Source of the DNA: Paraconexibacter algicola
GTDB taxonomy: Bacteria > Actinomycetota > Thermoleophilia > Solirubrobacterales > Solirubrobacteraceae
Assembly (NCBI RefSeq): GCF_003044185.1
Contig: NZ_PYYB01000001.1
Coordinates: forward strand, 1,488,001-1,552,000
Direction of reading: 5' to 3'
DNA length: 64,000 nt
Each line of letters opens with the position of its first letter. The stretch's first letter is position 1. Of the stretch, positions 1 through 64,000 are shown one piece after another. A program made the position numbers and the translations under genes. The notes below the pieces were generated by a model. The model did no database searches, was not told where the DNA came from, and saw nothing but the letters and a program-made list of their open reading frames with translations.

Positions 1-1228
1 CGTAGGAGTAGGCGCCGCGCGTGAGCGGGTCGCGCGCCCAGTCCGTCGTGCGCACGCCGACCGGCTCGGGCATCCCCGCACCGTGGATCGTCCGCAGCGC
101 CGCCACCGCCCGGGCCACCCGCTGCGCCGGGGGCAGGCCGGCCAGCGCGCGGGCCGCGCCGCCGCCGTTCAGCGCCATCAGCGCGGGCGCGTCGCCGACG
201 CGGTCGAGGTTGAAGAACGCCGAGAACGGCGCGCCCGGTCGGGTGCGGCGCGCGATCAGGTCGACGTCGTCCCAGAACGCCTCCTCGAACCGCAGCACGA
301 CCTTCTCGTAGCGACCCAGCCGCAGCCGCCGCAGCGCCCGCGCGTGCGCCGCGGGCAGGCCCTCGGGCAGCCGGATCACGCCCGCGGCCAGCACGCCGAT
401 CGACGGCGTCAGCACGGCGAATGCGGCGCGCGTCCGGCCGGACGGGGTGTGGACGACCACCCCGCCGGCGGAGCGGTCGATCCGCCGAACGGGGGAGCGC
501 AGCACGACCCGCAGGTCGCGGGCGAGCGCGCCCGCGAGGCGGTCCAGGCCGTCCGGGACGACGAGCTGCGGTCCGGGGAAGTCGCCCTCGGCGAGCATCT
601 CGCCGAGCGACAGCTGCGCGAGCGTCGCGCCGTGGTCCTCCGCCAGGGCGGTGAGCGACAGCCGCAGCTCGCGCGCCCGGTCGGCGGGCAGGCCGTACGC
701 GTCGATCCCGGCGGCCAGCACGTCGCCGACCGCGGCGCGCGGATCGCCCTCCTCCTCGGCGAGGTCGTAGAACCGCTCGACGTCGCGCTCGAGCCGCTCG
801 AGCGTCGCCTCGGGGATCCGCTCCCCGTCGCCGTCGTACACCACGACGGTGCCGTCGCCCTGCTCCCCGCCGACGTCGAAGACCGCGGTCTCGACGTCCG
901 CGTCACGGGCCAGCGCGGTCAGCGGGTTGCCGTCGCGGCCGTGGATCCAGGAGGCGCCGAGGTCGACCGGCAGGTCCTCCCAGCCGCGGTCGGTGTGCAC
1001 GCGACCGCCGATCCGCTCCCCGGCCTCGAGCACGAGCACGTCGAGGCCGCCGTCCTGCAGCGCCCGGGCGGCCCCGAGGCCGGCCATGCCGGCCCCGACC
1101 ACCACGACGTCGACCCGGCGGGCGGGCTCCTCGTCGCCGCCGCACGCGCCGAGCGCGGTCGCGGAGACGGCGGCCAGCGACGTGGCGAGGAACTCGCGGC
1201 GCCGCAGGCCCCGGACCGGGTCGCTCAC
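1..1228 (-). CDS. Tat-exported flavin monoamine oxidase family protein (3' end cut by window)
   Basis: The reverse strand reads from a GTG at 1228 into a twin-arginine signal (RRREFLATSLAAVSATALGAC) with a lipobox-like LGAC, then a Rossmann FAD motif (VVVGAGMAGLGA) and the amine-oxidase signature region LGASWIHG. Near the window edge it continues as TDWARDPLTRGAYSY, a typical C-terminal FAD segment of polyamine or monoamine oxidases. About 409 residues are visible and no stop is reached, so only the extreme C-terminus is missing. The predicted role is oxidative deamination of an amine by an FAD lipoprotein on the outer face of the membrane. The GTG overlaps the TGA of the upstream phosphodiesterase gene (GTGA), indicating translational coupling. 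The family is clear; the substrate is unknown. Confidence 0.87.
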   Translation of the reverse strand, partial: MSDPVRGLRRREFLATSLAAVSATALGACGGDEEPARRVDVVVVGAGMAGLGAARALQDGGLDVLVLEAGERIGGRVHTDRGWEDLPVDLGASWIHGRDGNPLTALARDADVETAVFDVGGEQGDGTVVVYDGDGERIPEATLERLERDVERFYDLAEEEGDPRAAVGDVLAAGIDAYGLPADRARELRLSLTALAEDHGATLAQLSLGEMLAEGDFPGPQLVVPDGLDRLAGALARDLRVVLRSPVRRIDRSAGGVVVHTPSGRTRAAFAVLTPSIGVLAAGVIRLPEGLPAAHARALRRLRLGRYEKVVLRFEEAFWDDVDLIARRTRPGAPFSAFFNLDRVGDAPALMALNGGGAARALAGLPPAQRVARAVAALRTIHGAGMPEPVGVRTTDWARDPLTRGAYSY

Positions 1229-1953
1229 GGCGACGCGTCCGCGGGGAAGAGGCGCGGGTCGTTGGTGATGATCCCCGCGACCCCGAGGCGCTCCAGCGCG
1301 GCGATCCGGGCGGCGTCGTCGACCGTCCAGACGTACAGCTCGCCGCCCGCGTCCGCGACCGCGCGGGCCAGGCGCGGGGTGACGAGCGACCAGTGCGCCA
1401 TCAGCGCGTCGACCCGGCCGGCGCGGATCGCGGCCGCCGCCTGCCGCGGCACGGTGCGGCGCAGCACGCCGACCGCCCCGTACGCGAGCGGGCGGGTCAG
1501 CGGGTGCGCGAGGTAGTCGCGGCGGACCTTCGGCACCGACCAGCCCAGGCGGATCTCCGGGGCGATCGCGCGCAGCCGCGCCAGCGACGCGACCTCCATC
1601 GTCGAGATCAGCGTCCGCTCGGTCAGGCCGTGCTCGCGCAGCGCGGCGACGACCCGGTCCTCGTAGCCGGGGAGCTTCAGGTCGACGTCCAGCTCGATCC
1701 CCGCGAAGGCGGGCGCGGCGAGGTGCGCGAGGCCCTGCTGGAGCGTCAGCGGCTCGCGTGCCGCGGCGTCCTCGTAGTCGTGGGCGAGGAGCAGGGCGCC
1801 GGTGCCGTCCTGGTGGGCGGGGAGGACGTCGAACTCGATCATGTCGACGCCCAGCCCGAGGGCCGCGTCGAAGCTCGCGGCCGTGTTGCCGTGCGCGAGC
1901 GCGTGCGCGCCCTTGTGCCCCACGCGCCGGGGCCGGTCCCTCACCGCTGACAT
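1225..1953 (-). CDS. Glycerophosphodiester phosphodiesterase family protein
   Basis: The product has about 242 residues. It carries the GDPD signature near the N-terminus (GHKGAHALAHGNTAASFDAA), then VDMIEFDV with the metal-binding Glu and Asp, and LLLAHDYE with a catalytic His. C-terminal YVWTVDD and ITNDP complete the TIM-barrel pattern. The usual HRG and ENT motifs read HKG and GNT here. The expected role is hydrolysis of glycerophosphodiesters to glycerol-3-phosphate and an alcohol; there is no signal peptide, so it is probably cytoplasmic. It is the middle gene of a minus-strand operon, overlapping the glycosylase gene by 13 bp and the amine oxidase by 4 bp. A GTG at 1944 would give a tighter 4-bp overlap and is an alternative start. 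Confidence 0.87.
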   Translation of the reverse strand: MSAVRDRPRRVGHKGAHALAHGNTAASFDAALGLGVDMIEFDVLPAHQDGTGALLLAHDYEDAAAREPLTLQQGLAHLAAPAFAGIELDVDLKLPGYEDRVVAALREHGLTERTLISTMEVASLARLRAIAPEIRLGWSVPKVRRDYLAHPLTRPLAYGAVGVLRRTVPRQAAAAIRAGRVDALMAHWSLVTPRLARAVADAGGELYVWTVDDAARIAALERLGVAGIITNDPRLFPADASP

Positions 1954-2717
1954 CCCGGGCACCAGTATGTCGAGCGGTTGTCGTCCCCGAGGCGTCCCAT
2001 GACGATCGTGGTGCGGCAGCGCGGGCACGGGCGACCCTCGCGACCGTAGGCGCGGGCGTCGCGCCCGTTGGTGCCGGAGGTGGCCGAGTCGACCATCCGC
2101 GGGTGCACGAGGTCGACGAGCGCGCGCGCCTCGTCGTCGGACACCTTCCCGGCCTTGCGCCGCGGGTCGACCCGTGCCTCCCAGCAGGCCTCGCTCTTCC
2201 AGATGTTCCCGATCCCGGCGACCGTGCGCTGGTCCAGCAGCGCGTCGCCGATCGGCCGGGTGGGGTCGTCCTGGCGCAGTCGTCGCAGGAACCGCTCGGT
2301 GTCGAACGGCGGCACGCAGATGTCGGGTCCGAGCGCCTGCAGCCGGTGGTCGAAGCGGGTCCGCGACTCGGTCAGCAGCTCGAGGACGGGACCGTCGAAC
2401 TGCACGACCTCGTGGCCGCGCGCCCGCAGGATCAGCCAGGCCCGCCGGGGCGAGCGCCGCCACCGCCTGCCGACCATGCCCGTGTGCCAGGAGCCGGTCA
2501 TCCGCAGGTGCGAGTGCAGCGTCAGGTCCCCGTCGAAGCGGATGAACAGGTGCTTGCCGTGCGCGTCGACCGACAGCACCTCGCGGCCCGCCAGTCGCTG
2601 CGGCCAGCCGTCCCGGCCGAACCGCGGATGGGGGGTGAGGATCTCGTCCGGGACCGTGCCGCCGATGATCGGGCGGATGCGGTTCGCGGCGTGGTGGATG
2701 GTGTCGCCCTCGGGCAT
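1941..2717 (-). CDS. Fpg/Nei family DNA glycosylase (Nei2-type endonuclease VIII)
   Basis: The 258-residue product begins MPEGDTIHHAANRI, so after Met removal the catalytic N-terminal Pro and following Glu of Fpg/Nei lyases are in place. DAHGKHLFIRF and SHLRMTGSW match the N-terminal beta domain. GNIWKSEACW is the helix-two-turn-helix region, and the C-terminus has a zinc finger (CPRC and CPGC pairs). It should excise oxidised pyrimidines and nick the abasic site. MPEGDT is typical of the Nei branch rather than MutM. It is first in a three-gene minus-strand operon. Its ATG lies 28 bp from the divergent oxidase start, and the two promoters seem to share one overlapping -10 region. Confidence 0.93.
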   Translation of the reverse strand: MPEGDTIHHAANRIRPIIGGTVPDEILTPHPRFGRDGWPQRLAGREVLSVDAHGKHLFIRFDGDLTLHSHLRMTGSWHTGMVGRRWRRSPRRAWLILRARGHEVVQFDGPVLELLTESRTRFDHRLQALGPDICVPPFDTERFLRRLRQDDPTRPIGDALLDQRTVAGIGNIWKSEACWEARVDPRRKAGKVSDDEARALVDLVHPRMVDSATSGTNGRDARAYGREGRPCPRCRTTIVMGRLGDDNRSTYWCPGCQR

Positions 2718-2729
2718 CGCGCTGTCCCC

Positions 2730-2739
2730 AGGGTACGGT
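2730..2739. promoter_or_regulatory. Overlapping divergent -10 elements (bidirectional promoter)
   Basis: The decamer AGGGTACGGT contains TACCCT on the minus strand (2735 to 2730) and TACGGT on the plus strand (2734-2739), sharing the central TA. On the plus strand a start 7 nt downstream falls exactly on the GTG at 2746. On the minus strand it falls 6 nt before the ATG at 2717. This explains transcription of both genes from a 28-bp gap. It is inferred from spacing only. Confidence 0.5.
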
Positions 2740-2745
2740 TGCGGG

Positions 2746-4089
2746 GTGCTCGCCGACCTCCGTGCGCTCGTCGGGGACGATCACGTCGTCGCCTCCCCGG
2801 ACCCCGCGCTGCTCGCCGACGCCAGCGCCTACGCCGGGGTGACCGGCAGCGCCGCCGCGCTCGTGCGGCCCGGGTCCGCGCAGGAGGTCGCCGCGGTCGT
2901 GTCGTGGTGCGCGCAGCGCGGGGTGCCCGTGGTGCCGCGCGGGGGCGGTACGGGCTTCAGCGGCGGCTGCGTGCCGCAGGACCCGGCCTCCGTGGTGGTC
3001 GCGGTCGACCGGCTGGACGCGGTCCGGTCGCTGGACGTGCTGCAGTGGCGCGCGCACGTGGAGGCGGGGGTGACGACGGCGCGGCTCGCGCGGCTGGCGC
3101 GCGAGAACGGGCTGCGGTTCCCGGTCGACCCGGGCGCGGCCGAGCAGTCGCACATCGGCGGCAACATCGCGACGAACGCGGGGGGCCCGCACTGCTTCAA
3201 GCACGGCGTCACGCGCGCGTGGGTGCTCGGGGTGGAGGCGGTGCTCGGCAACGGCGAGCTCGTGACGGTCGGCGGGCCGACGCGCAAGGACGTCGCCGGC
3301 TACGACCTGGCGGGCCTGCTCTGCGGCAGCGAGGGCACGCTGGGGATCATCACCGCGGCCTGGATGCGGCTGATCCCGGCGCCGCCGGTCGAGATCGCGA
3401 TCGCGGCGGTGCTGCCGGACGCCCGCGCCGGGCAGGAGGCGCTCGACGCCGTGCTGGGCAGCGGCGTGGTCCCGGCCGTGGTCGAGTTCCTCGACGCGGG
3501 CGCGGTCGCCGCGGCGGCGGGGTCGTTCCCGGGCGGGGCGCTGTCGCCCGACGCGGGGTTCGTGCTGATCGTCGAGGTCGACACCTCGCCGCAGGACGCC
3601 GACGAGGTCGTCGCCGCCCTGCGGTCCGCCGGCGCGACGGTGTCGCAGCCGTCGCCGGGCGCGCTGTGGCGCTGGCGCGACGGCGTGTCGATCGCGGTGG
3701 CGGCGGTGCACGGCGGCAAGCTCTCCGAGGACATCGCGGTGCCGGTCGAGCGGCTCGCCGAGGCGGTCGAGCGCACGGTCGAGATCGGCGCCCGCCATGG
3801 GCTGCAGGCGTGCTCCTGGGGGCACGCGGGCGACGGCAACCTGCACTCGACCTTCCTGCTCGACCCGGCCGACGCGGCACAGCGCGCCCGCGCCGACGAC
3901 GCCGCGGCCGACCTCTTCGCGATGGCGCTCGAGCTCGGCGGCACCGTGTCCGGCGAGCACGGCCTGGGCCTGCTGAAGAACGGCTGGCTGTCGAAGCAGT
4001 GGTCCCCGGCCGCCGTCGCCGCCGCCGACGCGGTGCGCCGCGCCCTGGACCCGGCGGGGATCATGAACCCGGCCACCAAACGCCCCTGA
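2746..4089 (+). CDS. FAD-binding oxidoreductase, GlcD/D-lactate dehydrogenase type
   Basis: The 447-residue product has the PCMH FAD-binding signature PRGGGTGFSGG (about residues 64-74), the nucleotide segment HIGGNIATNAGG, and C-terminal FAD-oxidase motifs GHAGDGNLH (about 359-367) and SGEHGLGLLKNGWL. Length and domain order fit glycolate oxidase subunit GlcD or D-2-hydroxyacid dehydrogenases that oxidise 2-hydroxyacids to 2-oxoacids. No GlcE or GlcF partner is adjacent, which favours a single-subunit D-lactate or D-2-hydroxyacid dehydrogenase. A much longer open frame extends upstream across the glycosylase gene. I chose the GTG at 2746 because conserved sequence starts there and a TACGGT box ends 7 nt earlier. 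Confidence 0.9.
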   Translation: MLADLRALVGDDHVVASPDPALLADASAYAGVTGSAAALVRPGSAQEVAAVVSWCAQRGVPVVPRGGGTGFSGGCVPQDPASVVVAVDRLDAVRSLDVLQWRAHVEAGVTTARLARLARENGLRFPVDPGAAEQSHIGGNIATNAGGPHCFKHGVTRAWVLGVEAVLGNGELVTVGGPTRKDVAGYDLAGLLCGSEGTLGIITAAWMRLIPAPPVEIAIAAVLPDARAGQEALDAVLGSGVVPAVVEFLDAGAVAAAAGSFPGGALSPDAGFVLIVEVDTSPQDADEVVAALRSAGATVSQPSPGALWRWRDGVSIAVAAVHGGKLSEDIAVPVERLAEAVERTVEIGARHGLQACSWGHAGDGNLHSTFLLDPADAAQRARADDAAADLFAMALELGGTVSGEHGLGLLKNGWLSKQWSPAAVAAADAVRRALDPAGIMNPATKRP

Positions 4090-4101
4090 CCCCCCCTGTG
4101 C

Positions 4102-4154
4102 CGGCCGAACAGGGAGTCTGTCGGCGTGGAGCCGAACTTCTCCCTGTTCGGCCG
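4102..4154. terminator. 15-bp inverted repeat, probable terminator or REP-like hairpin
   Basis: CGGCCGAACAGGGAG pairs perfectly with CTCCCTGTTCGGCCG around a 23-nt loop that itself holds a TCGGC/GCCGA stem. It sits 12 nt after the oxidase stop, so termination is plausible, but there is no T-tract and the nested arms resemble the repeats at 7034 and 8851. Confidence 0.55.
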
Positions 4155-4177
4155 CGGGGAGCGGGGGGCGGGGGCGG

Positions 4178-4183
4178 TAGCGT
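4178..4183 (+). promoter_or_regulatory. -10 element of leaderless HMG-CoA reductase transcript
   Basis: TAGCGT ends 7 nt before the ATG at 4190, so the predicted first transcribed base is the start codon itself. This favours the ATG over the in-frame TTG at 4184. Confidence 0.45.
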
Positions 4184-4189
4184 TTGGGT

Positions 4190-5383
4190 ATGGCTGAGGG
4201 ACTTGGGCGTCCGGGGCGGGTGGCTGTGCCGCGCGACAGGGAGAACGACTACTCGCGCGAGGCCGCCGCGATGCGGCGGGAGTTCGCGCAGGAGCACACC
4301 GGGGCGGCGCTGGAGCACGTCGGCTCGTACTCGTTCGACCCCGCGGTCCTGGCCGGGAACATCGAGCACTTCGTCGGCGTCGCCCAGGTCCCGATCGGCC
4401 TCGCGGGACCGCTGCTCGTCAACGGCGAGCACGCGCAGGGGGAGTTCTACGTCCCGCTCGCGACCGCCGAGGGCACGCTCGTCGCCTCGTACAACCGCGG
4501 CATGCGGCTGCTGCACGAGGCCGGTGGCGTGACGGTCACGGTCATGGACGACCACATGCAGCGCGCCCCCTCGTTCATCTTCCCCAGCGCGCGCGAGGCG
4601 CGGGACTTCGACGGCTGGCTCGACGAGCACTTCGACGAGATCAAGGCCGCCGCGGAGACCACGACGTCGACCGGCAGGCTGCAGGAGATCGAGCGCTACT
4701 CCGCCGGCCGCATGCTCTACACGCGGTTCAACTACACGACCGGGGACGCGGCGGGCCAGAACCTCACAGGCAAGGCGACGCAGGAGGCGTGCCGCTGGAT
4801 CCGCGCGAACAACGACACGATCGAGCACCACTTCCTCGAGTCGAACTTCGCGACGGACAAGAAGTCCTCGACGGTGAACATGCTGCACACGCGCGGCAAG
4901 CGCGTGATCGCCGAGGCGACCGTCCCGAACGAGCTGTTCCAGCGCGTGATGCGCTCGGACTCGCGGCTCATGTACCGGGCCCGGCAGATCTCGAACCTCG
5001 GCGGCTTCATGGCCGGGGTCAACAACAACGGCGCGCACTCCGCCAACGGCATCACCGCGATGTTCATCGCGACCGGGCAGGACGCCGCGAACGTCGCCGA
5101 GTCCTCCGCCGCGTACGTGTACGCGGAGCTGCGCGACAACGGCGACTACTACTTCTCGATCACGATCCCGTCGCTGATCGTCGCGACCTACGGGGGCGGC
5201 ACCGGTCTGCCGACCCAGCGCGAGTGCCTGGAGCTCATGGACTGCTACGGCGCCGGCAAGGTCCGCAAGCTCACCGAGATCGTCGCCGCGACCGTCCTCT
5301 GCGGCGAGCTGTCGCTCGGCTCGGCGATCGTCGCGGAGGAGTGGGTCGACGCCCACGACGCCTACGGCCGCAACCGGCCGTAG
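4190..5383 (+). CDS. Hydroxymethylglutaryl-CoA reductase, soluble
   Basis: The 397-residue product lacks the membrane domain of eukaryotic enzymes and consists of the catalytic core only. Visible active-site elements are Glu95 in ATAEGTLVAS, Lys in FATDKKSSTVN (about 223-225), Asp298 in ATGQDAANVAES and His389 in the C-terminal WVDAHDAYGRNRP. The ENxIG-like segment GNIEHFVG and the substrate motif VPIGLAGPL are present. The DKK and GQD patterns resemble class I enzymes more than Pseudomonas mevalonii class II. It reduces HMG-CoA to mevalonate with NAD(P)H, the committed step of the mevalonate route. No other mevalonate gene lies in the window, so its link to isoprenoid or carotenoid synthesis is inferred. 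It appears monocistronic with its own promoter. Confidence 0.92.
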   Translation: MAEGLGRPGRVAVPRDRENDYSREAAAMRREFAQEHTGAALEHVGSYSFDPAVLAGNIEHFVGVAQVPIGLAGPLLVNGEHAQGEFYVPLATAEGTLVASYNRGMRLLHEAGGVTVTVMDDHMQRAPSFIFPSAREARDFDGWLDEHFDEIKAAAETTTSTGRLQEIERYSAGRMLYTRFNYTTGDAAGQNLTGKATQEACRWIRANNDTIEHHFLESNFATDKKSSTVNMLHTRGKRVIAEATVPNELFQRVMRSDSRLMYRARQISNLGGFMAGVNNNGAHSANGITAMFIATGQDAANVAESSAAYVYAELRDNGDYYFSITIPSLIVATYGGGTGLPTQRECLELMDCYGAGKVRKLTEIVAATVLCGELSLGSAIVAEEWVDAHDAYGRNRP

Positions 5384-5403
5384 CCCGCACCGCGTGCGCG
5401 GGT

Positions 5404-5423
5404 GCGCCCGGACCGGTGGGCGC
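5404..5423. terminator. Candidate bidirectional terminator hairpin
   Basis: GCGCCC pairs with GGGCGC across an 8-nt loop in the 53-bp gap between convergent genes ending at 5383 and 5437; a second imperfect GC hairpin precedes it. There is no T-tract. Confidence 0.35.
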
Positions 5424-5436
5424 TCGCGCAGCGGGC

Positions 5437-6411
5437 TCAGTCGCCCGCGGCGACGCGGACCCGCTGCGCGGTCCCGAGCGCACGCACGGCCTCGGGCCGC
5501 AGGGTGGCGGCGACCGGCGCGTAGCCCGGCCGCGGCCGCGCGGGCGCGGGCGCGGGCCGGACCGGCCGGGCGGCGAGGGCGACGCCGGCGACGACGGTTC
5601 CGAGCCCGAGGACCGCGGCGACGGTCAGCGGCTCACCCGCGGCGACGACGGCGGCCACGAGCGCCACCACCGGGGTGAGGTAGATGACGAGCAGCCCGCG
5701 GGCCGCGCCGACGCGGCGGACGAGCGTCACCAGCAGCACCACCGCGACGCCGAGGGTCAGCGTCCCCAGGAGCAACGTGCCGCCGATCGCGGTCGCGGGC
5801 ACGCCGCCGAGCGGCAGCAGCGCGAGCGCGACGAGCGCGACGGGGAGCGCGGGCAGCGTCGTGAGGCCGGCGGTGACGAGCACGGGCGTGTCGGCGAAGT
5901 GCCGGCGCATCGTGACCGCGGCGACCGCGTAGCAGGCACCAGCGGCGAGGAAGGCCCCGGCGCCGGCCGCCGAGCCGACGTGCGCGCCCGCGCCGACGAG
6001 CACGACCCCGGCGAGCGCGAGGCCCATCCCGGCGAGCTGCGCGGTGCCGAGCGGGGTGCGGTCGCCGGTCGCGCGGGCGAGCATCGCCGCGAGGATCGGG
6101 GAGGGCGCCACGAGGATCGCCGCCGCGCCGGTCTGCACGCTGCCGACCGCGAGGGCGATGAGCGTCAGCGGGACGACGGTCTGCGACAGCGCGAGGAGGG
6201 CGACCGGTCCCGGGGCGCGCCGCGCGAGCGCGAGCATCGGGCGCAGCGCCCGGCCGGCGACTAGCGCGACGAGCAGGAACAGCCCGGCACCCAGCACCTG
6301 CAGCACGACCACGGCGATCGGCGGGAGCGCACCGAGCGCCCACTGGGTCGGCAGATAGGAGCAGCCGCGCAGCAGCGCGATGACGGCGAGCAGGGCCCAC
6401 GGGGACGGCAT
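5437..6411 (-). CDS. EamA/DMT-superfamily transporter
   Basis: The 324-residue protein is almost entirely hydrophobic. It has about ten predicted transmembrane stretches in two repeated halves, as in the drug/metabolite transporter superfamily (for example AGLFLLVALVAGRAL and VALVAAVVAAGEPLTVAAV). The APSPILAAMLA segment and the second-half GEPLT match the EamA pattern. The C-terminal 45 residues form a Pro/Arg-rich hydrophilic tail. Likely role: export of a small metabolite or amino acid from the cytoplasm. It is divergent from an Lrp/AsnC regulator across a 112-bp gap, the usual arrangement of Lrp-controlled amino-acid exporters, so control by that neighbour is likely. The cargo cannot be read from sequence. 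Confidence 0.88.
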   Translation of the reverse strand: MPSPWALLAVIALLRGCSYLPTQWALGALPPIAVVVLQVLGAGLFLLVALVAGRALRPMLALARRAPGPVALLALSQTVVPLTLIALAVGSVQTGAAAILVAPSPILAAMLARATGDRTPLGTAQLAGMGLALAGVVLVGAGAHVGSAAGAGAFLAAGACYAVAAVTMRRHFADTPVLVTAGLTTLPALPVALVALALLPLGGVPATAIGGTLLLGTLTLGVAVVLLVTLVRRVGAARGLLVIYLTPVVALVAAVVAAGEPLTVAAVLGLGTVVAGVALAARPVRPAPAPARPRPGYAPVAATLRPEAVRALGTAQRVRVAAGD

Positions 6412-6450
6412 GCGGACGACTGTGCGCCATCGGCGCCTCGGCGCGTCGAG

Positions 6451-6490
6451 ATTTTCGCTTCGCCTCCGTTAGGGACGCAAGAAGATTGCG
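6451..6490. promoter_or_regulatory. AT-rich patch between divergent EamA and Lrp genes
   Basis: ATTTTCGCTTCG and the following GCAAGAAGATTG stand out as AT-rich in a very GC-rich setting, midway between the divergent starts. Lrp-family proteins bind AT-rich dyads, so this is a candidate operator and promoter region; no exact consensus is claimed. Confidence 0.35.
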
Positions 6491-6523
6491 CTGGATCAGT
6501 TCGTGGGCGATGATCGTTGCGTC

Positions 6524-6979
6524 ATGGCGCTGGACGAGACCGACCTGGAGATCATCGACCTGCTCGAGCGCGACGGTCGCGCGAGCTACGCGGAGATCGG
6601 CCGCGCGGTCAGCCTCTCGACGGCGGCGGCGAAGCGCCGGGTCGACCGCCTGGAGGCCGACGGGGTGATCACGGGCTTCCGCGCCCAGGTCGACCACCGC
6701 AAGCTCGGCTGGACGCTGGAGGCGTTCATCGAGCTGCGCTTCGCGGGCACGACGGGCATCACCGGGGTCCACGAGCGGGTCGCGTCGATGCGGGAGGTCC
6801 GCGCGGTCTACGCCATCGCCGGCGACCCGGACGCGATCGTGCACCTCCGCGCCCGCGACATGGAGCACATCCAGCAGGTCATCGAGCGCCTGCGCGGCAG
6901 CGGCCGCGTGATCGGCACGAAGACCCTCATGGTCCTCGGCGCCTGGCAGCGCGTCGGGACGGGCCGCCCCACGCCCTGA
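6524..6979 (+). CDS. Lrp/AsnC family transcriptional regulator
   Basis: The 151-residue product starts MALDETDLEIIDLL, the standard opening of Lrp/AsnC proteins. A helix-turn-helix follows (YAEIGRAVSLSTAAAKRRVD, about residues 25-45), then a C-terminal RAM effector-binding domain (AVYAIAGDPDAIVHLRARD). I chose the ATG at 6524 over the GTG at 6503 because Lrp members start there. It should bind DNA as a dimer or octamer and respond to an amino acid. Its most likely target is the divergent EamA transporter gene, and it may also autoregulate. Confidence 0.93.
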   Translation: MALDETDLEIIDLLERDGRASYAEIGRAVSLSTAAAKRRVDRLEADGVITGFRAQVDHRKLGWTLEAFIELRFAGTTGITGVHERVASMREVRAVYAIAGDPDAIVHLRARDMEHIQQVIERLRGSGRVIGTKTLMVLGAWQRVGTGRPTP

Positions 6980-7033
6980 CGGCGCGGGCGCGCCCGTCGG
7001 GTGGCCCCGCGCGCCCGTCGGCCCGCACGCCCG

Positions 7034-7089
7034 GGGCGTTCTGGGTGATCCGGCGCCCATATCTGGGCTCGAGATCACCCAGTTCGGCG
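7034..7089. repeat. 56-bp palindromic repeat, copy 1 (upstream of DGPF/ECF42 module)
   Basis: It contains 10-bp arms CTGGGTGATC and GATCACCCAG around a 22-nt loop that itself has a GCCCA/TGGGC stem. It matches copy 2 (8851-8906) at 52 of 56 positions. All four differences fall in the inner loop. Confidence 0.85.
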
Positions 7090-7226
7090 AGGGCATGGGA
7101 GGGCTCCGGCGAAGCTGGCGCGCCAGCGCTCTTGTCTCGGTCGATCCGGTCGTCTGTCGTTCGTCCATGGGTCGAACCGCGGCGGTCACCGAGGCCACCG
7201 CACCACCGCCCGAGGAGGGACATGAC

Positions 7227-7607
7227 ATGCAGTACCTGCTGACGATCTGGATGGAGGAGCCGGAGGAGCTCGAGCTGACGCCCGAGACGATGGCGCCGTG
7301 GGCCGCGTTCAACAACGAGGCGGCCGCCGCCGGGGTGCTGCGCGGCGGCTCGGGCCTGCAACCGTCGGCGACGGCGACGACCGTCCGCGGTGGCGGTGAG
7401 GTCGTGCTGACCGACGGCCCCTTCGTCGAGACCAAGGAGCAGCTCGCCGGCTACTACGTCCTCGAGGTGGCCGACCTCGACGAGGCGCTCGCCTGGGCCA
7501 GGAAGGTCCCGGCCGTGCAGTGGGGCGGGGCGATCGAGGTGCGTCCGACGGCCGGCGGCACCGACATCGCCGAGAACCGCGACGCCACCGGGACGGCCGC
7601 TCCCTGA
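7227..7607 (+). CDS. YCII-related DGPF domain protein, partner of ECF42 sigma factor
   Basis: The 126-residue product opens [14 protein letters not shown] and contains the name-giving DGPF motif in [20 protein letters not shown], with WAxxxP-like helices following. A strong Shine-Dalgarno (GAGGAGGGA) lies just upstream of the ATG at 7227, ruling out the longer frame. DGPF proteins are small ferredoxin-like-fold proteins of uncertain enzymatic role. They are the standard genomic partner, and in Streptomyces the known target, of ECF42 sigma factors. The stop overlaps the first codon of the sigma gene by 4 bp, so the two are co-translated. Confidence 0.92.
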
Positions 7608-8830
7608 CCGCCGGCGCCACGCTCGAGGTCGACCGCCTGTTCCGCGACGGCGCGGGACGGGCGGTCGCCGTGCTGGCCCGCGTGCTCCGCGACGTCGACC
7701 TGGCCGAGGAGGCGGTCCAGGAGGCCTTCGTCGTCGCGCTCGAGCGCTGGCCGCACGACGGCGTGCCCGCCGAGCCCGCGGCCTGGATCGCCCGGACCGC
7801 ACGCAACAAGGCGATCGACCGCCTGCGGCGCTCCCGGCGCCTCGCCGAGAAGGCGGAGGTGCTCGCCGCCGAGCTCCGGCGCGCGGTGCCCGGTGACCAG
7901 GACGACGACCCCGTGCCGATCCCCGACGACCGCCTCGCGCTGATCTTCGCCTGCTGCCACCCGGCGCTCGCGCTCGAGGCACGGGTGGGTCTCACCCTGC
8001 GTCTCGTCGGTGGCCTGCAGACCCCGGAGGTCGCGCGCGCCTTCCTCGTCTCCGAGACGACGATGCAGCAGCGCGTGGTGCGCGCGAAGCGCAAGCTGCG
8101 CGACGCCGGCATCGCCTTCGCCGTCCCGCGCGACGCGGCGCTGCCCGACCGCCTGCCCGCGGTCCTCGCCACGATGTACCTCATCTTCAACGAGGGCTAC
8201 GCCGCCTCCAGCGGGGACGCGCTGGTGCGGCACGAGCTCTGCGCCGAGGCCATCCGGCTGACCTCGATCCTCTGCGCGCTGATGCCCGACGAGCGCGAGG
8301 CGCTCGGGCTGCTGGCGCTGATGACGCTGCACGACGCGCGGCGCGGAGCGCGCACCGACGCGGACGGCGAGCTGGTGCTGCTCGCCGACCAGGACCGTGC
8401 GCGGTGGGACCGGGCGGCCATCGCGCAGGGCCGCCGGCTCGTCGATCGCGCGGCACGCCTGGGGCCTCCCGGTCCGTACGTCCTGCAGGCCGCGATCGTC
8501 GCCACCCACCTCGCCGACGGCCCGACCGACTGGCCGACCGTGCTCGCCTTCTACGACCGCCTCGTCGCCGTGCAGGACACCGCCGTCGTGCGGCTCAACC
8601 GCGCGGTCGCCCTCGCGGAGGTCCGCGGTCCGGACGCGGCGCTCGACGAGCTGGCGGGCCTCGAGCGCGCGCTGGACGGCTACCACCTGCTGCACGCCAC
8701 CCGCGCCGAGCTGCTCCGCCGCGCGGGGGACCCCGACGGCGCCCGGCTGGCGGACGCCCGGGCGCTGCAGCTCGCGCCCTCGCCGGCGGAGCGCTCGCTG
8801 CTGCGGCGCAGGCTCGACACGCCGGCGTGA
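7604..8830 (+). CDS. ECF42-type RNA polymerase sigma factor with C-terminal TPR-like domain
   Basis: The product has about 408 residues. Sigma-70 region 2 is at the N-terminus ([36 protein letters not shown]) and region 4 is at about residues 130-165 ([20 protein letters not shown]). A long C-terminal extension follows ([20 protein letters not shown] and helical repeats). This extension and the adjacent DGPF gene define the ECF42 group, which lacks an anti-sigma factor. Start choice is uncertain: the only in-frame ATG, GTG or TTG is the GTG at 7520, 88 bp inside the DGPF gene, which adds an unrelated Arg-rich leader. A CTG at 7604 overlaps the DGPF stop as CTGA and puts conserved sequence at the N-terminus, so I prefer it. 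Confidence 0.9.
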
Positions 8831-8850
8831 CGCGCCACCGCCCCGAAGCC

Positions 8851-8906
8851 GGGCGTTCTGGGTGATCCGGCGCCCATATGCGGGTGCGAGATCACCCAGT
8901 TCGGCG
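8851..8906. repeat. 56-bp palindromic repeat, copy 2 (downstream of ECF42 gene)
   Basis: Same orientation and length as the copy at 7034-7089, beginning 20 nt after the sigma stop. The inner loop differs at four bases (GCGGGTG for CTGGGCT) while the 10-bp arms are unchanged. It could also act as a terminator for this operon and the convergent lhr gene. Confidence 0.85.
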
Positions 8907-8966
8907 GGATTGGGGGCTGCGGGCGGGCGCCAGCCGGGGCGCGGCGGGCGGGCGCAGCCCGGCCGG

Positions 8967-11900
8967 TCAGGCGCTCAGGGTGAGCTTCGTCGGGTTCTGA
9001 CGGAAGCCCGCGGCGACCAGCAGCGGCTCGAGGACGTGGGCGATGACGGTCTCGCCGTCGATCTTCTCCAGCGCGAGCTTGCGACCGCGACCGGCGCGGA
9101 CCCAGTCCGCGAGCGCGTCCAGCGCGGTCGGCAGGCGCGGGTCGTCGAACGCGCACAGGACCCGCAGCGACCGCCCGCCGCGCTCGACGTAGAGGACCGG
9201 CTCGGCGCCGCTCAGCACCACCACGGCCCCCGCGACCCGCTGTGGCGCCCGCGTCTCGCCGTCGTCGCGCTTGGGCCACGGCAGCACCGCACCGTAGGGC
9301 TGGGCGGGGTCGGTCGCGCCGAGCACGAGCGGCGGCGCCTCGTCGTCGGCCTTCTGCGCGCGCAGCCGCTCGACCGCGCTGGGGAGCGCGAACTGCGCGC
9401 CGCCGAGACCCTCGACGAAGTAGCCGCGGCGGCAGACGCCGAGCGTCTCGAGGTCCCCGAAGACGTCGTAGAGGCCGCTGAAGCCGCCCGCGACCCCCTC
9501 GCCGACCACGTGCTCGCGCGTGACGATCCCGTGCCGCTCGAGGAGCAGCTCCGCGACGGTCCGCCGTCGCGCCCGCGGGTCGAGGACGTCGGCGGGCCCG
9601 GCGGAGAACAGCGGCGCGGCGGACGCCCAGCGGCCCACGACCTGCGCCTGCGCGCCGAGCCGCCGCGAGGCGAACCGCGTCCCGGCCCGCCGCGAGGAGC
9701 CGGACCGCGATCGCGCCGCCGCCTGCGCGGAGCGCGCGAGCGTCAGCCGCGGCGCGCGCAGCGGCGCCCACGCGTCGTTGGTGACCTCGCCCGCCCACAC
9801 GAGATCCCACAGCGCGTCCTGCAGCGCCTCGGGCGCCGCGTCGACGAACTCCGCCAGCAGGTCGGTGAAGAACGCGGGTGCGTGCTGCAGGCGGCCGCGC
9901 AGCGCGGCGTGCAGCTCCCCGTCGACCTCCTCGACCGGGCGCAGGCCGGGAGGACCGATCGCCGCCGCGTCCTCGCGGAAGTACAGCGCCACGCGACCCG
10001 ACCGCCGGCCCAGCGCACCCGAGCCGACCCACACGACCTCGCCGGAGGCGCACAGCTGGTCCAGCCACGTCGGCGAGTAGGCGCCGATGCGCCGCGGCAG
10101 CACCTCGGACTCCCACGTCTCCACGGGCAGCGCGAGCCCCTGCAGCGGCACGAGCGTCTCGCGCAGCCGGTCGATGCCCGCCCCGGCGGGCGGGTGGCGG
10201 TCGATGCCGTGCCAGGACGGCATGAAGCGCCCGAGCGCCCGCTGGTCGGCCGCCTCGATCTCGTGCCGCAGCGCGGCGAGCGACGCGCGCCTCAGCCGTC
10301 GCAGGACGTCGGCGTCGCACCACTCGCGCACCGTGCCGCCCGGGCGCAGCTCGCCGTTGACGAGCGTGCCGTCGCGCTCGAGCGCCTGCAGCACGAGGTC
10401 CAGTCCGCCACCGGAGGCGAGCCCGTAGCGGGCGCGCAGCTCCGCGGTCGTGAACGGGCCGCGCGTGCGCGCGTACCGCGCGACGAGCTTGCGCAGCGCG
10501 TCGGGGACGTCGGCGACGAACGCGGCGGGCAGCCCGCCGGGCGGGACGGTGCCGAGCGCGTCCCGGTAGAGGCCGGCGTCGTCGGCGGCGATCCAGCGGT
10601 CCTCGCCGCCGACGCGCACGAGCACGGCGCGACGCTGGTCGGCGAGCGCCGCGAGACCGGCGGCGACGTCCACGCCCTCGTGCGCGCGGGCGCGCAGCTC
10701 GTCGAGCGACAGGTCGCCGACCCGGCGCAGCACGTCGGCCAGTTCGTCCCGGGTGGTCGCGCGCGTGCGCTCGGAGAGGTGCTGCAGGTCGGCCTCGACC
10801 TGCTCGAGCGCGCCCGCGTCGATGAGCTCGCGCAGCTCGTCCTGACCGAGCAGCTCGCGCAGCAGGTCCTTGTCGAGGGACAGGGCGGCGGCGCGCCGCT
10901 CGGCGTTGGGCGTGTCGCCCTCGTACATGTAGGTCGCGACGTAGTCGAACAGCAGCGACCCGGCGAACGGCGAGGCGGTCTTCGTCTCGACCGGGACGAG
11001 CGCGATCTCGCGGCGGTGCAGCGCGCGCAGCAGCTCGATCGTGCCGGGCACGTCGAGCACGTCGCGCAGGCACTCGCGGTAGGTCTCCAGCACGATCGGG
11101 AAGTCGCCGTAGCGCTTGGCGACCTCCAGCAGCGACTGGGCCTTGAGGCGCTGCTGCCACAGCGGCGTGCGCTTGCCCGGGTAGGCGCGCGGGATCAGCA
11201 GCGCGCGGCCGGCGTTCTCGCGGAAGCGCGCCCCGAACAGCGCGGACGAGCCCAGCTCCCCGACGACGAGGTCCTCGAGCTCGTCGGGCTCGACGAGGAT
11301 CAGGTCGAGCACGTCCTCGACCCCGGCACGGTACGGGGGCCCGGCGTCGGCGTCATGTGACGCCGACGCCACCCCGAGATCCGCGTCGGGGAGGTGGACG
11401 ATGATGCCGTCGTCGGACCAGATCGCGTCGGACTCGAGGCCCAGCTCGTCCCGGATCCGGGCGGAGAGCGCGAGCCCCCACGCGGCGTGCACGCGCCCGC
11501 CGTACGGGGACAGGACGCAGACCCGCCAGTCGCCCAGCTCGTCGCGGAACCGCTCGACGACGATCGCGGTGTCGGACGGGATCACGCGCGTGGCGTCCTG
11601 CTGCTCGGCGAGGAACGCGAGCAGGTTGCGGGCCGCGCGCGGGTCGAGGTCGTAGTCGCGCTCGAGCTGCTCGGCCGGCAGGTCGACCGCGGTGCGCGCG
11701 AACTCGCCCATCGCCTGCCCGAGCTCCTTCGGGCGGCCGATCGTGTCGCCGCGCCAGAACGGCACCGCGCCGGGCGCGCCGGGCGCGGGGGTGACGATGA
11801 CGCGGTCGCGCTGGATCTCCTCGATCCGCCAGGTCGACGCGCCGAGCAGGAACGTCTGCCCGGGCCGTGCCTCGTAGACCATCTCCTCGTCGAGCTCGCC

Positions 11901-13544
11901 GACCCGCCGGCCGTCCGGGAGCGTCACCGAGTAGAGGCCGCGGTCGGGGATCGTGCCCGCGTTGACGATCGCCAGTGCGCGGGCGCCCTTGCGCGGACGG
12001 ATCGTCCCGGCGACGCGGTCCCAGACGATCCGCGGGCGCAGGTCCCCGAACTCCTGCGACGGGTAGCGCCCGTCGAGCATGTCGAGGACGTTCTCCAGCA
12101 GCTCGCGTGGCAGCTCCGCGTACGAGTACGTGCGGGTGATCAGGGCGTACAGGTCGTCGACGGCGACGACGCCCTCCTCGTCGGACGAGGCGTCCGGGGC
12201 GGCGGCGGACGCGGCGATCGCGACGATCTGCTGGGCGAGCACGTCGAGCGCGTTGCGCGGCACGACCGTGGGCTCGATCCGCCCGTCGCGCATCATCCGC
12301 GCGACGACGGCGCACTCCAGGAGGTCGCCGCGGAACTTCGGGAAGATCCGGCCCTTGGAGACGTCCCCGACGTTGTGCCCGGCGCGGCCGATCCGCTGCA
12401 GGCCGCGCGACACGGACTTCGGCGACTCGACCTGCAGGACGAGGTCCACGGCGCCCATGTCGATGCCGAGCTCCAGCGACGAGGTGGCCACCAGGCACGG
12501 CAGCTCCCCGGTCTTCAGCAGGTCCTCGACGACCAGGCGCTCCTCGCGCGCGAGCGACCCGTGGTGGGCGCGCGCGATGATCTCGACCTCGCGCTCCGCC
12601 TGCGGCTCTCCGTCCTCGTCCCCGGCCTCGTTGTGCAGGTCGTTGAGTCGCAGCGCGAGGCGCTCGGCCGCGCGGCGGTTGTTCACGAAGACGATCGTGG
12701 ACCGGTGCTCGTGCACGAGCCGCAGCAGCTCGGGGTAGATCGCCGGCCAGATCGACCGGCGCGTCGCCTCGCCGCCGACGACCGGGTCGAGCGGGTCGCG
12801 GTCGATCGACTCGTCGGGCTCGACCATCGACTCGACCGGCACGTGGATCTGCAGGTCCAGCGGCTTGCGCACGCCCGCGTCGACGATCGTGCACGTCCGC
12901 CGCGGCCCGACCATGAAGCGGCCGACCTCCTCCAGCGGGTTCTGCGTCGCGCTCAGGCCGATGCGCTGCACGTCACGGTCGGGGTGCTCGGCGGCGACGA
13001 GCGCGCTGAGCCGCTCGAGCGTCAGCGCCAGGTGCGAGCCGCGCTTCGTCCCGGCAACCGCGTGGATCTCGTCGACGATCACCGCCTCGACCCCGGTGAG
13101 CATCGCGCGCGCCTGCGAGGTGAGCATGAGGTACAGCGACTCGGGCGTCGTGATGAGGACGTCCGGCGGGGTGCGCTGCATCTGCGTGCGCTCGCGCTGC
13201 GGCGTGTCCCCGGTGCGGATCGCGACCGTCGGGACGCGCGCCTCGTCGCCCCCGGCGATGCCGCGCAGCGGCGCCCGCAGGTTGCGCTCGACGTCGTGCG
13301 AGAGCGCCTTCAGCGGCGAGACGTAGACCAGCCGCACGCCGGGCTCGGTCGACGGCTCGGCGACCAGCCGGTCGAGGCCCCAGAGGAACGCGGCGAGCGT
13401 CTTGCCGGACCCGGTCGGGGCGGAGATGAGGACGTGCTCACCCGTCGCGATCGCGGGCCACGCCTGCTCCTGCACGGCGGTGGGACCGGCGAACGCGCCC
13501 GTGAACCAGTCGCGGACGGCCGGGGTGAACGCGCGCAGGGACAT
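8967..13544 (-). CDS. lhr: Lhr-type ATP-dependent DNA helicase (large form)
   Basis: The 1525-residue product is a superfamily 2 helicase with Walker A SAPTGSGKT (41-49), DEIH box (158-161), ITTPESLYLML motif and the motif VI region RGLQRIGRAGHNVG. It is followed by the winged-helix and large C-terminal Lhr domains, including the DEAD/H-associated segment. Full length matches mycobacterial Lhr (about 1500 residues). Lhr translocates 3'-5' on single-stranded DNA, unwinds RNA:DNA hybrids and is induced by DNA damage in mycobacteria. It appears monocistronic. TACCCT at 13558-13553 ends about 8 nt before the ATG, suggesting a near-leaderless transcript. It ends 60 nt from repeat copy 2. Confidence 0.96.
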   Translation of the reverse strand: MSLRAFTPAVRDWFTGAFAGPTAVQEQAWPAIATGEHVLISAPTGSGKTLAAFLWGLDRLVAEPSTEPGVRLVYVSPLKALSHDVERNLRAPLRGIAGGDEARVPTVAIRTGDTPQRERTQMQRTPPDVLITTPESLYLMLTSQARAMLTGVEAVIVDEIHAVAGTKRGSHLALTLERLSALVAAEHPDRDVQRIGLSATQNPLEEVGRFMVGPRRTCTIVDAGVRKPLDLQIHVPVESMVEPDESIDRDPLDPVVGGEATRRSIWPAIYPELLRLVHEHRSTIVFVNNRRAAERLALRLNDLHNEAGDEDGEPQAEREVEIIARAHHGSLAREERLVVEDLLKTGELPCLVATSSLELGIDMGAVDLVLQVESPKSVSRGLQRIGRAGHNVGDVSKGRIFPKFRGDLLECAVVARMMRDGRIEPTVVPRNALDVLAQQIVAIAASAAAPDASSDEEGVVAVDDLYALITRTYSYAELPRELLENVLDMLDGRYPSQEFGDLRPRIVWDRVAGTIRPRKGARALAIVNAGTIPDRGLYSVTLPDGRRVGELDEEMVYEARPGQTFLLGASTWRIEEIQRDRVIVTPAPGAPGAVPFWRGDTIGRPKELGQAMGEFARTAVDLPAEQLERDYDLDPRAARNLLAFLAEQQDATRVIPSDTAIVVERFRDELGDWRVCVLSPYGGRVHAAWGLALSARIRDELGLESDAIWSDDGIIVHLPDADLGVASASHDADAGPPYRAGVEDVLDLILVEPDELEDLVVGELGSSALFGARFRENAGRALLIPRAYPGKRTPLWQQRLKAQSLLEVAKRYGDFPIVLETYRECLRDVLDVPGTIELLRALHRREIALVPVETKTASPFAGSLLFDYVATYMYEGDTPNAERRAAALSLDKDLLRELLGQDELRELIDAGALEQVEADLQHLSERTRATTRDELADVLRRVGDLSLDELRARAHEGVDVAAGLAALADQRRAVLVRVGGEDRWIAADDAGLYRDALGTVPPGGLPAAFVADVPDALRKLVARYARTRGPFTTAELRARYGLASGGGLDLVLQALERDGTLVNGELRPGGTVREWCDADVLRRLRRASLAALRHEIEAADQRALGRFMPSWHGIDRHPPAGAGIDRLRETLVPLQGLALPVETWESEVLPRRIGAYSPTWLDQLCASGEVVWVGSGALGRRSGRVALYFREDAAAIGPPGLRPVEEVDGELHAALRGRLQHAPAFFTDLLAEFVDAAPEALQDALWDLVWAGEVTNDAWAPLRAPRLTLARSAQAAARSRSGSSRRAGTRFASRRLGAQAQVVGRWASAAPLFSAGPADVLDPRARRRTVAELLLERHGIVTREHVVGEGVAGGFSGLYDVFGDLETLGVCRRGYFVEGLGGAQFALPSAVERLRAQKADDEAPPLVLGATDPAQPYGAVLPWPKRDDGETRAPQRVAGAVVVLSGAEPVLYVERGGRSLRVLCAFDDPRLPTALDALADWVRAGRGRKLALEKIDGETVIAHVLEPLLVAAGFRQNPTKLTLSA

Positions 13545-13552
13545 CGCCTCCG

Positions 13553-13558
13553 AGGGTA
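13553..13558 (-). promoter_or_regulatory. -10 element of lhr
   Basis: On the minus strand TACCCT ends 8 nt before the ATG at 13544; predicted leader length is 0-2 nt. Confidence 0.4.
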
Positions 13559-13622
13559 CCCGGGGCCTGCGGTCAGGAACGGTCCTGATTGCGGCCGGGG
13601 CGGGTGGCTGGCGCGCCCGCGG

Positions 13623-14372
13623 TCAGCGCCCGTCGGCGATCGCGCGCGCCTGCTCGAGCACGTCGTCGATCATCGGCTCGGTCAGCCGGCCGGTGAACGT
13701 GTTCTGCTGGGAGACGTGGAAGCAGCCCAGCAGCGGCAGCCACGCCCCGTCGTCGAACAGCGCGCCGTGGCCGAAGCGCGGCTTCGGTGGCCCGGCGGCC
13801 GGTGCGCCCGCGGCGCGGCGCAGCCGCAGCGCCGCCTCCCAGGCGAACCCGCCGAGGCACAGCACCACGCGCAGGCGGGGCAGCAGCTCGAGCTCGCGCA
13901 CCGCCCACGGCAGGCAGGTGTCGCGCTCGTCGGGCGTCGGCTTGTTCGCGGGCGGCGCGCAGCGGACCGCCGCGCTCACCCAGGTGTCGTGGAGCGCGAG
14001 CCCGTCGTCGCGCGCGACCGAGGTCGGCTGGTTGGCCAGGCCCGCGCGGTGCAGCGCCGCGTAGAGGAAGTCGCCGGAGCGGTCACCGGTGAACACGCGG
14101 CCGGTGCGGTTCGCGCCGTGCGCGGCGGGTGCGAGGCCGAGGACGAGGATCCGGGCGTCCGGGTCCCCGAAGCCGGGCGCGGGCCGGCCCCAGTACTGCT
14201 CGTCGGCGTAGGCGGCGCGCTTGACGGTCGCGACCTCCTCGCGCCAGGCGACGAGGCGCGGGCACGCCCGGCACTCCGTCATCCGCTCCTCGAGGACCGG
14301 GAGCGCCGGCGCGTCGGTGGCCTGGGCGACGACGTCGCGCGGCTCGAGCGCGGGCGGTGGTCCCGCGGTCAC
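13623..14372 (-). CDS. Family 5 uracil-DNA glycosylase (UdgB type)
   Basis: The 249-residue product has the iron-sulphur cysteine pair ECRACPRL near the N-terminus, the active-site loop [20 protein letters not shown] characteristic of family 5 UDGs, and the motif [11 protein letters not shown] near the C-terminus. Family 5 enzymes remove uracil, hypoxanthine and other deaminated bases and occur mainly in thermophiles and GC-rich actinobacteria. The GTG at 14372 overlaps the TetR stop as GTGA, indicating coupling with the regulator. A longer frame reading into the TetR gene is a shadow and was rejected. Confidence 0.93.
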
Positions 14373-15052
14373 TCGCCGCCGTCGGCGAGCTCGGCGGCCT
14401 GGCCGAGCAGCCCGAAGAACAGCCGCTCGATGACGGGCTCGAGGTCGGTGGGGTCCTCGGGGACGCCGTGGCGCAGCTGGCGGTCGACGAGCGCGGCGAT
14501 CGCGCCGACGATCGCGTAGGTGTCCTCCAGCGACGCGAAGTTCGGGGCGTCGTAGTGCGGGGCGACGGCCTTGTTGTCGTCGTAGAGCAGCTGGGCGAAC
14601 AGCTGGAAGACGCGGTCGCGGCGCGCGAGCGCCGCGGGGCCGGCCCCGACGACCTCGACGAGCAGGGTCCGCGACGCGTCCGGGAACTGCGTGAGCGTCC
14701 CGAGGAACGCGCGGACACCGCGCTCGATCCACTCGTGGTAGCTCTCCGACTCCCGGCGGTTGGCCCGCTGGTTGTCGGCCATCTCGCGCATGATGATCGC
14801 GGCCGCGTCGTCGAACAGGGCGATCAGGCACTCCTCCTTGTTGGAGAAGTGCTCGTAGAACGTGGCCTTCGACATGCCCGCCTCGCGGGCGATCGCCTCG
14901 GCGCTCGCGTCGGCGTACCCGACGCGGGCGAACACCGCGGCCGCCGCCTCGAACAGCCGCTTGCGCTGCACCTCGACGCGGACCTCGAGGGGTGGGGCGT
15001 GACGCCCGCGCGGCACGCTGCCGCCTGAGCTGCTGGTGGGCGCCTCGGCCAT
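14369..15052 (-). CDS. TetR/AcrR family transcriptional regulator
   Basis: The product has about 227 residues. Its TetR DNA-binding domain spans about residues 25-75 ([20 protein letters not shown], then [20 protein letters not shown]), followed by an all-helical ligand domain. The ATG at 15052 is preferred over the TTG at 15064, because a minus-strand TACCTT box at 15068-15063 overlaps that TTG. The gene is translationally coupled to the uracil-DNA glycosylase and divergent from a lipoprotein gene only 27 bp away, either of which could be a target. The ligand is unknown. Confidence 0.9.
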
Positions 15053-15062
15053 GAGGCCATGC

Positions 15063-15072
15063 AAGGTACCCT
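15063..15072. promoter_or_regulatory. Overlapping divergent -10 elements (second bidirectional promoter)
   Basis: AAGGTACCCT reads TACCTT on the minus strand (15068 to 15063, for the TetR ATG at 15052) and TACCCT on the plus strand (15067-15072). The plus box ends 7 nt before the ATG at 15080. The palindromic GGTACC core is shared. Confidence 0.5.
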
Positions 15073-15079
15073 CTCGCCG

Positions 15080-15505
15080 ATGCCGACCGCCGCCCGCCCG
15101 CTCCTCGCCGTGCTCGTCGCCGCCACTGCGCTGGCCGGCTGCTCGGGCTCCGAGGAGAGCTCGTCGCCCGACTTCAAGGGCGAGCAGAAGCTCGTCGCCA
15201 ACGTCGTGGAGGACCTCCAGGACGCGGGCCGCGAGCAGGACGCCGACCAGGTCTGCCAGCTGCTCAGCGAGCAGCTGATCACGACGATCCGCGCGACCGC
15301 GGGCGGCAAGGCCACCTGCGCCGAGGCGATCGACGACGCGATCCAGGACGCGGACTCCTTCGATCTCTCCGTGAAGTCGGTGACGGTCACCGGGACCACG
15401 GCCAAGGCGGTCGTCGAGTCCGAGGACCGCGACAAGAACGTCCGCGACACCATCCAGTTCGTCAAGGACGGGCAGCGCTGGAAGATCAGCGCGCTCGCCG
15501 GCTGA
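15080..15505 (+). CDS. Small predicted lipoprotein of unknown function
   Basis: The product has 141 residues. [21 protein letters not shown] is a lipoprotein signal with lipobox LAGC. The mature domain is acidic and has two further cysteines (QVCQLL and ATCAEAI). The end, [19 protein letters not shown], is a pattern seen in NTF2-like lipoproteins that end in a W-x-I strand. An upstream in-frame ATG at 15059 exists, but the TACCCT box at 15067 would then lie inside the gene, so 15080 is preferred. It is divergent from tetR. It may be involved in envelope stress or small-ligand binding; no function is assigned. Confidence 0.82.
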
Positions 15506-15521
15506 CCCGCGGGCCGACGCC

Positions 15522-16730
15522 GTGCGGGCCGCGGCCCTCGCCGCACTGACCGCGGCCGCGACCCTCGCGCCGCTCGCCGTGGGCCCGGCGACCGCGGCCG
15601 CCGCCGTCCCGAAGGGCCCGTCGGGCAGCGCGTTCTACCGCGCTCCGGCGTCCGTCGTCCGCGGCCCGGCCGGCACCCCGATCCGGGCCCGCGCGGTCTC
15701 GCGCTCCAGCCACAACGCGGTCCCGGGCGCGTCCCGCACGCTGCTGGTCCTGTACCGCTCGCGGACCGCGGCCGGCCGCGCCACCGCGACGTCGGGGCTC
15801 GTATCGCTGCCGCGCGGTCGTGCGCCGAGGGGCGGCTGGCCGATCGTGTCGTTCGCGCACGGCACGAGCGGGATCGCCGACGCGTGCGCCCCCTCGCGCG
15901 ACCGCCGTCCGTCGTCGGTGCGCGCCAACCGCGCGTACCTGACGCCGTTGCTGACGCGCTGGCTGAAGCGCGGCTACGCCGTCGTGCGCACGGACTACCA
16001 GGGCCTTGGGACCGCGGGCGCGCACGAGTACCTCGTCGGACGCTCGGAGGCCGCCGCGGTGCTCGACCTCGCGACCGCCGCGCGGCGACTGGACCGGCGC
16101 GTCGGACGGGCGCTGATCGTGGCGGGCCACTCGCAGGGCGGGCACGCGGCGCTGTGGGCCGGGGCGCGGGCGCGCGCGGTCGCCCCGGGCCTGCGGCTGC
16201 GCGGCGTCGTCGCCTACGCGCCCGCGTCGAACCTCGCCGACCAGATCGGCCTGGCGCGCGCGTACGTGACGCCCGGGTTCGGCTACTCCGCGTTGATCGG
16301 CCTGATCGTGCGGGGCCTGGACGAGGCCGGCCAGGTCGACCCGCGCGAGGCGCTCTCCGACGCGGCGCTCGCGCTGTACCCGAGCACGCTGACCACGTGC
16401 ATCGGCGAGCTCAGCGGCCTCTCCTCCTGGGGGCGCCTGTCGCCGCGCGCGGTCCTGCGCTCCGACTACGACACCGCCCGCATCGCCGGGGTGCTGCGCG
16501 CCCAGGGACCGGAGACGCTGCGCTTCGGGCGCATCCCGGTCTACGTCGCGCAGGGCACCGCCGACCAGACGGTGCTGCCGGTCTTCACCCGCTCGCTCGT
16601 CGCGAAGCTGCGGGCCGGCGGGGCGCGCAGCGTCAGCGACCGCACGTTCTCGGGGGCGGACCACGGCACGATCATCACCCGCGCGGCCGCGTCGTCGACC
16701 GCGTGGATGGCCCGCCGCCTCGGCCGCTGA
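15522..16730 (+). CDS. Secreted alpha/beta-hydrolase, secretory-lipase (LIP) family
   Basis: The 402-residue product has a cleavable signal peptide (about 1-28, ending ATAAAA). WPIVSFAHGTSG forms the oxyanion region, GHSQGG at about residue 200 is the nucleophile elbow, and a C-terminal DHGT His (FSGADHGTII) completes the triad. The layout fits the secretory lipase family related to Candida LIP proteins and actinobacterial triacylglycerol lipases. It is expected to act outside the cell on acyl esters. It follows the lipoprotein gene by 16 bp in the same direction, so co-transcription is possible. Confidence 0.9.
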   Translation: MRAAALAALTAAATLAPLAVGPATAAAAVPKGPSGSAFYRAPASVVRGPAGTPIRARAVSRSSHNAVPGASRTLLVLYRSRTAAGRATATSGLVSLPRGRAPRGGWPIVSFAHGTSGIADACAPSRDRRPSSVRANRAYLTPLLTRWLKRGYAVVRTDYQGLGTAGAHEYLVGRSEAAAVLDLATAARRLDRRVGRALIVAGHSQGGHAALWAGARARAVAPGLRLRGVVAYAPASNLADQIGLARAYVTPGFGYSALIGLIVRGLDEAGQVDPREALSDAALALYPSTLTTCIGELSGLSSWGRLSPRAVLRSDYDTARIAGVLRAQGPETLRFGRIPVYVAQGTADQTVLPVFTRSLVAKLRAGGARSVSDRTFSGADHGTIITRAAASSTAWMARRLGR

Positions 16731-16757
16731 CGCGCGGCGCGCGGCTCGCCGGCGCGC

Positions 16758-17606
16758 TCAGGCCGCGCCGGCGCGCGCGTCCAGGTAGGCGGCCAGGCCG
16801 TCCTGCCACGGCGGCAGCACGACGGCGGGGTCGCGCTCGGTCCCGAGCACGCTGTACGCGGGCCGGGCGGCGGGACGGGGGAACGCGTCGCTGGTGGTCG
16901 GCACGACGCGGCAGGCGACGCCCGCCCGGTCGAAGATCTCGATCGCGAACTCGTTCCAGGAGACCGCGTCCTCGCCGGTCGCGTGGAAGAGACCGGTGTC
17001 CTCGCGGCGCTCCGCGAGCTCCAGCAGGGCCGGGGCGAGGTGGCCGGTCCAGGTCGGCCGCCCGATCTGGTCGGTGACGACGCTGATCTCGTCGCGGTCG
17101 GCGCCCAGGCGCAGCATCGTCTCGACGAAGTTCGTGCCGCCCGCCCCGTACACCCAGGCGGTGCGCACCACGGCGTGCCCGGCGTCCGCCTCGAGCACGG
17201 CACGCTCGCCGGCGAGCTTCGTGGCGCCGTAGACGTTCAGCGGTCCGACCGGGTCGGACTCGACCCACGGCTCGGTCTTCGACCCGTCGAACACGTAGTC
17301 GGTCGACACGTGCACGAGCCGCGCGTCGATCGCCTCCGCCGCGTTGGCGAGCAGCCCGGGCGCGGTGCCGTTGGCGAGCATCGCGCGGTCCCCGTGCTCC
17401 TCCGCGCCGTCGACGTCCGTCCACGCCGCGCAGTTGACGATCGCGGTCGGCTGCGTGCGGCGCAGCGCCGCCTCGACCGCGTCCGCGTCGGTGATGTCGA
17501 GCTCGGCGCGCGTGAACGGTACGACCTCCAGGCCGAGGCGTCGCGCGTGCTCGACGGTCGCGCGGCCGAGCATGCCGGCCGCGCCGGTGACGACGAGCCG
17601 GGTCAC
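16758..17606 (-). CDS. rfbD: dTDP-4-dehydrorhamnose reductase (RmlD)
   Basis: The 282-residue extended SDR has the N-terminal NAD(P) motif VTGAAGMLGRA, LDITDADAV, VNCAAWTDVDGAE, the catalytic VSTDYVFDG and YGATKLAGE (Tyr-x-x-x-Lys), and VVRTAWVYG. All are RmlD hallmarks. It catalyses the last step of dTDP-L-rhamnose synthesis, used in cell-envelope polysaccharide. The GTG at 17606 overlaps the stop of a 32-residue ORF upstream as GTGA, and no promoter-like box precedes the GTG itself, so rmlD is probably expressed through that ORF. No rmlA, rmlB or rmlC is adjacent. Confidence 0.94.
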   Translation of the reverse strand: MTRLVVTGAAGMLGRATVEHARRLGLEVVPFTRAELDITDADAVEAALRRTQPTAIVNCAAWTDVDGAEEHGDRAMLANGTAPGLLANAAEAIDARLVHVSTDYVFDGSKTEPWVESDPVGPLNVYGATKLAGERAVLEADAGHAVVRTAWVYGAGGTNFVETMLRLGADRDEISVVTDQIGRPTWTGHLAPALLELAERREDTGLFHATGEDAVSWNEFAIEIFDRAGVACRVVPTTSDAFPRPAARPAYSVLGTERDPAVVLPPWQDGLAAYLDARAGAA

Positions 17607-17701
17607 GAGACGGGACGGCGGGCGTCGGTGCGGAACGGCGACCCGTGCCGCGGGCACAGGGTCGCGCGACCGCCGGGGATCGGGCGCACGGGAGCGGACA
17701 T
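17603..17701 (-). CDS. Possible 32-residue leader ORF translationally coupled to rmlD
   Basis: An ATG at 17701 opens a 32-codon frame (MSAPVRPIPGG, then ATLCPRHGSPF, ending RRPVS) whose TGA overlaps the rmlD GTG. A minus-strand TACGCT box at 17716-17711 ends 10 nt upstream, giving a predicted leader of about 3 nt, consistent with the leaderless pattern elsewhere here. CPRH could bind a metal, but no family is recognised. It could be a genuine microprotein, a coupling leader or a chance frame. Confidence 0.4.
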   Translation of the reverse strand: MSAPVRPIPGGRATLCPRHGSPFRTDARRPVS

Positions 17702-17741
17702 CGACCGCAGAGCGTAGACACCTGCCATCGTTGCCGTCCGC

Positions 17742-18362
17742 ATGGTGCAGCCCAACGACCACGACCGCTTCGTCCTCCGCCAGCGGGTGAAGCTCGTCAT
17801 CAACCAGTACGCGTTCTCGGTCCCGCCGACCGATCCGGAGGCGGACGACGACGGGGAGGCGTTCTGCTTCGTCGAGCAGAAGCGGTTCTCGTTCAAGGAG
17901 GACATCCGCTTCTTCACCGGGGAGTCCAAGGAGGAGGAGCTGCTGCGGATCCTCGCCCGGCAGCGGTTCGACCCGCGCGCCACGTACGACATCAGCTCCG
18001 GCGGGCACGTCGTCGGCAAGATCCAGAAGGTGTTCGGCCGGTCGCTGCTGCGCTCGACCTTCACGCTCTACGACGCGCAGGAGAACGAGGTCGCCACGGT
18101 GCGCGAGCGCAGCATGGCGGTCGCGCTGTTCCGGCGTTTCGTCGGGCTGGTCCCGTACGTCGGGGATCTCGCCGACTGGCTGCCCATCCCCTACGACTTC
18201 GAGTTCCTCCGCGGCGAGGAGCAGGTCGGCATCATCCGCCGGCGCCGCTGGAAGTGGCGTGACGTCTACGACATCGACATGACGGCGGATCCGGGGAAGG
18301 CGATCGACCGCCGTCTCGTGCTCGCGACCGCGGTCGGCACCGACGCGCTGATGGCCCGGTAA
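17742..18362 (+). CDS. LURP-one-related family protein
   Basis: The 206-residue product lacks a signal peptide. It shows the beta-rich LURP-one/Tubby-like pattern: LVINQYAFSV, the FVEQKRFSFKEDI strand, then ITT-like repeats VGKIQKVFGRSLLRSTFTLYD and a late hydrophobic segment FVGLVPYVGDL. The C-terminus ends in a positively charged strand (IIRRRRWKWRDVYDID). LURP-one domains are phospholipid-scramblase-like barrels of unknown bacterial function. It is divergent from the rmlD leader ORF. Function is not assigned; family membership is moderately sure. Confidence 0.75.
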   Translation: MVQPNDHDRFVLRQRVKLVINQYAFSVPPTDPEADDDGEAFCFVEQKRFSFKEDIRFFTGESKEEELLRILARQRFDPRATYDISSGGHVVGKIQKVFGRSLLRSTFTLYDAQENEVATVRERSMAVALFRRFVGLVPYVGDLADWLPIPYDFEFLRGEEQVGIIRRRRWKWRDVYDIDMTADPGKAIDRRLVLATAVGTDALMAR

Positions 18363-18440
18363 GGATTTCGTCAGCGGGTTGTCACATCTGGGCTCCACGC
18401 TGGGTGGTGCAGGTCCCAGCCATCCAGTGAAGGAGACCCG

Positions 18441-19043
18441 ATGCCCCGCACGACCACGTTCCTCACCGCCGCGCTCGCCGCCATGGCGCTTGCGAGCCCG
18501 GCCGTCGCGCTCGCCCAGAGCGCCCCGTCCCTGACCGATCCCGCGGGTGACGCGGTCGACCGCTACGGTCGCACCGTCGACGCCGCGGATCTGCGCGAGG
18601 GGAGCCTGCGGATCGAGGGCGACCAGCTCGTCGCCCGTACCCGCGTGACGAGCCTCGCGTCCTTCGTGTCCGCGTCGACCACCCTGACGATCCCGGTGCA
18701 GAACGCGCGACCGCTGGACATCGGCCAGGTCATCGAGCTGACCGTGAACGCCGGTGACGTGAACGCCGGCGGGTACGTCGGCGACGCGAACCGCGACACG
18801 TTCGGGAGCACCGGCGGCGTCTCCGTGACCGGCACGGCGACCACCGACACCGCGACGGGCGTGCTGACGGCCCGGTACGCGCTGGAGGACATCAACCGGG
18901 CGCTCGACGCCCGCGAGGGCCAGCGCCTCGGCGCGGGCACGTCGGTGTCCTCCCTCGGCGCGACCGCGACGGCCCGCCAGCGGGGGCTCCTGCCCCGTGC
19001 CGCGAACGACCAGGCGTCCGCGCTCGGGCCGTTCACGCTCTAG
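18441..19043 (+). CDS. Exported protein of unknown function
   Basis: The 200-residue product has a clear signal peptide (MPRTTTFLTAALAAMALASPAVALAQ). A strong Shine-Dalgarno (GAAGGAGA) precedes the ATG at 18441. The mature part is Thr/Ala/Gly-rich with no cysteines and resembles a beta-sandwich (LTDPAGDAVDRYG, LTIPVQNARPLDIGQVI, GVSVTGTATTDTATGVLTA). LTDPAGDA-type openings occur in secreted actinobacterial domains that report on disclosed structured ends, but I do not recognise the family. It stands alone between the LURP-one gene and a convergent PPOX gene. Probably extracellular. Confidence 0.78.
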   Translation: MPRTTTFLTAALAAMALASPAVALAQSAPSLTDPAGDAVDRYGRTVDAADLREGSLRIEGDQLVARTRVTSLASFVSASTTLTIPVQNARPLDIGQVIELTVNAGDVNAGGYVGDANRDTFGSTGGVSVTGTATTDTATGVLTARYALEDINRALDAREGQRLGAGTSVSSLGATATARQRGLLPRAANDQASALGPFTL

Positions 19044-19047
19044 CGCG

Positions 19048-19533
19048 TCAGTACACCCCGCCGAGCTTGCGGTGGTCCCAGGTCGCGCGGCGCGTCTCGA
19101 CGAACCGCATCGCGACGCGCTTGGCGGCCTGGGCGGCGATCAGCTGCTTGGCCTCGTCGGAGGACGCGGCGAGGTCGCCGCCGTAGCGGGCGGTGATCTC
19201 CAGGCCCAGCTGCGTGACCGCGTCGACGTCGCGCACGAGCTCGACGTCGGTCTCGAGCATCACGCCGCGCAGCAGGTGGTACTCGGTGCCCGCCTCGACC
19301 TGCAGGGTCGCGCGCGGGTCGCGCTCGAGGTTCTTGATCTTCTGGGACTTGCCGAACGTCCAGGCCCAGAGCTCGGGGGCCCCGTCGGGCCCGGTGTCGC
19401 GCACGACGTACCAGAGCGGCATCAGGTGCGGGAGACCCCGCACGCCGTTGGTGGCGCAGATGACGGTGCGCTCCTCCCCGAGGAAGGAGCGCACCTCATC
19501 GTCGGTCATCTGGATCTGCCCGCGGCGACTCAT
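19048..19533 (-). CDS. PPOX-class (pyridoxamine 5'-phosphate oxidase-like) flavin/F420 protein
   Basis: The 161-residue product has the split-barrel signature ICATNGVRGLPHLMPLWYV near the N-terminus, KSQKIKNLERDPRATLQVEA in the middle and a C-terminal ETRRATWDHRKLGG. This pattern is typical of actinobacterial PPOX proteins binding FMN or F420. The likely role is a small reductase or oxidase. Minus-strand TAGGCT at 19546-19541 ends 8 nt before the ATG, suggesting a leaderless transcript. It is convergent with the exported-protein gene 4 bp away. Confidence 0.88.
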   Translation of the reverse strand: MSRRGQIQMTDDEVRSFLGEERTVICATNGVRGLPHLMPLWYVVRDTGPDGAPELWAWTFGKSQKIKNLERDPRATLQVEAGTEYHLLRGVMLETDVELVRDVDAVTQLGLEITARYGGDLAASSDEAKQLIAAQAAKRVAMRFVETRRATWDHRKLGGVY

Positions 19534-19540
19534 GCCGCGC

Positions 19541-19546
19541 AGCCTA
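19541..19546 (-). promoter_or_regulatory. -10 element of PPOX gene
   Basis: TAGGCT on the minus strand, ending 8 nt before the ATG at 19533. Confidence 0.4.
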
Positions 19547-19563
19547 TCCGGGCGGCGGGCCGC

Positions 19564-20925
19564 CTAGAACTTCGGCTTGCCCTGGCCCTTCGGCGCCCTG
19601 GTGACGAGCTTGCCGCGCGCGTCACGGACGTTGATCTGCAGCGTCTGCCGGCTCGTGACCCGCGAGGAGCTGAGGTCGCCGCGGTACTCGAACACGAGCT
19701 TCCGGGTGAACAGGTTGCGCGGCATGATCTGCGTCAGCCGGCCGAGCTCGCGCGAGCGCAGGCCCGTCTTCACCAGCCGCTTCGTGCCGCCCGGGAGGAC
19801 GTGGAACACGTCGATCCGCGCCCGCACGATGCTCTTGCCCGAGCAGTTGACGATCCGGCCGCGCGTGACGACGCGCTCCTGGCCGAAGCGCACGCCCAGC
19901 GTCTTGCGACGGTTCTTCGCGAAGAACATCGTCAGCCGGCCACAGCCGCCGTTGGTGCCGTTGCGCACCGGGCTGGTGCCCGCACCGCTGACCGAGCCGG
20001 GCGTCGTCACCGTGACCGGGACGGGGACCGTCTGGGTCGGGCCGGGGACCGTGGTCGTGGGGCCCGGGACGGTGGTCGTCGGACCGGGGACCGTGGTGGT
20101 CGGGCCGGGGACGGTCACGGTCGGGGGCGGCGGCTCCGCGTCGCAGGCGTTGCCGTTCTGCGAGGAGACGCGGCTCTCGCCGAGCACGACCGTCGCCAGC
20201 GGCTTGCCGATCACGTCGGCCAGCGCGCCGAGGACCTCGATCCGCAGCGCGGTCTGGGTCAGCGCCTTGCTGCCGTCGGCCGCGGTCGACGTCTCCTGGC
20301 GGTTGACGTACACCTTCGCGACCGCGCCGAGCGGCGAGTCGGTCAGCGGCACGGCGATGCCGTCGAGGACGGAGTCCAGCGGGATCGCGTTGCCCGCGAT
20401 GCGCAGGTTCGTGACCTGGCTCGACCCGGTGAGGGTCGGCACGCCGGCGACGCACGAGGCGCTCGCCGTGCTCTGCACCGCGTCGGCGGTCACGAGCACG
20501 CCGCCCGGGATCGCCGACTGGATCAGCAGGTTCAGCTTCTCCGCCGAGGTCGTCGCCGTGTTCGTGCGCGTGTTGCGCGCCACGCCCAGCCCGGGCGTCA
20601 CGGTCGTCTCGGCCTTCAGCACGTCGCCGACGACGGTCAGCGGCGTCACGTCGATGCGCTCCTGCGCGGACTGGCTGTCCGGCAGGCACGCCGGGTTGTC
20701 CGGCGCGGTCGCGCTGTTGCGGCCGTTGGCGAGCAGCGGCTCGACCGGGCTGGCCGGCAGGCCCAGCAGATCGGTCAGGCCCTGATCGACGCGGATCAGG
20801 CTCGCGCGACAGTTCCAGTTCGGTTGCGTGGTCGGCGCCTGTGCGGAGCCGATCGACGACCCGATGAGGACGCCCGTCCCTGCGAGCGCCGTGGTGAGCA
20901 TCACTGCTCGGGTACCCCTGCCCAT
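19564..20925 (-). CDS. Exported choice-of-anchor-type protein with VPGPTTT linker
   Basis: The 453-residue product has a signal peptide (about 1-29, ending GSAQA). An N-terminal domain of about 210 residues (NWNCRASLIRVDQG, IDVTPLTVVGDVLKAETTV, TTSAEKLNLLIQSAIPGGVL, VVLGESRVSSQNGNAC) matches the choice-of-anchor P type found in secreted actinobacterial proteins. A Pro/Thr linker of repeated VPGPTTT and a C-terminal basic beta domain follow (RVVTRGRIVNCSGKSIVRAR). The N-terminal domain is shared in layout with the neighbouring RTX protein, so these are likely paralogous surface proteins. SD AGAGGA precedes the ATG. Function is unknown; an envelope or matrix role is inferred. Confidence 0.8.
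   Translation of the reverse strand: MGRGTRAVMLTTALAGTGVLIGSSIGSAQAPTTQPNWNCRASLIRVDQGLTDLLGLPASPVEPLLANGRNSATAPDNPACLPDSQSAQERIDVTPLTVVGDVLKAETTVTPGLGVARNTRTNTATTSAEKLNLLIQSAIPGGVLVTADAVQSTASASCVAGVPTLTGSSQVTNLRIAGNAIPLDSVLDGIAVPLTDSPLGAVAKVYVNRQETSTAADGSKALTQTALRIEVLGALADVIGKPLATVVLGESRVSSQNGNACDAEPPPPTVTVPGPTTTVPGPTTTVPGPTTTVPGPTQTVPVPVTVTTPGSVSGAGTSPVRNGTNGGCGRLTMFFAKNRRKTLGVRFGQERVVTRGRIVNCSGKSIVRARIDVFHVLPGGTKRLVKTGLRSRELGRLTQIMPRNLFTRKLVFEYRGDLSSSRVTSRQTLQINVRDARGKLVTRAPKGQGKPKF
20030..20113. repeat. Four 21-bp tandem units encoding VPGPTTT linker
   Basis: Units at 20030, 20051, 20072 and 20093 are near-identical (GTGGTCGT-GG.CC.GGGAC type) and encode a repeated seven-residue Pro/Thr linker. 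Such tracts are prone to copy-number change. Confidence 0.8.
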
Positions 20926-21000
20926 GTCGTGTCCTCTTTGGTCGAGGGCCGGCCGCTCCCACAGCCGACCACGTGTGTGCGAAGCATCCTCCCCGATCGA

Positions 21001-21035
21001 CCCGGGGCGCGCGAGGAGTACCCGCGCACCCCGGG
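21001..21035 (-). terminator. Strong GC hairpin after the RTX gene
   Basis: CCCGGGGCGCGCG pairs with CGCGCACCCCGGG at 12 of 13 positions across a 9-nt loop, starting 15 nt after the minus-strand stop at 21050. A rho-independent-like terminator without a U-tract is the likely role. Confidence 0.55.
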
Positions 21036-21049
21036 GGGCAATCAGGCGA

Positions 21050-22492
21050 TCAGCGCTTCGGCCGGAAGGTGCTGATCGTCTCGCAGCCCTTGGAACGCCG
21101 GACCTCGTCCGGGTTCACGCGGGCCTTGTCACGGCCACTGCCGCAGCTGACCGTCGCGGGCTTGCCGGCGGTCGCGGTGTTGATGAAGTCGTTGCCGGCC
21201 CCACCGAACACCTTGTCGGCGCCGAACGCCGCGTTGATGCTGTCGTTGCCCGAGCCACCGGAGAGGTAGTCCACCCCGGGGCCGCCGTTGAGCGCGTCGT
21301 TGCCGGCCAGGCCGAACACGCGGTCGTTGCCGATCGCGCCGTTGACGTTGTCCTTGCCGGCCCCGCCGTCGAGGCAGTCGTTGCCACGGCCACCGTCGAC
21401 CGCGTCGTTGCCGCCACGCGCGATGACGCGGTCAGCGCTGTTCGTGCCGGTGATGCGGTCCGCGCCGTTGGTGCCGGCGACCGCGAACTTCGGGCCGGGG
21501 CCCTTCACGCACGGGCTGTTCTTGTACAGCTGGCGCGCGACGTTCAGCGAGATGACCGTGCCACCGCTCGGGCCCTCGAACGGGCGGCCGATGACGACGA
21601 TGCCCTGGCCGCCCGAGGCGGACGCGGGGATGATGCAGACGCCGTTGACCGCGTCGAACGACGAGCCGTTCGGGCACGCCTTGCTCGTGTTGGCCCCGCC
21701 GACGGACCCCTGCTCGTCGATGTCGGCCACGCCGTCACCGTCGGTGTCGATGTTCTCCGGCACGTTCGGGTTGCACGGCTCGCCCTGACCGCTGACGCGG
21801 GACTCGGCGATGATCACGTCCGCCAGCGGCGCGGCGCCCGCGGAGGGCAGCAGCTGGATGTGGGCGCCACGCTGGATCAGCGTGTTGCCGTCACGGATCT
21901 GCTCGTTGAGCTTGACCTTGACGATGACGCCGAGCGCGTCGCTGACCGCGTCGGTCAGCGGGCCGAGCAGCGGGTCGAGCGCGATCGGCTGGCCGCCGAT
22001 GGTGAGCTTGACCGCGTCGCCGCCGCCCGAGAGCTCGAGCGCGCCGTTGACGCACTTCGCGGTCGCGAACGAGCTGACCGCGTCGGCGCCGATGACGATC
22101 GTGTTGCCGGCGTTGAGGCTGAGGTTCTCGACCGCGGCGCCCGAGGACGTCACGGTGTCGAGCGGACGGACGCCGTCGGGCGTCACGTCGGTGATGGCGT
22201 AGGCCGACTTGGCCTTGATCGCGGGCGCCAGCGCGACGGCGTCGGTCGTGTTCGGCAGGCCCGCCGAGCTGTCCACGCACTTGGCGCGCGCGGTCGTGAC
22301 CGGGTTGAGCGTGCTCTGCCCGGCGACGGTCGCCTTCACGGCGTCCGCCGAGCAGTCGACCTGGTTGGCGGCGGCGGCCGGAGCGGCCGGCGCGACGGCG
22401 AACGCCGCGGCGATGGCGGCGACGGCGAGCGGCGTCCGACGCCGCGTGAAGTGGCCGCGCGCCCCCGCGCGACGGCCGTGTCCCTGATTCAT
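21050..22492 (-). CDS. Exported choice-of-anchor-type protein with RTX calcium-binding repeats
   Basis: The 480-residue product has a signal peptide with a twin-arginine-like RRR (about 14-43, ending PAAAA). The N-terminal domain (to about 240) shares the IIAESRVSGQGEPCN ending with its neighbour's VLGESRVSSQNGNAC. A calcium-loop motif DTDGDGVADID lies at 249-259. RTX nonapeptide repeats follow at 340-443 (GGNDAVDGGRGNDCLDGG and similar), with a short Cys-containing tail. RTX repeats fold on extracellular Ca2+. The ATG at 22492 has a consensus SD (GGAGGACCAC) and is preferred to an in-frame ATG 12 nt upstream. A TACGCT box at 22553-22548 gives a leader of about 49 nt, unlike most genes here. 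Probably a surface or matrix protein. Confidence 0.87.
   Translation of the reverse strand: MNQGHGRRAGARGHFTRRRTPLAVAAIAAAFAVAPAAPAAAANQVDCSADAVKATVAGQSTLNPVTTARAKCVDSSAGLPNTTDAVALAPAIKAKSAYAITDVTPDGVRPLDTVTSSGAAVENLSLNAGNTIVIGADAVSSFATAKCVNGALELSGGGDAVKLTIGGQPIALDPLLGPLTDAVSDALGVIVKVKLNEQIRDGNTLIQRGAHIQLLPSAGAAPLADVIIAESRVSGQGEPCNPNVPENIDTDGDGVADIDEQGSVGGANTSKACPNGSSFDAVNGVCIIPASASGGQGIVVIGRPFEGPSGGTVISLNVARQLYKNSPCVKGPGPKFAVAGTNGADRITGTNSADRVIARGGNDAVDGGRGNDCLDGGAGKDNVNGAIGNDRVFGLAGNDALNGGPGVDYLSGGSGNDSINAAFGADKVFGGAGNDFINTATAGKPATVSCGSGRDKARVNPDEVRRSKGCETISTFRPKR
21164..21475 (-). repeat. RTX-type calcium-binding repeat region
   Basis: This encodes residues about 340-443 of the RTX protein: roughly eleven GGxGxDxhx-like nonapeptides (for example GGSGNDSIN, GGAGNDFIN). 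Confidence 0.85.
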
Positions 22493-22574
22493 GTGGTCCT
22501 CCATGTTGTGCGAGCCAGGCGTGGGACGGCTCACTCTGCCCGCCCCAAGCGTAGGTCCTTTTGCGCCCGACCGC

Positions 22575-22586
22575 TTTCCCGGGAAA
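22575..22586. promoter_or_regulatory. Perfect 12-bp palindrome upstream of RTX gene
   Basis: TTTCCCGGGAAA lies at about -34 to -45 relative to the start site predicted from the TACGCT box at 22553-22548. That is a position where a regulator could act on the RTX gene promoter. Confidence 0.4.
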
Positions 22587-22588
22587 CG

Positions 22589-22625
22589 GCTGGACGACGG
22601 GCCTGGATCACCCGTTCCGTCCAGC
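22589..22625 (-). terminator. Hairpin after pafBC
   Basis: GCTGGACGACGGG pairs with CCCGTTCCGTCCAGC (13 bp with a 2-nt bulge, 9-nt loop) beginning 8 nt after the pafBC stop at 22633. Confidence 0.55.
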
Positions 22626-22632
22626 GGACGGC

Positions 22633-24687
22633 TCAGCGCAGACGCGCCACGGCCTGCGCGACGGCCCGCCGCGCCTCGGCGGGCTCGAGGACCGCGGCGT
22701 CCCCGGCCTCCTGCAGGACCGTCCGGACCAGGTAGTCCGTGCCCTTGTAGGGCCATTCGACGACGATCGCCCCGTCGGCGAGCTCCTCGGCGACCGGGCG
22801 CTCCTCGCGCAGCCACCGGGCCCGCTCGGGCGAGACCCACAGGCGCGCGGTGTGCGACGCCTCGACCTCGCCGGTGGTCAGCCATCCGTCCACGGCGGCG
22901 GCCGCGTCGACCTCCGGCCGGGGCACGAAGGTCTGCTCGAGGACCTCGACCTCCTTGATGCGGTCCAGGCGGAAGTGGCGGACGTCGTCCTTGTTCGGGT
23001 CGAACGTCGCGACGTACCAGCCCTCGCGGCCGTTGGTCAGCGCGTAGGGCTCGAGCGTCCGCTCGCTGAACTCGTCCTCGTTGCTCTTGTAGTAGACGAT
23101 CCGCACGAGCCGGTGGGCGACGATCGCCTCGGACATCGTGCGGGCGATGTCCGCGTCGTCGGCGCCGCTGCGGGCGACCTGCAGGCCCTGCTCCATCGGG
23201 TCGTGCCCGAGCGCCTCGACGATCTTCTGCCGCGCGGGGGTCAGGGCGCCCTCGGGCAGGTGGTCGCCGATCAGGTCGATCGCGGCGATCAGCGCCTTCG
23301 CCTCCACCGGCAGCAGCCGGGCGGGGCGGTCGAAGTTGTCGGAGTAGGGCTCCGGGTCGACCTCGATCGTGCCGTCGGCCAGCACCTCGGCGTAGAGGAC
23401 GTAGGAGCCGCCCCCGAAGTTCACGACGTTCAGGACGTTGATGTCCTCGGCCAGCTCCTGCTCGGAGATCTGCAGGCGCTCGAGCACGTCGGCGACGACG
23501 AGCCGCTCCCCGGCCCGACCGGCGTGGATGAGGATGCTGGCGAGCGTGACGAGCCGCGCGAACCGCTCCGGGCGGATCGCGGTCTCGCGCCGCGCGGACC
23601 CGGTGTCGGCCTCGACGGCGGCCCCGGCGGCGCCGTTGCCGAGCACCACGGGCGCGTGCTCGAGGGCGTCGCCGTCGTGGCGGCGGGCGAGCAGCTCGAT
23701 GCGCTCGTCGATGACGTCGCGCAGCGCGGGGGGACCGAGCACGCGGGCGTGCTCGCCGAGGCGCAGCACCCAGGCCGCGAGCTGGCGGTCCGACGCGTAG
23801 GGGGTCGAGAAGACGATCGCGCCGTCGCCCTCGTCGGCGGGGCGGACCTCGCCGAAGCGGCCGAAGTGCCGCTCGACCTGCCAGGCGATCCGTCCGCCGA
23901 TCCACACCTCGGCCGTGTCGACGACGTCCCCGTACTGCCACTCCGCGCGGTTGGAGTACGTGCGCGGGTCGAAGTCCGCGGGCTTCTTGAAGTCGTGCTC
24001 GGCCTTCGTCGCGTAGGCGACCTTGCCGCGGATCCGCGAGAGCCGGAACACGCGCAGCGCGCCGCGCTCGTGGCTGTGGCCGAGCAGGTAGAACTGGCCG
24101 CCCTGGAACAGCAGGTGGTACGGGTCGACCTTCCGGGCGCCCGTCTCGTCGCGGGCCATCGTGTAGTAGTCGAAGGTGATCGTCTTGTTGCGGAAGATCG
24201 CGGTCTCGACCTTCGCGAGGCGCTGCGACAGCTCGTGGCCGCCGGCGTTGCCGCGGACCCCGAGCGCGAGGCCCGCCTGGTCGGGGGTCTGCAGCGGGCT
24301 CGGCCGGCCCCAGGTGATCTGCTGGAGCGCCAGACGCAGCGGCTCCGCGTAGGCGAACTCGCCGTCCAGGAGGCTCAGCGCGGTCTGCAGCGACGCGAGC
24401 TCCTCGTCGGAGAAGGCGATCGGCGGCAGGTGGAAGTTCTCGGGTCGCAGCGAGTAGTTCTCCTGCTCGGCGACGCCGTCGACGGGCTTCTCGACGGTCA
24501 GCTGGATGCCGAGGGACTCGAGCTCGGCGCGGTCCGCGTAGAACCGCCGCGCGAACGCGTCCTCGTTCATGCCGCTGTAGCCCTCGACGTCCCTGCGGAT
24601 CTCCAGCGCCGTCACCGGACGGCGCTCAGCCATGAGGTACGAGATCAGGGAGAGCTGGCGAATCAGCTTCTCGGTGTCCTTCGCCAT
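22633..24687 (-). CDS. pafBC: PafBC-type fused WYL transcriptional regulator
   Basis: The 684-residue product is two HTH-WYL units in tandem. The first has an N-terminal winged helix (EKLIRQLSLISYLMAERRPV) and a WYL-like segment (DPYHLLFQGGQFYLLGHSHE). The second has ERFARLVTLASILIHAGRAG, LQISEQELAEDINVLNVV and a second WYL core (EPYALTNGREGWYVATFDPN). Mycobacteria carry PafB and PafC as separate, co-acting proteins of about 320-330 residues. This length and order fit a natural PafB-PafC fusion. PafBC senses single-stranded DNA and activates the LexA-independent DNA-damage regulon. It is not next to proteasome genes here. TAAGGT at 24702-24697 lies 9 nt before the ATG. Confidence 0.9.
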   Translation of the reverse strand: MAKDTEKLIRQLSLISYLMAERRPVTALEIRRDVEGYSGMNEDAFARRFYADRAELESLGIQLTVEKPVDGVAEQENYSLRPENFHLPPIAFSDEELASLQTALSLLDGEFAYAEPLRLALQQITWGRPSPLQTPDQAGLALGVRGNAGGHELSQRLAKVETAIFRNKTITFDYYTMARDETGARKVDPYHLLFQGGQFYLLGHSHERGALRVFRLSRIRGKVAYATKAEHDFKKPADFDPRTYSNRAEWQYGDVVDTAEVWIGGRIAWQVERHFGRFGEVRPADEGDGAIVFSTPYASDRQLAAWVLRLGEHARVLGPPALRDVIDERIELLARRHDGDALEHAPVVLGNGAAGAAVEADTGSARRETAIRPERFARLVTLASILIHAGRAGERLVVADVLERLQISEQELAEDINVLNVVNFGGGSYVLYAEVLADGTIEVDPEPYSDNFDRPARLLPVEAKALIAAIDLIGDHLPEGALTPARQKIVEALGHDPMEQGLQVARSGADDADIARTMSEAIVAHRLVRIVYYKSNEDEFSERTLEPYALTNGREGWYVATFDPNKDDVRHFRLDRIKEVEVLEQTFVPRPEVDAAAAVDGWLTTGEVEASHTARLWVSPERARWLREERPVAEELADGAIVVEWPYKGTDYLVRTVLQEAGDAAVLEPAEARRAVAQAVARLR

Positions 24688-24696
24688 CGGCTGGTC

Positions 24697-24702
24697 ACCT
24701 TA
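24697..24702 (-). promoter_or_regulatory. -10 element of pafBC
   Basis: TAAGGT on the minus strand, ending 9 nt before the ATG at 24687; predicted leader about 3 nt. Confidence 0.4.
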
Positions 24703-24792
24703 GACGCACGGGGCGGGCGGCGGGCTTCGGTGGCGGCCCGCGCGCCGGATTCCCCGCATTCTCCGGTCGTTCGTGGGAGGGTCGGCGACCGC

Positions 24793-24808
24793 TGTGACGA
24801 AGGTCACG
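24793..24808. promoter_or_regulatory. CRP/FNR-like operator candidate
   Basis: TGTGACGAAGGTCACG matches the TGTGA-N6-TCACA consensus at 9 of 10 defined positions. It lies upstream of the TAGCCT box (24816-24821) of the response-regulator gene, centred near -27, which would favour repression. Confidence 0.45.
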
Positions 24809-24838
24809 GACGCGGTAGCCTCGCTGCCGGGAGAGACC

Positions 24839-25474
24839 ATGACCAAGCTCGTAATCGTCGACGACCACGAAGCGCTGCGGGAGGGCCTGGCCGCGCTGCT
24901 GTCCGGGAGCGGCCTGGAGATCGTCGGGGCGGCCGGCAACGTCGCCGCCGGCCTGGATCTCGTCGAGCACACCGGGCCGGACGTCGCGCTGCTCGACATC
25001 CGCCTGCCGGACGGCAGCGGGATCGCGCTGACGCGCGAGCTGCTCGCCCTGCATCCCGATCTCGGCGTCGTCCTCTACACGGGGGACAGCGACGCGGAGC
25101 TCCTCTACGACGGCCTCGACTCGGGCGCGCGCGGCTACGCGCTCAAGGCGGGCTCGATGGACGAGCTCGTGTCCGCGATCGAGCGCGTCGCCGCCGGCGG
25201 CACGTACGTCGACCCGCGCCTGGACCGGATCCTGCTGTCGCCGCGCGCCACCGCCAACGTGCCGCAGCTCTCGCCGCGCGAGCGGGAGATCATGCACCTG
25301 ATGGCCGAGGGCATGACGGCGGAGCGGATCGGCGAGGAGATCACCGTCAGCGTGGAGACCGTCCGCACCCATGTGCGCAACGTCATCCGCAAGCTGCAGG
25401 CGCGCAACCGCGTGCATGCGATCGCGATCGCGCTGGAGCGCGGCGAGATCGCGCTCGACCACTCCGAGGACTGA
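24839..25474 (+). CDS. NarL/FixJ-type (LuxR) response regulator
   Basis: The 211-residue product has a receiver domain with acidic pocket DDHEAL (9-14), phospho-acceptor Asp in DVALLDIRLPDGSG (about 55), conserved Thr and Lys (VLYTGDSD, YALKAGS), and a C-terminal LuxR HTH (LSPREREIMHLMAEGMTAER, about 145-205). The ATG at 24839 has a GGGAGAG ribosome-binding site; the upstream GTG frame lacks one. Only 2 bp separate it from a 65-residue stand-alone HisKA gene, so the pair is one operon without an obvious full histidine kinase. It should bind DNA as a phosphorylated dimer. Confidence 0.95.
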   Translation: MTKLVIVDDHEALREGLAALLSGSGLEIVGAAGNVAAGLDLVEHTGPDVALLDIRLPDGSGIALTRELLALHPDLGVVLYTGDSDAELLYDGLDSGARGYALKAGSMDELVSAIERVAAGGTYVDPRLDRILLSPRATANVPQLSPREREIMHLMAEGMTAERIGEEITVSVETVRTHVRNVIRKLQARNRVHAIAIALERGEIALDHSED

Positions 25475-25476
25475 CC

Positions 25477-25674
25477 GTGGACGACGCCGAGGAGCGGCTC
25501 GCCCGGCTCGTGCACGACGTCCGCACGCCGCTGACGATCGTGCTCGGCTTCAGCGACATGCTGCGCCGCCGCGGCGAGGACCTCGAGCCCGAGCAGCGGG
25601 CCGAGTTCGTGCAGCGCCTCGACGAGGCCGCGCGCGACATCCAGCGGCTGCTGGACGAGGCGCGCCCGACCTGA
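25477..25674 (+). CDS. Stand-alone HisKA (DHp) mini-protein, no ATPase domain
   Basis: A GTG at 25477 opens a 65-residue frame: VDDAEERLARLVHDVRTPLT, then IVLGFSDMLRRRGEDL, then FVQRLDEAARDIQRLLDEAR. This is the HisKA dimerisation/phospho-acceptor helix pair, with the H-box H-D-V-R-T-P, but translation stops before any N, G1 or G2 box. The frame is helical throughout and ends cleanly 5 bp before the convergent gene. It follows the response-regulator stop by 2 bp. Possible roles are phosphotransfer to the neighbour, a dimerisation partner for another kinase, or phosphatase-like control. A decayed kinase is the alternative, though no kinase remnant follows. Confidence 0.75.
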   Translation: MDDAEERLARLVHDVRTPLTIVLGFSDMLRRRGEDLEPEQRAEFVQRLDEAARDIQRLLDEARPT

Positions 25675-25678
25675 CGGG

Positions 25679-26665
25679 TCAGGCCGCGTCGCGCGCCGCG
25701 CCGGCCGGATCGGTCCGGGCGGGTCGCGCGCCGAAGTACGCGCTGCCGCTGATCGCCCGGTCGTAGCCCGACCAGGAGGCGCCGGGTGCGAGCTCCTTCT
25801 CGAGCCGGTCGAACGAGCCGAGACGGCCGCCGAGGTTGTCGATCATGTGGACGAGCGTCGCCTCGCGCGTGACCGGCACGACGGGGCTGCCGTGCTCGAG
25901 CGTGCCGTGGTGGCTGAGGATGATGTGGAGGATCGCGTCCGCCGTCGCCTGCGGGAAGCCGGGCAGGTCCTCGATCAGCCGCCGGACGCGGTAGTAGCCC
26001 ATCGGGATCTCGCCCTGCAGGCGCCCGAGGTCGGTCATGTCGGGGGCGGCGGGCTCGCGCGTGTACGCGTCGAGCTTGCCGATGTCGTGCAGCAGCGCGC
26101 CGGTGACCGCGACGTCGCGGTCGATGCCCGGGAACGTCGCACTGATCGCGCCGACCGCCTGGGCGACCGTCAGCGAGTGCTCGAGCAGGCCGTGCGTGTA
26201 GGCCTGGTGGTAGCGCTTGGCCGCCGGGGCGACGGAGAAGTGCTCCCACGTCGCGGTGTCCGCGCCGAAGACCGCGTCGAGCAGCCGGCCGAGGTGCGGG
26301 TCCTGGACGGTGGCGATCAGCTCGCGCAGGTCGGCCTCCATCCGCGCGAACGGCTGCGGCGGACCGTCCTGCAGCGCGGCGGCGTCGTAGTCGCCCTCGG
26401 CGACCGGGACCCACTGGGCGACCTCGAGCTGGCGGCCGTAGCGGGCGTCGTCCACGAGCTCCCCGACCACCCGCACCGCGATCCCGGGGGCGAGCGCGGC
26501 GCCGAGCTCGTCGAGGTCCTCGCGCACGATCGCGGTGACCGCCCCGCTGCGGTCGCCGACGGTCACGCGCAGGTACGGGCTCCCGTCCTTGCGGGTGCGG
26601 GGCTCGGCCCGACGCACCAGCAGCACCTCGTCGATCGGGCCGGGCTCGAGATCGCGCAGCAGCAT
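25679..26665 (-). CDS. YhaM-type 3'-5' exoribonuclease (OB-fold plus HD domain)
   Basis: The 328-residue product has an N-terminal OB-fold (YLRVTVGDRSGAVTAIVRED, VRVVGELVDDARYGRQLEV, about 20-90). A metal-dependent HD domain follows, with HGLLEHSLTV, ALLHDIGKLDAY and IILSHHGTLEHGSP (about 160-260). This order matches YhaM/CBF1-like 3'-5' exoribonucleases that trim short RNA or ssDNA. ACGGTA at 26674-26679 (TACCGT on the minus strand) ends 9 nt before the ATG, suggesting a near-leaderless mRNA. It is convergent with the HisKA gene with a 4-bp gap. Confidence 0.92.
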   Translation of the reverse strand: MLLRDLEPGPIDEVLLVRRAEPRTRKDGSPYLRVTVGDRSGAVTAIVREDLDELGAALAPGIAVRVVGELVDDARYGRQLEVAQWVPVAEGDYDAAALQDGPPQPFARMEADLRELIATVQDPHLGRLLDAVFGADTATWEHFSVAPAAKRYHQAYTHGLLEHSLTVAQAVGAISATFPGIDRDVAVTGALLHDIGKLDAYTREPAAPDMTDLGRLQGEIPMGYYRVRRLIEDLPGFPQATADAILHIILSHHGTLEHGSPVVPVTREATLVHMIDNLGGRLGSFDRLEKELAPGASWSGYDRAISGSAYFGARPARTDPAGAARDAA

Positions 26666-26673
26666 CGCGGCGA

Positions 26674-26679
26674 ACGGTA
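26674..26679 (-). promoter_or_regulatory. -10 element of YhaM-type gene
   Basis: TACCGT on the minus strand, 9 nt before the ATG at 26665. Confidence 0.35.
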
Positions 26680-26761
26680 GGGGCGCGCCCGGACGACGCC
26701 CCCGTTCGCCGGCGAGGAAGTCCCTGCAAATGAGCGATTCGGGTCGGGCGCCGTCCGGCGT

Positions 26762-27097
26762 TCAGGGCTGCTGGCGGCGGCGCCGCGCGTCGCGCCGCAG
26801 CAGCTCGTCGCTGGCCTCGTCGGGCCACACGCCGTGGCGGTCGAAGAAGGCGCGGGCGTCCGCCTCGTCGTGGCGGTCGCGCTCCCCCGAGTAGCTCATC
26901 CGCAGCAGCACGTTGAACAGCCAGATCGACAGGCCCGCGCCGATGATCCCGGCGCCGCCCTCCAGGGCGATCTCGTCGCGCCCGATCACGATCACCGCCA
27001 GCCCGCCGACCACGACGATCGCCGGGAGCCAGGTGCGGACGAACGAGATGACGACACGGGCTGTGATCGGACCACCATCGCACACCGCGCAGGCCAC
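26762..27097 (-). CDS. Small two-helix membrane protein of unknown function
   Basis: The product has about 111 residues from a GTG at 27097. Two hydrophobic helices are visible (TWLPAIVVVGGLAVIVIG and GAGIIGAGLSIWLFNVLLRM). They are followed by a charged cytoplasmic tail rich in Arg and Asp (GERDRHDEADARAFFDRHGV, ending RRDARRRRQQP). No family is recognised. It sits 28 bp after another small membrane-protein gene on the same strand and may be co-transcribed with it and the EcsC gene. The exact start is uncertain; an in-frame GTG lies 12 nt downstream. Confidence 0.65.
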   Translation of the reverse strand: MACAVCDGGPITARVVISFVRTWLPAIVVVGGLAVIVIGRDEIALEGGAGIIGAGLSIWLFNVLLRMSYSGERDRHDEADARAFFDRHGVWPDEASDELLRRDARRRRQQP

Positions 27098-27125
27098 GGG
27101 CGGGCGCCGGTCCCGCCGCGTAGGG

Positions 27126-27575
27126 TCAGCCCGAGCCGTCCGCTCCGGGAGCCCGGACGCCCGCCTGCGGCGCCGCCTCGCCGCGCTGCAGCGCCGCGAC
27201 GTCGCGGCGCCACAGCTCGCGCTGGATCCGCCAGCGGCCGAAGCCGATCACCGACCGCAGCGCCACGAAGGTCAGCAGCACGAACACGACCGCGACCGCC
27301 AGCGCGCCCTGCACCGGCCGGCCGGAGTTCACGACCTCCTCCGCGGCGCCCCGCCAGTCGACGCCGACGACGGTGGAGACGGCGAACGCGATCAGCAGCA
27401 CGGTCGTCAGGCGCCCGACGAGCTCCAGCGCCTGGTTCAGCCGGGTCAGCTGCGCCCACGTCAGGCGGCCGACCGTGTGGCGCTCGAAGAACGTCGCGCG
27501 GCGGGTGCGCTCGGGCGTCAGGCGGCGGGCGACGAGCCGCGAGGCGCGCGCGGCGACCGTACGGGCCCGGCCCAC
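27126..27575 (-). CDS. Two-helix membrane protein of unknown function
   Basis: The product has 149 residues. The N-terminus is very basic (about ten Arg in the first 45). Two membrane segments follow (LVGRLTTVLLIAFAVSTVV and ALAVAVVFVLLTFVALRSVI), then an amphipathic Arg/Trp segment (FGRWRIQRELWRRDVAALQR). I recognise no domain. The stop of the EcsC gene lies 4 bp upstream, so the two are very likely one operon. Confidence 0.7.
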   Translation of the reverse strand: MGRARTVAARASRLVARRLTPERTRRATFFERHTVGRLTWAQLTRLNQALELVGRLTTVLLIAFAVSTVVGVDWRGAAEEVVNSGRPVQGALAVAVVFVLLTFVALRSVIGFGRWRIQRELWRRDVAALQRGEAAPQAGVRAPGADGSG

Positions 27576-27579
27576 GCGC

Positions 27580-28248
27580 TCACCCGCCGTAGAAGTGGAT
27601 CGCCCGGTCGGCGATCGCGCGCGTGTCGCGCTCGTTGGAGACCGCGTTGAAGACGGACGCCACGCCCGGGATCAGCCGTCCCGCGACGCGCGTGCCCATC
27701 TGCTTGCCGACCATGTTCATCAGCGTCCGCGTGAGCTTGCGGTCCTGCGAGTCGGTGATCTTCTTGTCGACGAACGCGCTCGCGACCGGGGTGCCCGTCC
27801 CGTCGAGCGCCGCGCGCGCCTCCGCCGGATCGGGGTAGAGGCCCTGCAGCACGAGCAGCTCGGCCGGGCGCATCGGGTCGTAGGGGTCGAACCCGTAGGC
27901 GCCGGCGACGTAGAAGACCACGCGCGACTGGATCCAGGCGAGCGCCACGAGGTCGGGGACGACCGTCACCCAGCCGCCGAGCCCGGTGGCCGCCCCGCCG
28001 AAGCGGGCGAGCGTCGCGTGGCGTCGCTTGGCGCGCTTGGCCAGCTCCTCGGGGCCCATGCGGAACTCGCGGCGCATCTGGTCGAGCCAGACCGTGGCCG
28101 ACGGCGCGTGCTGGTCGGCGGCGGCGAGCGCGAGCGTCTCGGGGGCGCGGACCGGATCGGCGCGCAGCCGGTCGATGATGCCCTCCGGGATCAGCGGGCG
28201 GTCCCCGTCGTCCCCGTCGTCGGCGTGGTCGGGCGGCGTCGTGGACAC
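27580..28248 (-). CDS. EcsC family protein
   Basis: The product has about 222 residues from a GTG at 28248. It shows EcsC features: LARFGGAATGLGGWVTVVPD, LVALAWIQSRVVFYVAGAYG, an ELLVLQGLY segment and a Gly/Arg-rich helix GTRVAGRLIPGVASVFNAVS near the C-terminus. EcsC is associated with the Ecs ABC transporter in Bacillus but is mostly found alone in actinobacteria, where its role is unknown. The longer frame starting at 28341 would cross the start of the divergent hydrolase gene, so the GTG is preferred. It leads a small operon with two membrane-protein genes. Confidence 0.85.
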   Translation of the reverse strand: MSTTPPDHADDGDDGDRPLIPEGIIDRLRADPVRAPETLALAAADQHAPSATVWLDQMRREFRMGPEELAKRAKRRHATLARFGGAATGLGGWVTVVPDLVALAWIQSRVVFYVAGAYGFDPYDPMRPAELLVLQGLYPDPAEARAALDGTGTPVASAFVDKKITDSQDRKLTRTLMNMVGKQMGTRVAGRLIPGVASVFNAVSNERDTRAIADRAIHFYGG

Positions 28249-28300
28249 GCACGGAGGATCGCAGAGCGGCGCTTGCACGGCGTCTGGCCGCCCGGCCAGA

Positions 28301-29173
28301 ATGGCGCTCGTGAAGCAGCCCCTGATCGAGGAGCGCCGCACCTACGGCGACGTCACGACCCGCGTCCTGGAGCTGCCCGGTGCCGGTCCGCCGGTGGTGC
28401 TCTTCCACGGCTACGCCGACAGCGCCGACACCTGGCGGCCCGCGCTGGACCTGCTCGCGCGCGAGGACCGTCGCGTCCTCGCCGTCGACCTGCCGGGCTT
28501 CGGTCACGCCGACCGCCTGGACCGGGACGAGCCGATCCTCGAGCAGCTCGACCGCTTCGGCGCCGCCGTCGTGCGCGAGGTCGCCCGCGAGCACGGCGAC
28601 GTCACCGTCTGCGGCAACTCGCTCGGCGGCTGCCTGTCGCTGCGGCTCGCGCAGGACCCGCAGCTGCCGATCGCCGTCTGCGTCCCGGTCGCGCCCGCCG
28701 GGTTCGACCACCCGCTCTGGTTCCGGGCGATCGAGGGGGACCGCTTCGTGCGCCTCGCCCTGCGCGCCCCGCTCCCCGGGCCGGTCCTGCGCTCGGTCGT
28801 CGGCGAGGCGTACCGGCAGCTCGCGTTCGCCCGCCCGCGCGACCCGGGCGCCGCGGTCGTCGCCGCGTTCACGCAGCACCTCGCGACCCAGCGTGACGTG
28901 CGGCGCATCCTCGCCACCGGCAGCCGCATGCTCCCGGAGCTCTCGCGACCGTTCCGGCTGCGCGAGATCGGCGTGCCCGTCGTGCTGATCTGGGGTGACC
29001 GCGACCGGATGGTCGCCCACCGCGGGTCGCGGCACGTCCTCGCCGCGCTCCCGGACACCCGGCTGGAGCTGCTGGAGGGGATCGGGCACTGCCCGCAGGT
29101 GGAGGCGCCCGTGCGGTTCGTCGACCTGCTGCTCGAAGCCGCGCCTGCAAGCGCGCTTGCGGCCGGGCGCTGA
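28301..29173 (+). CDS. Alpha/beta-hydrolase
   Basis: The product has about 290 residues. VVLFHGYADSADTWRPAL carries the oxyanion HG, VDLPGFGHAD precedes it in the fold, GNSLGG (about residue 107) is the nucleophile elbow, LIWGDRD holds the acid and EGIGHCPQVEAP the catalytic His. The set is complete and typical of cytoplasmic hydrolases of small esters or C-C bonds. No signal peptide is present. The ATG at 28301 is chosen; a GTG at 28310 is possible. It is divergent from the EcsC gene across 52 bp. The substrate is unknown. Confidence 0.92.
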   Translation: MALVKQPLIEERRTYGDVTTRVLELPGAGPPVVLFHGYADSADTWRPALDLLAREDRRVLAVDLPGFGHADRLDRDEPILEQLDRFGAAVVREVAREHGDVTVCGNSLGGCLSLRLAQDPQLPIAVCVPVAPAGFDHPLWFRAIEGDRFVRLALRAPLPGPVLRSVVGEAYRQLAFARPRDPGAAVVAAFTQHLATQRDVRRILATGSRMLPELSRPFRLREIGVPVVLIWGDRDRMVAHRGSRHVLAALPDTRLELLEGIGHCPQVEAPVRFVDLLLEAAPASALAAGR

Positions 29174-29200
29174 CCGGCCCGGGGGACCGGGGGCGCCCGC

Positions 29201-29206
29201 TACCCT
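29201..29206 (+). promoter_or_regulatory. -10 element of L,D-transpeptidase gene
   Basis: TACCCT ends 7 nt before the GTG at 29213, so the predicted transcript is leaderless. Confidence 0.45.
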
Positions 29207-29212
29207 CGACCG

Positions 29213-30289
29213 GTGAAGAACCGCCGTCTCGCCCTGCTGTGCGCCGCCACCGGCGCCCTCTCGCTCACCTCCGCGGGTGCTGCGACCGCCCAGGACCCCG
29301 CCGCCACGCCGACCCCCGCGGCCACGCCCGCGCCGGCCACGACGACGCCCGCCCCGGAGCGCCGGATCGCCGACGGGATCACCGCCGGGGGCGTCGCGCT
29401 CGGCGGTCTGACGCTCGACGAGGCGGCAGCCCGGCTCGAGCAGCTGCTCGGCGCGAAGGTCCGCCGCAACGTCGTCCTGAAGGTCGGCGGCCGGACCTTC
29501 CGGCTCGACGCGCAGACCGCGAAGCTCGAGTTCGACACCGTCACCACCGCCAAGCGCGCCCTGTACGCCAAGGCGCCGGGCGGCGCGGGCAGCGGCGGCA
29601 CCGCCGCCGGCTCGGCCGTGCCGCTGGCGATCACCAGCTCGACGCTCGCGATCCGCTCCTGGGCGCAGTCGGTCGCCGGGAAGGTCTCGCGCGCGCCGCG
29701 CGACGCCGAGCTGCGCATCGGCCTCAAGCGGCTCGACGTCCGCGCCTCGAAGAAGGGCCGGCGGCTGGACTGGAAGGGCACCGAGAAGCTCGTCAAGGGC
29801 GTGCTCGCGGACGCGAGCACCTCGCGCGTGCTCAGCCAGAGCGTCAGCGCCGTGAAGCCCGCGGTCACCTACGCGACGCTGCAGCGCCGCTACTCCACGG
29901 TCCTCACCGTCTCCAAGAGCGAGTTCAAGCTCCGCGTGTTCAAGCGCCTGAAGTTCTCCAAGAGCTACGGGGTCGCGGTCGGGCAGCCCGCCTACCCGAC
30001 GCCGTCCGGGCGCTTCGCGATCCAGAACAAGCAGGTCAACCCGACCTGGTCGGTGCCGAACTCCCCGTGGGCGGGCGAGCTCGCGGGCACCACCGTGCAG
30101 GGCGGCACCGCCGCCAACCCGCTGAAGGCCCGCTGGATGGGCATCGTCAACGGGGTCGGCATCCACGGCACGGGCGAGGAGTACTCGATCGGGTCGCGGG
30201 CGTCGCACGGCTGCATCCGCATGCGCGTCGCCGACGTGATCGACCTGTACCCGCGCGTGCCGGTCGGCACGACCGTGCTGATCCGCTGA
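29213..30289 (+). CDS. Exported L,D-transpeptidase (YkuD domain) with PG-binding N-domain
   Basis: The 358-residue product has a signal peptide (about 1-27, ending ATAQ) and a Pro/Thr/Ala linker. A VanW-N/PG_binding_4-like domain follows (ITAGGVALGGLTLDEAAARL, KVGGRTFRLDAQTAKLEF), then a C-terminal YkuD domain with GIHGTGEEYSIGSRASHGCI as the HxG...SHGCxR catalytic block. The cysteine forms 3-3 peptidoglycan cross-links in the cell wall. The N-domain probably positions it on glycan. It is monocistronic with its own leaderless promoter, and followed after 85 bp by a secreted phosphoesterase gene. Confidence 0.95.
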   Translation: MKNRRLALLCAATGALSLTSAGAATAQDPAATPTPAATPAPATTTPAPERRIADGITAGGVALGGLTLDEAAARLEQLLGAKVRRNVVLKVGGRTFRLDAQTAKLEFDTVTTAKRALYAKAPGGAGSGGTAAGSAVPLAITSSTLAIRSWAQSVAGKVSRAPRDAELRIGLKRLDVRASKKGRRLDWKGTEKLVKGVLADASTSRVLSQSVSAVKPAVTYATLQRRYSTVLTVSKSEFKLRVFKRLKFSKSYGVAVGQPAYPTPSGRFAIQNKQVNPTWSVPNSPWAGELAGTTVQGGTAANPLKARWMGIVNGVGIHGTGEEYSIGSRASHGCIRMRVADVIDLYPRVPVGTTVLIR

Positions 30290-30362
30290 GCCACCGCCGC
30301 CGCGCGCGCCAGGTCGCGTGAACGCGACGTGAACGCCCCTGTCCCGCGGCGCGGTCGTGGGG

Positions 30363-30368
30363 CAGGAT
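30363..30368 (+). promoter_or_regulatory. -10-like element of phosphoesterase gene
   Basis: CAGGAT ends 7 nt before the GTG at 30375 (A at position 2 and T at position 6 conserved), again predicting a leaderless start and supporting this GTG. Confidence 0.35.
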
Positions 30369-30374
30369 GACGGG

Positions 30375-31823
30375 GTGACGCGCACACGTCTGCTTTCGTC
30401 GCGGCTCGCCGCGCTCGGCCTGCTCCTGCTGGCCGCGATCACCTGGGCGCCCTCGGCGGCCCGGGCCGCCGGTCCTCCGGACATCCGCCACGTCTGGACG
30501 ATCGTGCTCGAGAACAAGGACTACGAGGACAGCTTCGGTCCCGACACCGAGGCGCCGTACCTCGCCCGCGAGCTCACCGCGCGCGGCAAGCTCCTGACGA
30601 ACTACCACGGCACCTCGCACGCGTCGCTGGGCAACTACCTGACGCTCGTGTCCGGCCAGGCGGTGAACGTCGTCACGCAGGCCGACTGCGCGATCTTCAG
30701 CGACATCTTCCCGGGCACCCGCACCCCGGACGGCCAGACGCTCGGCGCGGGCTGCGTCTTCCCGCGGTCGGTCCGGACGATCGCCGACCAGCTGCAGGAG
30801 CGCGGCCTGCGCTGGCGCGGATACATGGAGGACATGGGCAACACGCCCGGGCAGCCGCCGACCTGCCGGCACCCGCGCATCGGGGCGGTCGACGACACGC
30901 AGGCCGCCCGCGCCGGCGACCAGTACGCGACGCGGCACAACCCGTTCGTCTACTTCCACTCGATCATCGACGACCCGGCCCGCTGCGCCGAGCACGTCGT
31001 CCCGCTGGATCGTCTCGAGCAGGACATCGCGCGGCCCCAGACGACCCCGAACTACGCGTTCATCACCCCGGACCTCTGCAACGACGGGCACGACGCGTCG
31101 TGCGTCGACGGGGGTCTCGGCGGCCTGCCCGCGGCCGACGCGTTCCTGCGCCGGTGGGTGCCGAAGATCCTCGCCTCACCGGGCTTCGCGCAGCACGGCA
31201 TGCTGATCATCACCTGGGACGAGGCGAACATCGACCCGGACTCCTCCACCGCGTGCTGCGGCGAGCCGACCGGGCCGAACACGCTCGCGCCCGGCCTGCT
31301 CGGGCCGGGCGGCGGTCGCACCGGGTCGGTCGTGCTGTCGCCGTTCGTGCAGCCGGGATCGCGGACCGACACGCCCTACAACCACTACGCGCTGCTGCGC
31401 TCCGTCGAGGACGTCTTCGGCCTCGACCACCTCGGCTACGCGGCGATGCCCGGCCTGCGCGCGTTCGGCGAGGACGTGTACGACCGGACCGCGCCCGCCC
31501 CGGTGCCGGCCGGTCCGCCGCGGTGCGTGTCCGCCCGCTCGGGGCGCGTGGTCGCCGCCGCCCGGCTGCGGCCGTCGGCGCGCGGCGTGCTGCTGACGTT
31601 CCGCGCGCGGCGCACCGCGCGCGTACGGATCACGGTCACGCACCGCTCGGGCCGCCGGGTGACGCTGCGCCGCCTGACGCGGGTGCGCGCGTGCCGCGCC
31701 TACCAGGTGCGGCTGCCCGACGACGTCGTCCGGGCGCGCGTCGTCGGGGCGGGCCGGACGGTCGCGGTCGCGCGCACGGCGAGCGCCGAGCACGACGAGG
31801 AGGCCGAGGGCGCGGCGTCCTAG
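30375..31823 (+). CDS. Secreted phosphoesterase (phospholipase C/acid phosphatase family)
   Basis: The product has about 482 residues. A signal peptide occupies about 1-32 (ending ARA). The phosphoesterase core has TIVLENKDYEDSFG (metal ligand Glu-Asn), GTSHASLGNYLTLVSGQ with the putative catalytic residue, NYAFITPDLCNDGHD, and MLIITWDEANIDPD. Six to eight cysteines suggest disulphides and extracellular location. A C-terminal beta domain (about 390-470, RARRTARVRITVTHRSGRRV) follows, then a highly acidic end. Members hydrolyse phosphomonoesters or phospholipids. The last 4 bp overlap the 3' end of the convergent Nramp gene. Confidence 0.9.
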   Translation: MTRTRLLSSRLAALGLLLLAAITWAPSAARAAGPPDIRHVWTIVLENKDYEDSFGPDTEAPYLARELTARGKLLTNYHGTSHASLGNYLTLVSGQAVNVVTQADCAIFSDIFPGTRTPDGQTLGAGCVFPRSVRTIADQLQERGLRWRGYMEDMGNTPGQPPTCRHPRIGAVDDTQAARAGDQYATRHNPFVYFHSIIDDPARCAEHVVPLDRLEQDIARPQTTPNYAFITPDLCNDGHDASCVDGGLGGLPAADAFLRRWVPKILASPGFAQHGMLIITWDEANIDPDSSTACCGEPTGPNTLAPGLLGPGGGRTGSVVLSPFVQPGSRTDTPYNHYALLRSVEDVFGLDHLGYAAMPGLRAFGEDVYDRTAPAPVPAGPPRCVSARSGRVVAAARLRPSARGVLLTFRARRTARVRITVTHRSGRRVTLRRLTRVRACRAYQVRLPDDVVRARVVGAGRTVAVARTASAEHDEEAEGAAS

Positions 31824-33031
31824 CCGGCGATCGTCTGGACGAGCAGGAAGACGTTCAGCGCGACGATCAGGGCGGCCACGATCGCGGCGACCGCGGTCGT
31901 GACCGGCCGGTTCACGAGCGCGCCCATGACCGCGCGGTCGCGGGTGATGAGGACGACCGGGATCAGCGCGAACGGGATGCCGAAGCTCAGCACCACCTGG
32001 CTGAGCACGAGCGCGTCGGTGGGGTTGATGCCGAGCGCGAGCACGACGAGGGCGGGCGCCATCGTGATGCCGCGGCGCAGCGCCAGCGGCAGCGTGCGGT
32101 CGATGAACCCCTGCATCACGACCTGGCCCGCGTAGGTGCCGACGCTCGAGGACGCCAGGCCGGAGGCCAGCAGCGCGAGCGCGAACGCGAGCGCGGCCCC
32201 GCTCCCGACGAGCGTGTCGAAGCCGGCGTGGGCCTCCTCGATCGTGTCGACCGGGACGCCCCCGCCGAAGAACAGCGAGGCGGCGATCACGAGCATCGAC
32301 ATGTTCACGAGGCCCGCGATGCTCATGGCGATCGTCACGTCGATCCGCGAGAACCGCAGCAGCCGACGGCGCTCCTCGTCGTCGCGGGCGACGACCCGGT
32401 CCTGGGTCAGCGCGGAGTGCAGCCAGATGACGTGCGGCATGACGGTGGCGCCGAGGATGCCGGCGGCGAGCAGGACGCTGTCGGTGCCCTCGAACGACGG
32501 GACGAACCCGGCCGCGGCGTCCCCGGCGTCGAAGCCGATCCGCAGCGTGTCGTAGAGGAAGCCGCCGAGGATCACGAGCAGGAAGCCGACGATCGCGACC
32601 TCGAAGCGCCGGTGGCCGCGCGCGGTCAGCCCGAGCACGACGAACGAGACGGCGGCGGTGATGAGCCCGGACGCGAACAGCGGCACGCCGAACAGGAGGT
32701 TCAGGGCGATGGCCGCCCCGATGAACTCGGCGAGGTCGGTGGCCATGGCGATCAGCTCGGCCTGGATCCACAGGCCCCAGCGCACCGGTTCGGGGTAGCG
32801 CTCGCGGCAGAGCTCGGCGAGGTTGCGCCCGGTCGCGATGCCGATCTTCGCCGTGAGGTTCTGGATCAGCATCGCCATGAGGTTCGCGGCGAGGATCACC
32901 CACAGCAGCAGGTAGCCGTACTCGGCGCCCGAGGAGATGTTCGTGGCGAAGTTGCCCGGGTCGACGTAGGCGATCGAGGCGACGAACGCGGGGCCCAGGA
33001 GGGCGAGACGGCTGCGCTTCGCATCGAGCAC
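31820..33031 (-). CDS. mntH: Nramp-family divalent metal (Mn2+) transporter
   Basis: The 403-residue protein has 11 predicted membrane helices and the Nramp signatures AYVDPGNFATN (helix 1, metal-binding Asp and Asn) and VMPHVIWLHSALTQ (helix 6, Met-Pro-His). These define proton-coupled uptake of Mn2+ and other divalent metals. The GTG at 33031 is the start. It lies at the centre of an inverted repeat (CTTCGC/GCGAAG) next to a TTTG-N6-CAAA dyad, suggesting regulation by a metal-sensing repressor. The end overlaps the convergent phosphoesterase gene by 4 bp. Confidence 0.96.
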   Translation of the reverse strand: MLDAKRSRLALLGPAFVASIAYVDPGNFATNISSGAEYGYLLLWVILAANLMAMLIQNLTAKIGIATGRNLAELCRERYPEPVRWGLWIQAELIAMATDLAEFIGAAIALNLLFGVPLFASGLITAAVSFVVLGLTARGHRRFEVAIVGFLLVILGGFLYDTLRIGFDAGDAAAGFVPSFEGTDSVLLAAGILGATVMPHVIWLHSALTQDRVVARDDEERRRLLRFSRIDVTIAMSIAGLVNMSMLVIAASLFFGGGVPVDTIEEAHAGFDTLVGSGAALAFALALLASGLASSSVGTYAGQVVMQGFIDRTLPLALRRGITMAPALVVLALGINPTDALVLSQVVLSFGIPFALIPVVLITRDRAVMGALVNRPVTTAVAAIVAALIVALNVFLLVQTIAG

Positions 33032-33054
33032 GACGCGAAGTTTGGCACATCAAA
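33017..33054 (-). promoter_or_regulatory. Paired dyads at the mntH start (candidate operator)
   Basis: CTTCGC (33017-33022) pairs with GCGAAG (33035-33040), with inner TCG/CGA, placing the GTG in the loop. TTTG-N6-CAAA lies at 33041-33054. They sit between the Nramp start and the neighbouring stop codon, covering the region where the promoter must be. Confidence 0.45.
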
Positions 33055-33057
33055 AAA

Positions 33058-34962
33058 TCAGCGGACGGTCGTCCAGCGCGCGACCGACGGCGCGCCGTCC
33101 TCGCTCAGCGCGAACAGCATCCACGGGCCGGGCGGGGCGACCGACGGCCGCCGCGGACCCTGCACCGTGAGCACCGTCCGCGTCCCGACGGTCCGGCGGC
33201 GCAGGACCCGGAGCTCGACGAACCGCTGGTTCATGTCGAGCGCGTGCGTCGTCGCCGACGGGGCGAGCATCGTCACGCGCTCGGGCGCCGGGCCCGTCAC
33301 CGTCAGGGTGAAGGACCGCCGCGCGCCCACGCGGCGCGGCCCCGCCACGATCCGCGGACGCTCGCCGCGGAACAGGTACGGCGGCTCGTACAGCTCGGCC
33401 GTGTCCCCGTCGCGGTTGGGGTTGGCGTCGTCGCCCGCCGACCAGACGCGGCCGTCGGGCAGCAGCACCCCGACCGAGTGGTAGGTCCGGTCCTCGCGCT
33501 GCGACGGGCCGAGCCGCCACCGCTTCGTGCGCGGGTCCCACAGCTCGACCGCGCGGTTCTTCGGGTCGGCGGTGAACGCCGCGTCCCGCTTCGTGATCCC
33601 GGTGCCGCCGCCGAGCGTGACCATCGACCCGTCCGGCAGCAGCACGGTGTTCGGCCAGTTGCGCCCGCGGTGCTGGGAGGGGGACGGCTCGAAGCCGCGC
33701 GCGCTGCGCCGCTCGTCGAACGTGACGGTCGTGCGGTAGGCGGGCTGGTCCTGCCCGGTCCGCGACGGGGCGAGGAAGTCGGCGCCGCCGATGAGCATCG
33801 CCTCCGGCGAGGCGCCGGTCCGCGACGGCACCGGGACGAGGTTGCCGCCGCCGCGGTCGGCGGGCAGCGGCGACGTCGCCTTCCAGGTCAGCGTCCGGGG
33901 GTCCAGCAGTCCGACGTCGCCCTTGATCGGGCCGGCGAGCAGCACGCGCGAGGACGGCATCAGCAGCATCCCCGGGTACGTCCAGGTCAGCCGGTCGCCG
34001 CTCGGGGCGTGGGCCACCGTGCGGCCGTCGGCCGAGATGATGTCGAGCGTCTGCGTGAACGACGTCGGCTTGTTCGCGTCGAAGCCGCCGAGCACCGCGA
34101 CCCGCCCGTCGGCGAGCTTCACCTGCGTCGGGTACCAGCGCGGCACCGTCATGTCCTGGGAGCGCGCCCAGGTCTCGGTCCGCGGGTCGAAGATGAGCAC
34201 GATCTTCAGGCCCGGCGGGTTCGTGTAGCCCTTCTGGAACCAGCGCAGGTCCAGCGTGCCGCCGGTGACGAGCACGCGCCCGTCGGCGAGCAGCAGCTGG
34301 CCGGAGCAGTAGAGCGGCACCCGCTCCTGGACGCCGTCCCCGTCGACGTCGATCAGCGGCGGCGGCACCGGCTTGAACGCCGACGGCCCGGTGCCCTTCG
34401 CCGGGTCCCAGATGGTCGCCGCGCCGCTGGTCTGCTGGTGCGAGGTCGGGTTGGCGGTGATGATGTGCTGGGTCCAGTCGAAGCCCCAGAACAGCACCTT
34501 GCCGGTCGGCATCAGCGTCGCGTGGATCGCGTAGTGCGGCAGGTCGGAGGTGTCCGCCGACCAGCGGCCCAGCCGCCCCAGGGCGGCCTTCGTGCGCGGC
34601 TGGCGCGGCAGCGTGGAGCAGCGCTGCTGCCCGGTCGGGCGCCCCAGCGGCGGCCGCGGCCGCTCCTCGAACTGGTTGGCGGCGCCGCGCGGCCGGCACG
34701 GGTCGAAGCCGGGATCGCCGTCCGGGGCGGGCGGCAGGACGGCCTGACGCTGGGCGAGGTGCTGCAGCGCGTGCTCGCGCCCGAGGATGCTCGTCTCGAC
34801 CGCGAGCTGGACGCGACCCTGCGCGTCGAGCGTGCGCGTGTACAGCCCCGGGTTCTCGACCCGGGGTCCGTGGGCGCTCGCGGGAGCGGCGGCCATCCCC
34901 AGGACGGGGATCGTGCACGCGACCAGACCCGTGAGCGCGAGCCCCCTGAAGCGCGCTCCCAT
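33058..34962 (-). CDS. Secreted galactose-oxidase-like kelch protein (DUF1929)
   Basis: The 634-residue product has a signal peptide (about 1-28, ending ASAHG). Kelch-type blades recur (LADGRVLVTGGTLDL, LADGRVAVLGGFDANK, LLPDGSMVTLGGGTGI, LLPDGRVWSAGDDANPN). A C-terminal DUF1929 domain (LYEPPYLFRGERPRI, THALDMNQRFVELRV) is the module found in galactose and glyoxal oxidases. NRDGDTAELYEPPYL and RTYHSVGVLLPDG match the copper-site region. If active it would oxidise an alcohol or aldehyde with O2 and release H2O2. TACAGT at 34975-34970 ends 8 nt before the ATG. Substrate and cross-linked Tyr-Cys status are unknown. Confidence 0.9.
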   Translation of the reverse strand: MGARFRGLALTGLVACTIPVLGMAAAPASAHGPRVENPGLYTRTLDAQGRVQLAVETSILGREHALQHLAQRQAVLPPAPDGDPGFDPCRPRGAANQFEERPRPPLGRPTGQQRCSTLPRQPRTKAALGRLGRWSADTSDLPHYAIHATLMPTGKVLFWGFDWTQHIITANPTSHQQTSGAATIWDPAKGTGPSAFKPVPPPLIDVDGDGVQERVPLYCSGQLLLADGRVLVTGGTLDLRWFQKGYTNPPGLKIVLIFDPRTETWARSQDMTVPRWYPTQVKLADGRVAVLGGFDANKPTSFTQTLDIISADGRTVAHAPSGDRLTWTYPGMLLMPSSRVLLAGPIKGDVGLLDPRTLTWKATSPLPADRGGGNLVPVPSRTGASPEAMLIGGADFLAPSRTGQDQPAYRTTVTFDERRSARGFEPSPSQHRGRNWPNTVLLPDGSMVTLGGGTGITKRDAAFTADPKNRAVELWDPRTKRWRLGPSQREDRTYHSVGVLLPDGRVWSAGDDANPNRDGDTAELYEPPYLFRGERPRIVAGPRRVGARRSFTLTVTGPAPERVTMLAPSATTHALDMNQRFVELRVLRRRTVGTRTVLTVQGPRRPSVAPPGPWMLFALSEDGAPSVARWTTVR

Positions 34963-34969
34963 GCGCGGC

Positions 34970-34975
34970 ACTGTA
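34970..34975 (-). promoter_or_regulatory. -10 element of galactose-oxidase-like gene
   Basis: TACAGT on the minus strand, ending 8 nt before the ATG at 34962. Confidence 0.4.
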
Positions 34976-35008
34976 GTGGCGGCGCGGACGGCGCGCGCCG
35001 CCCGCGTC

Positions 35009-35824
35009 TCACCCGGCGCAGCGGCGTCGCATGTCCGCCTTGTCGGCCGGGGTGACGGGCAGGCGGTAGCGGGTCGCGACGCGCGCGATCCGCACGACGT
35101 ACGCGCAGCGGATCGCCCGGTTGGGCGGCAGCCAGGACGCGGGGCCCGACGCGTTCTTGCGCTGGTTGGCGGCGCCGTCCACCGCGAGCAGGTTGAGCGG
35201 GTCGTTGGCGAACTGCGCGCGGCGCACCGCGGGCCAGTCGCGGGCGCCGAGCTGCCAGGCATAGAACAGCGGGATGACGTGGTCGATCTGCACCTCGGTC
35301 GGGCGCGCCTTGGAGAACTCGATGGTGCGACCCGTGTACGGGTCCGGGAGCAGGCCGTCGAGCACGACGCAGTCGCGGCCGGTCGCGTCGGGGGTGCCGG
35401 GGCGCAACGTGGGGGCGCGCAGGTCGCGGCGCAGGACGTCCTCGCGGGTGCGGCAGTCGTTGCCACCCCAGGTGATCGGGGCCTCGTCGGTCCAGTCGGG
35501 GCCGAACGCCTCGCGCGCGTAGCCGCCGCGACCGCGGCGCGGTCCGGTCCGCACGCCCGCGATGAGCGCGCGCACGCGCGGCGCCTCCGCGGCGGTCGGG
35601 GGTGTCAGGCCCGGGTGGACGCCGAGCACGTCGGCGACCGCGCTGCGCGGGGTGGGCGCCTGGCCGGGACCGGTCCGGACGGGCGCGACGCGCACCGCCC
35701 CCGCGGGCGCCGGGGTGTCGTCGTCGGCCCGGTCGGCGCTCGCGCCCGCGCGCGGGCCGGTGTCCGCGCAGGCGCCGAGGGCGAGCACGGCGAGGAGCAG
35801 GGGAAGGGCGCGCGCGGGCACCAC
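35009..35824 (-). CDS. Exported lipoprotein-type HNH nuclease (DUF1524/GmrSD C-terminal type)
   Basis: The product has about 271 residues. The N-terminal signal ends in lipobox LGAC (VVPARALPLLLAVLALGAC). The C-terminal half has the HNH pattern of secreted actinobacterial DUF1524 nucleases: VQIDHVIPLFYAWQLGA, NDPLNLLAVDGAANQRKNA, SGPASWLPP and YVVRIARVATRYRLPV. His and Asn of the DH..N..N core are intact. The linker is Ala/Pro/Asp-rich. It is expected to act as a surface or secreted DNase, for nutrient scavenging or competitor DNA. Two adjacent GTGs (35824 and 35821) are equally possible starts. Confidence 0.88.
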   Translation of the reverse strand: MVPARALPLLLAVLALGACADTGPRAGASADRADDDTPAPAGAVRVAPVRTGPGQAPTPRSAVADVLGVHPGLTPPTAAEAPRVRALIAGVRTGPRRGRGGYAREAFGPDWTDEAPITWGGNDCRTREDVLRRDLRAPTLRPGTPDATGRDCVVLDGLLPDPYTGRTIEFSKARPTEVQIDHVIPLFYAWQLGARDWPAVRRAQFANDPLNLLAVDGAANQRKNASGPASWLPPNRAIRCAYVVRIARVATRYRLPVTPADKADMRRRCAG

Positions 35825-35877
35825 CCCATGGTGGCCCGTGCCGCGGCGGCGTGGGCGCCGTCGTGCAGGACGGTCGC

Positions 35878-36795
35878 TCAGGCGGCGGCGGGGACCCGGG
35901 GGGTCGGCGTCGCCGCGGTGCCGGAGCCGAAGCTGCCGCGCGCGATCTCGCGGTGGCGCCAGCGCAGGTAGTCGGGCCCGAGCGTGCGCGCCACGCGCGG
36001 GAGCACCGGGGTCGTCGCGCGCGAGGCGGCGCCCAGCGCCTGCAGCTCGCGGCGCTGGCCGGGGGTGAGGCGCAGGTGGAGCTTGCGCTGGGCGCTGACG
36101 GGCAGCAGGCCGATCGTCGCGAGCTGCAGCGTGCGCGTGGCGGGCAGGCGCAGCGCCTTCCAGGTGCGCGGCCCGAGGCCGGGGACGGGCGGGGCGGCGG
36201 GCTCGACGATCGTGCGGAGCACGAGGTCGACGACGTCGTTGCGCTCCAGGCGCGTGTCGACGATCTCCTCGACGTAGGCCTGGAAGCCGCCCCAGGTGGC
36301 GGGGAGGTCGCGCTCGCGGATGCCGAGCAGCCGGCCGAGGCCGCGCCACTCGCCCCAGAACCGCTCGGTCTGCGCGGGGCTGAAGGGCCGGCCGAACCGC
36401 TGGTGCGCGCCGACGATCGAGACCGCGAGCGTCGCGTGGACCCAGGCGTAGGCCTCGGGCTCCAGCGCGTGGTAGCGGCGGCCCTGCGGGTCGACGCCCT
36501 TGATCCTCGTGTGCATCGCGCGCATCCGCCGGCCGGTCTCGGCGGCGCGCTCGGGGCCGCCGTAGACGAGCAGGTTCACGTAGTCGAGCGTGCGGAACAG
36601 CCGACCCCACGGGTCGGTGACGAAGTCGGAGAACTCGCGCACGCCCCCGGCGACGGTCGGGTGGGCGACCTGGAGCATCAGGGCGGTCCCGGCGCCCGTC
36701 ATCGCGCGGGCGTCCCCGGCGCGCCGCCAGGTGATCGACGACGCGTCGACGGCGTAGCGGTGGGCCTCGGCGGGATCGGGCAGGACGGACGCCAT
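35878..36795 (-). CDS. Oxygenase MpaB family protein (DUF2236)
   Basis: The 305-residue product matches DUF2236/MpaB (latex-clearing-protein-like) proteins: RRAGDARAMTGAGTALMLQV with HPTVAGGV following, PWGRLFRTLDYV, HTRIKGVDPQGRRYHAL and AYAWVHATLAVSIVGAHQRF. These all-helical proteins bind haem b, and some cleave hydrophobic polymers or oxidise lipophilic substrates. ATGGTA (TACCAT on the minus strand, 36807-36802) places the start exactly at the ATG, and a GGTACTC/GAGTACC dyad covers that box. It is divergent from the first PucR regulator, suggesting a controlled catabolic gene. Confidence 0.88.
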   Translation of the reverse strand: MASVLPDPAEAHRYAVDASSITWRRAGDARAMTGAGTALMLQVAHPTVAGGVREFSDFVTDPWGRLFRTLDYVNLLVYGGPERAAETGRRMRAMHTRIKGVDPQGRRYHALEPEAYAWVHATLAVSIVGAHQRFGRPFSPAQTERFWGEWRGLGRLLGIRERDLPATWGGFQAYVEEIVDTRLERNDVVDLVLRTIVEPAAPPVPGLGPRTWKALRLPATRTLQLATIGLLPVSAQRKLHLRLTPGQRRELQALGAASRATTPVLPRVARTLGPDYLRWRHREIARGSFGSGTAATPTPRVPAAA

Positions 36796-36803
36796 GCCGC
36801 GAT

Positions 36804-36829
36804 GGTACTCGCATGCACATCTGAGTACC
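36804..36829. promoter_or_regulatory. Operator-like dyad between DUF2236 gene and pucR1
   Basis: GGTACTC-N12-GAGTACC is a perfect 7-bp inverted repeat in the 63-bp divergent gap. Its left arm overlaps the minus-strand -10 box (36807-36802) of the DUF2236 gene, so a protein bound here would block that promoter. The nearby PucR or TetR protein is the obvious candidate. Confidence 0.6.
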
Positions 36830-36858
36830 ACCCCTCGCGTCTAGGATCGCCCCAGCGC

Positions 36859-38127
36859 ATGCGCACCGTGCCCGCCACCGACGACCGCCAGGAGCTCGCC
36901 GAGCCCGCCCGCGCGGCGATCTCGGCCTCCGCCGCCGACCTCGCCGCACGCATCGAGGAGGTCCGCGAGCTCGTCGACGAGCGCATCGTCGGCAGCGTCG
37001 CCGACCTCGCCGTCGGCGGCGACGAGCTGTTCGAGAACCTCGCCGCCTCGACCCGCGCGCACATGGTCCTCATCTCCGGGATGCTCGGGGCCTGGGCCGA
37101 CCCCCGGGAGGCGCACCCGCCGCCGGAGTCCGTGCGCTGGGCGCGGGACTTCCTGCGCGTCGGGGTGCCCGTCGACCGGCTCATGCGCAGCTACCGGCTC
37201 GGGCACGCCGCGTTCTGGGCCTGGTGGCAGGAGCGCCTGCGCGAGCACGCCGACGACGTCGACGTGCTCGCCGAGGCGATCGCCGCCACCTCCGCCTGGA
37301 CCTTCGCCTACGTCGACGCGGTCCTGCAGCCCCTGATCGACGACCACGTCGAGCAGCAGTCCCGCGCCGGCGCCCGGGCCGAGAGCGTGCGGATCGCCGA
37401 GGTCCGCGCCCTGCTGGACCGCAGCGCCCCGGCCCCCGATCCCGACCGCGCCGGTGCCCGCCTGCGCTACCTGCTCCGTCGCGGCCACGTCGCGTTCGTC
37501 GCCGTCGCCGTCCCGGGCGCCGACGGGGGCGACCCGGACCCGCAGGCCGCGCTCGAGCGGCTCCCCCGCACCCTCGTCGAGCAGCTCGCGCTGCCCGAGC
37601 CGCCGCTCGTCGTGCCCGCCGCCGGGGACGCCGTGCACGGCTGGATCGGCGGGCGCGCCCTGCCCGACCCGGCCGACCTCGCCGCCCTGCGGCTGCCCGG
37701 CGTCGTGCTCGCGTTCGGGGGAGCCGGGGACGGACTCGACGGCTTCCGCGACAGCCACGAGGAGGCGCGCGAGGCGGCGCGCGTCGCGCGCCTGTGCGGC
37801 CGTCGCCCCGGCAGCACCGTCACCTACCGCGACACCGCCGTCCTCGCCCTGCTGACCGCCGACGGGGACCGCGCCCGCCGCTTCGCCGGCGACGTCCTCG
37901 GGGCGCTGGCCGACGACAGCGACGGCTCGCGCCGCCTGCTGGCCACGCTCGCGGTCTTCCAGGAGGAGCAGCTGAGCTTCGCCCGCACCGCGCGGCGGCT
38001 CGGCGTGCACCAGAACACGATCGCCTACCGGGTGCGCCGCTGCCTCGAGCTCTGCGGGGAGGAGGACGCGGGCTCCCTGCGCCTGCGCGCCGCCGTCGCC
38101 CTCGTCGCCACGCTGCGCGACCGCTGA
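36859..38127 (+). CDS. PucR/CdaR-type helix-turn-helix regulator (pucR1)
   Basis: The 422-residue product has three parts. An N-terminal all-helical RsbRD_N-like domain spans about 1-165 (FLRVGVPVDRLMRSYRLGHA, TFAYVDAVLQPLIDDHVEQQ). A degenerate GGDEF-like middle domain spans about 185-310 (HVAFVAVAVPG, DGFRDSHEEAREAARVARL). A C-terminal PucR HTH ends it (FQEEQLSFARTARRLGVHQN, TIAYRVRR). TAGGAT at 36842-36847 lies just upstream of the ATG, which is centred in GCGCATGCGC. It is 2 bp from the TetR gene. Three regulators of this build occur in the island (the others are at 41217 and 44284). Effectors are unknown. Confidence 0.92.
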   Translation: MRTVPATDDRQELAEPARAAISASAADLAARIEEVRELVDERIVGSVADLAVGGDELFENLAASTRAHMVLISGMLGAWADPREAHPPPESVRWARDFLRVGVPVDRLMRSYRLGHAAFWAWWQERLREHADDVDVLAEAIAATSAWTFAYVDAVLQPLIDDHVEQQSRAGARAESVRIAEVRALLDRSAPAPDPDRAGARLRYLLRRGHVAFVAVAVPGADGGDPDPQAALERLPRTLVEQLALPEPPLVVPAAGDAVHGWIGGRALPDPADLAALRLPGVVLAFGGAGDGLDGFRDSHEEAREAARVARLCGRRPGSTVTYRDTAVLALLTADGDRARRFAGDVLGALADDSDGSRRLLATLAVFQEEQLSFARTARRLGVHQNTIAYRVRRCLELCGEEDAGSLRLRAAVALVATLRDR

Positions 38128-38129
38128 CC

Positions 38130-38771
38130 GTGCCGCGCGCCACGCCCGACCCGCCCGCCGACCTCGTCACGGTCCTCGCCCGCGCCGCGACCGGCGCGGC
38201 CGCGGCCACCGACGAGACCGAGGACCGGATCCTCGACGCGGCGCTCGCCGAGCTCGCGCAGCGCGGGACGCGCGCGACGACGATGGACCACGTCGCCGCA
38301 CGCGCCGGCGTCGCGCGGATGACGGTGTTCCGCCGCTTCGGCTCGAAGGCCGCGCTCGTGGAGCGACTGCTGGTCCGCGAGGTCACCCGCTTCCTCGCCA
38401 CGGTGCAGCGGCGGCTGGCCGACCACGACGACCCGGTCGACCGCGTCGCGGAGGCGTTCGTGCTGTGCGTGCGTCTCGCGGCCGGGCATCCGCTCGTCGC
38501 CCGCCTGACCCGCGACGAGCCCGGCGGGCTGCTGGAGCAGCTCACCCACGGCGACCCCTCGCCGCTGGAGCTCGGCCGGTCGTTCGTCGCCGCCACGATC
38601 CGCGCCGACCACCCGAGCGCCCGCGTGCGCGACGACGCCGACGACGTCGCCGACGTCCTCGTGCGCCTCGCGCTCACCTACGTGCTCGTGCCGGGCGGCT
38701 CGGCCGCCGCGGACGACGACGAGGCCGTCCGCGCGTTCGCCCGCCGGGTCCTCGGCCCGCTCGTCACCTGA
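38130..38771 (+). CDS. TetR/AcrR family regulator
   Basis: The 213-residue product starts at a GTG 2 bp after pucR1. A 25-residue lead precedes the TetR HTH (ILDAALAELAQRGTRATTMD, HVAARAGVARMTVFRRFGSK, about 35-80). The C-terminal domain is helical and not assignable. Cotranscription with pucR1 is nearly certain, which makes a two-regulator operon next to the DUF2236 gene; either protein may bind the dyad at 36804-36829. It is convergent with the LLM monooxygenase gene (22-bp gap). Confidence 0.9.
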   Translation: MPRATPDPPADLVTVLARAATGAAAATDETEDRILDAALAELAQRGTRATTMDHVAARAGVARMTVFRRFGSKAALVERLLVREVTRFLATVQRRLADHDDPVDRVAEAFVLCVRLAAGHPLVARLTRDEPGGLLEQLTHGDPSPLELGRSFVAATIRADHPSARVRDDADDVADVLVRLALTYVLVPGGSAAADDDEAVRAFARRVLGPLVT

Positions 38772-38792
38772 GCGGGCCGGGCCGGGCGCCGC

Positions 38793-39812
38793 TCAGGCGC
38801 CGGGGCGGGCGGCGGCGAGCGCCCGGACGGTGCCGAGCAGGTCGCCGCTGGGGATGCTGATCATCGTGTCGACGCCCGCGTCCGCGTACGCCTGCAGCCG
38901 CGCCGGCAGCCCCTCCGGCGTCGTGGCGATCGCGACGCGTTCGAGCAGCTCGCGCGGCACCGCGGCGGACGCACCGGCCTGGTCGCCCTCGAGGTACTTG
39001 TCCTGCACCGCCGTGGCGGCGTCCCCGAAGCCGTAGCGGGTGGCGAGGTCGACGTAGAAGTTCTTGCCCTTCGCGCCCATCGCCCCGAGGTAGAACGCGA
39101 TCCACGGGCGCACGACGTCGAGCGCCTCCTCGACGGTCGGCGCGATCGCGGTCGGCGTCAGCGCCAGCACCTCGAACTCCTCGCGCGGCCGGCCGGCCGC
39201 CTCCACGGCGTCGAGCACCGGGCGGATCGTCGTCTCGGGCTGCGACGGGTCGACGAACACGCCGATCCAGCCGTCCGCGATCTCGCCGCACTGCTGCAGC
39301 CCCTTCGGCGCGGTCGCCCCGAGGTAGATCGGGATGCGCGCCTGCGCCGGCCGCGCGAGCAGTCGCAGCTCCTTGCCCAGACCGGTGCCCTCGACGCCCT
39401 CGGGCAGCTGCACGGGCATCCGCTCGCCCGCGAGCGCGGCGCGGATCGTCGCGACGTACGCGCGGGTCCGCGCGAGCGGCCTGGCGAACGGGTCGCCGTA
39501 CCAGCCCTCCGCGACCTGCGGGCCGCTCGGCCCGAGGCCGAGCATCATCCGCCCGCCGCTGAGCACGTCGATCGACGCGGCCGCCATCGCCGCCGCGGTC
39601 GCCTTGCGCGCCGGGATCTGCATGATCGCCGTGCCGAGCCGCACGTGCTCGGTGCGCGCGGCCAGCAGGCCGAGCATCGACACCGCGTCCTGCCCCCACG
39701 CCTCGCTGACCCAGACGGAGTGCAGGCCGAGCTCGTCGGCCAGCACCGCCATCTCGATCTGCTGCTCGGGGGTGAACCAGGGCCAGTAGACGGTCGAGAT
39801 CCCGATGTTCAT
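38793..39812 (-). CDS. LLM-class flavin/F420-dependent oxidoreductase
   Basis: The 339-residue product is a bacterial-luciferase-like TIM barrel: MNIGISTVYWPWFTPEQQIE, LGLHSVWVSEAWGQDAVSML, LGTAIMQIPARKATAAAMAA, SGGRMMLGLGPSGPQVAEGW and RIPIYLGATAPKGLQQCGEIADG (listed in parts). The GPSGPQV loop is common in F420-dependent actinobacterial members. It probably oxidises or reduces an organic substrate in the catabolic island. It starts 27 nt after the P450 stop, but ACCCTA (TAGGGT, 39825-39820) ends 8 nt before the ATG, so it may also have its own promoter. Confidence 0.92.
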   Translation of the reverse strand: MNIGISTVYWPWFTPEQQIEMAVLADELGLHSVWVSEAWGQDAVSMLGLLAARTEHVRLGTAIMQIPARKATAAAMAAASIDVLSGGRMMLGLGPSGPQVAEGWYGDPFARPLARTRAYVATIRAALAGERMPVQLPEGVEGTGLGKELRLLARPAQARIPIYLGATAPKGLQQCGEIADGWIGVFVDPSQPETTIRPVLDAVEAAGRPREEFEVLALTPTAIAPTVEEALDVVRPWIAFYLGAMGAKGKNFYVDLATRYGFGDAATAVQDKYLEGDQAGASAAVPRELLERVAIATTPEGLPARLQAYADAGVDTMISIPSGDLLGTVRALAAARPGA

Positions 39813-39819
39813 GTGCCCG

Positions 39820-39825
39820 ACCCTA
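39820..39825 (-). promoter_or_regulatory. -10 element of LLM oxidoreductase gene
   Basis: TAGGGT on the minus strand, ending 8 nt before the ATG at 39812, inside the 27-bp gap after the P450 gene. Confidence 0.45.
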
Positions 39826-39839
39826 CGGTCCGGAGACCC

Positions 39840-41102
39840 TCAGCGCTCTTCGGGCGTCCACTCCGCCGGGAGCGAGCGGATGCCGTTGATGAAGTTCGCG
39901 ACGAGGAAGTCCGGGTCGGGCGCCTCGATGTCGGGGATGCGCGTGAAGATCTCGCTCATCAGCGACTTCAGCGTCGTGCGCGCGACCGCGGCCCCGAGGC
40001 AGTAGTGCGGGCCGCCGCCGCCGAAGCCCTGGTGGCGGTTGGGCGAGCGGAAGATGTCGAAGTCGAACGGGTTGCCCCAGTACTCCTCGTCGCGGTTGCT
40101 CGAGCAGTACCAGAGCACGACCTTGTCGCCGCGGCGGATCTGCTGGCCGCGCACCTCGAAGTCGCTGAGCGCGGTGCGGCGCATGTGGATCAGCGGCGAG
40201 ACCCAGCGGATGACCTCCTCGACCGCGTCCTCGACGCGGCCGGGCACGTCCTCGCACAGCAGCCGGCGCTGGTCCTGGAAGCGGGTGAAGGCGTAGAGCA
40301 TCCCCGCGGACGCGTGACGGGTCGTGTCGTTGGCCGCCACCGCGAGCAGGACGAAGAACGCGCCGATCTCGTCGTCGGTCATCTTCTCGCCCTCGAACTC
40401 GGCCTGCACGAGCCAGCTCATCAGGTCGTCGCCGGGGCTCTCCCGCCGCTCCTCGGCCAGGTCCGCGGCGGTCAGCCGCAGGGTCATGACGCAGTTGACG
40501 AAGTGCTCGAGCGGCTCGACGCCGCCGGTGACGACCGGGTCGTTCCAGGACAGGAGGTCCTGCGCGGCGCGGATCGTCGCCTCGTGCTGGTCGCCCTCGT
40601 GCAGGCCGAAGAAGCTGCCGAAGATCCGTCCGGGCATCGGCTCGGCGACGAGGTCCACGAAGTCCCCGGAGCCGAGGTGCGCCATCTCGTCGATGAGGTC
40701 GCGGGCGTGCTCGCGCACCCAGCCCTCGAGCTTGCGCATGTTGCCGGGCTTGAACGCGTCCATCGTGATGCCGCGCAGCTGCGTGTGGCGCGGCGCGTCC
40801 ATCGCGATGAACGACTGGGCGATCTCGGTCATCTCGGGGGAGAAGTCCTCCATCGTGATGCCCATCGCCGAGGAGAAGACCTTCGGGTTGCGGCTGGCGG
40901 CCTGGATGTCCGCGTACTTCGTCAGCGACCAGAAGCCGTGGACGTTCTCCTCCGGGGGCAGCAGGTCGGACTCGGCGGGCCCGCTCCAGAAGACGGGACG
41001 CTCGGCGCGGATGCGGGCGAACGCCTCGTCGCGCGCGTCGGGGTGCTGGGCCCAGAACGCCTTGGCGGCGATGTCGTGCGGCTCGACGGTGGGGGTGCTC
41101 AT
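39840..41102 (-). CDS. Cytochrome P450 (paralogue 1)
   Basis: The 420-residue product has the I-helix AANDTTR (256-262), ExxR in EEVIR (295-299) and the haem loop FGGGGPHYCLG (360-370) with Cys368 as axial ligand. The I-helix reads A-A-N-D-T-T rather than the common A-G-x-D/E-T-T. GITMEDFSPE (residues 82-91) is a motif shared with the P450s at 50871 and 62909. The haem loop resembles that of mycobacterial lipid and sterol oxidisers such as CYP124/CYP125. Electron-transfer partners are not in the window. GGAGAGGA precedes the ATG, unlike leaderless neighbours. It lies between pucR2 and the LLM gene on the same strand. Confidence 0.95.
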   Translation of the reverse strand: MSTPTVEPHDIAAKAFWAQHPDARDEAFARIRAERPVFWSGPAESDLLPPEENVHGFWSLTKYADIQAASRNPKVFSSAMGITMEDFSPEMTEIAQSFIAMDAPRHTQLRGITMDAFKPGNMRKLEGWVREHARDLIDEMAHLGSGDFVDLVAEPMPGRIFGSFFGLHEGDQHEATIRAAQDLLSWNDPVVTGGVEPLEHFVNCVMTLRLTAADLAEERRESPGDDLMSWLVQAEFEGEKMTDDEIGAFFVLLAVAANDTTRHASAGMLYAFTRFQDQRRLLCEDVPGRVEDAVEEVIRWVSPLIHMRRTALSDFEVRGQQIRRGDKVVLWYCSSNRDEEYWGNPFDFDIFRSPNRHQGFGGGGPHYCLGAAVARTTLKSLMSEIFTRIPDIEAPDPDFLVANFINGIRSLPAEWTPEER

Positions 41103-41191
41103 GGGGTGGTCCTCTCCTCGGGTGCCGCGAGGCTCCCAGCCGCGTCGCGGTGCGCGCCATCGGGGTTCCGCAGACCGACGCCGCCGCCCTG

Positions 41192-41202
41192 GTGGAAACC
41201 AC
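41192..41202. promoter_or_regulatory. GTGG-AAA-CCAC dyad between pucR2 and P450 gene
   Basis: An 11-bp inverted repeat in the 114-bp gap after the pucR2 stop and about 90 bp upstream of the P450 start. It is a candidate regulator site or part of a terminator. Confidence 0.3.
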
Positions 41203-41216
41203 GAAGCGCGGAGGGG

Positions 41217-42452
41217 TCAGAGGTCGGGCGGCGGGGCGTCGTGCAGCAGCGGCACGAGGTCGACGACCGCGCGCAGCGCCGACGCGTGCTCCGCTCCCGC
41301 GAGCTCGAACGCCCGCCGCACCCGGTAGGAGACGGTGTTCTCGTGCACGCCGAGGCGCCGCGCCGTGCGGGCGAAGCTCTCGCCCTCCTGCAGGTAGACG
41401 CGCAGCGTCGCCAGCAGCCGGCGGGTCGCGTCGTCGTCCGCCGCCAGCGGGCCGAGCGTCGCCCGCGCGACCCGGCGGGCCTGCGCGACGTCGCGCGTGA
41501 GCAGGTCGAGCACCGCGACGTCCGGGTAGCGCACCACCGGGCTGCCCTGGCGCACGAGCCGCGCGACCCGCCGGGCGCGCTGCGCCTCGTCGTGCGAGCT
41601 GCGGAAGCCCGCGACGCCGTCCCCGCTGCCGCCGAGCGCGACGCGCGCGCCGCGCGCGCGGGCCAGGACGGCGAGCGGCTCGAGCGCCACGGGCCGCGGT
41701 CTCGGCACCCAGGCGGTCAGCGTCCGCGCGTCCTCGCGCAGGAGCAGCGGCCGGCCGCCGTCCGCCGACAGCGCCTCCGCGAGCTCCCCGGCGAGCGCCT
41801 CGAGCCCGTCGCGCGCCGCGTCGGGCGCCTGCGTCGGCGCCCACGCGACGAGCGCGACGTGCGGGCGCTCGAGGTCGTAGCCCAGCCGCGCGCCCGCGGT
41901 CGCGACGTCGAGCGCCTCCCCGGCGAGGAGCGCGGCGACGGTCTCGGCGCGGACCGCGTCGCTGCCGCCCAGGCGCCGCAGGCGCTCGTCCTCGTAGGCC
42001 TCCACCAGCGGGGCGCTGATCGCGTCGATCCACGTGAAGATGAACGCGGTGGTCGCGTTCAGCGCCTCCAGCACGACCGCGGCGGGGGCGCCGCTGGCGA
42101 CGAGCTCCTCGTGCCAGAGCGCGTGGTAGCCGGACTGCCCGATCCGGTAGACCCGCAGCAGCGCGTCGATCGGCAGGCCGCGCGCGACGAGCCCGCGCGC
42201 CCAGGTCAGCGCGTCCTGCGGCGCCGGGACGATGTGCGGGTCGGTCCACGAGCGGGCCATGACCGTCAGCAGCGCGACGCTCCCGCGGGCCGCGGCGAGC
42301 AGGTCCTCGCGCAGGTCCTCGTCCTCGCGCGGCAGGTCCATCTCGGCGACGACCCGGTCGATCAGCCGCTCGGCGATCTCCTCGACCCGCGGCTCCAGCC
42401 GCGTGGCGACCGCGGTGACGAGCTCCTCGCACGCCCGCGACCGTGGGGGCAA
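41217..42452 (-). CDS. PucR/CdaR-type helix-turn-helix regulator (pucR2)
   Basis: The 411-residue product has the same three-part build as pucR1: RsbRD_N-like helical domain (ERLIDRVVAEMDLPRE, GLVARGLPIDALLRVYRIGQ), middle GGDEF-like domain (HVALVAWAPTQ, GFRSSHDEAQRARRVARLV) and C-terminal HTH (FARTARRLGVHENTVSYRVR). The proposed start is a TTG at 42452; no in-frame ATG or GTG lies between it and conserved sequence, so the start is weakly supported. It lies directly upstream of the P450 gene on the same strand, and divergent from the GMC oxidoreductase gene, both plausible targets. Confidence 0.9.
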   Translation of the reverse strand: MPPRSRACEELVTAVATRLEPRVEEIAERLIDRVVAEMDLPREDEDLREDLLAAARGSVALLTVMARSWTDPHIVPAPQDALTWARGLVARGLPIDALLRVYRIGQSGYHALWHEELVASGAPAAVVLEALNATTAFIFTWIDAISAPLVEAYEDERLRRLGGSDAVRAETVAALLAGEALDVATAGARLGYDLERPHVALVAWAPTQAPDAARDGLEALAGELAEALSADGGRPLLLREDARTLTAWVPRPRPVALEPLAVLARARGARVALGGSGDGVAGFRSSHDEAQRARRVARLVRQGSPVVRYPDVAVLDLLTRDVAQARRVARATLGPLAADDDATRRLLATLRVYLQEGESFARTARRLGVHENTVSYRVRRAFELAGAEHASALRAVVDLVPLLHDAPPPDL

Positions 42453-42584
42453 CCTCGCCGAGCTGCGGGATCCGCGCCATCCGCGCAGCCTGCCACATGG
42501 CGTTGGGGGAATTCACGGAGGAGCCGTCGGGTGACCTGCGACGACCCCGAACACCGGCGTCCGTGCGCGCAGCATGCTCGGCCC

Positions 42585-44195
42585 ATGGAGATCTACGACC
42601 ACATCGTCGTCGGCGCCGGATCGGCCGGGTGCGCGGTCGCGGCCCGGCTCAGCGAGGACCCGGCGCGGCGTGTCCTGCTCGTCGAGGCGGGCGGCGGCGA
42701 CCGCGTCCTCGCCTCGCGGGCACCGGCCGGGTTCTCCGAGCTGATCGACAGCGCCCGCGACTGGGGCTACCTGACCGAGCCCGAGCCGGGACTCGACGGC
42801 CGCCGGATCCCCGAGCCGCGCGGCCGGCTGCTGGGTGGGTGCAGCGCGATGAACGCGATGCTGTGGATCCGCGGCAGCCACCTCGACTACGACGGCTGGG
42901 ACCTGCCGGGCTGGAGCTGGGAGGAGGTGCTCCCGACGTTCCTGCGGATGGAGGACCACCTGCTGCGCGACGACGCGCACGGCCACGGGGGCCCGATGCG
43001 CGTCCGGCGGCTGCGCGACCCGGACCCCGTGGCGCGCGCGTTCGTCGAGAGCTCCGCCGCTGCCGGCATCGCCCGCACCGAGGACCTGTCGGGCCCCGAC
43101 CTCGACGGGGTTTCCCTGGCCCCCACCACCACCTCGGGCGGCCGGCGCTGGAGCACCGTCCGCGGGTACCTCGACGGCGCCCGACGGCGGCCGAACCTGA
43201 CCGTGGTGACCGGGGCGCTGGTGCACCGGGTCGTCATCGAGGGCGGCCGCGCGGTCGGCGTGGAGCTCGAGCGGCGCGGCACCGTCCGGCGCGTGGGCGC
43301 CCGGCGCGAGGTGATCCTCAGCGCGGGGGCGTTCAACACGCCGCACCTGCTGCAGCTCTCCGGTGTCGGTGACGCCGAGCACCTGCGCGACATCGGGGTC
43401 GAGCCGCTGGTCGACAACCCGGCGGTCGGCGCGCACCTGCAGGAGCACCCGTTCACGTTCTGCAACTACGAGCTGCGCGAGCCCTGGCTGGGCCTGTCCG
43501 ACGCGGCCAGGCCGCAGCACGTGCTGCGCTGGCTGCTCACGGGCCGCGGCAAGCTCGCGAGCAACGTCGCGGAGGCGCTCGCGCACGTCCGCACGCTGCC
43601 CGACCTGCCCGCACCCGACATGCAGCTCGTGCACGCCCCCGTGTTCTTCTGGGAGAACGGCAAGGCCGAGCATCCGCGCCCGGCGTTCGCGATCGCCCAG
43701 TCGTACTGGACGCCGGCGAGCCGCGGCACGGTGCGCGCGGTCTCCCGCGACCCGCGCCGGCTGCCCGCCGTGCAGCTGAACCTCCTGACCGAGCGCGCCG
43801 ACCTCGAGGCGATGGTCCGCGGGATCCGGCTGACGCGCGAGATCGTCGCCCAGGGACCGCTGGCGGACATGGTGTCCGTCGAGATCACCCCCGGACCGGA
43901 CGTCCGTACCGGCGAGGAGCTCGAGCGCTGGGTCCGGCGCACCTGTCTGAACACGTACCACCCGGCCGGCACGGCCCGGATGGGCGAGCCCGGGGAGGGC
44001 GTGCTCGACGCCCGCCTGCGCGTGCACGGCGTCGCCGGTCTGCGGGTCGCCGACGCGAGCGCCCTGCCCCGGATCACGCGCGCCAACACGAACGCCCCCG
44101 CGATCCTCGTGGGCGAGCGCTGTGCCGACTTCGTCCGCGAGGACGAGCGGGCCGGAGCCGCCGTCCGCGCGCCGCAGCTCGTCGCCGGCGCCTGA
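42585..44195 (+). CDS. GMC-family FAD oxidoreductase (alcohol/choline dehydrogenase type)
   Basis: The 536-residue product has the N-terminal FAD motif VVGAGSAGCAVAARLSEDP, GMC signature 1 (RGRLLGGCSAMNAMLWIRGS), signature 2 (ILSAGAFNTPHLLQLSGVGD) and a C-terminal catalytic His/Asn region (NTYHPAGTARMG, TNAPAILVGER). It oxidises an alcohol to aldehyde with FAD, coupled to O2 or a quinone. In this island it fits the oxidation of a P450-produced alcohol. It is divergent from pucR2 and followed after 88 bp by pucR3. The ATG at 42585 is preferred because the Rossmann fold begins there. Confidence 0.95.
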   Translation: MEIYDHIVVGAGSAGCAVAARLSEDPARRVLLVEAGGGDRVLASRAPAGFSELIDSARDWGYLTEPEPGLDGRRIPEPRGRLLGGCSAMNAMLWIRGSHLDYDGWDLPGWSWEEVLPTFLRMEDHLLRDDAHGHGGPMRVRRLRDPDPVARAFVESSAAAGIARTEDLSGPDLDGVSLAPTTTSGGRRWSTVRGYLDGARRRPNLTVVTGALVHRVVIEGGRAVGVELERRGTVRRVGARREVILSAGAFNTPHLLQLSGVGDAEHLRDIGVEPLVDNPAVGAHLQEHPFTFCNYELREPWLGLSDAARPQHVLRWLLTGRGKLASNVAEALAHVRTLPDLPAPDMQLVHAPVFFWENGKAEHPRPAFAIAQSYWTPASRGTVRAVSRDPRRLPAVQLNLLTERADLEAMVRGIRLTREIVAQGPLADMVSVEITPGPDVRTGEELERWVRRTCLNTYHPAGTARMGEPGEGVLDARLRVHGVAGLRVADASALPRITRANTNAPAILVGERCADFVREDERAGAAVRAPQLVAGA

Positions 44196-44264
44196 CCCGT
44201 CGGCCGCCCGCGCGACGGTGGAGCGTTGCCCCGATCCCGGCGGGCGGGGTAGGCTCGACGGGTC
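44194..44264 (+). terminator. Nested inverted repeats after GMC gene
   Basis: GACCCGTC (44194-44201, beginning at the stop codon) pairs with GACGGGTC (44257-44264), enclosing a further GGCCGCCCGC/GGCGGGCGG stem. It probably terminates the GMC transcript; the pucR3 promoter box TAGGCT (44250-44255) lies within its distal part. Confidence 0.4.
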
Positions 44265-44283
44265 CCACGGGAGAGGAGACGTG

Positions 44284-45549
44284 ATGGCGCAGGTGACGAC
44301 GGCCGGGGCTTCGCCCGCGTGCCGCGAGGCGGTGCAGGAGATGGCGGAGGCGTTGATCCCCGAGCTCGACGGGGTCGCCGTCCTGCTCGCGGACGCGATC
44401 CACGACCAGATCGAGACGCTCGACCGCTCGCTGCACGACGAGACGATCCGCAGCTGCCGCGCGAACATCGGGCTGATCGCGGAGATGCTCCGCGACGACG
44501 TCGAGCCGTTCACGGCCACCGCCCCGGCGGAGGCCATGCACTACGCGCGCGAGTTCGTCCGCCACGGCCTGCCGATCGAGACGCTCATGCGCGCCTACCA
44601 GGTCGGTCACCAGGTGTACGTCGGCACGATGCTCGAGCGGCTCGCGGTGCGCGTCGCCGACCGCGACCTGCTCGCCGAGACCGTCAGCTACTGCAGCGCC
44701 TGGATGTTCCCGTACCTCGACGCGGTGCAGCTCGGCATCACCGAGGCGTTCATGGCCGAGCGCGAGCGCTGGGTGCGCAGCGCCGCGGCGCTGCGCGCCG
44801 ACGAGGTCCGCGCGATCCTCGACGGCTCCACCGTGGACGAGCAGCGCGCCTCGCAGCGGCTGCGCTACGCGCTCGCCCGCACGCACGTCGCGATCGTCGT
44901 GTGGGGCGAGGAGGGCGAGGACGAGGACGGCACGATCGGCATCTTCGAGCGGATCGCGCACGACATCGAGCGGACGCTCGGCGGGACCGACGCGCTCTGC
45001 GTGCCGCTCGGGCGGCGTACGCTCGCAGCCTGGATCGGGCTGCGGACCACGCCGGACGTCGGGGTGCTGCGCGCGCTGCGCGACCAGGACGCGCTGGTCG
45101 TCGGGGCGCGCGTCGCGGTCGGCGACCCGCACGACGGCATCGACGGCTTCCGCCGCTCCCACGAGGAGGCGCTGCTCGCCCGCCGCGTCGTGCACCTCGG
45201 TCGCCGGGCGCCCGGCGCGGTCGCCCGCTACGGCGACGTCGCGCTCACCGGCCTGCTCACCCACGACGTCGGCGAGGCCCGCCGGTTCGCCGAGCGCGAG
45301 CTCGGGGCGCTCGGCGCGGAGACCGACGCGGCCCGCCGCATCGCCGCGACGCTCCGCGTCTTCCTCGAGGAGGGATCGAGCTTCGTCCGTGCCGCGCGCC
45401 GGCTCGGCGTCCACGAGAACACGGTCGCCTACCGCGTGCGCCGGGCGGGCGAGCTGCTCGGCCACCCGGTCGAGGAGCGCCAGCTCGAGCTGCGCGTCGC
45501 GCTGATGCTCGCGGACGTGCTGCGCCGCTCCGCGCCCGACGCGGCGTAG
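44284..45549 (+). CDS. PucR/CdaR-type helix-turn-helix regulator (pucR3)
   Basis: The 421-residue product repeats the pucR build: N-terminal helical domain (FVRHGLPIETLMRAYQVGHQ, SYCSAWMFPYLDAVQ), middle domain (HVAIVVWGEEGEDEDG, GFRRSHEEALLARRVVHLG) and C-terminal HTH (AARRLGVHENTVAYRVRR). A good SD (GGGAGAGGAG) precedes the ATG, and TAGGCT at 44250-44255 would give a leader of about 22 nt. It follows the GMC gene and is convergent with the secreted serine hydrolase gene (9-bp gap). It probably regulates GMC and/or P450 genes. Confidence 0.92.
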   Translation: MAQVTTAGASPACREAVQEMAEALIPELDGVAVLLADAIHDQIETLDRSLHDETIRSCRANIGLIAEMLRDDVEPFTATAPAEAMHYAREFVRHGLPIETLMRAYQVGHQVYVGTMLERLAVRVADRDLLAETVSYCSAWMFPYLDAVQLGITEAFMAERERWVRSAAALRADEVRAILDGSTVDEQRASQRLRYALARTHVAIVVWGEEGEDEDGTIGIFERIAHDIERTLGGTDALCVPLGRRTLAAWIGLRTTPDVGVLRALRDQDALVVGARVAVGDPHDGIDGFRRSHEEALLARRVVHLGRRAPGAVARYGDVALTGLLTHDVGEARRFAERELGALGAETDAARRIAATLRVFLEEGSSFVRAARRLGVHENTVAYRVRRAGELLGHPVEERQLELRVALMLADVLRRSAPDAA

Positions 45550-45558
45550 GGCTCCGCG

Positions 45559-47370
45559 CTACCGCACGACGACCCGCCGGTGCGCACCGGGCCGGTCGTC
45601 GCCGTCCCCGGTGGCCCGCACGAGCACGGGGACCCGTCGGGTGGCGCGCAGCAGCCGCCGACCCTGCGCGGTCAACGGCACCGACACGACCCGCACCGGT
45701 CCGGGACGCAGCACGAGGCGTCGCGCCGCGACGGTGCGGCGCGGCCCGCCGCGACGGCCCGCCGCGCTGACGACGATCCGGACCTCCATCCGGCGCCCGG
45801 TCACGCCGACCCGCAGCGCCAGCGCGCCCCGCCGCAGCGCCGCCGCCCGCGAGGCGACGGCGGCCCGGCCCAGGCGCACGGTCGCCGCCCGGCCTGGGGG
45901 TCCGGCCGGCGCCGTCGCGGGCGGGCAGGTGCCCAGACGCGCGGCGACCGCGCGGTACAGCGCGTTCCACTCCTCCGCCGCGAACTCGGTTCCGAAGCCG
46001 TAGGCGTCGGGGTCGGTCGGCGGCCCGTCGCCGGGCCGCGAGTCGAGGCCGAAGGCGTGCGAGAGCCGCACGCCGGTGAGGCAGTGGGCGGGGGAGACGG
46101 AGATCTTCTGGCCCTGGAAGCCCGACGCCTGGTAGCTGTCGGGCGTCGGCCCGGCCCACCACTGCAGCGCGTAGCGCCCGCGGGACAGGTCGGTCATGCG
46201 GGTCGAGGTGCGGGTCCACGACTCGGGGACGACCTGCCGGCCCTCCGGCGTGCGGCCGCCGCGGCGGAACAGCTCGCCGAACCGCGCGAGGTCGAACACC
46301 CGCGCGTACAGTCCCTGCGACGCGATCGCGTCCCCGGCTCGGTCGGTGAGGATCCGGGCGTCGCCCGCCATCCCCGCCGGACGCCAGAGCTTCTCGCCGA
46401 GAACCTCGTTGAACGGCTTGCCGTAGACCTCCTCGGTCATCCACGCGAGCACCTGGGTGTTGCCGCTGTTGTAGGAGAAGCGCGTGCCCTGCGGCGCCAC
46501 GCGCGGCAGAGCGCGCAGGAACGCGTTGCGGCCCTGCCCGAGTCGCCCGTCGGTGACGAGGTCCAGCGCCGCCTGGATCCACTGCTGCACCTGCGTGTTC
46601 AGCGCGAGCACCGGGGTGTCCTCGTCCCAGTGGACGCCGGACTCCATCTGCAGGAGGTTCTCGATCGTCGTGCCCTCCCAGGCGCTCCCGCGCAACTGCG
46701 GGACGTAGCGCTCGATCGGGTCGTCGAGGGACCGCACGCGGCCCTCGTCGAGGGCGATGCCGACGACCGCGCTGATCACCGACTTCGTCGCCGACCACGG
46801 CTGGTGGCGGACCTCGGCCGACCAGCCGTTGGCGTAGGCGTCGGTGACGATCCGTCCGCGGTGCACGAACGCGACGATGTCCGTCTCGGTCGTCCGCAGG
46901 AAGTCGCGCAGGGACTTGCGCCGACCGCGCCACTCGTAGCGCAGGTCGCCGAGATCGACGGTCTCGCGCGGGAGCGCCGACGGGGTCCCGGAGGCCGCCA
47001 CGGGCGCGGTCGGCAGGAACGCCTCGGGGCGCACCGCGTCGACCGGGGTGGGGAGGATCAGCGACCCCGACTCCAGGAGGTTCGACACCGTCGCGACCCA
47101 GAAGGTCGGGTCGAGCATCACGTCGGCGCGACCGCGTAGGACGTCGGCCACGCCAGGGAGCGCGACGGTCGGGTCGATCGGTCCGCCCGCGGCGCGCAGC
47201 CGGGCGCCCGGGACCTGGGCGGCGACGGCGCGGGCCGCGTCGGCGGACGCGTCAGCGGACGCGGCCGCGTGCGTGGCCGTCGCCGTCCCCGGCCCGACCG
47301 CGAGCGCGCAGGCGACGGCGATCGTCGCCCCGACCGTCCTGCTGCTCCTCGTCCCCGTCCTGCCGGTCAT
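45559..47370 (-). CDS. Exported serine hydrolase (beta-lactamase/PBP-like family)
   Basis: The 603-residue product has a signal peptide (about 1-36). The beta-lactamase-like domain has catalytic SxxK in WSATKSVISAVVG, the second motif region YNSGNTQVLAW, and late LQWWAGPTPDSY. A C-terminal basic beta domain of about 110 residues (VTGRRMEVRIVVSAAGRRGG, RRVPVLVRATGDGDD) is separated by a Pro-rich segment. Family members are secreted esterases, D-amino-acid amidases or 6-aminohexanoate-dimer hydrolases. The KTG-like motif is not obvious. It lies downstream of the nitrilase-like gene with a 61-bp gap. Confidence 0.87.
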   Translation of the reverse strand: MTGRTGTRSSRTVGATIAVACALAVGPGTATATHAAASADASADAARAVAAQVPGARLRAAGGPIDPTVALPGVADVLRGRADVMLDPTFWVATVSNLLESGSLILPTPVDAVRPEAFLPTAPVAASGTPSALPRETVDLGDLRYEWRGRRKSLRDFLRTTETDIVAFVHRGRIVTDAYANGWSAEVRHQPWSATKSVISAVVGIALDEGRVRSLDDPIERYVPQLRGSAWEGTTIENLLQMESGVHWDEDTPVLALNTQVQQWIQAALDLVTDGRLGQGRNAFLRALPRVAPQGTRFSYNSGNTQVLAWMTEEVYGKPFNEVLGEKLWRPAGMAGDARILTDRAGDAIASQGLYARVFDLARFGELFRRGGRTPEGRQVVPESWTRTSTRMTDLSRGRYALQWWAGPTPDSYQASGFQGQKISVSPAHCLTGVRLSHAFGLDSRPGDGPPTDPDAYGFGTEFAAEEWNALYRAVAARLGTCPPATAPAGPPGRAATVRLGRAAVASRAAALRRGALALRVGVTGRRMEVRIVVSAAGRRGGPRRTVAARRLVLRPGPVRVVSVPLTAQGRRLLRATRRVPVLVRATGDGDDRPGAHRRVVVR

Positions 47371-47430
47371 CCCGCGCCCTCCCGCTCTGGTGAACGCGAA
47401 CGTACAGCGGAGCGGCGCGGGCGGCAAGCG

Positions 47431-48480
47431 CTACGGCGTCGTGGCGAAGTGCTGCTCCTGCTCGTCGGCGACGGGCGGCAGCGCGTCGGGCAGGTCGCCC
47501 GCGGGCATCGACTGCCACTCGTGCTTGCCGCGCAGCCGCTTCTGCCAGTAGTCGAGGCGGCCGTGGTTGTTCATCACGTGCCAGGCGGCGATGTGGGTCG
47601 AGAGGCTCATCGCCGGGATCCAGAAGCGGTCGGCCAGCTCGTCCAGCGGCGCGACCGAGCCGGGGGTCACCTCGGCCGCGACGTGCCCGGCGCCCTGCGC
47701 CTCGGTGCGGCGCGCGAGCACGGTCCCGTCCGCGGCGCAGATCTGGGTCTCGCCGATGCACGTCGTGCGCCACGGCACCACCGGCGCGGCGGGGAACCGC
47801 GCCTCGACCGACCCGACGTGCGCGGCGTAGACGACCGGGGCGCCGACGAGCCGCGCGACCTGGGCGGGCAGCTCGCGGTTCTGCCGCACCCACAGCGCGT
47901 GCTCGCGCTCGACCCAGCGGTTGAGCGGCGGCACGGTCCAGTTCGCGGGGAACGACGGCCAGCACATGCCTCCGAGCACGAGGTCGACGCCACGCAGCCG
48001 CTTCGCGGTGCGGTGGCGCGCCCACTCCCAGCCGGACGCGAGCCCGACGTCGAGCCCGAGCGCCCGGCAGTGCACGCGGCCGTCGTCGTCCCCGCCGCGG
48101 TAGTAGTGGTTCTCCCACGCCGACGGGATGTCCTTGTCGTGCAGGTGCGCGCCGCCGTCGGGCTCCGCGAGCACGTAGGTCCCGTAGGCGTCCCGGCCGC
48201 GCCGGGCGAGGAAGCCGCCGGTCACGACGACGTCGAGCTCGCGCGCCAGCCGCGTCAGCAGCTGGAACGGCGCGCCGTCGACCGGGCGGGTCACGCCGCG
48301 CAGCCGCTTGTTGAACACGTTCGGCGAGGTCATCGCCTCGGGCACGACGATGACGTCGGGCGCGTGCTCGCGGTGCGCGTCGCGGATCAGGTCCTCGATC
48401 GTCTCGAGGTTCCGCTCGACCGCGGCGAGCTCGAGGTCGGCCTGGACGGCGGCGACGGTGATCGGGCGGCGCGCGCTCAT
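47431..48480 (-). CDS. Nitrilase-superfamily (carbon-nitrogen hydrolase) protein with atypical catalytic site
   Basis: The 349-residue product has the nitrilase fold: VAAVQADLELAAVERNLETI, general-base Glu48 in VVPEAM and Lys116 in HLHDKD. At the position where the catalytic Cys normally follows the beta strand (VGxxxCxDxxxP), it reads VGLASGWEWARHRT (Ser149-Gly150), with the next Cys only at 173 in GGMCWPS. The ATG overlaps the FAD oxidoreductase stop as ATGA, so both are co-translated and probably act in one pathway. It may be a non-hydrolytic or altered-mechanism member. Confidence 0.82.
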   Translation of the reverse strand: MSARRPITVAAVQADLELAAVERNLETIEDLIRDAHREHAPDVIVVPEAMTSPNVFNKRLRGVTRPVDGAPFQLLTRLARELDVVVTGGFLARRGRDAYGTYVLAEPDGGAHLHDKDIPSAWENHYYRGGDDDGRVHCRALGLDVGLASGWEWARHRTAKRLRGVDLVLGGMCWPSFPANWTVPPLNRWVEREHALWVRQNRELPAQVARLVGAPVVYAAHVGSVEARFPAAPVVPWRTTCIGETQICAADGTVLARRTEAQGAGHVAAEVTPGSVAPLDELADRFWIPAMSLSTHIAAWHVMNNHGRLDYWQKRLRGKHEWQSMPAGDLPDALPPVADEQEQHFATTP

Positions 48481-49991
48481 GCGACCACCGCCTCGCGGCC
48501 GGCGGGGACCGACGGCGGTGCCGGCACGGGAGCGGCGGCCGCGACGGGCGGGGCGCCGGTCTCCGGGACGGTGGCGGCGGGGCGCCGGGGCGGCGCCGGC
48601 CAGGTCCAGCCCGGGTGCTCGGAGCCGCGGATCAGCCGGGTGGAGCGGAACCGCTTCGCGCGCGCCTCCGCCCGCACGAGCAGGTCGGTGCGCAGGTCCT
48701 CGACCGCGCCGCGCAGCGTCGTGGGCAGCGCACCGGGCCGGTGGCGCAGGTCGTGCGCGACCGCGAGCCCGAGCCCCTGCGCGAGCCGCCGCACCGGCAG
48801 CACGTCCTGCTGGGTGCGCACGCGCTGGAAGACGTCGCTGAGGTCCGGGTCCGGGTCCACGCGCCGGGCGGCCTTGCGGGCCAGGGCGATCAGCACCGGG
48901 GACTGCGGCTGGATCCGCGTCTCCCCGTTGGCGAAGTGGTAGGCCGACAGGCACTCTTCGTCGCGCGCCTGCTCGTAGCGGCGCAGCGTCGCGTCCAGCG
49001 CGCCCGGGTCGTCGAGCACGTCCGCCGCCATCGTGCCGAGCGTGTGGCCCATCCACATCGCGTCGCGCTGCCCGTTGCCGATCACGGGGTCCTTGAAGTG
49101 CCCGGCGTCCCCGGCCAGCGCCCAGCCCGGCCCGCTCGACGGCCGGAAGTACGCGGGCACGTCCGCGGTCGACCGCAGCTTGCTGAGGTTCGTCGCGCCC
49201 TCGATCCGCTTCGCCCAGCCGGGGTGGCGGCGCAGGAACTCCTCCCAGACGCCCTCGGGGTCCTTGCGGGCGCGCGCGACGTCCGAGGCGGGGCCCATCA
49301 CCAGCGCGACGAGGCGCGGCTTCGGCGCGCTGGGGAACGTCATGCAGAAGCTGTCGCCGTCACGCCACTGGTGCAGGGTCGCGTTGTCGCGCGTGTCGAC
49401 GCGCGGGTCGTCGAGGTAGCGGAAGACCAGGCCACGTCCGTTCTTGGAGGCGCGGTAGGGCTGCCAGGCGCCGACGCGCGCGGCGATCGTGGAGCGGCGG
49501 CCGTCGGCGCCGACGACGAGCTTCGCGTGCAGCTCGTGGATCGCGCCCTCGGGGTCCTTGGCCCGCACGCCGCGCACGCGACCGCCGCGCCAGAGCACGT
49601 CGAGCACCTCCCAGCCCTCGCGCACGTCGGCGCCGTGCTCGCGCGCGGTCTCGACGAGCACGGCGTCCTGCAGCGGCCGTGGGATGCACCAGACGTAGTT
49701 GGAGGTCGAGCCGACCGGGCCGCCCCACGGCTCGCGGACGGTGACCTCCTCGTCGAAGCTCAGCTCGAGGTCCTGCATGTAGGAGGGGTCGCGGGCGGCG
49801 ATCTTCTCGAACGCGCCGATGTCCTTGAGGACGTCGACGCCCCCGCCGAACAGCACGTGGGTGGAGAGCTGGTCCGACGGGAAGCTCGACTTGTCGAGGA
49901 CCACCACGTCCCGCCCGGCGCGGGCGAGGACGGCGGCGGCGACGGATCCGGCGCAGCGGGCGCCGACGACGACGACATCATGCTGGGACAT
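48477..49991 (-). CDS. FAD-dependent oxidoreductase (PHBH/geranylgeranyl-reductase-like)
   Basis: The 504-residue product has the N-terminal FAD motif VVVGARCAGSVAAAVLARAG, the middle VVGADGRRSTIAARVG (class A flavoprotein monooxygenase DG motif) and the GD motif ALAGDAGHFKDPVIGNGQRD. A long Ala/Pro-rich tail of about 60 residues ends the protein. The layout fits FAD monooxygenases, halogenase-like or prenyl-reductase-like enzymes acting on hydrophobic substrates. TAGGCT at 50004-49999 places the start exactly on the ATG. It is divergent from a TetR gene (49-bp gap) that probably controls it, and heads a two-gene coupled unit with the nitrilase-like gene. Confidence 0.92.
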   Translation of the reverse strand: MSQHDVVVVGARCAGSVAAAVLARAGRDVVVLDKSSFPSDQLSTHVLFGGGVDVLKDIGAFEKIAARDPSYMQDLELSFDEEVTVREPWGGPVGSTSNYVWCIPRPLQDAVLVETAREHGADVREGWEVLDVLWRGGRVRGVRAKDPEGAIHELHAKLVVGADGRRSTIAARVGAWQPYRASKNGRGLVFRYLDDPRVDTRDNATLHQWRDGDSFCMTFPSAPKPRLVALVMGPASDVARARKDPEGVWEEFLRRHPGWAKRIEGATNLSKLRSTADVPAYFRPSSGPGWALAGDAGHFKDPVIGNGQRDAMWMGHTLGTMAADVLDDPGALDATLRRYEQARDEECLSAYHFANGETRIQPQSPVLIALARKAARRVDPDPDLSDVFQRVRTQQDVLPVRRLAQGLGLAVAHDLRHRPGALPTTLRGAVEDLRTDLLVRAEARAKRFRSTRLIRGSEHPGWTWPAPPRRPAATVPETGAPPVAAAAPVPAPPSVPAGREAVVA

Positions 49992-49998
49992 GCGGGCG

Positions 49999-50004
49999 AG
50001 CCTA
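49999..50004 (-). promoter_or_regulatory. -10 element of FAD oxidoreductase operon
   Basis: TAGGCT on the minus strand, ending 8 nt before the ATG at 49991. Confidence 0.45.
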
Positions 50005-50021
50005 CCCCCGTCCCGGCTATA

Positions 50022-50045
50022 GTTGCAACCCCATTCAGATATGAA
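50022..50045. promoter_or_regulatory. Dyads at tetR start (candidate autoregulatory operator)
   Basis: GTTGCAAC (50022-50029) follows the TATAGT box at 50018-50023, and TTCA-GATA-TGAA (50034-50045) spans the tetR ATG. Both are AT-richer than the surroundings. Confidence 0.4.
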
Positions 50046-50787
50046 CCCGCCTCCAACTGAAACGCCGCTCGCGCCGGCGCCGACCCCCGGGCCCGCCCGT
50101 GGCGCCCGTCGCGCCGCCCGCACCCGCGCCGCCATCCTCGACGCCGCCGAGGCCGCCTTCCGCGTCGACGGCTACCGCGGCACCCGCATGGAGGACGTCG
50201 CCGCCGCGGCCGACGTCGCCGTCGGCTCGATCTACAACCACTTCGGCGACAAGGACGGCCTCTACCACGCGCTCGCCGAGCGCTCCGCCGACCTCTTCGG
50301 CCGCTACCTCGACGCCGCCTACGCCATCGGCGGCACCCCGCTGGAGCAGGTCATGGCCTGCGGTGACGCCTACCTGCGCTTCCACCTCGAGCACCCCGGC
50401 GCGTTCCGCTTCCTCGCCTTCGACGGCGTCGAGGCCGCGTCCTCCGGCGCCGTCGCCGACCCGGAGCTCGCGGCGCGCCTGACGGCGAAGCTCGCGGTCA
50501 CCCTCGACGGCTTCCGCGCGAAGATCCAGGAGGCGATGGACACCGGCGAGGTCCGCGCCGACCTCGACGCCCGCCGCCTCTCCCGCTTCCTCTGGGGTGC
50601 CTGGAACGGCGTCGTCGCGCTCGGCCTGCGCGACGACGAGCTCGCGCTCACCGACGCCGACATCGAGGCGACGATCCTCACCGGCCGGCGGCTCGTCGTC
50701 GAGGGCCTCGTCGCCCCCGCCGCCCGCGACGGGGCGGGGGACGCGCGCGCCCGCCTCGTCTCGATCGTCTCGCCCGACCAGACCTGA
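50041..50787 (+). CDS. TetR/AcrR family regulator
   Basis: The 248-residue product has a Pro/Ala-rich lead, a TetR HTH (ILDAAEAAFRVDGYRGTRME, DVAAAADVAVGSIYNHFGDK, about 40-85) and a helical ligand domain. I chose the ATG at 50041; the TTG at 50023 would overlap the -10 box. It is divergent from the FAD oxidoreductase/nitrilase unit and co-oriented with the following P450/acyl-CoA operon, both natural targets. The ligand is probably a hydrophobic metabolite of the island. Confidence 0.92.
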   Translation: MNPPPTETPLAPAPTPGPARGARRAARTRAAILDAAEAAFRVDGYRGTRMEDVAAAADVAVGSIYNHFGDKDGLYHALAERSADLFGRYLDAAYAIGGTPLEQVMACGDAYLRFHLEHPGAFRFLAFDGVEAASSGAVADPELAARLTAKLAVTLDGFRAKIQEAMDTGEVRADLDARRLSRFLWGAWNGVVALGLRDDELALTDADIEATILTGRRLVVEGLVAPAARDGAGDARARLVSIVSPDQT

Positions 50788-50796
50788 CCGGGCCCC

Positions 50797-50822
50797 GATC
50801 CCCCGCGCGGTGGGGGGCGATC
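50797..50822 (+). terminator. GC hairpin after tetR
   Basis: CCCCC and GGGGG arms with flanking GAT/ATC around a GCGCGGT loop, 10 nt after the tetR stop and 49 nt before the P450 start. No T-tract. Confidence 0.35.
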
Positions 50823-50870
50823 CCTCTCGCGGGCGATGCGACGCCTCCGCCGGCGGGCGAGCATGCTCCC

Positions 50871-52160
50871 ATGAGCACGCCCGCCGCCAGCCGCCCGACG
50901 ATCGACTCGCCCGACGCCGACATCTCGGCCCGCGACTTCTGGGCCAAGCCCTACATGGACCGCGACCGCGAGGTCTTCGAGCGCTTCCGGCAGGAGGCGC
51001 CCGTCTCGTGGCACCGTCCCTACGAGTCGACGCTGATGCCGCCCGACGAGGACACGCCGGGCTTCTGGTCGCTGTGGAAGCACGAGGACATCCGCGCGGT
51101 GTCCCGCAACGCCAAGACGTTCATCTCCAGCCAGGGATTCCTCATGGAGGACTTCCCCGAGGCCGTCGCGACGATGTCGCAGTCGTTCCTCTTCATGGAC
51201 GACCCCGAGCACCAGCAGATGCGCTCGCTCGTCTCGCAGGCGTTCACCCCGCGGCGCATGCGGCAGATCGAGGGCTGGGTCCACGAGGAGGTCGTGAAGC
51301 TCTGCGAGGAGGTCGGCCAGAAGGGCGACATCGACTTCGCCAACGAGTTCGCCAAGGAGCTGCCCGGCCGGATCTTCGCCGACTTCTTCGGCGTGCACGA
51401 CGGCGAGGTCCGCGCGACGATCATGGACGCCGCCGAGAAGATGCTCGCCTGGGACGACCCGGAGGCCCAGCAGGGCCGCGACGCGCTCGAGACCTACGGC
51501 GAGGAGGCGATGCGCCTGCTCGACATCTGCTTCGAGCTCGTCGAGGAGCGGCGCGTGAACCCGGGCGAGGACCTGATCTCCTGGCTCGTCGCCGCCGAGG
51601 TCGACGGCCGCACGCTCGAGGACTGGGAGATCGGCGCGTTCTTCAGCCTGCTGGGCTCCGCCGCCAACGACACCACCCGCCACTCGCTCGCGCACGCCCT
51701 GAACCTCTTCACCGTGCACGAGGACCAGCGGGCGCTGCTCATGTCCGACTTCGACCGGCACATCGACGGCGCCGTCGAGGAGGTCCTGCGCTACTCCACG
51801 CCGGTCATGCACTTCCGCCGCACCGCCACCCACGACACCGAGATCCGCGGCGTGAAGATCGCCGAGGGCGAGAAGGTCGTCATGTGGTACGTCAGCGGCA
51901 ACCACGACGAGGAGGCGTTCGCGGACCACACGCGGTTCGACATCACCCGCGAGACCCGCAACGCGCACCTCGGCTTCGGCGGCGGCGGCCCGCACTACTG
52001 CATGGGCGCCGCGCTCGGCCGGCAGATGGTCAAGTACGGCCTCACCGAGGTGTTCCGCCGCTTCCCGGACATCGAGGCGCACGAGCCGCACTTCCAGACG
52101 AACAACTTCATCAACGGCGTGCACTCGATGCGCACGACGTGGACCGTCCCGTCCGCGTGA
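50871..52160 (+). CDS. Cytochrome P450 (paralogue 2)
   Basis: The 429-residue product has I-helix AANDTTR (264-270), ExxR in EEVLR (303-307) and haem loop FGGGGPHYCMG (369-379) with Cys377. It shares GFLMEDFPEA, PVMHFRRTAT and VMWYVSGN with the P450s at 39840 and 62909, so all three are close paralogues. The GTGA overlap with the acyl-CoA dehydrogenase start indicates a common operon (P450, ACAD, acyl-CoA ligase). It probably hydroxylates a lipophilic compound whose acid is later activated. Redox partners are not visible. Confidence 0.95.
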   Translation: MSTPAASRPTIDSPDADISARDFWAKPYMDRDREVFERFRQEAPVSWHRPYESTLMPPDEDTPGFWSLWKHEDIRAVSRNAKTFISSQGFLMEDFPEAVATMSQSFLFMDDPEHQQMRSLVSQAFTPRRMRQIEGWVHEEVVKLCEEVGQKGDIDFANEFAKELPGRIFADFFGVHDGEVRATIMDAAEKMLAWDDPEAQQGRDALETYGEEAMRLLDICFELVEERRVNPGEDLISWLVAAEVDGRTLEDWEIGAFFSLLGSAANDTTRHSLAHALNLFTVHEDQRALLMSDFDRHIDGAVEEVLRYSTPVMHFRRTATHDTEIRGVKIAEGEKVVMWYVSGNHDEEAFADHTRFDITRETRNAHLGFGGGGPHYCMGAALGRQMVKYGLTEVFRRFPDIEAHEPHFQTNNFINGVHSMRTTWTVPSA

Positions 52161-53395
52161 GCACCGTCGAGCGCACCGGTCCCGCGCGCACCCAGGACCG
52201 CACCTGGAACGACGTCTTCCTCCCGGACGACGTCGCCCACGTCCGCGAGCTGGCCCGCGACTCCGTCGCGCGGCACCTCGCGCCCGTCGCCCGGCAGATC
52301 GCGCAGACCCCGGAGTCCCGCGACAGCTTCCCGTGGGAGGCGTTCCGCGGCCTGGCCTCCGACGGCTGCTTCGCCGTGCCGTTCCCGGCGCCGCACGGCG
52401 CGGGCCTCGACCACCCGATCCTCGCGACGTGCATCGTCACCGAGGAGATCGCCTACGAGTCCTCCTCGATGGCGGGCGTCTACGACGGGCAGTGCATCCT
52501 CAACGCGCGCTGCCTGAGCTTCGCCCGGCCGGAGGTGCGCGACCGCGTGCTGCCGAAGCTCATCAGCGGCGAGAGCGCGTTCAGCTTCGCGACGACCGAG
52601 CCCGACGCGTCCTCGGACCTCAGCCCGTCGACGCTGAAGACCGTCGCCCGGCGCACCGACTCGGGCTTCGTGCTCAACGGCCGCAAGTGCTGGATCACCA
52701 ACAGCGTCGTCGCCGACTGGCTGTGCGTGCTGTGCCGCGACGGGGACGAGCAGGCGATGACGATGCTGCTCGTGGACATGCACTCGCCCGGCGTCACCGT
52801 CGGCGAGCCCGACCTGAAGATGGGTCACCACGGCCAGATCACCGCGGACATCGTCTTCGAGGACGTCGAGGTCCCCGCCGAGAACGTGCTGGGCGAGCCC
52901 GGGCGCGGGCTCGGCGTCGCGCTCGCGTCGCTGGCCGCCGGCCGGGTCGGGATCGGCGCCGCGGGCGTCGGCGTCGCGCAGGCGGCGATGGACCTCGCGG
53001 TGGAGCGCCTGGGCACCCGCCAGCTGTTCGGCAAGAAGCTCGGCGAGATGCAGCACTGGCAGTACCGCCTGGCCGAGCACGCCACCCACCTGGAGGCGGC
53101 CCGCTCGATGTACCAGAAGGCCGCGGTGCGGCTCGACCGCGGCGACCGCTCCGGCGAGCCCGAGGCGTCGATGGCCAAGTCGTTCGGCACGAAGCTCGCC
53201 AACGACCTGGCGCGCGACGCGCTGCAGGTCTACGGCGGCTACGGCTTCGCGAAGCAGATCGCCGCGACCGGGGAGACGTTCCGCCTCGAGGAGATCTACC
53301 GCGACGCGAAGATCCTCGAGATCTTCGAGGGCGCCAACGAGGTGCTCCTGTGGGTCATCGCGCGGGCGCTAATCGGTCGCGACCTCACCGGGTAG
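52157..53395 (+). CDS. Acyl-CoA dehydrogenase family protein
   Basis: The 412-residue product has ACAD features: SFATTEPDASSDLSPSTLKT (FAD/substrate loop), WITNSVVADWLCVL, GRVGIGAAGVGVAQAAMDLA, ANDLARDALQVYGGYGF and EIFEGANEVLLWVIARALI, with the putative catalytic Glu in the IFEGA motif. It introduces an alpha,beta double bond into an acyl-CoA, passing electrons to ETF. It is coupled to the P450 gene (GTGA) and 10 bp upstream of the AMP-ligase gene. This supports a dedicated acyl-CoA degradation pathway. Confidence 0.95.
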   Translation: MSTVERTGPARTQDRTWNDVFLPDDVAHVRELARDSVARHLAPVARQIAQTPESRDSFPWEAFRGLASDGCFAVPFPAPHGAGLDHPILATCIVTEEIAYESSSMAGVYDGQCILNARCLSFARPEVRDRVLPKLISGESAFSFATTEPDASSDLSPSTLKTVARRTDSGFVLNGRKCWITNSVVADWLCVLCRDGDEQAMTMLLVDMHSPGVTVGEPDLKMGHHGQITADIVFEDVEVPAENVLGEPGRGLGVALASLAAGRVGIGAAGVGVAQAAMDLAVERLGTRQLFGKKLGEMQHWQYRLAEHATHLEAARSMYQKAAVRLDRGDRSGEPEASMAKSFGTKLANDLARDALQVYGGYGFAKQIAATGETFRLEEIYRDAKILEIFEGANEVLLWVIARALIGRDLTG

Positions 53396-53405
53396 GACGG
53401 CCGGC

Positions 53406-54971
53406 ATGACCCCGGTCCCCGCCTTCCCCAGCACCGTCGGCCAGATCCTCTCCCGCAGCGCGCGCCGCGTCCCGGCGCGCGTCGCGCTGCGCTTCGGTGC
53501 GCGCGAGTGGACCTACGCGCAGCTCGACGCCGCGGTCGGCCGCGTCGCCGCGCAGCTGCTCGCCGACGGCGCGCGACCCGGCGACCGGATCGCCGCCTAC
53601 GGCAAGAACTCCGACGCGTACCTGGCGCTGTACCTCGCGTGCGCCCGCGCCGGCCTCGTGCACGTGCCGGTGAACTTCAACGCCACCGGCGACGAGCTCG
53701 CCTACCTGCTCACCCAGTCCGGGGCCGCGGCCGTGTTCGTCGACCCCGCGCTGGCGGCGAACGTCGACGCGATCGCCGATCGCCTGGACGCCGGCGTGCG
53801 GCGCGGCACGCTGCGCGACGGCGCCGGTCCGGCCCGCGACGTGCTCGCGTGGATGGCCGATCCCGCCGCCCCGGTGCACGAGGAGGACGGCGTCGGCGAC
53901 GACGACCTCGTCCAGCTGCTCTACACGTCGGGCACGACGTCGCTGCCGAAGGGCGCGATGATGACCCACCGGGCGTTCGTGCACGAGTACGTCAGCTGCA
54001 TCGTCGGGCTCGGCCTGCACGAGGACGACGCGCCGCTGCACGCGCTGCCGCTCTACCACTCCGCGCAGATGCACGTGTTCCTGCTGCCCTACCTCGCGGT
54101 CGGGGCGACGAACACGCTCGTCGAGGCGCCCGACCCCGCGGACATCCTGCGGCGCGTCGAGGAGGACGGCATCGACTCCGTGTTCGTGCCGCCGACCGTG
54201 TGGGTCGCGATCGCCGGGCACCCGGACCTCGCGACGCGCGACCTCGACGGGCTGCGCAAGGCGTTCTACGGCGCGTCGATCATGCCGGTGCCGGTCCTCG
54301 AGAAGCTGATCGAGCGGCTGCCGGACGTCGCCTTCTACAACTGCTTCGGCCAGTCGGAGATCGGGCCGCTCGCCACGATCCTGCAGCCGCACGAGCACGC
54401 CGCGCGCCCCGACTCGGTCGGCCGGGCGGCGCTGTTCGTCGAGACCCGCGTCGTCGACGACGCCATGAACGACGTGCAGCCCGGCGAGCTCGGCGAGGTC
54501 GTTTACCGCTCCCCGCAGCTCTGCCGGGGCTACTGGGAGAAGCCGCAGGAGACCGCGGAGGCGTTCGCGGGCGGCTGGTTCCACTCCGGTGACCTCGTCC
54601 GGATCGACGAGGAGGGGTACCTGTTCGTCGTCGACCGGATCAAGGACGTCATCAACACCGGCGGCGTGCTCGTCGCCAGCCGCGAGGTGGAGGACGCGCT
54701 CTTCCGCCACGACGCGGTCGCCGAGGTCGCGGTCATCGGCCTGCCGCACGAGCGCTGGATCGAGGCGATCGCGGCGGTCGTCGTGCTCGCCGACGGCGCG
54801 ACCGTCACCGAGGACGAGCTGATCGCCCACGCGCGCGGCGGTCTCGCCGCGCACAAGGTCCCGAAGTCCGTGCACGTCGTGCCGGAGATCCCCAAGAACG
54901 CCTCGGGGAAGATCCTCAAGCGCGAGCTGCGCGAGCAGCTCGGCGGCGCCGGCAGCGCGATCGGGCGCTGA
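53406..54971 (+). CDS. AMP-dependent acyl-CoA synthetase/ligase
   Basis: The 521-residue product has the AMP-binding signature YTSGTTSLPKGAMMTH (about 178-193), FYNCFGQSEIGP (motif A5-like), WFHSGDLVRIDEEGYLFV and a C-terminal KNASGKILKRELR containing the catalytic Lys. This is the ANL family layout of fatty or aromatic acyl-CoA ligases. It would convert a carboxylate, ATP and CoA to acyl-CoA, feeding the adjacent dehydrogenase. It is last in the P450/ACAD operon and followed by a convergent crotonase. Confidence 0.95.
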   Translation: MTPVPAFPSTVGQILSRSARRVPARVALRFGAREWTYAQLDAAVGRVAAQLLADGARPGDRIAAYGKNSDAYLALYLACARAGLVHVPVNFNATGDELAYLLTQSGAAAVFVDPALAANVDAIADRLDAGVRRGTLRDGAGPARDVLAWMADPAAPVHEEDGVGDDDLVQLLYTSGTTSLPKGAMMTHRAFVHEYVSCIVGLGLHEDDAPLHALPLYHSAQMHVFLLPYLAVGATNTLVEAPDPADILRRVEEDGIDSVFVPPTVWVAIAGHPDLATRDLDGLRKAFYGASIMPVPVLEKLIERLPDVAFYNCFGQSEIGPLATILQPHEHAARPDSVGRAALFVETRVVDDAMNDVQPGELGEVVYRSPQLCRGYWEKPQETAEAFAGGWFHSGDLVRIDEEGYLFVVDRIKDVINTGGVLVASREVEDALFRHDAVAEVAVIGLPHERWIEAIAAVVVLADGATVTEDELIAHARGGLAAHKVPKSVHVVPEIPKNASGKILKRELREQLGGAGSAIGR

Positions 54972-55047
54972 CGCGCACCCGACGGTTCAGCGCTTGAGGG
55001 TGACGGTCGCCTGGCCGCGCGCGGGACGAACGACGGGCCGTGAGCGC

Positions 55048-55842
55048 CTAGGAGCCGCCGAAGGTGGGCCGCTCCTTGCGGCCCACCGCCTGGATCGCGT
55101 TCCACGCGTCGTCGGTGCGCCCCGCCCGGACCATCGCGCGGGCCTCCTGCTCGAGCTGCGCCTCCAGCGGCGTGTCCCAGGTCGCGCGCAGGAGGTTCTT
55201 CACCTCGCCGAACGCGCGCGTCGGGCCGGCGGCCAGCTCGGCCGCGAGCGCGTGCGCGGCGTCCGCGAGCTCCCCGTCGGGAACGACCTCGGTGACCAGG
55301 CCGTACGCGTGCGCCTGCTCGGCGGTCCAGGTCTCGTTGCGCAGGTAGAACGACAGCGCGCGTGCCGCGCCGACCTTCCGCGGCACGCTGTGGCTGCCCC
55401 CGCCGTCGATCGCCAGGCCGATCCCCTGGTAGGCGGCGTAGAACCGCGCGCTCGCCGCGGCGAGCACGAAGTCCGCCCCGGCGGCGAGCGACACGCCGCC
55501 GCCGGCGGCGAGCGCGTGGACCGCGCAGACGACCGGGGCGTCCATCCGCGCGAACCGCGACATCGCCGAGTGGAACCCGGTGGTCGCGTTCTGCACGAAC
55601 CGCGGCAGCTCCTCGCGCGAGGCGCCGAGCGCGCCGAGGTCGCCGCCGACGCTGAAGAACCGGCCCTCGGCCCGGATCAGGACCGCGCGGACGGCCGGGT
55701 CCTCCGCGCACTCGGTGGCGACGAGCGCGAGCTCGGCGCACAGCGTCGCGTCGAACGGATTGCCACGGTCGCCCTGCATGAGCGTGATCGTCGCGACGCC
55801 GTCGGCGACCGCGAGGGTGAGCGAGCGGAGGTCGTCGGGCAC
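55048..55842 (-). CDS. Enoyl-CoA hydratase/isomerase family protein
   Basis: The 264-residue crotonase has the oxyanion-hole motifs FFSVGGDLGALG (about 61-72) and HALAAGGGVSLAAGADFVLA. At the catalytic helix it reads YQGIGLAIDGGGSHSVPRK. The Glu usually found after YQ/FG (E144 in rat hydratase) is absent and an Asp stands at the second position. This pattern is nearer PaaG-type isomerases than hydratases. The start is a GTG at 55842. It probably processes an enoyl-CoA made by the neighbouring dehydrogenase, although it lies on the opposite strand. Confidence 0.92.
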   Translation of the reverse strand: MPDDLRSLTLAVADGVATITLMQGDRGNPFDATLCAELALVATECAEDPAVRAVLIRAEGRFFSVGGDLGALGASREELPRFVQNATTGFHSAMSRFARMDAPVVCAVHALAAGGGVSLAAGADFVLAAASARFYAAYQGIGLAIDGGGSHSVPRKVGAARALSFYLRNETWTAEQAHAYGLVTEVVPDGELADAAHALAAELAAGPTRAFGEVKNLLRATWDTPLEAQLEQEARAMVRAGRTDDAWNAIQAVGRKERPTFGGS

Positions 55843-55911
55843 GAGGACAGCCTCGCGGCTCCGCGTGCCCGGCGCATCATCCGGGCGGATGGTCCCTGCC
55901 CGTCGGCAGGG

Positions 55912-58900
55912 TCACGGCAGGAGCCGGTTGAGCCGTTCGCCCCGGGTGCGGGTCGGGAGGTGTCCGGTGAACTCGACGACGAGCTGTCCGGTCCTGACGG
56001 TGACGCCCTGCGGCATCCGCTGCTGAAGGGACCAGCGCCCGTCGACGATCGGGGCGCGGTAGTTCAGGACGTACGGCGTGCCGGCCGGCGTCGTGTACGT
56101 CAGGCTGATCCGCACGACGCCACGGGCGCGGGTGGCCACGGTGCCGGCGACGGTGAGGACGTCGCCGACGAGCGTGCTGGTGGTCGCGGCCAGGCGCGCC
56201 GGGCCTGCGGCGGCGCGCAGGCGTGCGGCGTCGGGAGCCACGACCCCTGAGCCGGCGTAGGCGATGTCGATGATGGCGGTGCGCGCGCGGCGCATCGTCG
56301 TCGGCAGGGCGCGGTCGAGGCGCAGGATCCCGGTCCGGGGGACGTCCACGCTGAAGCGATACGTCCTCCCGAGAGCCGTGACGGTGAACCGGACGGAACC
56401 GGTGGCCTCGCGGGTGATGTCGGCCAGGAGGTCCAGGCGGCCGTCGCGGACGGCGGCGCGCCGGACGTTGAGCTTCGCCGGGAGCAGACCGGCCAGCTCG
56501 GGCTGGGCGACCGGGGCGGGAGCGGTCGTCGGCGCGGGGCCCGTCGTCGGGGCGGGCGGTGCCTGGCCGGTGCTGGGGGACGTCCCCGTCCCCCCGGTGC
56601 CGGTGTCGCCGCCGCCACCGCCGGGGCTGGGGCGGGGTCCGTCGACGGTGATCGTGGCGGTCGCCGCCGCGCTGTCGGCGGCGCCGTCGTTCGCGACGAA
56701 CGTCACGCTGTCCGATCCGGTGTAGCCCGCGTCGGGGGTGTAGCGGACCCGGGACCCGTCGACGACCGCCGTGCCGTGCGTCGGCGCCGCGGTGATCCTG
56801 AGGTCCAGGGTGTCGCCGGGATCGGCGTCCGAGCAGGACCCGACCTCGACCCCGGTCGCGTCGCGCGCGACGGTCGCCGCGCCGGCGGTGCAGACCGGGA
56901 CCGTGTTCACCGGGGTCGGCGAGATGGCCGAGCGGACGGCGACGTACGCCGCGTTGGTCTTGCCGTCGCCACGCTGCCCGGCCTCGCCGCCGCCCCAGCA
57001 CGCCGCGGTGCCGTCGTCGAGCGTCGCGCATGTGTGGACGGCACCGGCGGAGAGGGTGGTCGCACGCCGGCCGGCGGCGAGCCGGACGGCGACGGGGGTC
57101 GGAGACGAGGTGGTGGTGCCGTCTCCGAGCGCGCCGACGAAGTTCGCGCCCCAGCAGGTGGCGGTGTCGTCGTCGAGCGTCGCGCACGTGTGATACGGCC
57201 CGGCGGTGATGGCGGTGGCGGTCCGGCCGGCGGGCAGCAGGACGGAGACCGGGGTCGTCGCGCCGGGTTCGAAGAACTCGCCGGTGGTGCCGTTGCCGAG
57301 CTGGCCGTAGGGGTTCTCCCCCCAGCACGCGGCGGAGCCGTCGTCGAGGATCGCGCACGACCAGTACTCACCGGCGGTGATGGCGGTGGCGGTGCGCCCG
57401 GCCGGGAGCTGCACGGCGACGGGGACGGTGGAGAAGGTCGTGCCGCCGTTGCCCAGCTGACCGTAGTCGCCGTCGCCCCAGCAGGCCGCGCTGCCGTCGT
57501 CGAGGACCGCGCAGGTGTGGTAGCCGCCGGCGGCGATGGATGTGGCCCTGCGGCCGGCGGGAAGCTGGACCGCGACCGGGCCCGGCGTCTGGGTCTCCCC
57601 GGTGGTGCCGTTCCCGAGCGCACCTCGGGTGTTGTAGCCCCAGCACGCGGCCGAGCCGTCGTCCAGGATCGCGCAGGCGTGGTAGGCCCCGGCCGAGATG
57701 GCGGTCGCGGTGCGACCGGTGCCCAGGGGGACGGCGATGGGCGTGCTCGCCGCCGTCCGGGTTCCGCTCCCGAGCTGTCCGTACTGGTTGTCGCCCCAGC
57801 ACCGGGCCGCGCCGTCGTCGAGGATCGCGCAGGAGAAGCCGAGGTTCGCGGTGAGCGCGGTGACGGTGCGGCCGGTCGGGAGCCGGACGTCGACCGGGAC
57901 CGCGGAGTCGCGCGTGGTGCCGTCGCCCAGCTCGCCGTGGAGGTTCCGGCCCCAGCAGCGGGCGGTGCCGTCGGCGAGCGCGGCGCACGAGTGGCCGGCA
58001 CCGGCGGCCACGGACTCGGCGGAGCGTCCGGCGGGCAGCAGGACGCCGACCGGGACCGGGGCCGGGCGGGCGTTGGGGATCCCGAGCTGCCCGCTGGCGT
58101 TGTTGCCCCAGCACGCGGTGCTGTCGTCGTCCAGCTGCGCGCACGTGTGGGACCCACCGGCCGTGAGGGCGGTCGCGGTCCGCCCGGACGGCAGCTCGGC
58201 GGGGACGGGCGTCGACGTGCGTTCCGTGGATCCGGCGCCGAGCTGGCCGAAGGACCCGAGGCCCCAGCAGGTCACGGTCCGGTCGTCGAGGACGGCGCAC
58301 GAGTGGTTCGCGCCGTTGGCGATCGCCGTGGCAGACCGTCCGGCCGGCAGTTGGACGGCGACGGGGGTCGACTTGGCGATCGTCGTGCCGTCGCCGAGCT
58401 CCCCGAAGGAGCTGCTGCCCCAGCAGACCACACGGTCGTCGTCGAGGATCGCGCACGAGTGGCTGTTCCCGACGGAGATGGCGGTGGCGGTGCGGCCCGC
58501 CGGGAGCGCCACCGGGACCGGGACCGGGACGGGGGACCGGCTCGTGGTCCCGTTGCCCAGCTGGCCGACGACGTTGGCCCCCCAGCAGACGGCCCCGCCG
58601 TCGTCGAGGATGGCGCACGAGTGGGAGAACCCCGCGGTGATGGCGGTGGCGGTGCGCCCGGCCGGCAGCTGGACGGGGACAGGAACGGACGAGCTGTCCG
58701 TGGTTCCGTTGCCCAGGCGTCCGGATTCGCCTTCGCCCCAGCAGACGGCAGCGCCGTCGTCGAGGATCGCGCACGTGTGCTCGGCGCCCGCATCGACGGC
58801 ACGGGCGGTACGCCCGGCGGGAAGCTGGACGGCCACGGAGGTCGGGGAGCCGCGGCGGGTGCCGGCGCCGAGCTGCCCGGAACCGCCCGCTCCCCAGCAT

Positions 58901-59190
58901 CGCGCGGAGCCGTCGTCGAGGATCGCGCAGGAGTGCTGGCCGCCGGCGCTGACCGCGGTGGCGGTGCGGCCGGCCGGCAGCCTGACGCTCACCGGCTCCG
59001 AGGAGCTGGTGAGCGACCCGTCTCCGAGCTGCCCGGCGTCGTTCGCCCCCAGGCAGACCACGCCTCCGTCGCGGACGGCGCAGGTGTGACTCGCGCCCGC
59101 GTCGAGCTGCGCGGCGCTCGCGATCGGGACGTAGGCGGCGACGACGAGCAGCGACGCGACGGACGCGAGGGCAACACGGGCTCGGGACAT
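55912..59190 (-). CDS. Exported RCC1-repeat (beta-propeller) protein with Ig-like and C-terminal domains
   Basis: The 1092-residue product has a signal peptide (about 1-27). Residues 29-760 hold 14 RCC1-type repeats of 48-57 residues, each with paired cysteines (HTCAILDDG...CWG), giving about 28 cysteines probably forming blade-stabilising disulphides outside the cell. A tandem-95/cadherin-like Ig domain follows (TPDAGYTGSDSVTFVANDGA), then a Pro/Gly linker and a C-terminal basic beta domain. Fourteen repeats make two seven-bladed propellers. SD AGGAG precedes the ATG; the longer frame is rejected because the signal peptide begins here. Adhesion or protein binding is inferred. Confidence 0.92.
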   Translation of the reverse strand: MSRARVALASVASLLVVAAYVPIASAAQLDAGASHTCAVRDGGVVCLGANDAGQLGDGSLTSSSEPVSVRLPAGRTATAVSAGGQHSCAILDDGSARCWGAGGSGQLGAGTRRGSPTSVAVQLPAGRTARAVDAGAEHTCAILDDGAAVCWGEGESGRLGNGTTDSSSVPVPVQLPAGRTATAITAGFSHSCAILDDGGAVCWGANVVGQLGNGTTSRSPVPVPVPVALPAGRTATAISVGNSHSCAILDDDRVVCWGSSSFGELGDGTTIAKSTPVAVQLPAGRSATAIANGANHSCAVLDDRTVTCWGLGSFGQLGAGSTERTSTPVPAELPSGRTATALTAGGSHTCAQLDDDSTACWGNNASGQLGIPNARPAPVPVGVLLPAGRSAESVAAGAGHSCAALADGTARCWGRNLHGELGDGTTRDSAVPVDVRLPTGRTVTALTANLGFSCAILDDGAARCWGDNQYGQLGSGTRTAASTPIAVPLGTGRTATAISAGAYHACAILDDGSAACWGYNTRGALGNGTTGETQTPGPVAVQLPAGRRATSIAAGGYHTCAVLDDGSAACWGDGDYGQLGNGGTTFSTVPVAVQLPAGRTATAITAGEYWSCAILDDGSAACWGENPYGQLGNGTTGEFFEPGATTPVSVLLPAGRTATAITAGPYHTCATLDDDTATCWGANFVGALGDGTTTSSPTPVAVRLAAGRRATTLSAGAVHTCATLDDGTAACWGGGEAGQRGDGKTNAAYVAVRSAISPTPVNTVPVCTAGAATVARDATGVEVGSCSDADPGDTLDLRITAAPTHGTAVVDGSRVRYTPDAGYTGSDSVTFVANDGAADSAAATATITVDGPRPSPGGGGGDTGTGGTGTSPSTGQAPPAPTTGPAPTTAPAPVAQPELAGLLPAKLNVRRAAVRDGRLDLLADITREATGSVRFTVTALGRTYRFSVDVPRTGILRLDRALPTTMRRARTAIIDIAYAGSGVVAPDAARLRAAAGPARLAATTSTLVGDVLTVAGTVATRARGVVRISLTYTTPAGTPYVLNYRAPIVDGRWSLQQRMPQGVTVRTGQLVVEFTGHLPTRTRGERLNRLLP
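56911..59106 (-). repeat. 14 tandem RCC1-type repeats (about 156 bp each)
   Basis: Direct imperfect repeats with period about 153-171 bp encode residues 29-760 of the RCC1 protein. Long antisense frames here are a side effect of the repeated GC-rich codons. Confidence 0.88.
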
Positions 59191-59349
59191 GGGGCTCCTG
59201 AGGGACGAAGCGAGACTGGACCTGGAGACCGCTCCGCGTCGAGGAGCACTCGCGCGGCGCGACCCGCGGTGGCCCGGTTGCGCCGCCACCGCGAGTCGCG
59301 CAGCTTAGGGCACCGCAACGGCGCCCCGTCGAATTTGGCGCTGCGGTGC

Positions 59350-60510
59350 TTAGGCGGCCGCGGCCGCGCCGACTTCGGCGTACACGGTGCCCTCGAACGC
59401 CAGTGCCCCCATGACGATCTTCTCGTCGAAGAACGGCAGGGCCTGGGTGAGCACGGCACCGCAGAGCCCGGCGGCTCGGTCGACCCAGAAGTAGCAGTTG
59501 GTCAGGCCCGCCCAGTCGCCGGTCCCGGCGTGCCGCATGCCCGGCAGGTTGGCGAGCATCAGGTGCAGGCCCAGGCCCCAGTCCTGCGGCAGCGGCGCCG
59601 AGGGCACGTCGTTGCAGAGCAGCGGGTCGGAGCTCTTGATGACGTCGGGGAGCGCGATGTCGCCCAGCGACGGGGTGAACATCAGCTCGACGCTCTCCGC
59701 CGAGAGGATCCGCGTGCCGTCGAGCTCGCCGCCGCCGAGCAGCATGCGCATGAAGCGCCCGTAGTCGCCGACGGTGGAGTACGACCCGCCGCCACCGCTG
59801 TGGATCTCCGGCGGGGTGGGCAGCTCGATCCCGTTGGGCTGCAGCGTGCCGTCGGGCATCCGCGACTGCATCGGGATCAGCCGGTCCGCGGAGCCGGACG
59901 CGTCGAACGTCGTGCTCGTCATGCCGAGCGGACCCCAGACGTGCTCGCCGAGGTACTCGCCGAGCGTCTGGCCGCTGACGGCCTCGACGACCTGGCCGGC
60001 CCAGTCGGTGCTGATCCCGTACTCCCAGGTCGTGCCGGGGTCGTTCACCAGCGGCAGCGTGAGCATGCTCCGGTGGAAGGCCAGGACGCTCGGCGTCCCG
60101 GTGACCTCGTGGTACTTCACGAGCTTCTCGTTTAGGAACGCGTATCCGTGGCCGCTGGTGTGGTTGAGCAGCTGGCGGACGGTCGACTGCGTCTTCGGCG
60201 CGCGCAGGATCGGGGTGTCGCCGTCGAAGCCGTCGAGCACCTGCAGCTCGCCGTAGGCGGGGATGTACTCGCGGACCTCGGCGTCCAGCGACACCTTCCC
60301 GGCGTCGACGAGGTGCAGCACCGCGGCGGTCGTCATCGCCTTGGTCATCGAGGCGATCCGGAACAGGGTGTCCGCCGTCGCGGTCCCGAAGCCGCTCTCG
60401 TAGAGCACCCCGTCGGCGTTCGCGGCGATCGCCGCCCCGCCCACGTAGCTGCCCTGCTCCACCGCGCTTCCGAAGAGCGCGTCGATCTTTCCGCCGTCGA
60501 TCTGGGTCAT
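59350..60510 (-). CDS. Serine hydrolase, class C beta-lactamase/EstB-like
   Basis: The 386-residue product has SxxK in FRIASMTKAMTTAAVL (Ser about 54), the second-motif region TTWEYGISTDWAG with Tyr but Ile in place of the Asn of Y-x-N, and a C-terminal HAGTGDWAG equivalent to KTG/HxG. No signal peptide is visible, so it is probably a cytoplasmic esterase rather than a penicillin-degrading enzyme. TAGGGT at 60523-60518 ends 8 nt before the ATG. It is divergent from the alpha/beta-hydrolase/WS-DGAT operon across 104 bp. Confidence 0.9.
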   Translation of the reverse strand: MTQIDGGKIDALFGSAVEQGSYVGGAAIAANADGVLYESGFGTATADTLFRIASMTKAMTTAAVLHLVDAGKVSLDAEVREYIPAYGELQVLDGFDGDTPILRAPKTQSTVRQLLNHTSGHGYAFLNEKLVKYHEVTGTPSVLAFHRSMLTLPLVNDPGTTWEYGISTDWAGQVVEAVSGQTLGEYLGEHVWGPLGMTSTTFDASGSADRLIPMQSRMPDGTLQPNGIELPTPPEIHSGGGGSYSTVGDYGRFMRMLLGGGELDGTRILSAESVELMFTPSLGDIALPDVIKSSDPLLCNDVPSAPLPQDWGLGLHLMLANLPGMRHAGTGDWAGLTNCYFWVDRAAGLCGAVLTQALPFFDEKIVMGALAFEGTVYAEVGAAAAA

Positions 60511-60517
60511 GCGACCG

Positions 60518-60523
60518 ACCCTA
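60518..60523 (-). promoter_or_regulatory. -10 element of serine hydrolase gene
   Basis: TAGGGT on the minus strand, ending 8 nt before the ATG at 60510. Confidence 0.4.
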
Positions 60524-60602
60524 TCCGCGCGAGGCCACCCCGCAGGGTCGGACTTCGCCTGCCGAACGGGGGAGGCGCACCTCTCGCGCGGCCGCGAGCA
60601 CA

Positions 60603-60628
60603 TAGCCTTCGGACGTGCCGTCCGAAGG
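60603..60628 (+). promoter_or_regulatory. -10 box plus 9-bp dyad centred on a leaderless start codon
   Basis: TAGCCT (60603-60608) ends 7 nt before the GTG at 60615. CCTTCGGAC (60606-60614) and GTCCGAAGG (60620-60628) form a perfect 9-bp inverted repeat whose 5-nt centre GTGCC contains the start codon. If transcription begins at the GTG the left arm is not in the mRNA, so the dyad is more likely a DNA operator than an RNA hairpin. Confidence 0.55.
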
Positions 60629-61442
60629 TCCAGCGCCATACCACCGGGGAGGGCAGGGCTCCCCGCTCGTCCTCCTGCACGGATTCACCGGGACGTGGCG
60701 CATGTGGCGGCCGGTCCTCGCGCCGCTCGAGAGCTGCCACGACGTCATCGCGCTGACGCTGCCGTGCCACCACGGCGGCCCGGACATCGCGCCCGGTGCG
60801 ACGGTGGGGATCGCGGCGCTGGCCGATGCGTTGGAGCGCTCGCTCGACGACCTCGGCCTCGACACCGTGCACCTCAGCGGCAACTCGCTCGGCGGCTGGC
60901 TCTCGCTGGAGCTCGCCCGGCGTGGCCGCGCGCGGTCCGTCGTCGCTCTCTCGCCCGCCGGTGGCTGGGAGGAGATGCGCGACCTGCAGCGGACCGCGAG
61001 GATCATCGGCAGCAGCGTGCGCCTCGGCATCCGCGCCGCGCCGTTCCTGCGGGCCGAGCTGCTGCCGGGCCCGGTCCGCAAGTTCGCGCTGCGCGCGACG
61101 ATGGAGCGCGGGGACCGCGTCCCGCCGGATGCCCTGCTGGAGATGCTGGAGGATCTCGGCGGCTGCACGATCCTCGACTCGTTCATGGAGGCGACGGTCC
61201 GCGACGGCCCGTTCTCGCAGGACATGTCGCACGTGACCTGCCCGATCCGGGTGGCGTGGTCGCAGAACGACCGCACGATCCCGGCCGACCGGCACGGCCG
61301 CCCGCTGCTGCAGCACCTGCCACAGGCCGAGTTCCTGGCGATGCACGGCGTCGGCCACGTGCCGATGTACGACGACCCGGCGCAGGTCGCGGCGACGATC
61401 CTCGAGGTCACGACCGCGGTGGACGAGGCGCTGGTCGGATGA
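60615..61442 (+). CDS. Alpha/beta-hydrolase
   Basis: The 275-residue product has VLLHGFTGTWRMWRPV (oxyanion HG), GNSLGG nucleophile elbow (about residue 95), a lid region, IRVAWSQNDRTIP with the acid and MHGVGHVPMYDDP with the His. The start is fixed at the GTG at 60615, since an in-frame TAG lies at 60603. It is translationally coupled to the acyltransferase gene (ATGA overlap). It may provide or remove acyl chains for that enzyme, or hydrolyse an ester of the catabolic substrate. Confidence 0.9.
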   Translation: MPSEGPAPYHRGGQGSPLVLLHGFTGTWRMWRPVLAPLESCHDVIALTLPCHHGGPDIAPGATVGIAALADALERSLDDLGLDTVHLSGNSLGGWLSLELARRGRARSVVALSPAGGWEEMRDLQRTARIIGSSVRLGIRAAPFLRAELLPGPVRKFALRATMERGDRVPPDALLEMLEDLGGCTILDSFMEATVRDGPFSQDMSHVTCPIRVAWSQNDRTIPADRHGRPLLQHLPQAEFLAMHGVGHVPMYDDPAQVAATILEVTTAVDEALVG

Positions 61443-62848
61443 CCGCGGCCCCGGTGAACCCCTACGACCGCCTGCAGGTCCGCTGGGGTCAGGGCACGGA
61501 GATGAACGCGCTCGAGGCCGCGCTCTGGCGCGCGAGCGCGAACCCGGGCTTCCGCGCGGCGAGCGTCGTGGTCGAGGTGCTCGACACCGTGCCGGACTGG
61601 CAGCGGCTCGTCGACGGTCACCGCTTCGGCCTCGCGCGGATCCCGCGCCTGCGCCAGCGGGTGGTGGACGACCCGCTGCGGATCGGCCCGCCGGCCTGGT
61701 GCGACACGCGGGTCGACCTCGCCCACCACGTCCGGCGCGTCGCGCTGCGCCCGGGCTCCTCGGTGCAGGACGCCCTGGAGGTCGCGGCCGACCTCCACAT
61801 GACCGTGTTCGATCCGGACCGGCCGCTGTGGCAGGGCGTGCTGGTCGAAGGCCTCGCGGACGGGAAGGCCGTCTACCTCCTCAAGGTCCACCACGCGCTC
61901 GCGGACGGCGCGGGGATCATCGAGCTGTTCGACCTCGTGCACAGCGATCGGCGCGAGCCGACCTCGGGCAAGCCGCTGCTCCCCGACACCGCGCACGACG
62001 ACCGCTGGGCGCTCGGCCTCAGCGTGCAGCACGCCGCGCGCCTGGCCGCCCGCGCGCCGCTGGCCGCCGCGAAGCTCGCGTTCGGCGGCGCGACGGCGGT
62101 GAGCCGTCCGGCGCGCACCGTCGGCGGCGTGCGCACCACCGCGACCGCCGTCGACCGCCTGGTGTCCGGCGCGCCCGGCCGCCCCTCCACCCTCCTGCGC
62201 GGTCGCGGCGCCGCCCGGCAGTTCCGCTTCCTCGAGCTCGCGACCGCCGACCTGCGCGCGGCGGCGGACCGCAACGGCGCCTCGCTGGGGGACGTCTTCC
62301 TCGCGGGCGCGCTGGGCGGCGTCGCCCGCTACGCGGCCGACCGTGGCGAGCAGCTCGGGGACATCCCGGTCGCCGTGCCGACCGGCGTCCACCTCGCGGG
62401 CGCGACGATGAACCGCCTCGCCCGTGCCCGCATCGCGGGTCCCGCGGGCGTGCTCGACCCGACCGAGCGGATCCGCGTCGCGGGCCTCCGCGCGCGCGAG
62501 GTCTGGGAGGCGCCGCCGGTCGACCTCCTGCGCGCCACCGCCGCCGTCCTCAGCCGCGCGCCGACGCCGCTGCTCGAGCGCATCGCCGGCGGCTTCACGC
62601 GCGCGTGCGACCTGCAGTGCTTCACGTTCCGCGGGCTGGACCGCGAGGCGTACGTCGCGGGCGCGAAGGTCGAGTCGATGGCGGTCTTCGGCCCGACCGC
62701 GGGCGCGGCGGTCACGATGACGATCACCTCGCACGGCGAGCGCTGCGGCATCGGCCTCACCTCGGACTCCGCGGCGGTGACGGATCCCGACGGGCTGCGC
62801 GATGCGACCGCGGACGCGTTCGACGAGCTGCTCGCGGCCCACCGGTGA
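61439..62848 (+). CDS. WS/DGAT-type O-acyltransferase (wax ester/triacylglycerol synthase family)
   Basis: The 469-residue product contains the catalytic HHxxxDG motif in KVHHALADGAGIIELF (about residues 145-151). The N-terminal domain (WRASANPGFRAASVVVEVLD, IPRLRQRVVDDP) and C-terminal domain (GAALGG-like LGDVFLAGALGGVARYAAD, MTITSHGERCGIGLTSD) match the family. It transfers acyl groups from acyl-CoA to alcohols or diacylglycerol for storage lipid. The ATG overlaps the hydrolase stop. It is followed after 60 bp by the third P450 gene in the same direction. Confidence 0.92.
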   Translation: MTAAPVNPYDRLQVRWGQGTEMNALEAALWRASANPGFRAASVVVEVLDTVPDWQRLVDGHRFGLARIPRLRQRVVDDPLRIGPPAWCDTRVDLAHHVRRVALRPGSSVQDALEVAADLHMTVFDPDRPLWQGVLVEGLADGKAVYLLKVHHALADGAGIIELFDLVHSDRREPTSGKPLLPDTAHDDRWALGLSVQHAARLAARAPLAAAKLAFGGATAVSRPARTVGGVRTTATAVDRLVSGAPGRPSTLLRGRGAARQFRFLELATADLRAAADRNGASLGDVFLAGALGGVARYAADRGEQLGDIPVAVPTGVHLAGATMNRLARARIAGPAGVLDPTERIRVAGLRAREVWEAPPVDLLRATAAVLSRAPTPLLERIAGGFTRACDLQCFTFRGLDREAYVAGAKVESMAVFGPTAGAAVTMTITSHGERCGIGLTSDSAAVTDPDGLRDATADAFDELLAAHR

Positions 62849-62908
62849 GGGAGGCGCAGTACCCCTCGGGGGGAGGACACGCCCCGACGGTCCTGATCTG
62901 CTGGCCCC

Positions 62909-64000
62909 ATGGCCACAGCACGTGTCGAGCACGACATCTCCAGCTTCGGGTTCTGGCGGGACCTGACCTTCGACCAGCGCGAGGAGACCTTCGCGAAGCT
63001 CCGCGCCGAGTCGCCGATCTCCCGGCACCGTCCGCTGGAGTCGCACCTCCTGGAGCCGGAGGAGGGCGCCCGCGACTTCTGGGGCATCAACACCCACGAG
63101 CTGATCCAGAAGGCCTCGCGCGACACGAAGACGTTCAGCTCCGCGAGCGGCATCTTCATGGAGGACTTCCCCGACGTCGTCATCCAGGGGTCGCTGTCGT
63201 TCATCGTCACCGACGCGCCGCGCCACAAGGAGCTGCGCGGGATCGTCTGGTCGGCGTTCACCCCGGGCAACATGCGCAAGCTCGAGCACGACATCGCCGC
63301 GCAGGCGAAGCAGATCGTCGACGAGATCGCGCCCCTCGGCGAGGCGGACCTGGCGACCACGCTGTGCAAGCAGCTTCCCGGCCGCCTGTTCGCGAACCTG
63401 TTCGGCATCCCGCCCGGGGATCTGCGCGAGGAGGTCATGCAGTGCGCCGAGGACATGGCGTCCTGGTCCGACGAGGAGCTGCGCGACGGCAAGGAGGCGA
63501 TCGAGCTGTTCGGCGACGCCGCGTTCCGCCTCAACGACATCGCGCTCGACGCGATCGCCGCGCGGCGCGAGAACCCGCAGGACGACCTGCTCACCTGGGT
63601 CTGCCAGGCGCAGACCGAGGACGGCACGCTCGAGGACTGGGAGGTCGGCTCGTTCTTCGCGCTGCTCTCCGCGGCGGCGAACGACACGACCCGCCACACG
63701 ATCGCCCACACGATCTGGAACTTCGAGCGGTTCCCGGAGCAGAAGCAGCTGTGGCAGGCGAACCTCACCGACGCGACGCTCGGCGAGCAGCTCGCCGAGG
63801 AGGCGGTCCGCTACGCCACGCCGCTGCTGCACTTCCGCCGCACGGTCACGCAGGACGTCGAGTTCGGCGGCGTGGAGATGAAGGCCGGTGACAAGGTCGC
63901 GCTCTGGTACTGCTCGGGCAACCGCGACGAGCAGGTCTTCGACCGGCCGATGGAGTTCGACATCACCCGTGAGGTCAACCGCCACGTCGGCTTCGGCGGC
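62909..64000 (+). CDS. Cytochrome P450 (paralogue 3, 3' end cut by window)
   Basis: 364 residues are visible from the ATG at 62909 to the window edge. I-helix AANDTTR, the E-x-x-R region EEAVRYATP, PLLHFRRTVT and VALWYCSGNRDEQ are present. GIFMEDFPDV links it to the P450s at 39840 and 50871. The sequence stops in the haem loop (HVGFGG), just before the expected axial Cys, so completeness cannot be judged. It lies downstream of the WS/DGAT gene, suggesting a linked hydrophobic-substrate function. Confidence 0.93.
   Translation, partial: MATARVEHDISSFGFWRDLTFDQREETFAKLRAESPISRHRPLESHLLEPEEGARDFWGINTHELIQKASRDTKTFSSASGIFMEDFPDVVIQGSLSFIVTDAPRHKELRGIVWSAFTPGNMRKLEHDIAAQAKQIVDEIAPLGEADLATTLCKQLPGRLFANLFGIPPGDLREEVMQCAEDMASWSDEELRDGKEAIELFGDAAFRLNDIALDAIAARRENPQDDLLTWVCQAQTEDGTLEDWEVGSFFALLSAAANDTTRHTIAHTIWNFERFPEQKQLWQANLTDATLGEQLAEEAVRYATPLLHFRRTVTQDVEFGGVEMKAGDKVALWYCSGNRDEQVFDRPMEFDITREVNRHVGFGG

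What the first reader, a model, noticed from the sequence alone, without database searches (positions are those of the whole stretch)
25477..25674. 65-residue stand-alone HisKA (DHp) protein in operon with a response regulator
A short gene directly after a NarL-type regulator encodes only the phospho-acceptor helix pair with intact H-D-V-R-T-P and no ATPase, sensor or linker. Such a solo DHp could act as a phosphotransfer hub, a phosphatase or a dominant dimerisation partner. Automated annotation easily misses it because the frame lies inside a larger spurious one.
Basis: partly seen in the sequence, partly recalled or inferred. Interest (0 to 1): 0.6.

Follow-up and report, generated by a model that had tools for sequence, protein, structure and literature searches.

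The report
Conserved stand-alone kinase dimerization-domain protein
A tiny 65-residue gene behind a bacterial gene regulator encodes only the phosphate-accepting part of a sensor kinase, and relatives in 25 genomes keep it intact in the same place, so it is a real gene that most likely handles the regulator's phosphate without being able to use ATP itself.

Summary
Window 25477-25674 (+) encodes a 65-aa protein that is a complete HisKA (DHp) helical hairpin and nothing else. It starts 2 nt behind a NarL-type response regulator (RR) and ends 4 nt before a convergent gene, leaving no room for a lost ATPase domain. No ortholog was found without that RR, although five RR orthologs lack the DHp. 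None was found outside the family in class and phylum samples. In its own genome every other credible HisKA match has an ATPase domain behind it, and none of 60 HATPase_c hits is a free kinase ATPase. The phospho-acceptor His, its acidic neighbour and the phosphatase Thr are kept. Best explanation: a dedicated DHp-only partner that dephosphorylates, or exchanges phosphate with, the RR. Phosphorylation in trans by a full kinase, or heterodimerisation with one, remain open. HisKA proteins without HATPase are a known minor class, so this is a new variant of a known kind.

The parts
25477..25674 (+). stand-alone DHp (HisKA) protein, 65 aa; phospho-acceptor His is residue 13 (codon 25513-25515); Asp14 and Thr17 complete the H-D-x-x-T motif
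   Evidence: Pfam HisKA 1.1e-11; same place behind the RR in 25 genomes; dN/dS 0.08-0.35 in the closest pairs; AF2 hairpin pLDDT 95.6; Foldseek top hits HK853 and EnvZ
24839..25474 (+). NarL-type response regulator (REC + LuxR HTH), 211 aa, directly upstream; phospho-acceptor Asp53
   Evidence: Pfam Response_reg 4.7e-22, GerE 1e-17; D9, D53, T81 and K103 invariant in 28 aligned orthologs
22633..24687 (-). divergent neighbour: fused PafB-PafC-like WYL regulator (684 aa); conserved neighbour, not shown to be part of the system
   Evidence: Pfam WYL x2, WCX x2; HTH_PafC at 29.5 bits is slightly under its 32-bit cut-off; divergently next to the RR in all 16 ortholog regions examined, with or without the DHp
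25679..26665 (-). convergent neighbour: HD-domain protein; its stop lies 4 nt from the DHp stop, leaving no room for an ATPase domain
   Evidence: Pfam HD 6.3e-12; found beyond the DHp or RR in most ortholog regions, not in genus g12

Best explanation
The gene encodes a genuine, ATPase-free DHp protein dedicated to the adjacent NarL-type response regulator. Inferred mechanism: two copies form the usual DHp four-helix bundle and the regulator's REC domain docks on helix 1. The bundle then removes phosphate from Asp53 (His13/Thr17-assisted hydrolysis) and/or takes phosphate back onto His13 and returns it, which sets how long the regulator stays active. Shown: the gene, the predicted hairpin fold, the conserved residues, the operon-like arrangement and the purifying selection. 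Inferred: the dimer, the physical partnership with the RR, and the direction of phosphate flow. The source of the phosphate on the RR is unknown; full kinases elsewhere or small phosphodonors are candidates.
For: 25 genomes carry it immediately behind the orthologous RR, mostly with overlapping stop and start codons (-4 nt is commonest; +2 nt here), and none is found without that RR. His is kept in 25/25, D/E in 25/25, T in 23/25 and S in 2/25; dN/dS is 0.08-0.35 in the closest pairs. The RR keeps its phosphorylation residues in all 28 aligned orthologs. All 60 HATPase_c hits of the genome lie in whole kinases, CheA, GyrB or RsbW-like proteins; 17 of 18 credible HisKA matches have HATPase_c 142-214 nt downstream, and the exception is this gene. 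Literature: the DHp domain of EnvZ or NtrB alone is sufficient for phosphatase activity and gives a constitutive phosphatase phenotype in vivo (PMC3510030); an isolated HK853 DHp is a homodimer that binds its RR 1:1 and has phosphatase activity (PMC5727384).
Against: The acidic residue next to His, reported as needed for kinase but not phosphatase activity (PMC3510030), is also kept in 25/25, which hints at phosphorylation by an ATPase domain in trans. Thr is Ser in two orthologs of genus g3. There is no biochemical evidence, and neither dimerisation nor RR binding was modelled. Three g10 genomes and two g11 genomes keep the RR without the DHp, so the RR can work without it.
Confidence: 0.45

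Rival explanations
1. Split kinase or phosphorelay intermediate: a full histidine kinase elsewhere in the cell phosphorylates His13 in trans and the DHp passes the phosphate to the RR.
For: His and the kinase-specific acidic neighbour are both kept in 25/25. PMC3591291 notes that EnvZ can be split into HisKA and HATPase polypeptides with activity retained. The genome has at least 17 full HisKA kinases that could donate.
Against: No free HATPase_c of the histidine-kinase type was found, and no kinase is encoded beside the RR-DHp pair.
Confidence: 0.27
2. Heterodimerisation partner: the solo hairpin pairs with the DHp of a full kinase and inhibits or redirects it, comparable in principle to RetS acting on GacS.
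For: The DHp is a dimerisation unit; RetS-GacS heterodimerisation down-regulates GacS (PMC12189002).
Against: It is tied to an RR and not to a kinase; the best full-length relatives in the same genome are only about 35-37% identical over the domain. Invariance of His and near-invariance of Thr are not needed for a pure dimer poison.
Confidence: 0.15
3. Non-functional remnant of a kinase that lost its ATPase and sensor domains.
For: It is absent in some lineages that keep the RR. A paralogous RR in two genomes (L147, L148) has a compact full HisKA kinase encoded divergently, so an ancestral full kinase is plausible.
Against: 25 genomes in eight genera keep an intact frame, motif and length (52-64 aa from motif to stop in the 24 complete ones), with dN/dS well below 1 in close pairs and no ATPase remnant behind it.
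Confidence: 0.05

Closest known systems
HisKA-family DHp domain of bifunctional histidine kinases (EnvZ, HK853)
   Same: Pfam HisKA above cut-off; same hairpin, TM-score 0.81-0.89 to the DHp of HK853 and EnvZ among the best hits; same H-E/D-x-x-T/N motif
   Different: No CA/ATPase, sensor, HAMP or linker; the whole protein is about 63-85 aa in the orthologs; paired with a NarL-type RR, whereas such RRs usually go with HisKA_3 kinases (general knowledge)
Isolated DHp constructs of EnvZ and NtrB
   Same: A DHp alone; these fragments dephosphorylate their RR (as reported in PMC3510030)
   Different: Those are laboratory fragments; this is a natural conserved gene
Split histidine kinases (CheA3/CheA4; HisKA proteins without HATPase counted in PMC3591291; M. 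tuberculosis Rv0600c/Rv0601c with TcrA, domain split from general knowledge)
   Same: Phospho-acceptor domain on a polypeptide without its own ATPase; PMC3591291 counts 1556 of 42417 HisKA proteins without HATPase, 711 of them with the phosphatase motif
   Different: No separate kinase ATPase protein nearby or elsewhere in the genome
Dimeric histidine phosphotransferases Spo0B and ChpT
   Same: Four-helix bundle made from the hairpins of two subunits, carrying phosphate between proteins (PMC3433190)
   Different: ChpT has an atypical ATPase-like C-terminal domain, and Spo0B has a C-terminal domain too (general knowledge); this protein has none and keeps a canonical HisKA motif

Membership tests
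HisKA (PF00512) DHp domain | Profile match above the curated cut-off with the phospho-acceptor H-box | tested here: met
   45.1 bits against 26.9; H13 D14 R16 T17 P18; His 25/25
HisKA (PF00512) DHp domain | Two-helix hairpin fold | tested here: met
   AF2 helices 2-35 and 38-62, pLDDT 95.6; Foldseek best hits HK853 and EnvZ, although with weak E-values (0.02 or more) as expected for a short helical protein
HisKA (PF00512) DHp domain | Homodimeric four-helix bundle | not tested
   Only the monomer was predicted
Histidine kinase | CA (HATPase_c) domain on the same protein | tested here: not met
   Stop 54 aa after the motif start and 4 nt to the next gene; none in the other 24 genomes
Split histidine kinase | A separate HATPase_c protein as partner | tested here: not met
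   All 60 HATPase_c hits of the genome lie in whole kinases, CheA, GyrB or RsbW-like proteins; the assembly is 95.6% complete, so this is not absolute
HisKA-type RR phosphatase (works like) | H-E/D-x-x-T/N motif | tested here: met
   HDVRT here; T in 23/25 and S in 2/25
HisKA-type RR phosphatase (works like) | Dephosphorylation of the partner RR | not testable with these tools
   Needs a biochemical assay

The most novel reading that the evidence does not exclude
A naturally evolved minimal two-component partner: a sensorless, ATPase-free DHp of about 65 aa that takes the place of the cognate kinase in the operon and acts as a dedicated phosphatase or phosphate buffer for one response regulator, kept in one bacterial family beside a PafBC-like regulator gene.
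Probability: 0.4. Interest if true: 0.65.

Novelty: new variant of a known kind. Interest (0 to 1): 0.45.

Why it matters
Bare DHp domains have been studied mainly as laboratory fragments of kinases. A conserved natural gene of that form, tied to one regulator, makes it directly testable whether cells use a bare DHp as a phosphatase, a phosphate store or a phosphotransfer step. It also shows that very short signalling genes hidden inside spurious high-GC frames can be real and under selection.

Tried and rejected
Truncated or frameshifted kinase: rejected; 4 nt to the next gene here and no CA domain behind any ortholog. Separate kinase ATPase in the genome: all 60 PF02518 hits were read and none is a free kinase ATPase; the small stand-alone ones (e.g. 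C1:1739469, C1:215324) are RsbW-like. Solo relatives outside the family: the weaker class and phylum hits that were fetched are full kinases, one of them (L222) cut by its contig end. The next-best hits within the family (G009:C82, G161:C49) are longer kinase-type proteins. HisKA hits beside paralogous RRs in G035 and G066 are compact full kinases. The overall median dN/dS of 0.77 is uninformative because synonymous sites are saturated between distant genomes; only close pairs were used. NCBIfam has no model above cut-off. The original EnvZ paper (PMC16626) was not held, so its result is cited through PMC3510030.

Full report
What is there. The ORF at 25477-25674 (+), with a GTG start, encodes 65 aa. 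It begins 2 nt behind the TGA of a 211-aa NarL-type response regulator (24839-25474), with GAGG 7 nt upstream of its start. It ends 4 nt before the stop of a convergent HD-domain gene (25679-26665, -). Pfam HisKA matches residues 8-61 at 1.1e-11. AlphaFold2 predicts a two-helix hairpin (2-35 and 38-62; pLDDT 95.6). Foldseek ranks HK853 and EnvZ structures first, with TM-scores of 0.81-0.89 over the hairpin for most of the top ten; E-values are weak (0.02 or more), as expected for so short a helical protein. A profile search of solved chains likewise gives an HK853 variant first, and second a 60-residue histidine-kinase chain, 7n0e_A.

Is it conserved? Searches of 61 relatives found it immediately downstream of the RR ortholog in many of them. 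With a 14-sequence profile across the 146 genomes held for the family, 25 genomes have a match of 76.8-120.8 bits and everything else lies at or below 52.2 bits. The RR ortholog (E below 1e-50) occurs in 32 of the 146 genomes. All 25 DHp genomes are among these 32, with adjacent coordinates on the same strand. One more (G002) shows the first part of the DHp before its contig ends. Named carriers come from Solirubrobacterales, including Paraconexibacter antarcticus 02-257. In the 24 complete copies the stop comes 52-64 aa after the motif; the copy in G010 runs off its contig. None is followed in frame by an ATPase domain. The start codon overlaps the RR stop by 4 nt in many and ranges from -20 to +9 nt, which suggests translational coupling.

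Selection. Among the closest genome pairs dN/dS is 0.08-0.35. For example, G035-G066 gives 0.08 with codon-position differences of 5, 0 and 20, and G162-G160 gives 0.10 with 2, 1 and 20. More distant pairs are saturated at synonymous sites and were not used. The phospho-acceptor His is invariant, its neighbour is Asp (24) or Glu (1), Arg at +3 is invariant, and the +4 residue is Thr (23) or Ser (2). The RR keeps D9, D53, T81 and K103 in all 28 aligned orthologs.

Absence and history. Five RR orthologs have no DHp behind them: G036, G016 and G166 (genus g10), and G073 and G074 (genus g11). One more, G001, cannot be judged because its contig ends. An RR tree with paralogous RRs as outgroup needs about three label changes. 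Carriers include the deep genus g12 and most of the rest, so the simplest reading is an ancestral DHp lost in g10 and within g11; many inner branches are weak, so this is inference. The divergent WYL gene (a PafB-PafC-like fusion) flanks the RR in all 16 ortholog regions examined, with or without the DHp. Samples of 399 class and 396 phylum genomes showed no ortholog outside the family; the weaker hits that were fetched are full-length kinases, apart from one cut by its contig end.

Is there an ATPase partner? In the window's own genome 19 places match the DHp query. One is a chance match in an unrelated protein (C2:549530). Of the other 18, 17 have HATPase_c on the same strand 142-214 nt downstream; the only one without is this gene. 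All 60 HATPase_c hits were read. They lie in HisKA, HisKA_2-like, HisKA_3-like or LytS-like kinases, CheA, GyrB, or RsbW-like regulators. A classical split kinase with a free ATPase subunit is therefore not supported, within the limits of a 95.6%-complete assembly.

Mechanism. From the literature: the DHp domain of EnvZ or NtrB is sufficient for phosphatase activity and its expression gives a constitutive phosphatase phenotype; in CrdS the acidic residue next to His is needed only for kinase activity and the Thr/Asn only for phosphatase activity (PMC3510030). The HK853 DHp is a homodimer that binds its RR at an equal molar ratio and has phosphatase activity (PMC5727384). Free CheA3 is the main phosphatase in a split system, and 1556 of 42417 HisKA proteins in SMART lack HATPase, 711 of them with the phosphatase motif (PMC3591291). 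On this basis the most likely role is a dedicated RR phosphatase or phosphate exchanger (0.45). Conservation of the acidic residue keeps phosphorylation in trans by a full kinase a serious rival (0.27). Heterodimerisation with a full kinase, with RetS-GacS as precedent (PMC12189002), is less likely because the gene is tied to an RR and not to a kinase (0.15). A non-functional remnant is unlikely (0.05).

Verdict. Membership in the HisKA DHp domain family is met; membership in histidine kinases is not. HisKA proteins without HATPase are known as a minor class, but I found no description of this conserved, RR-coupled, minimal form in the papers searched. It is rated a new variant of a known kind.

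Noticed in passing
window 22633-24687 (-): A fused PafB-PafC-like WYL regulator stands divergently next to the RR in all 16 ortholog regions examined, even where the DHp is missing. In mycobacteria PafBC controls a DNA-damage response (e.g. PMC5656591), so the RR may belong to a stress circuit.
   Followed up: partly
L147 (about 4100-5629), L148 (about 3900-5613): Paralogous RRs (43-46% identical) in G035 and G066 stand beside a divergently encoded compact full HisKA kinase of roughly 210-230 aa, a possible picture of the ancestral arrangement.
   Followed up: partly
L140, L141, L151 (genus g10); L149, L150 (two g11 genomes): The RR and WYL genes are kept but the DHp gene is absent, a natural contrast set for its function.
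   Followed up: partly
window 25679-26665 (-): HD-domain protein with a weak OB-fold match at its N-terminus (possibly a YhaM-type exonuclease, from general knowledge) lies convergent to the RR-DHp pair in most orthologs outside genus g12.
   Followed up: no
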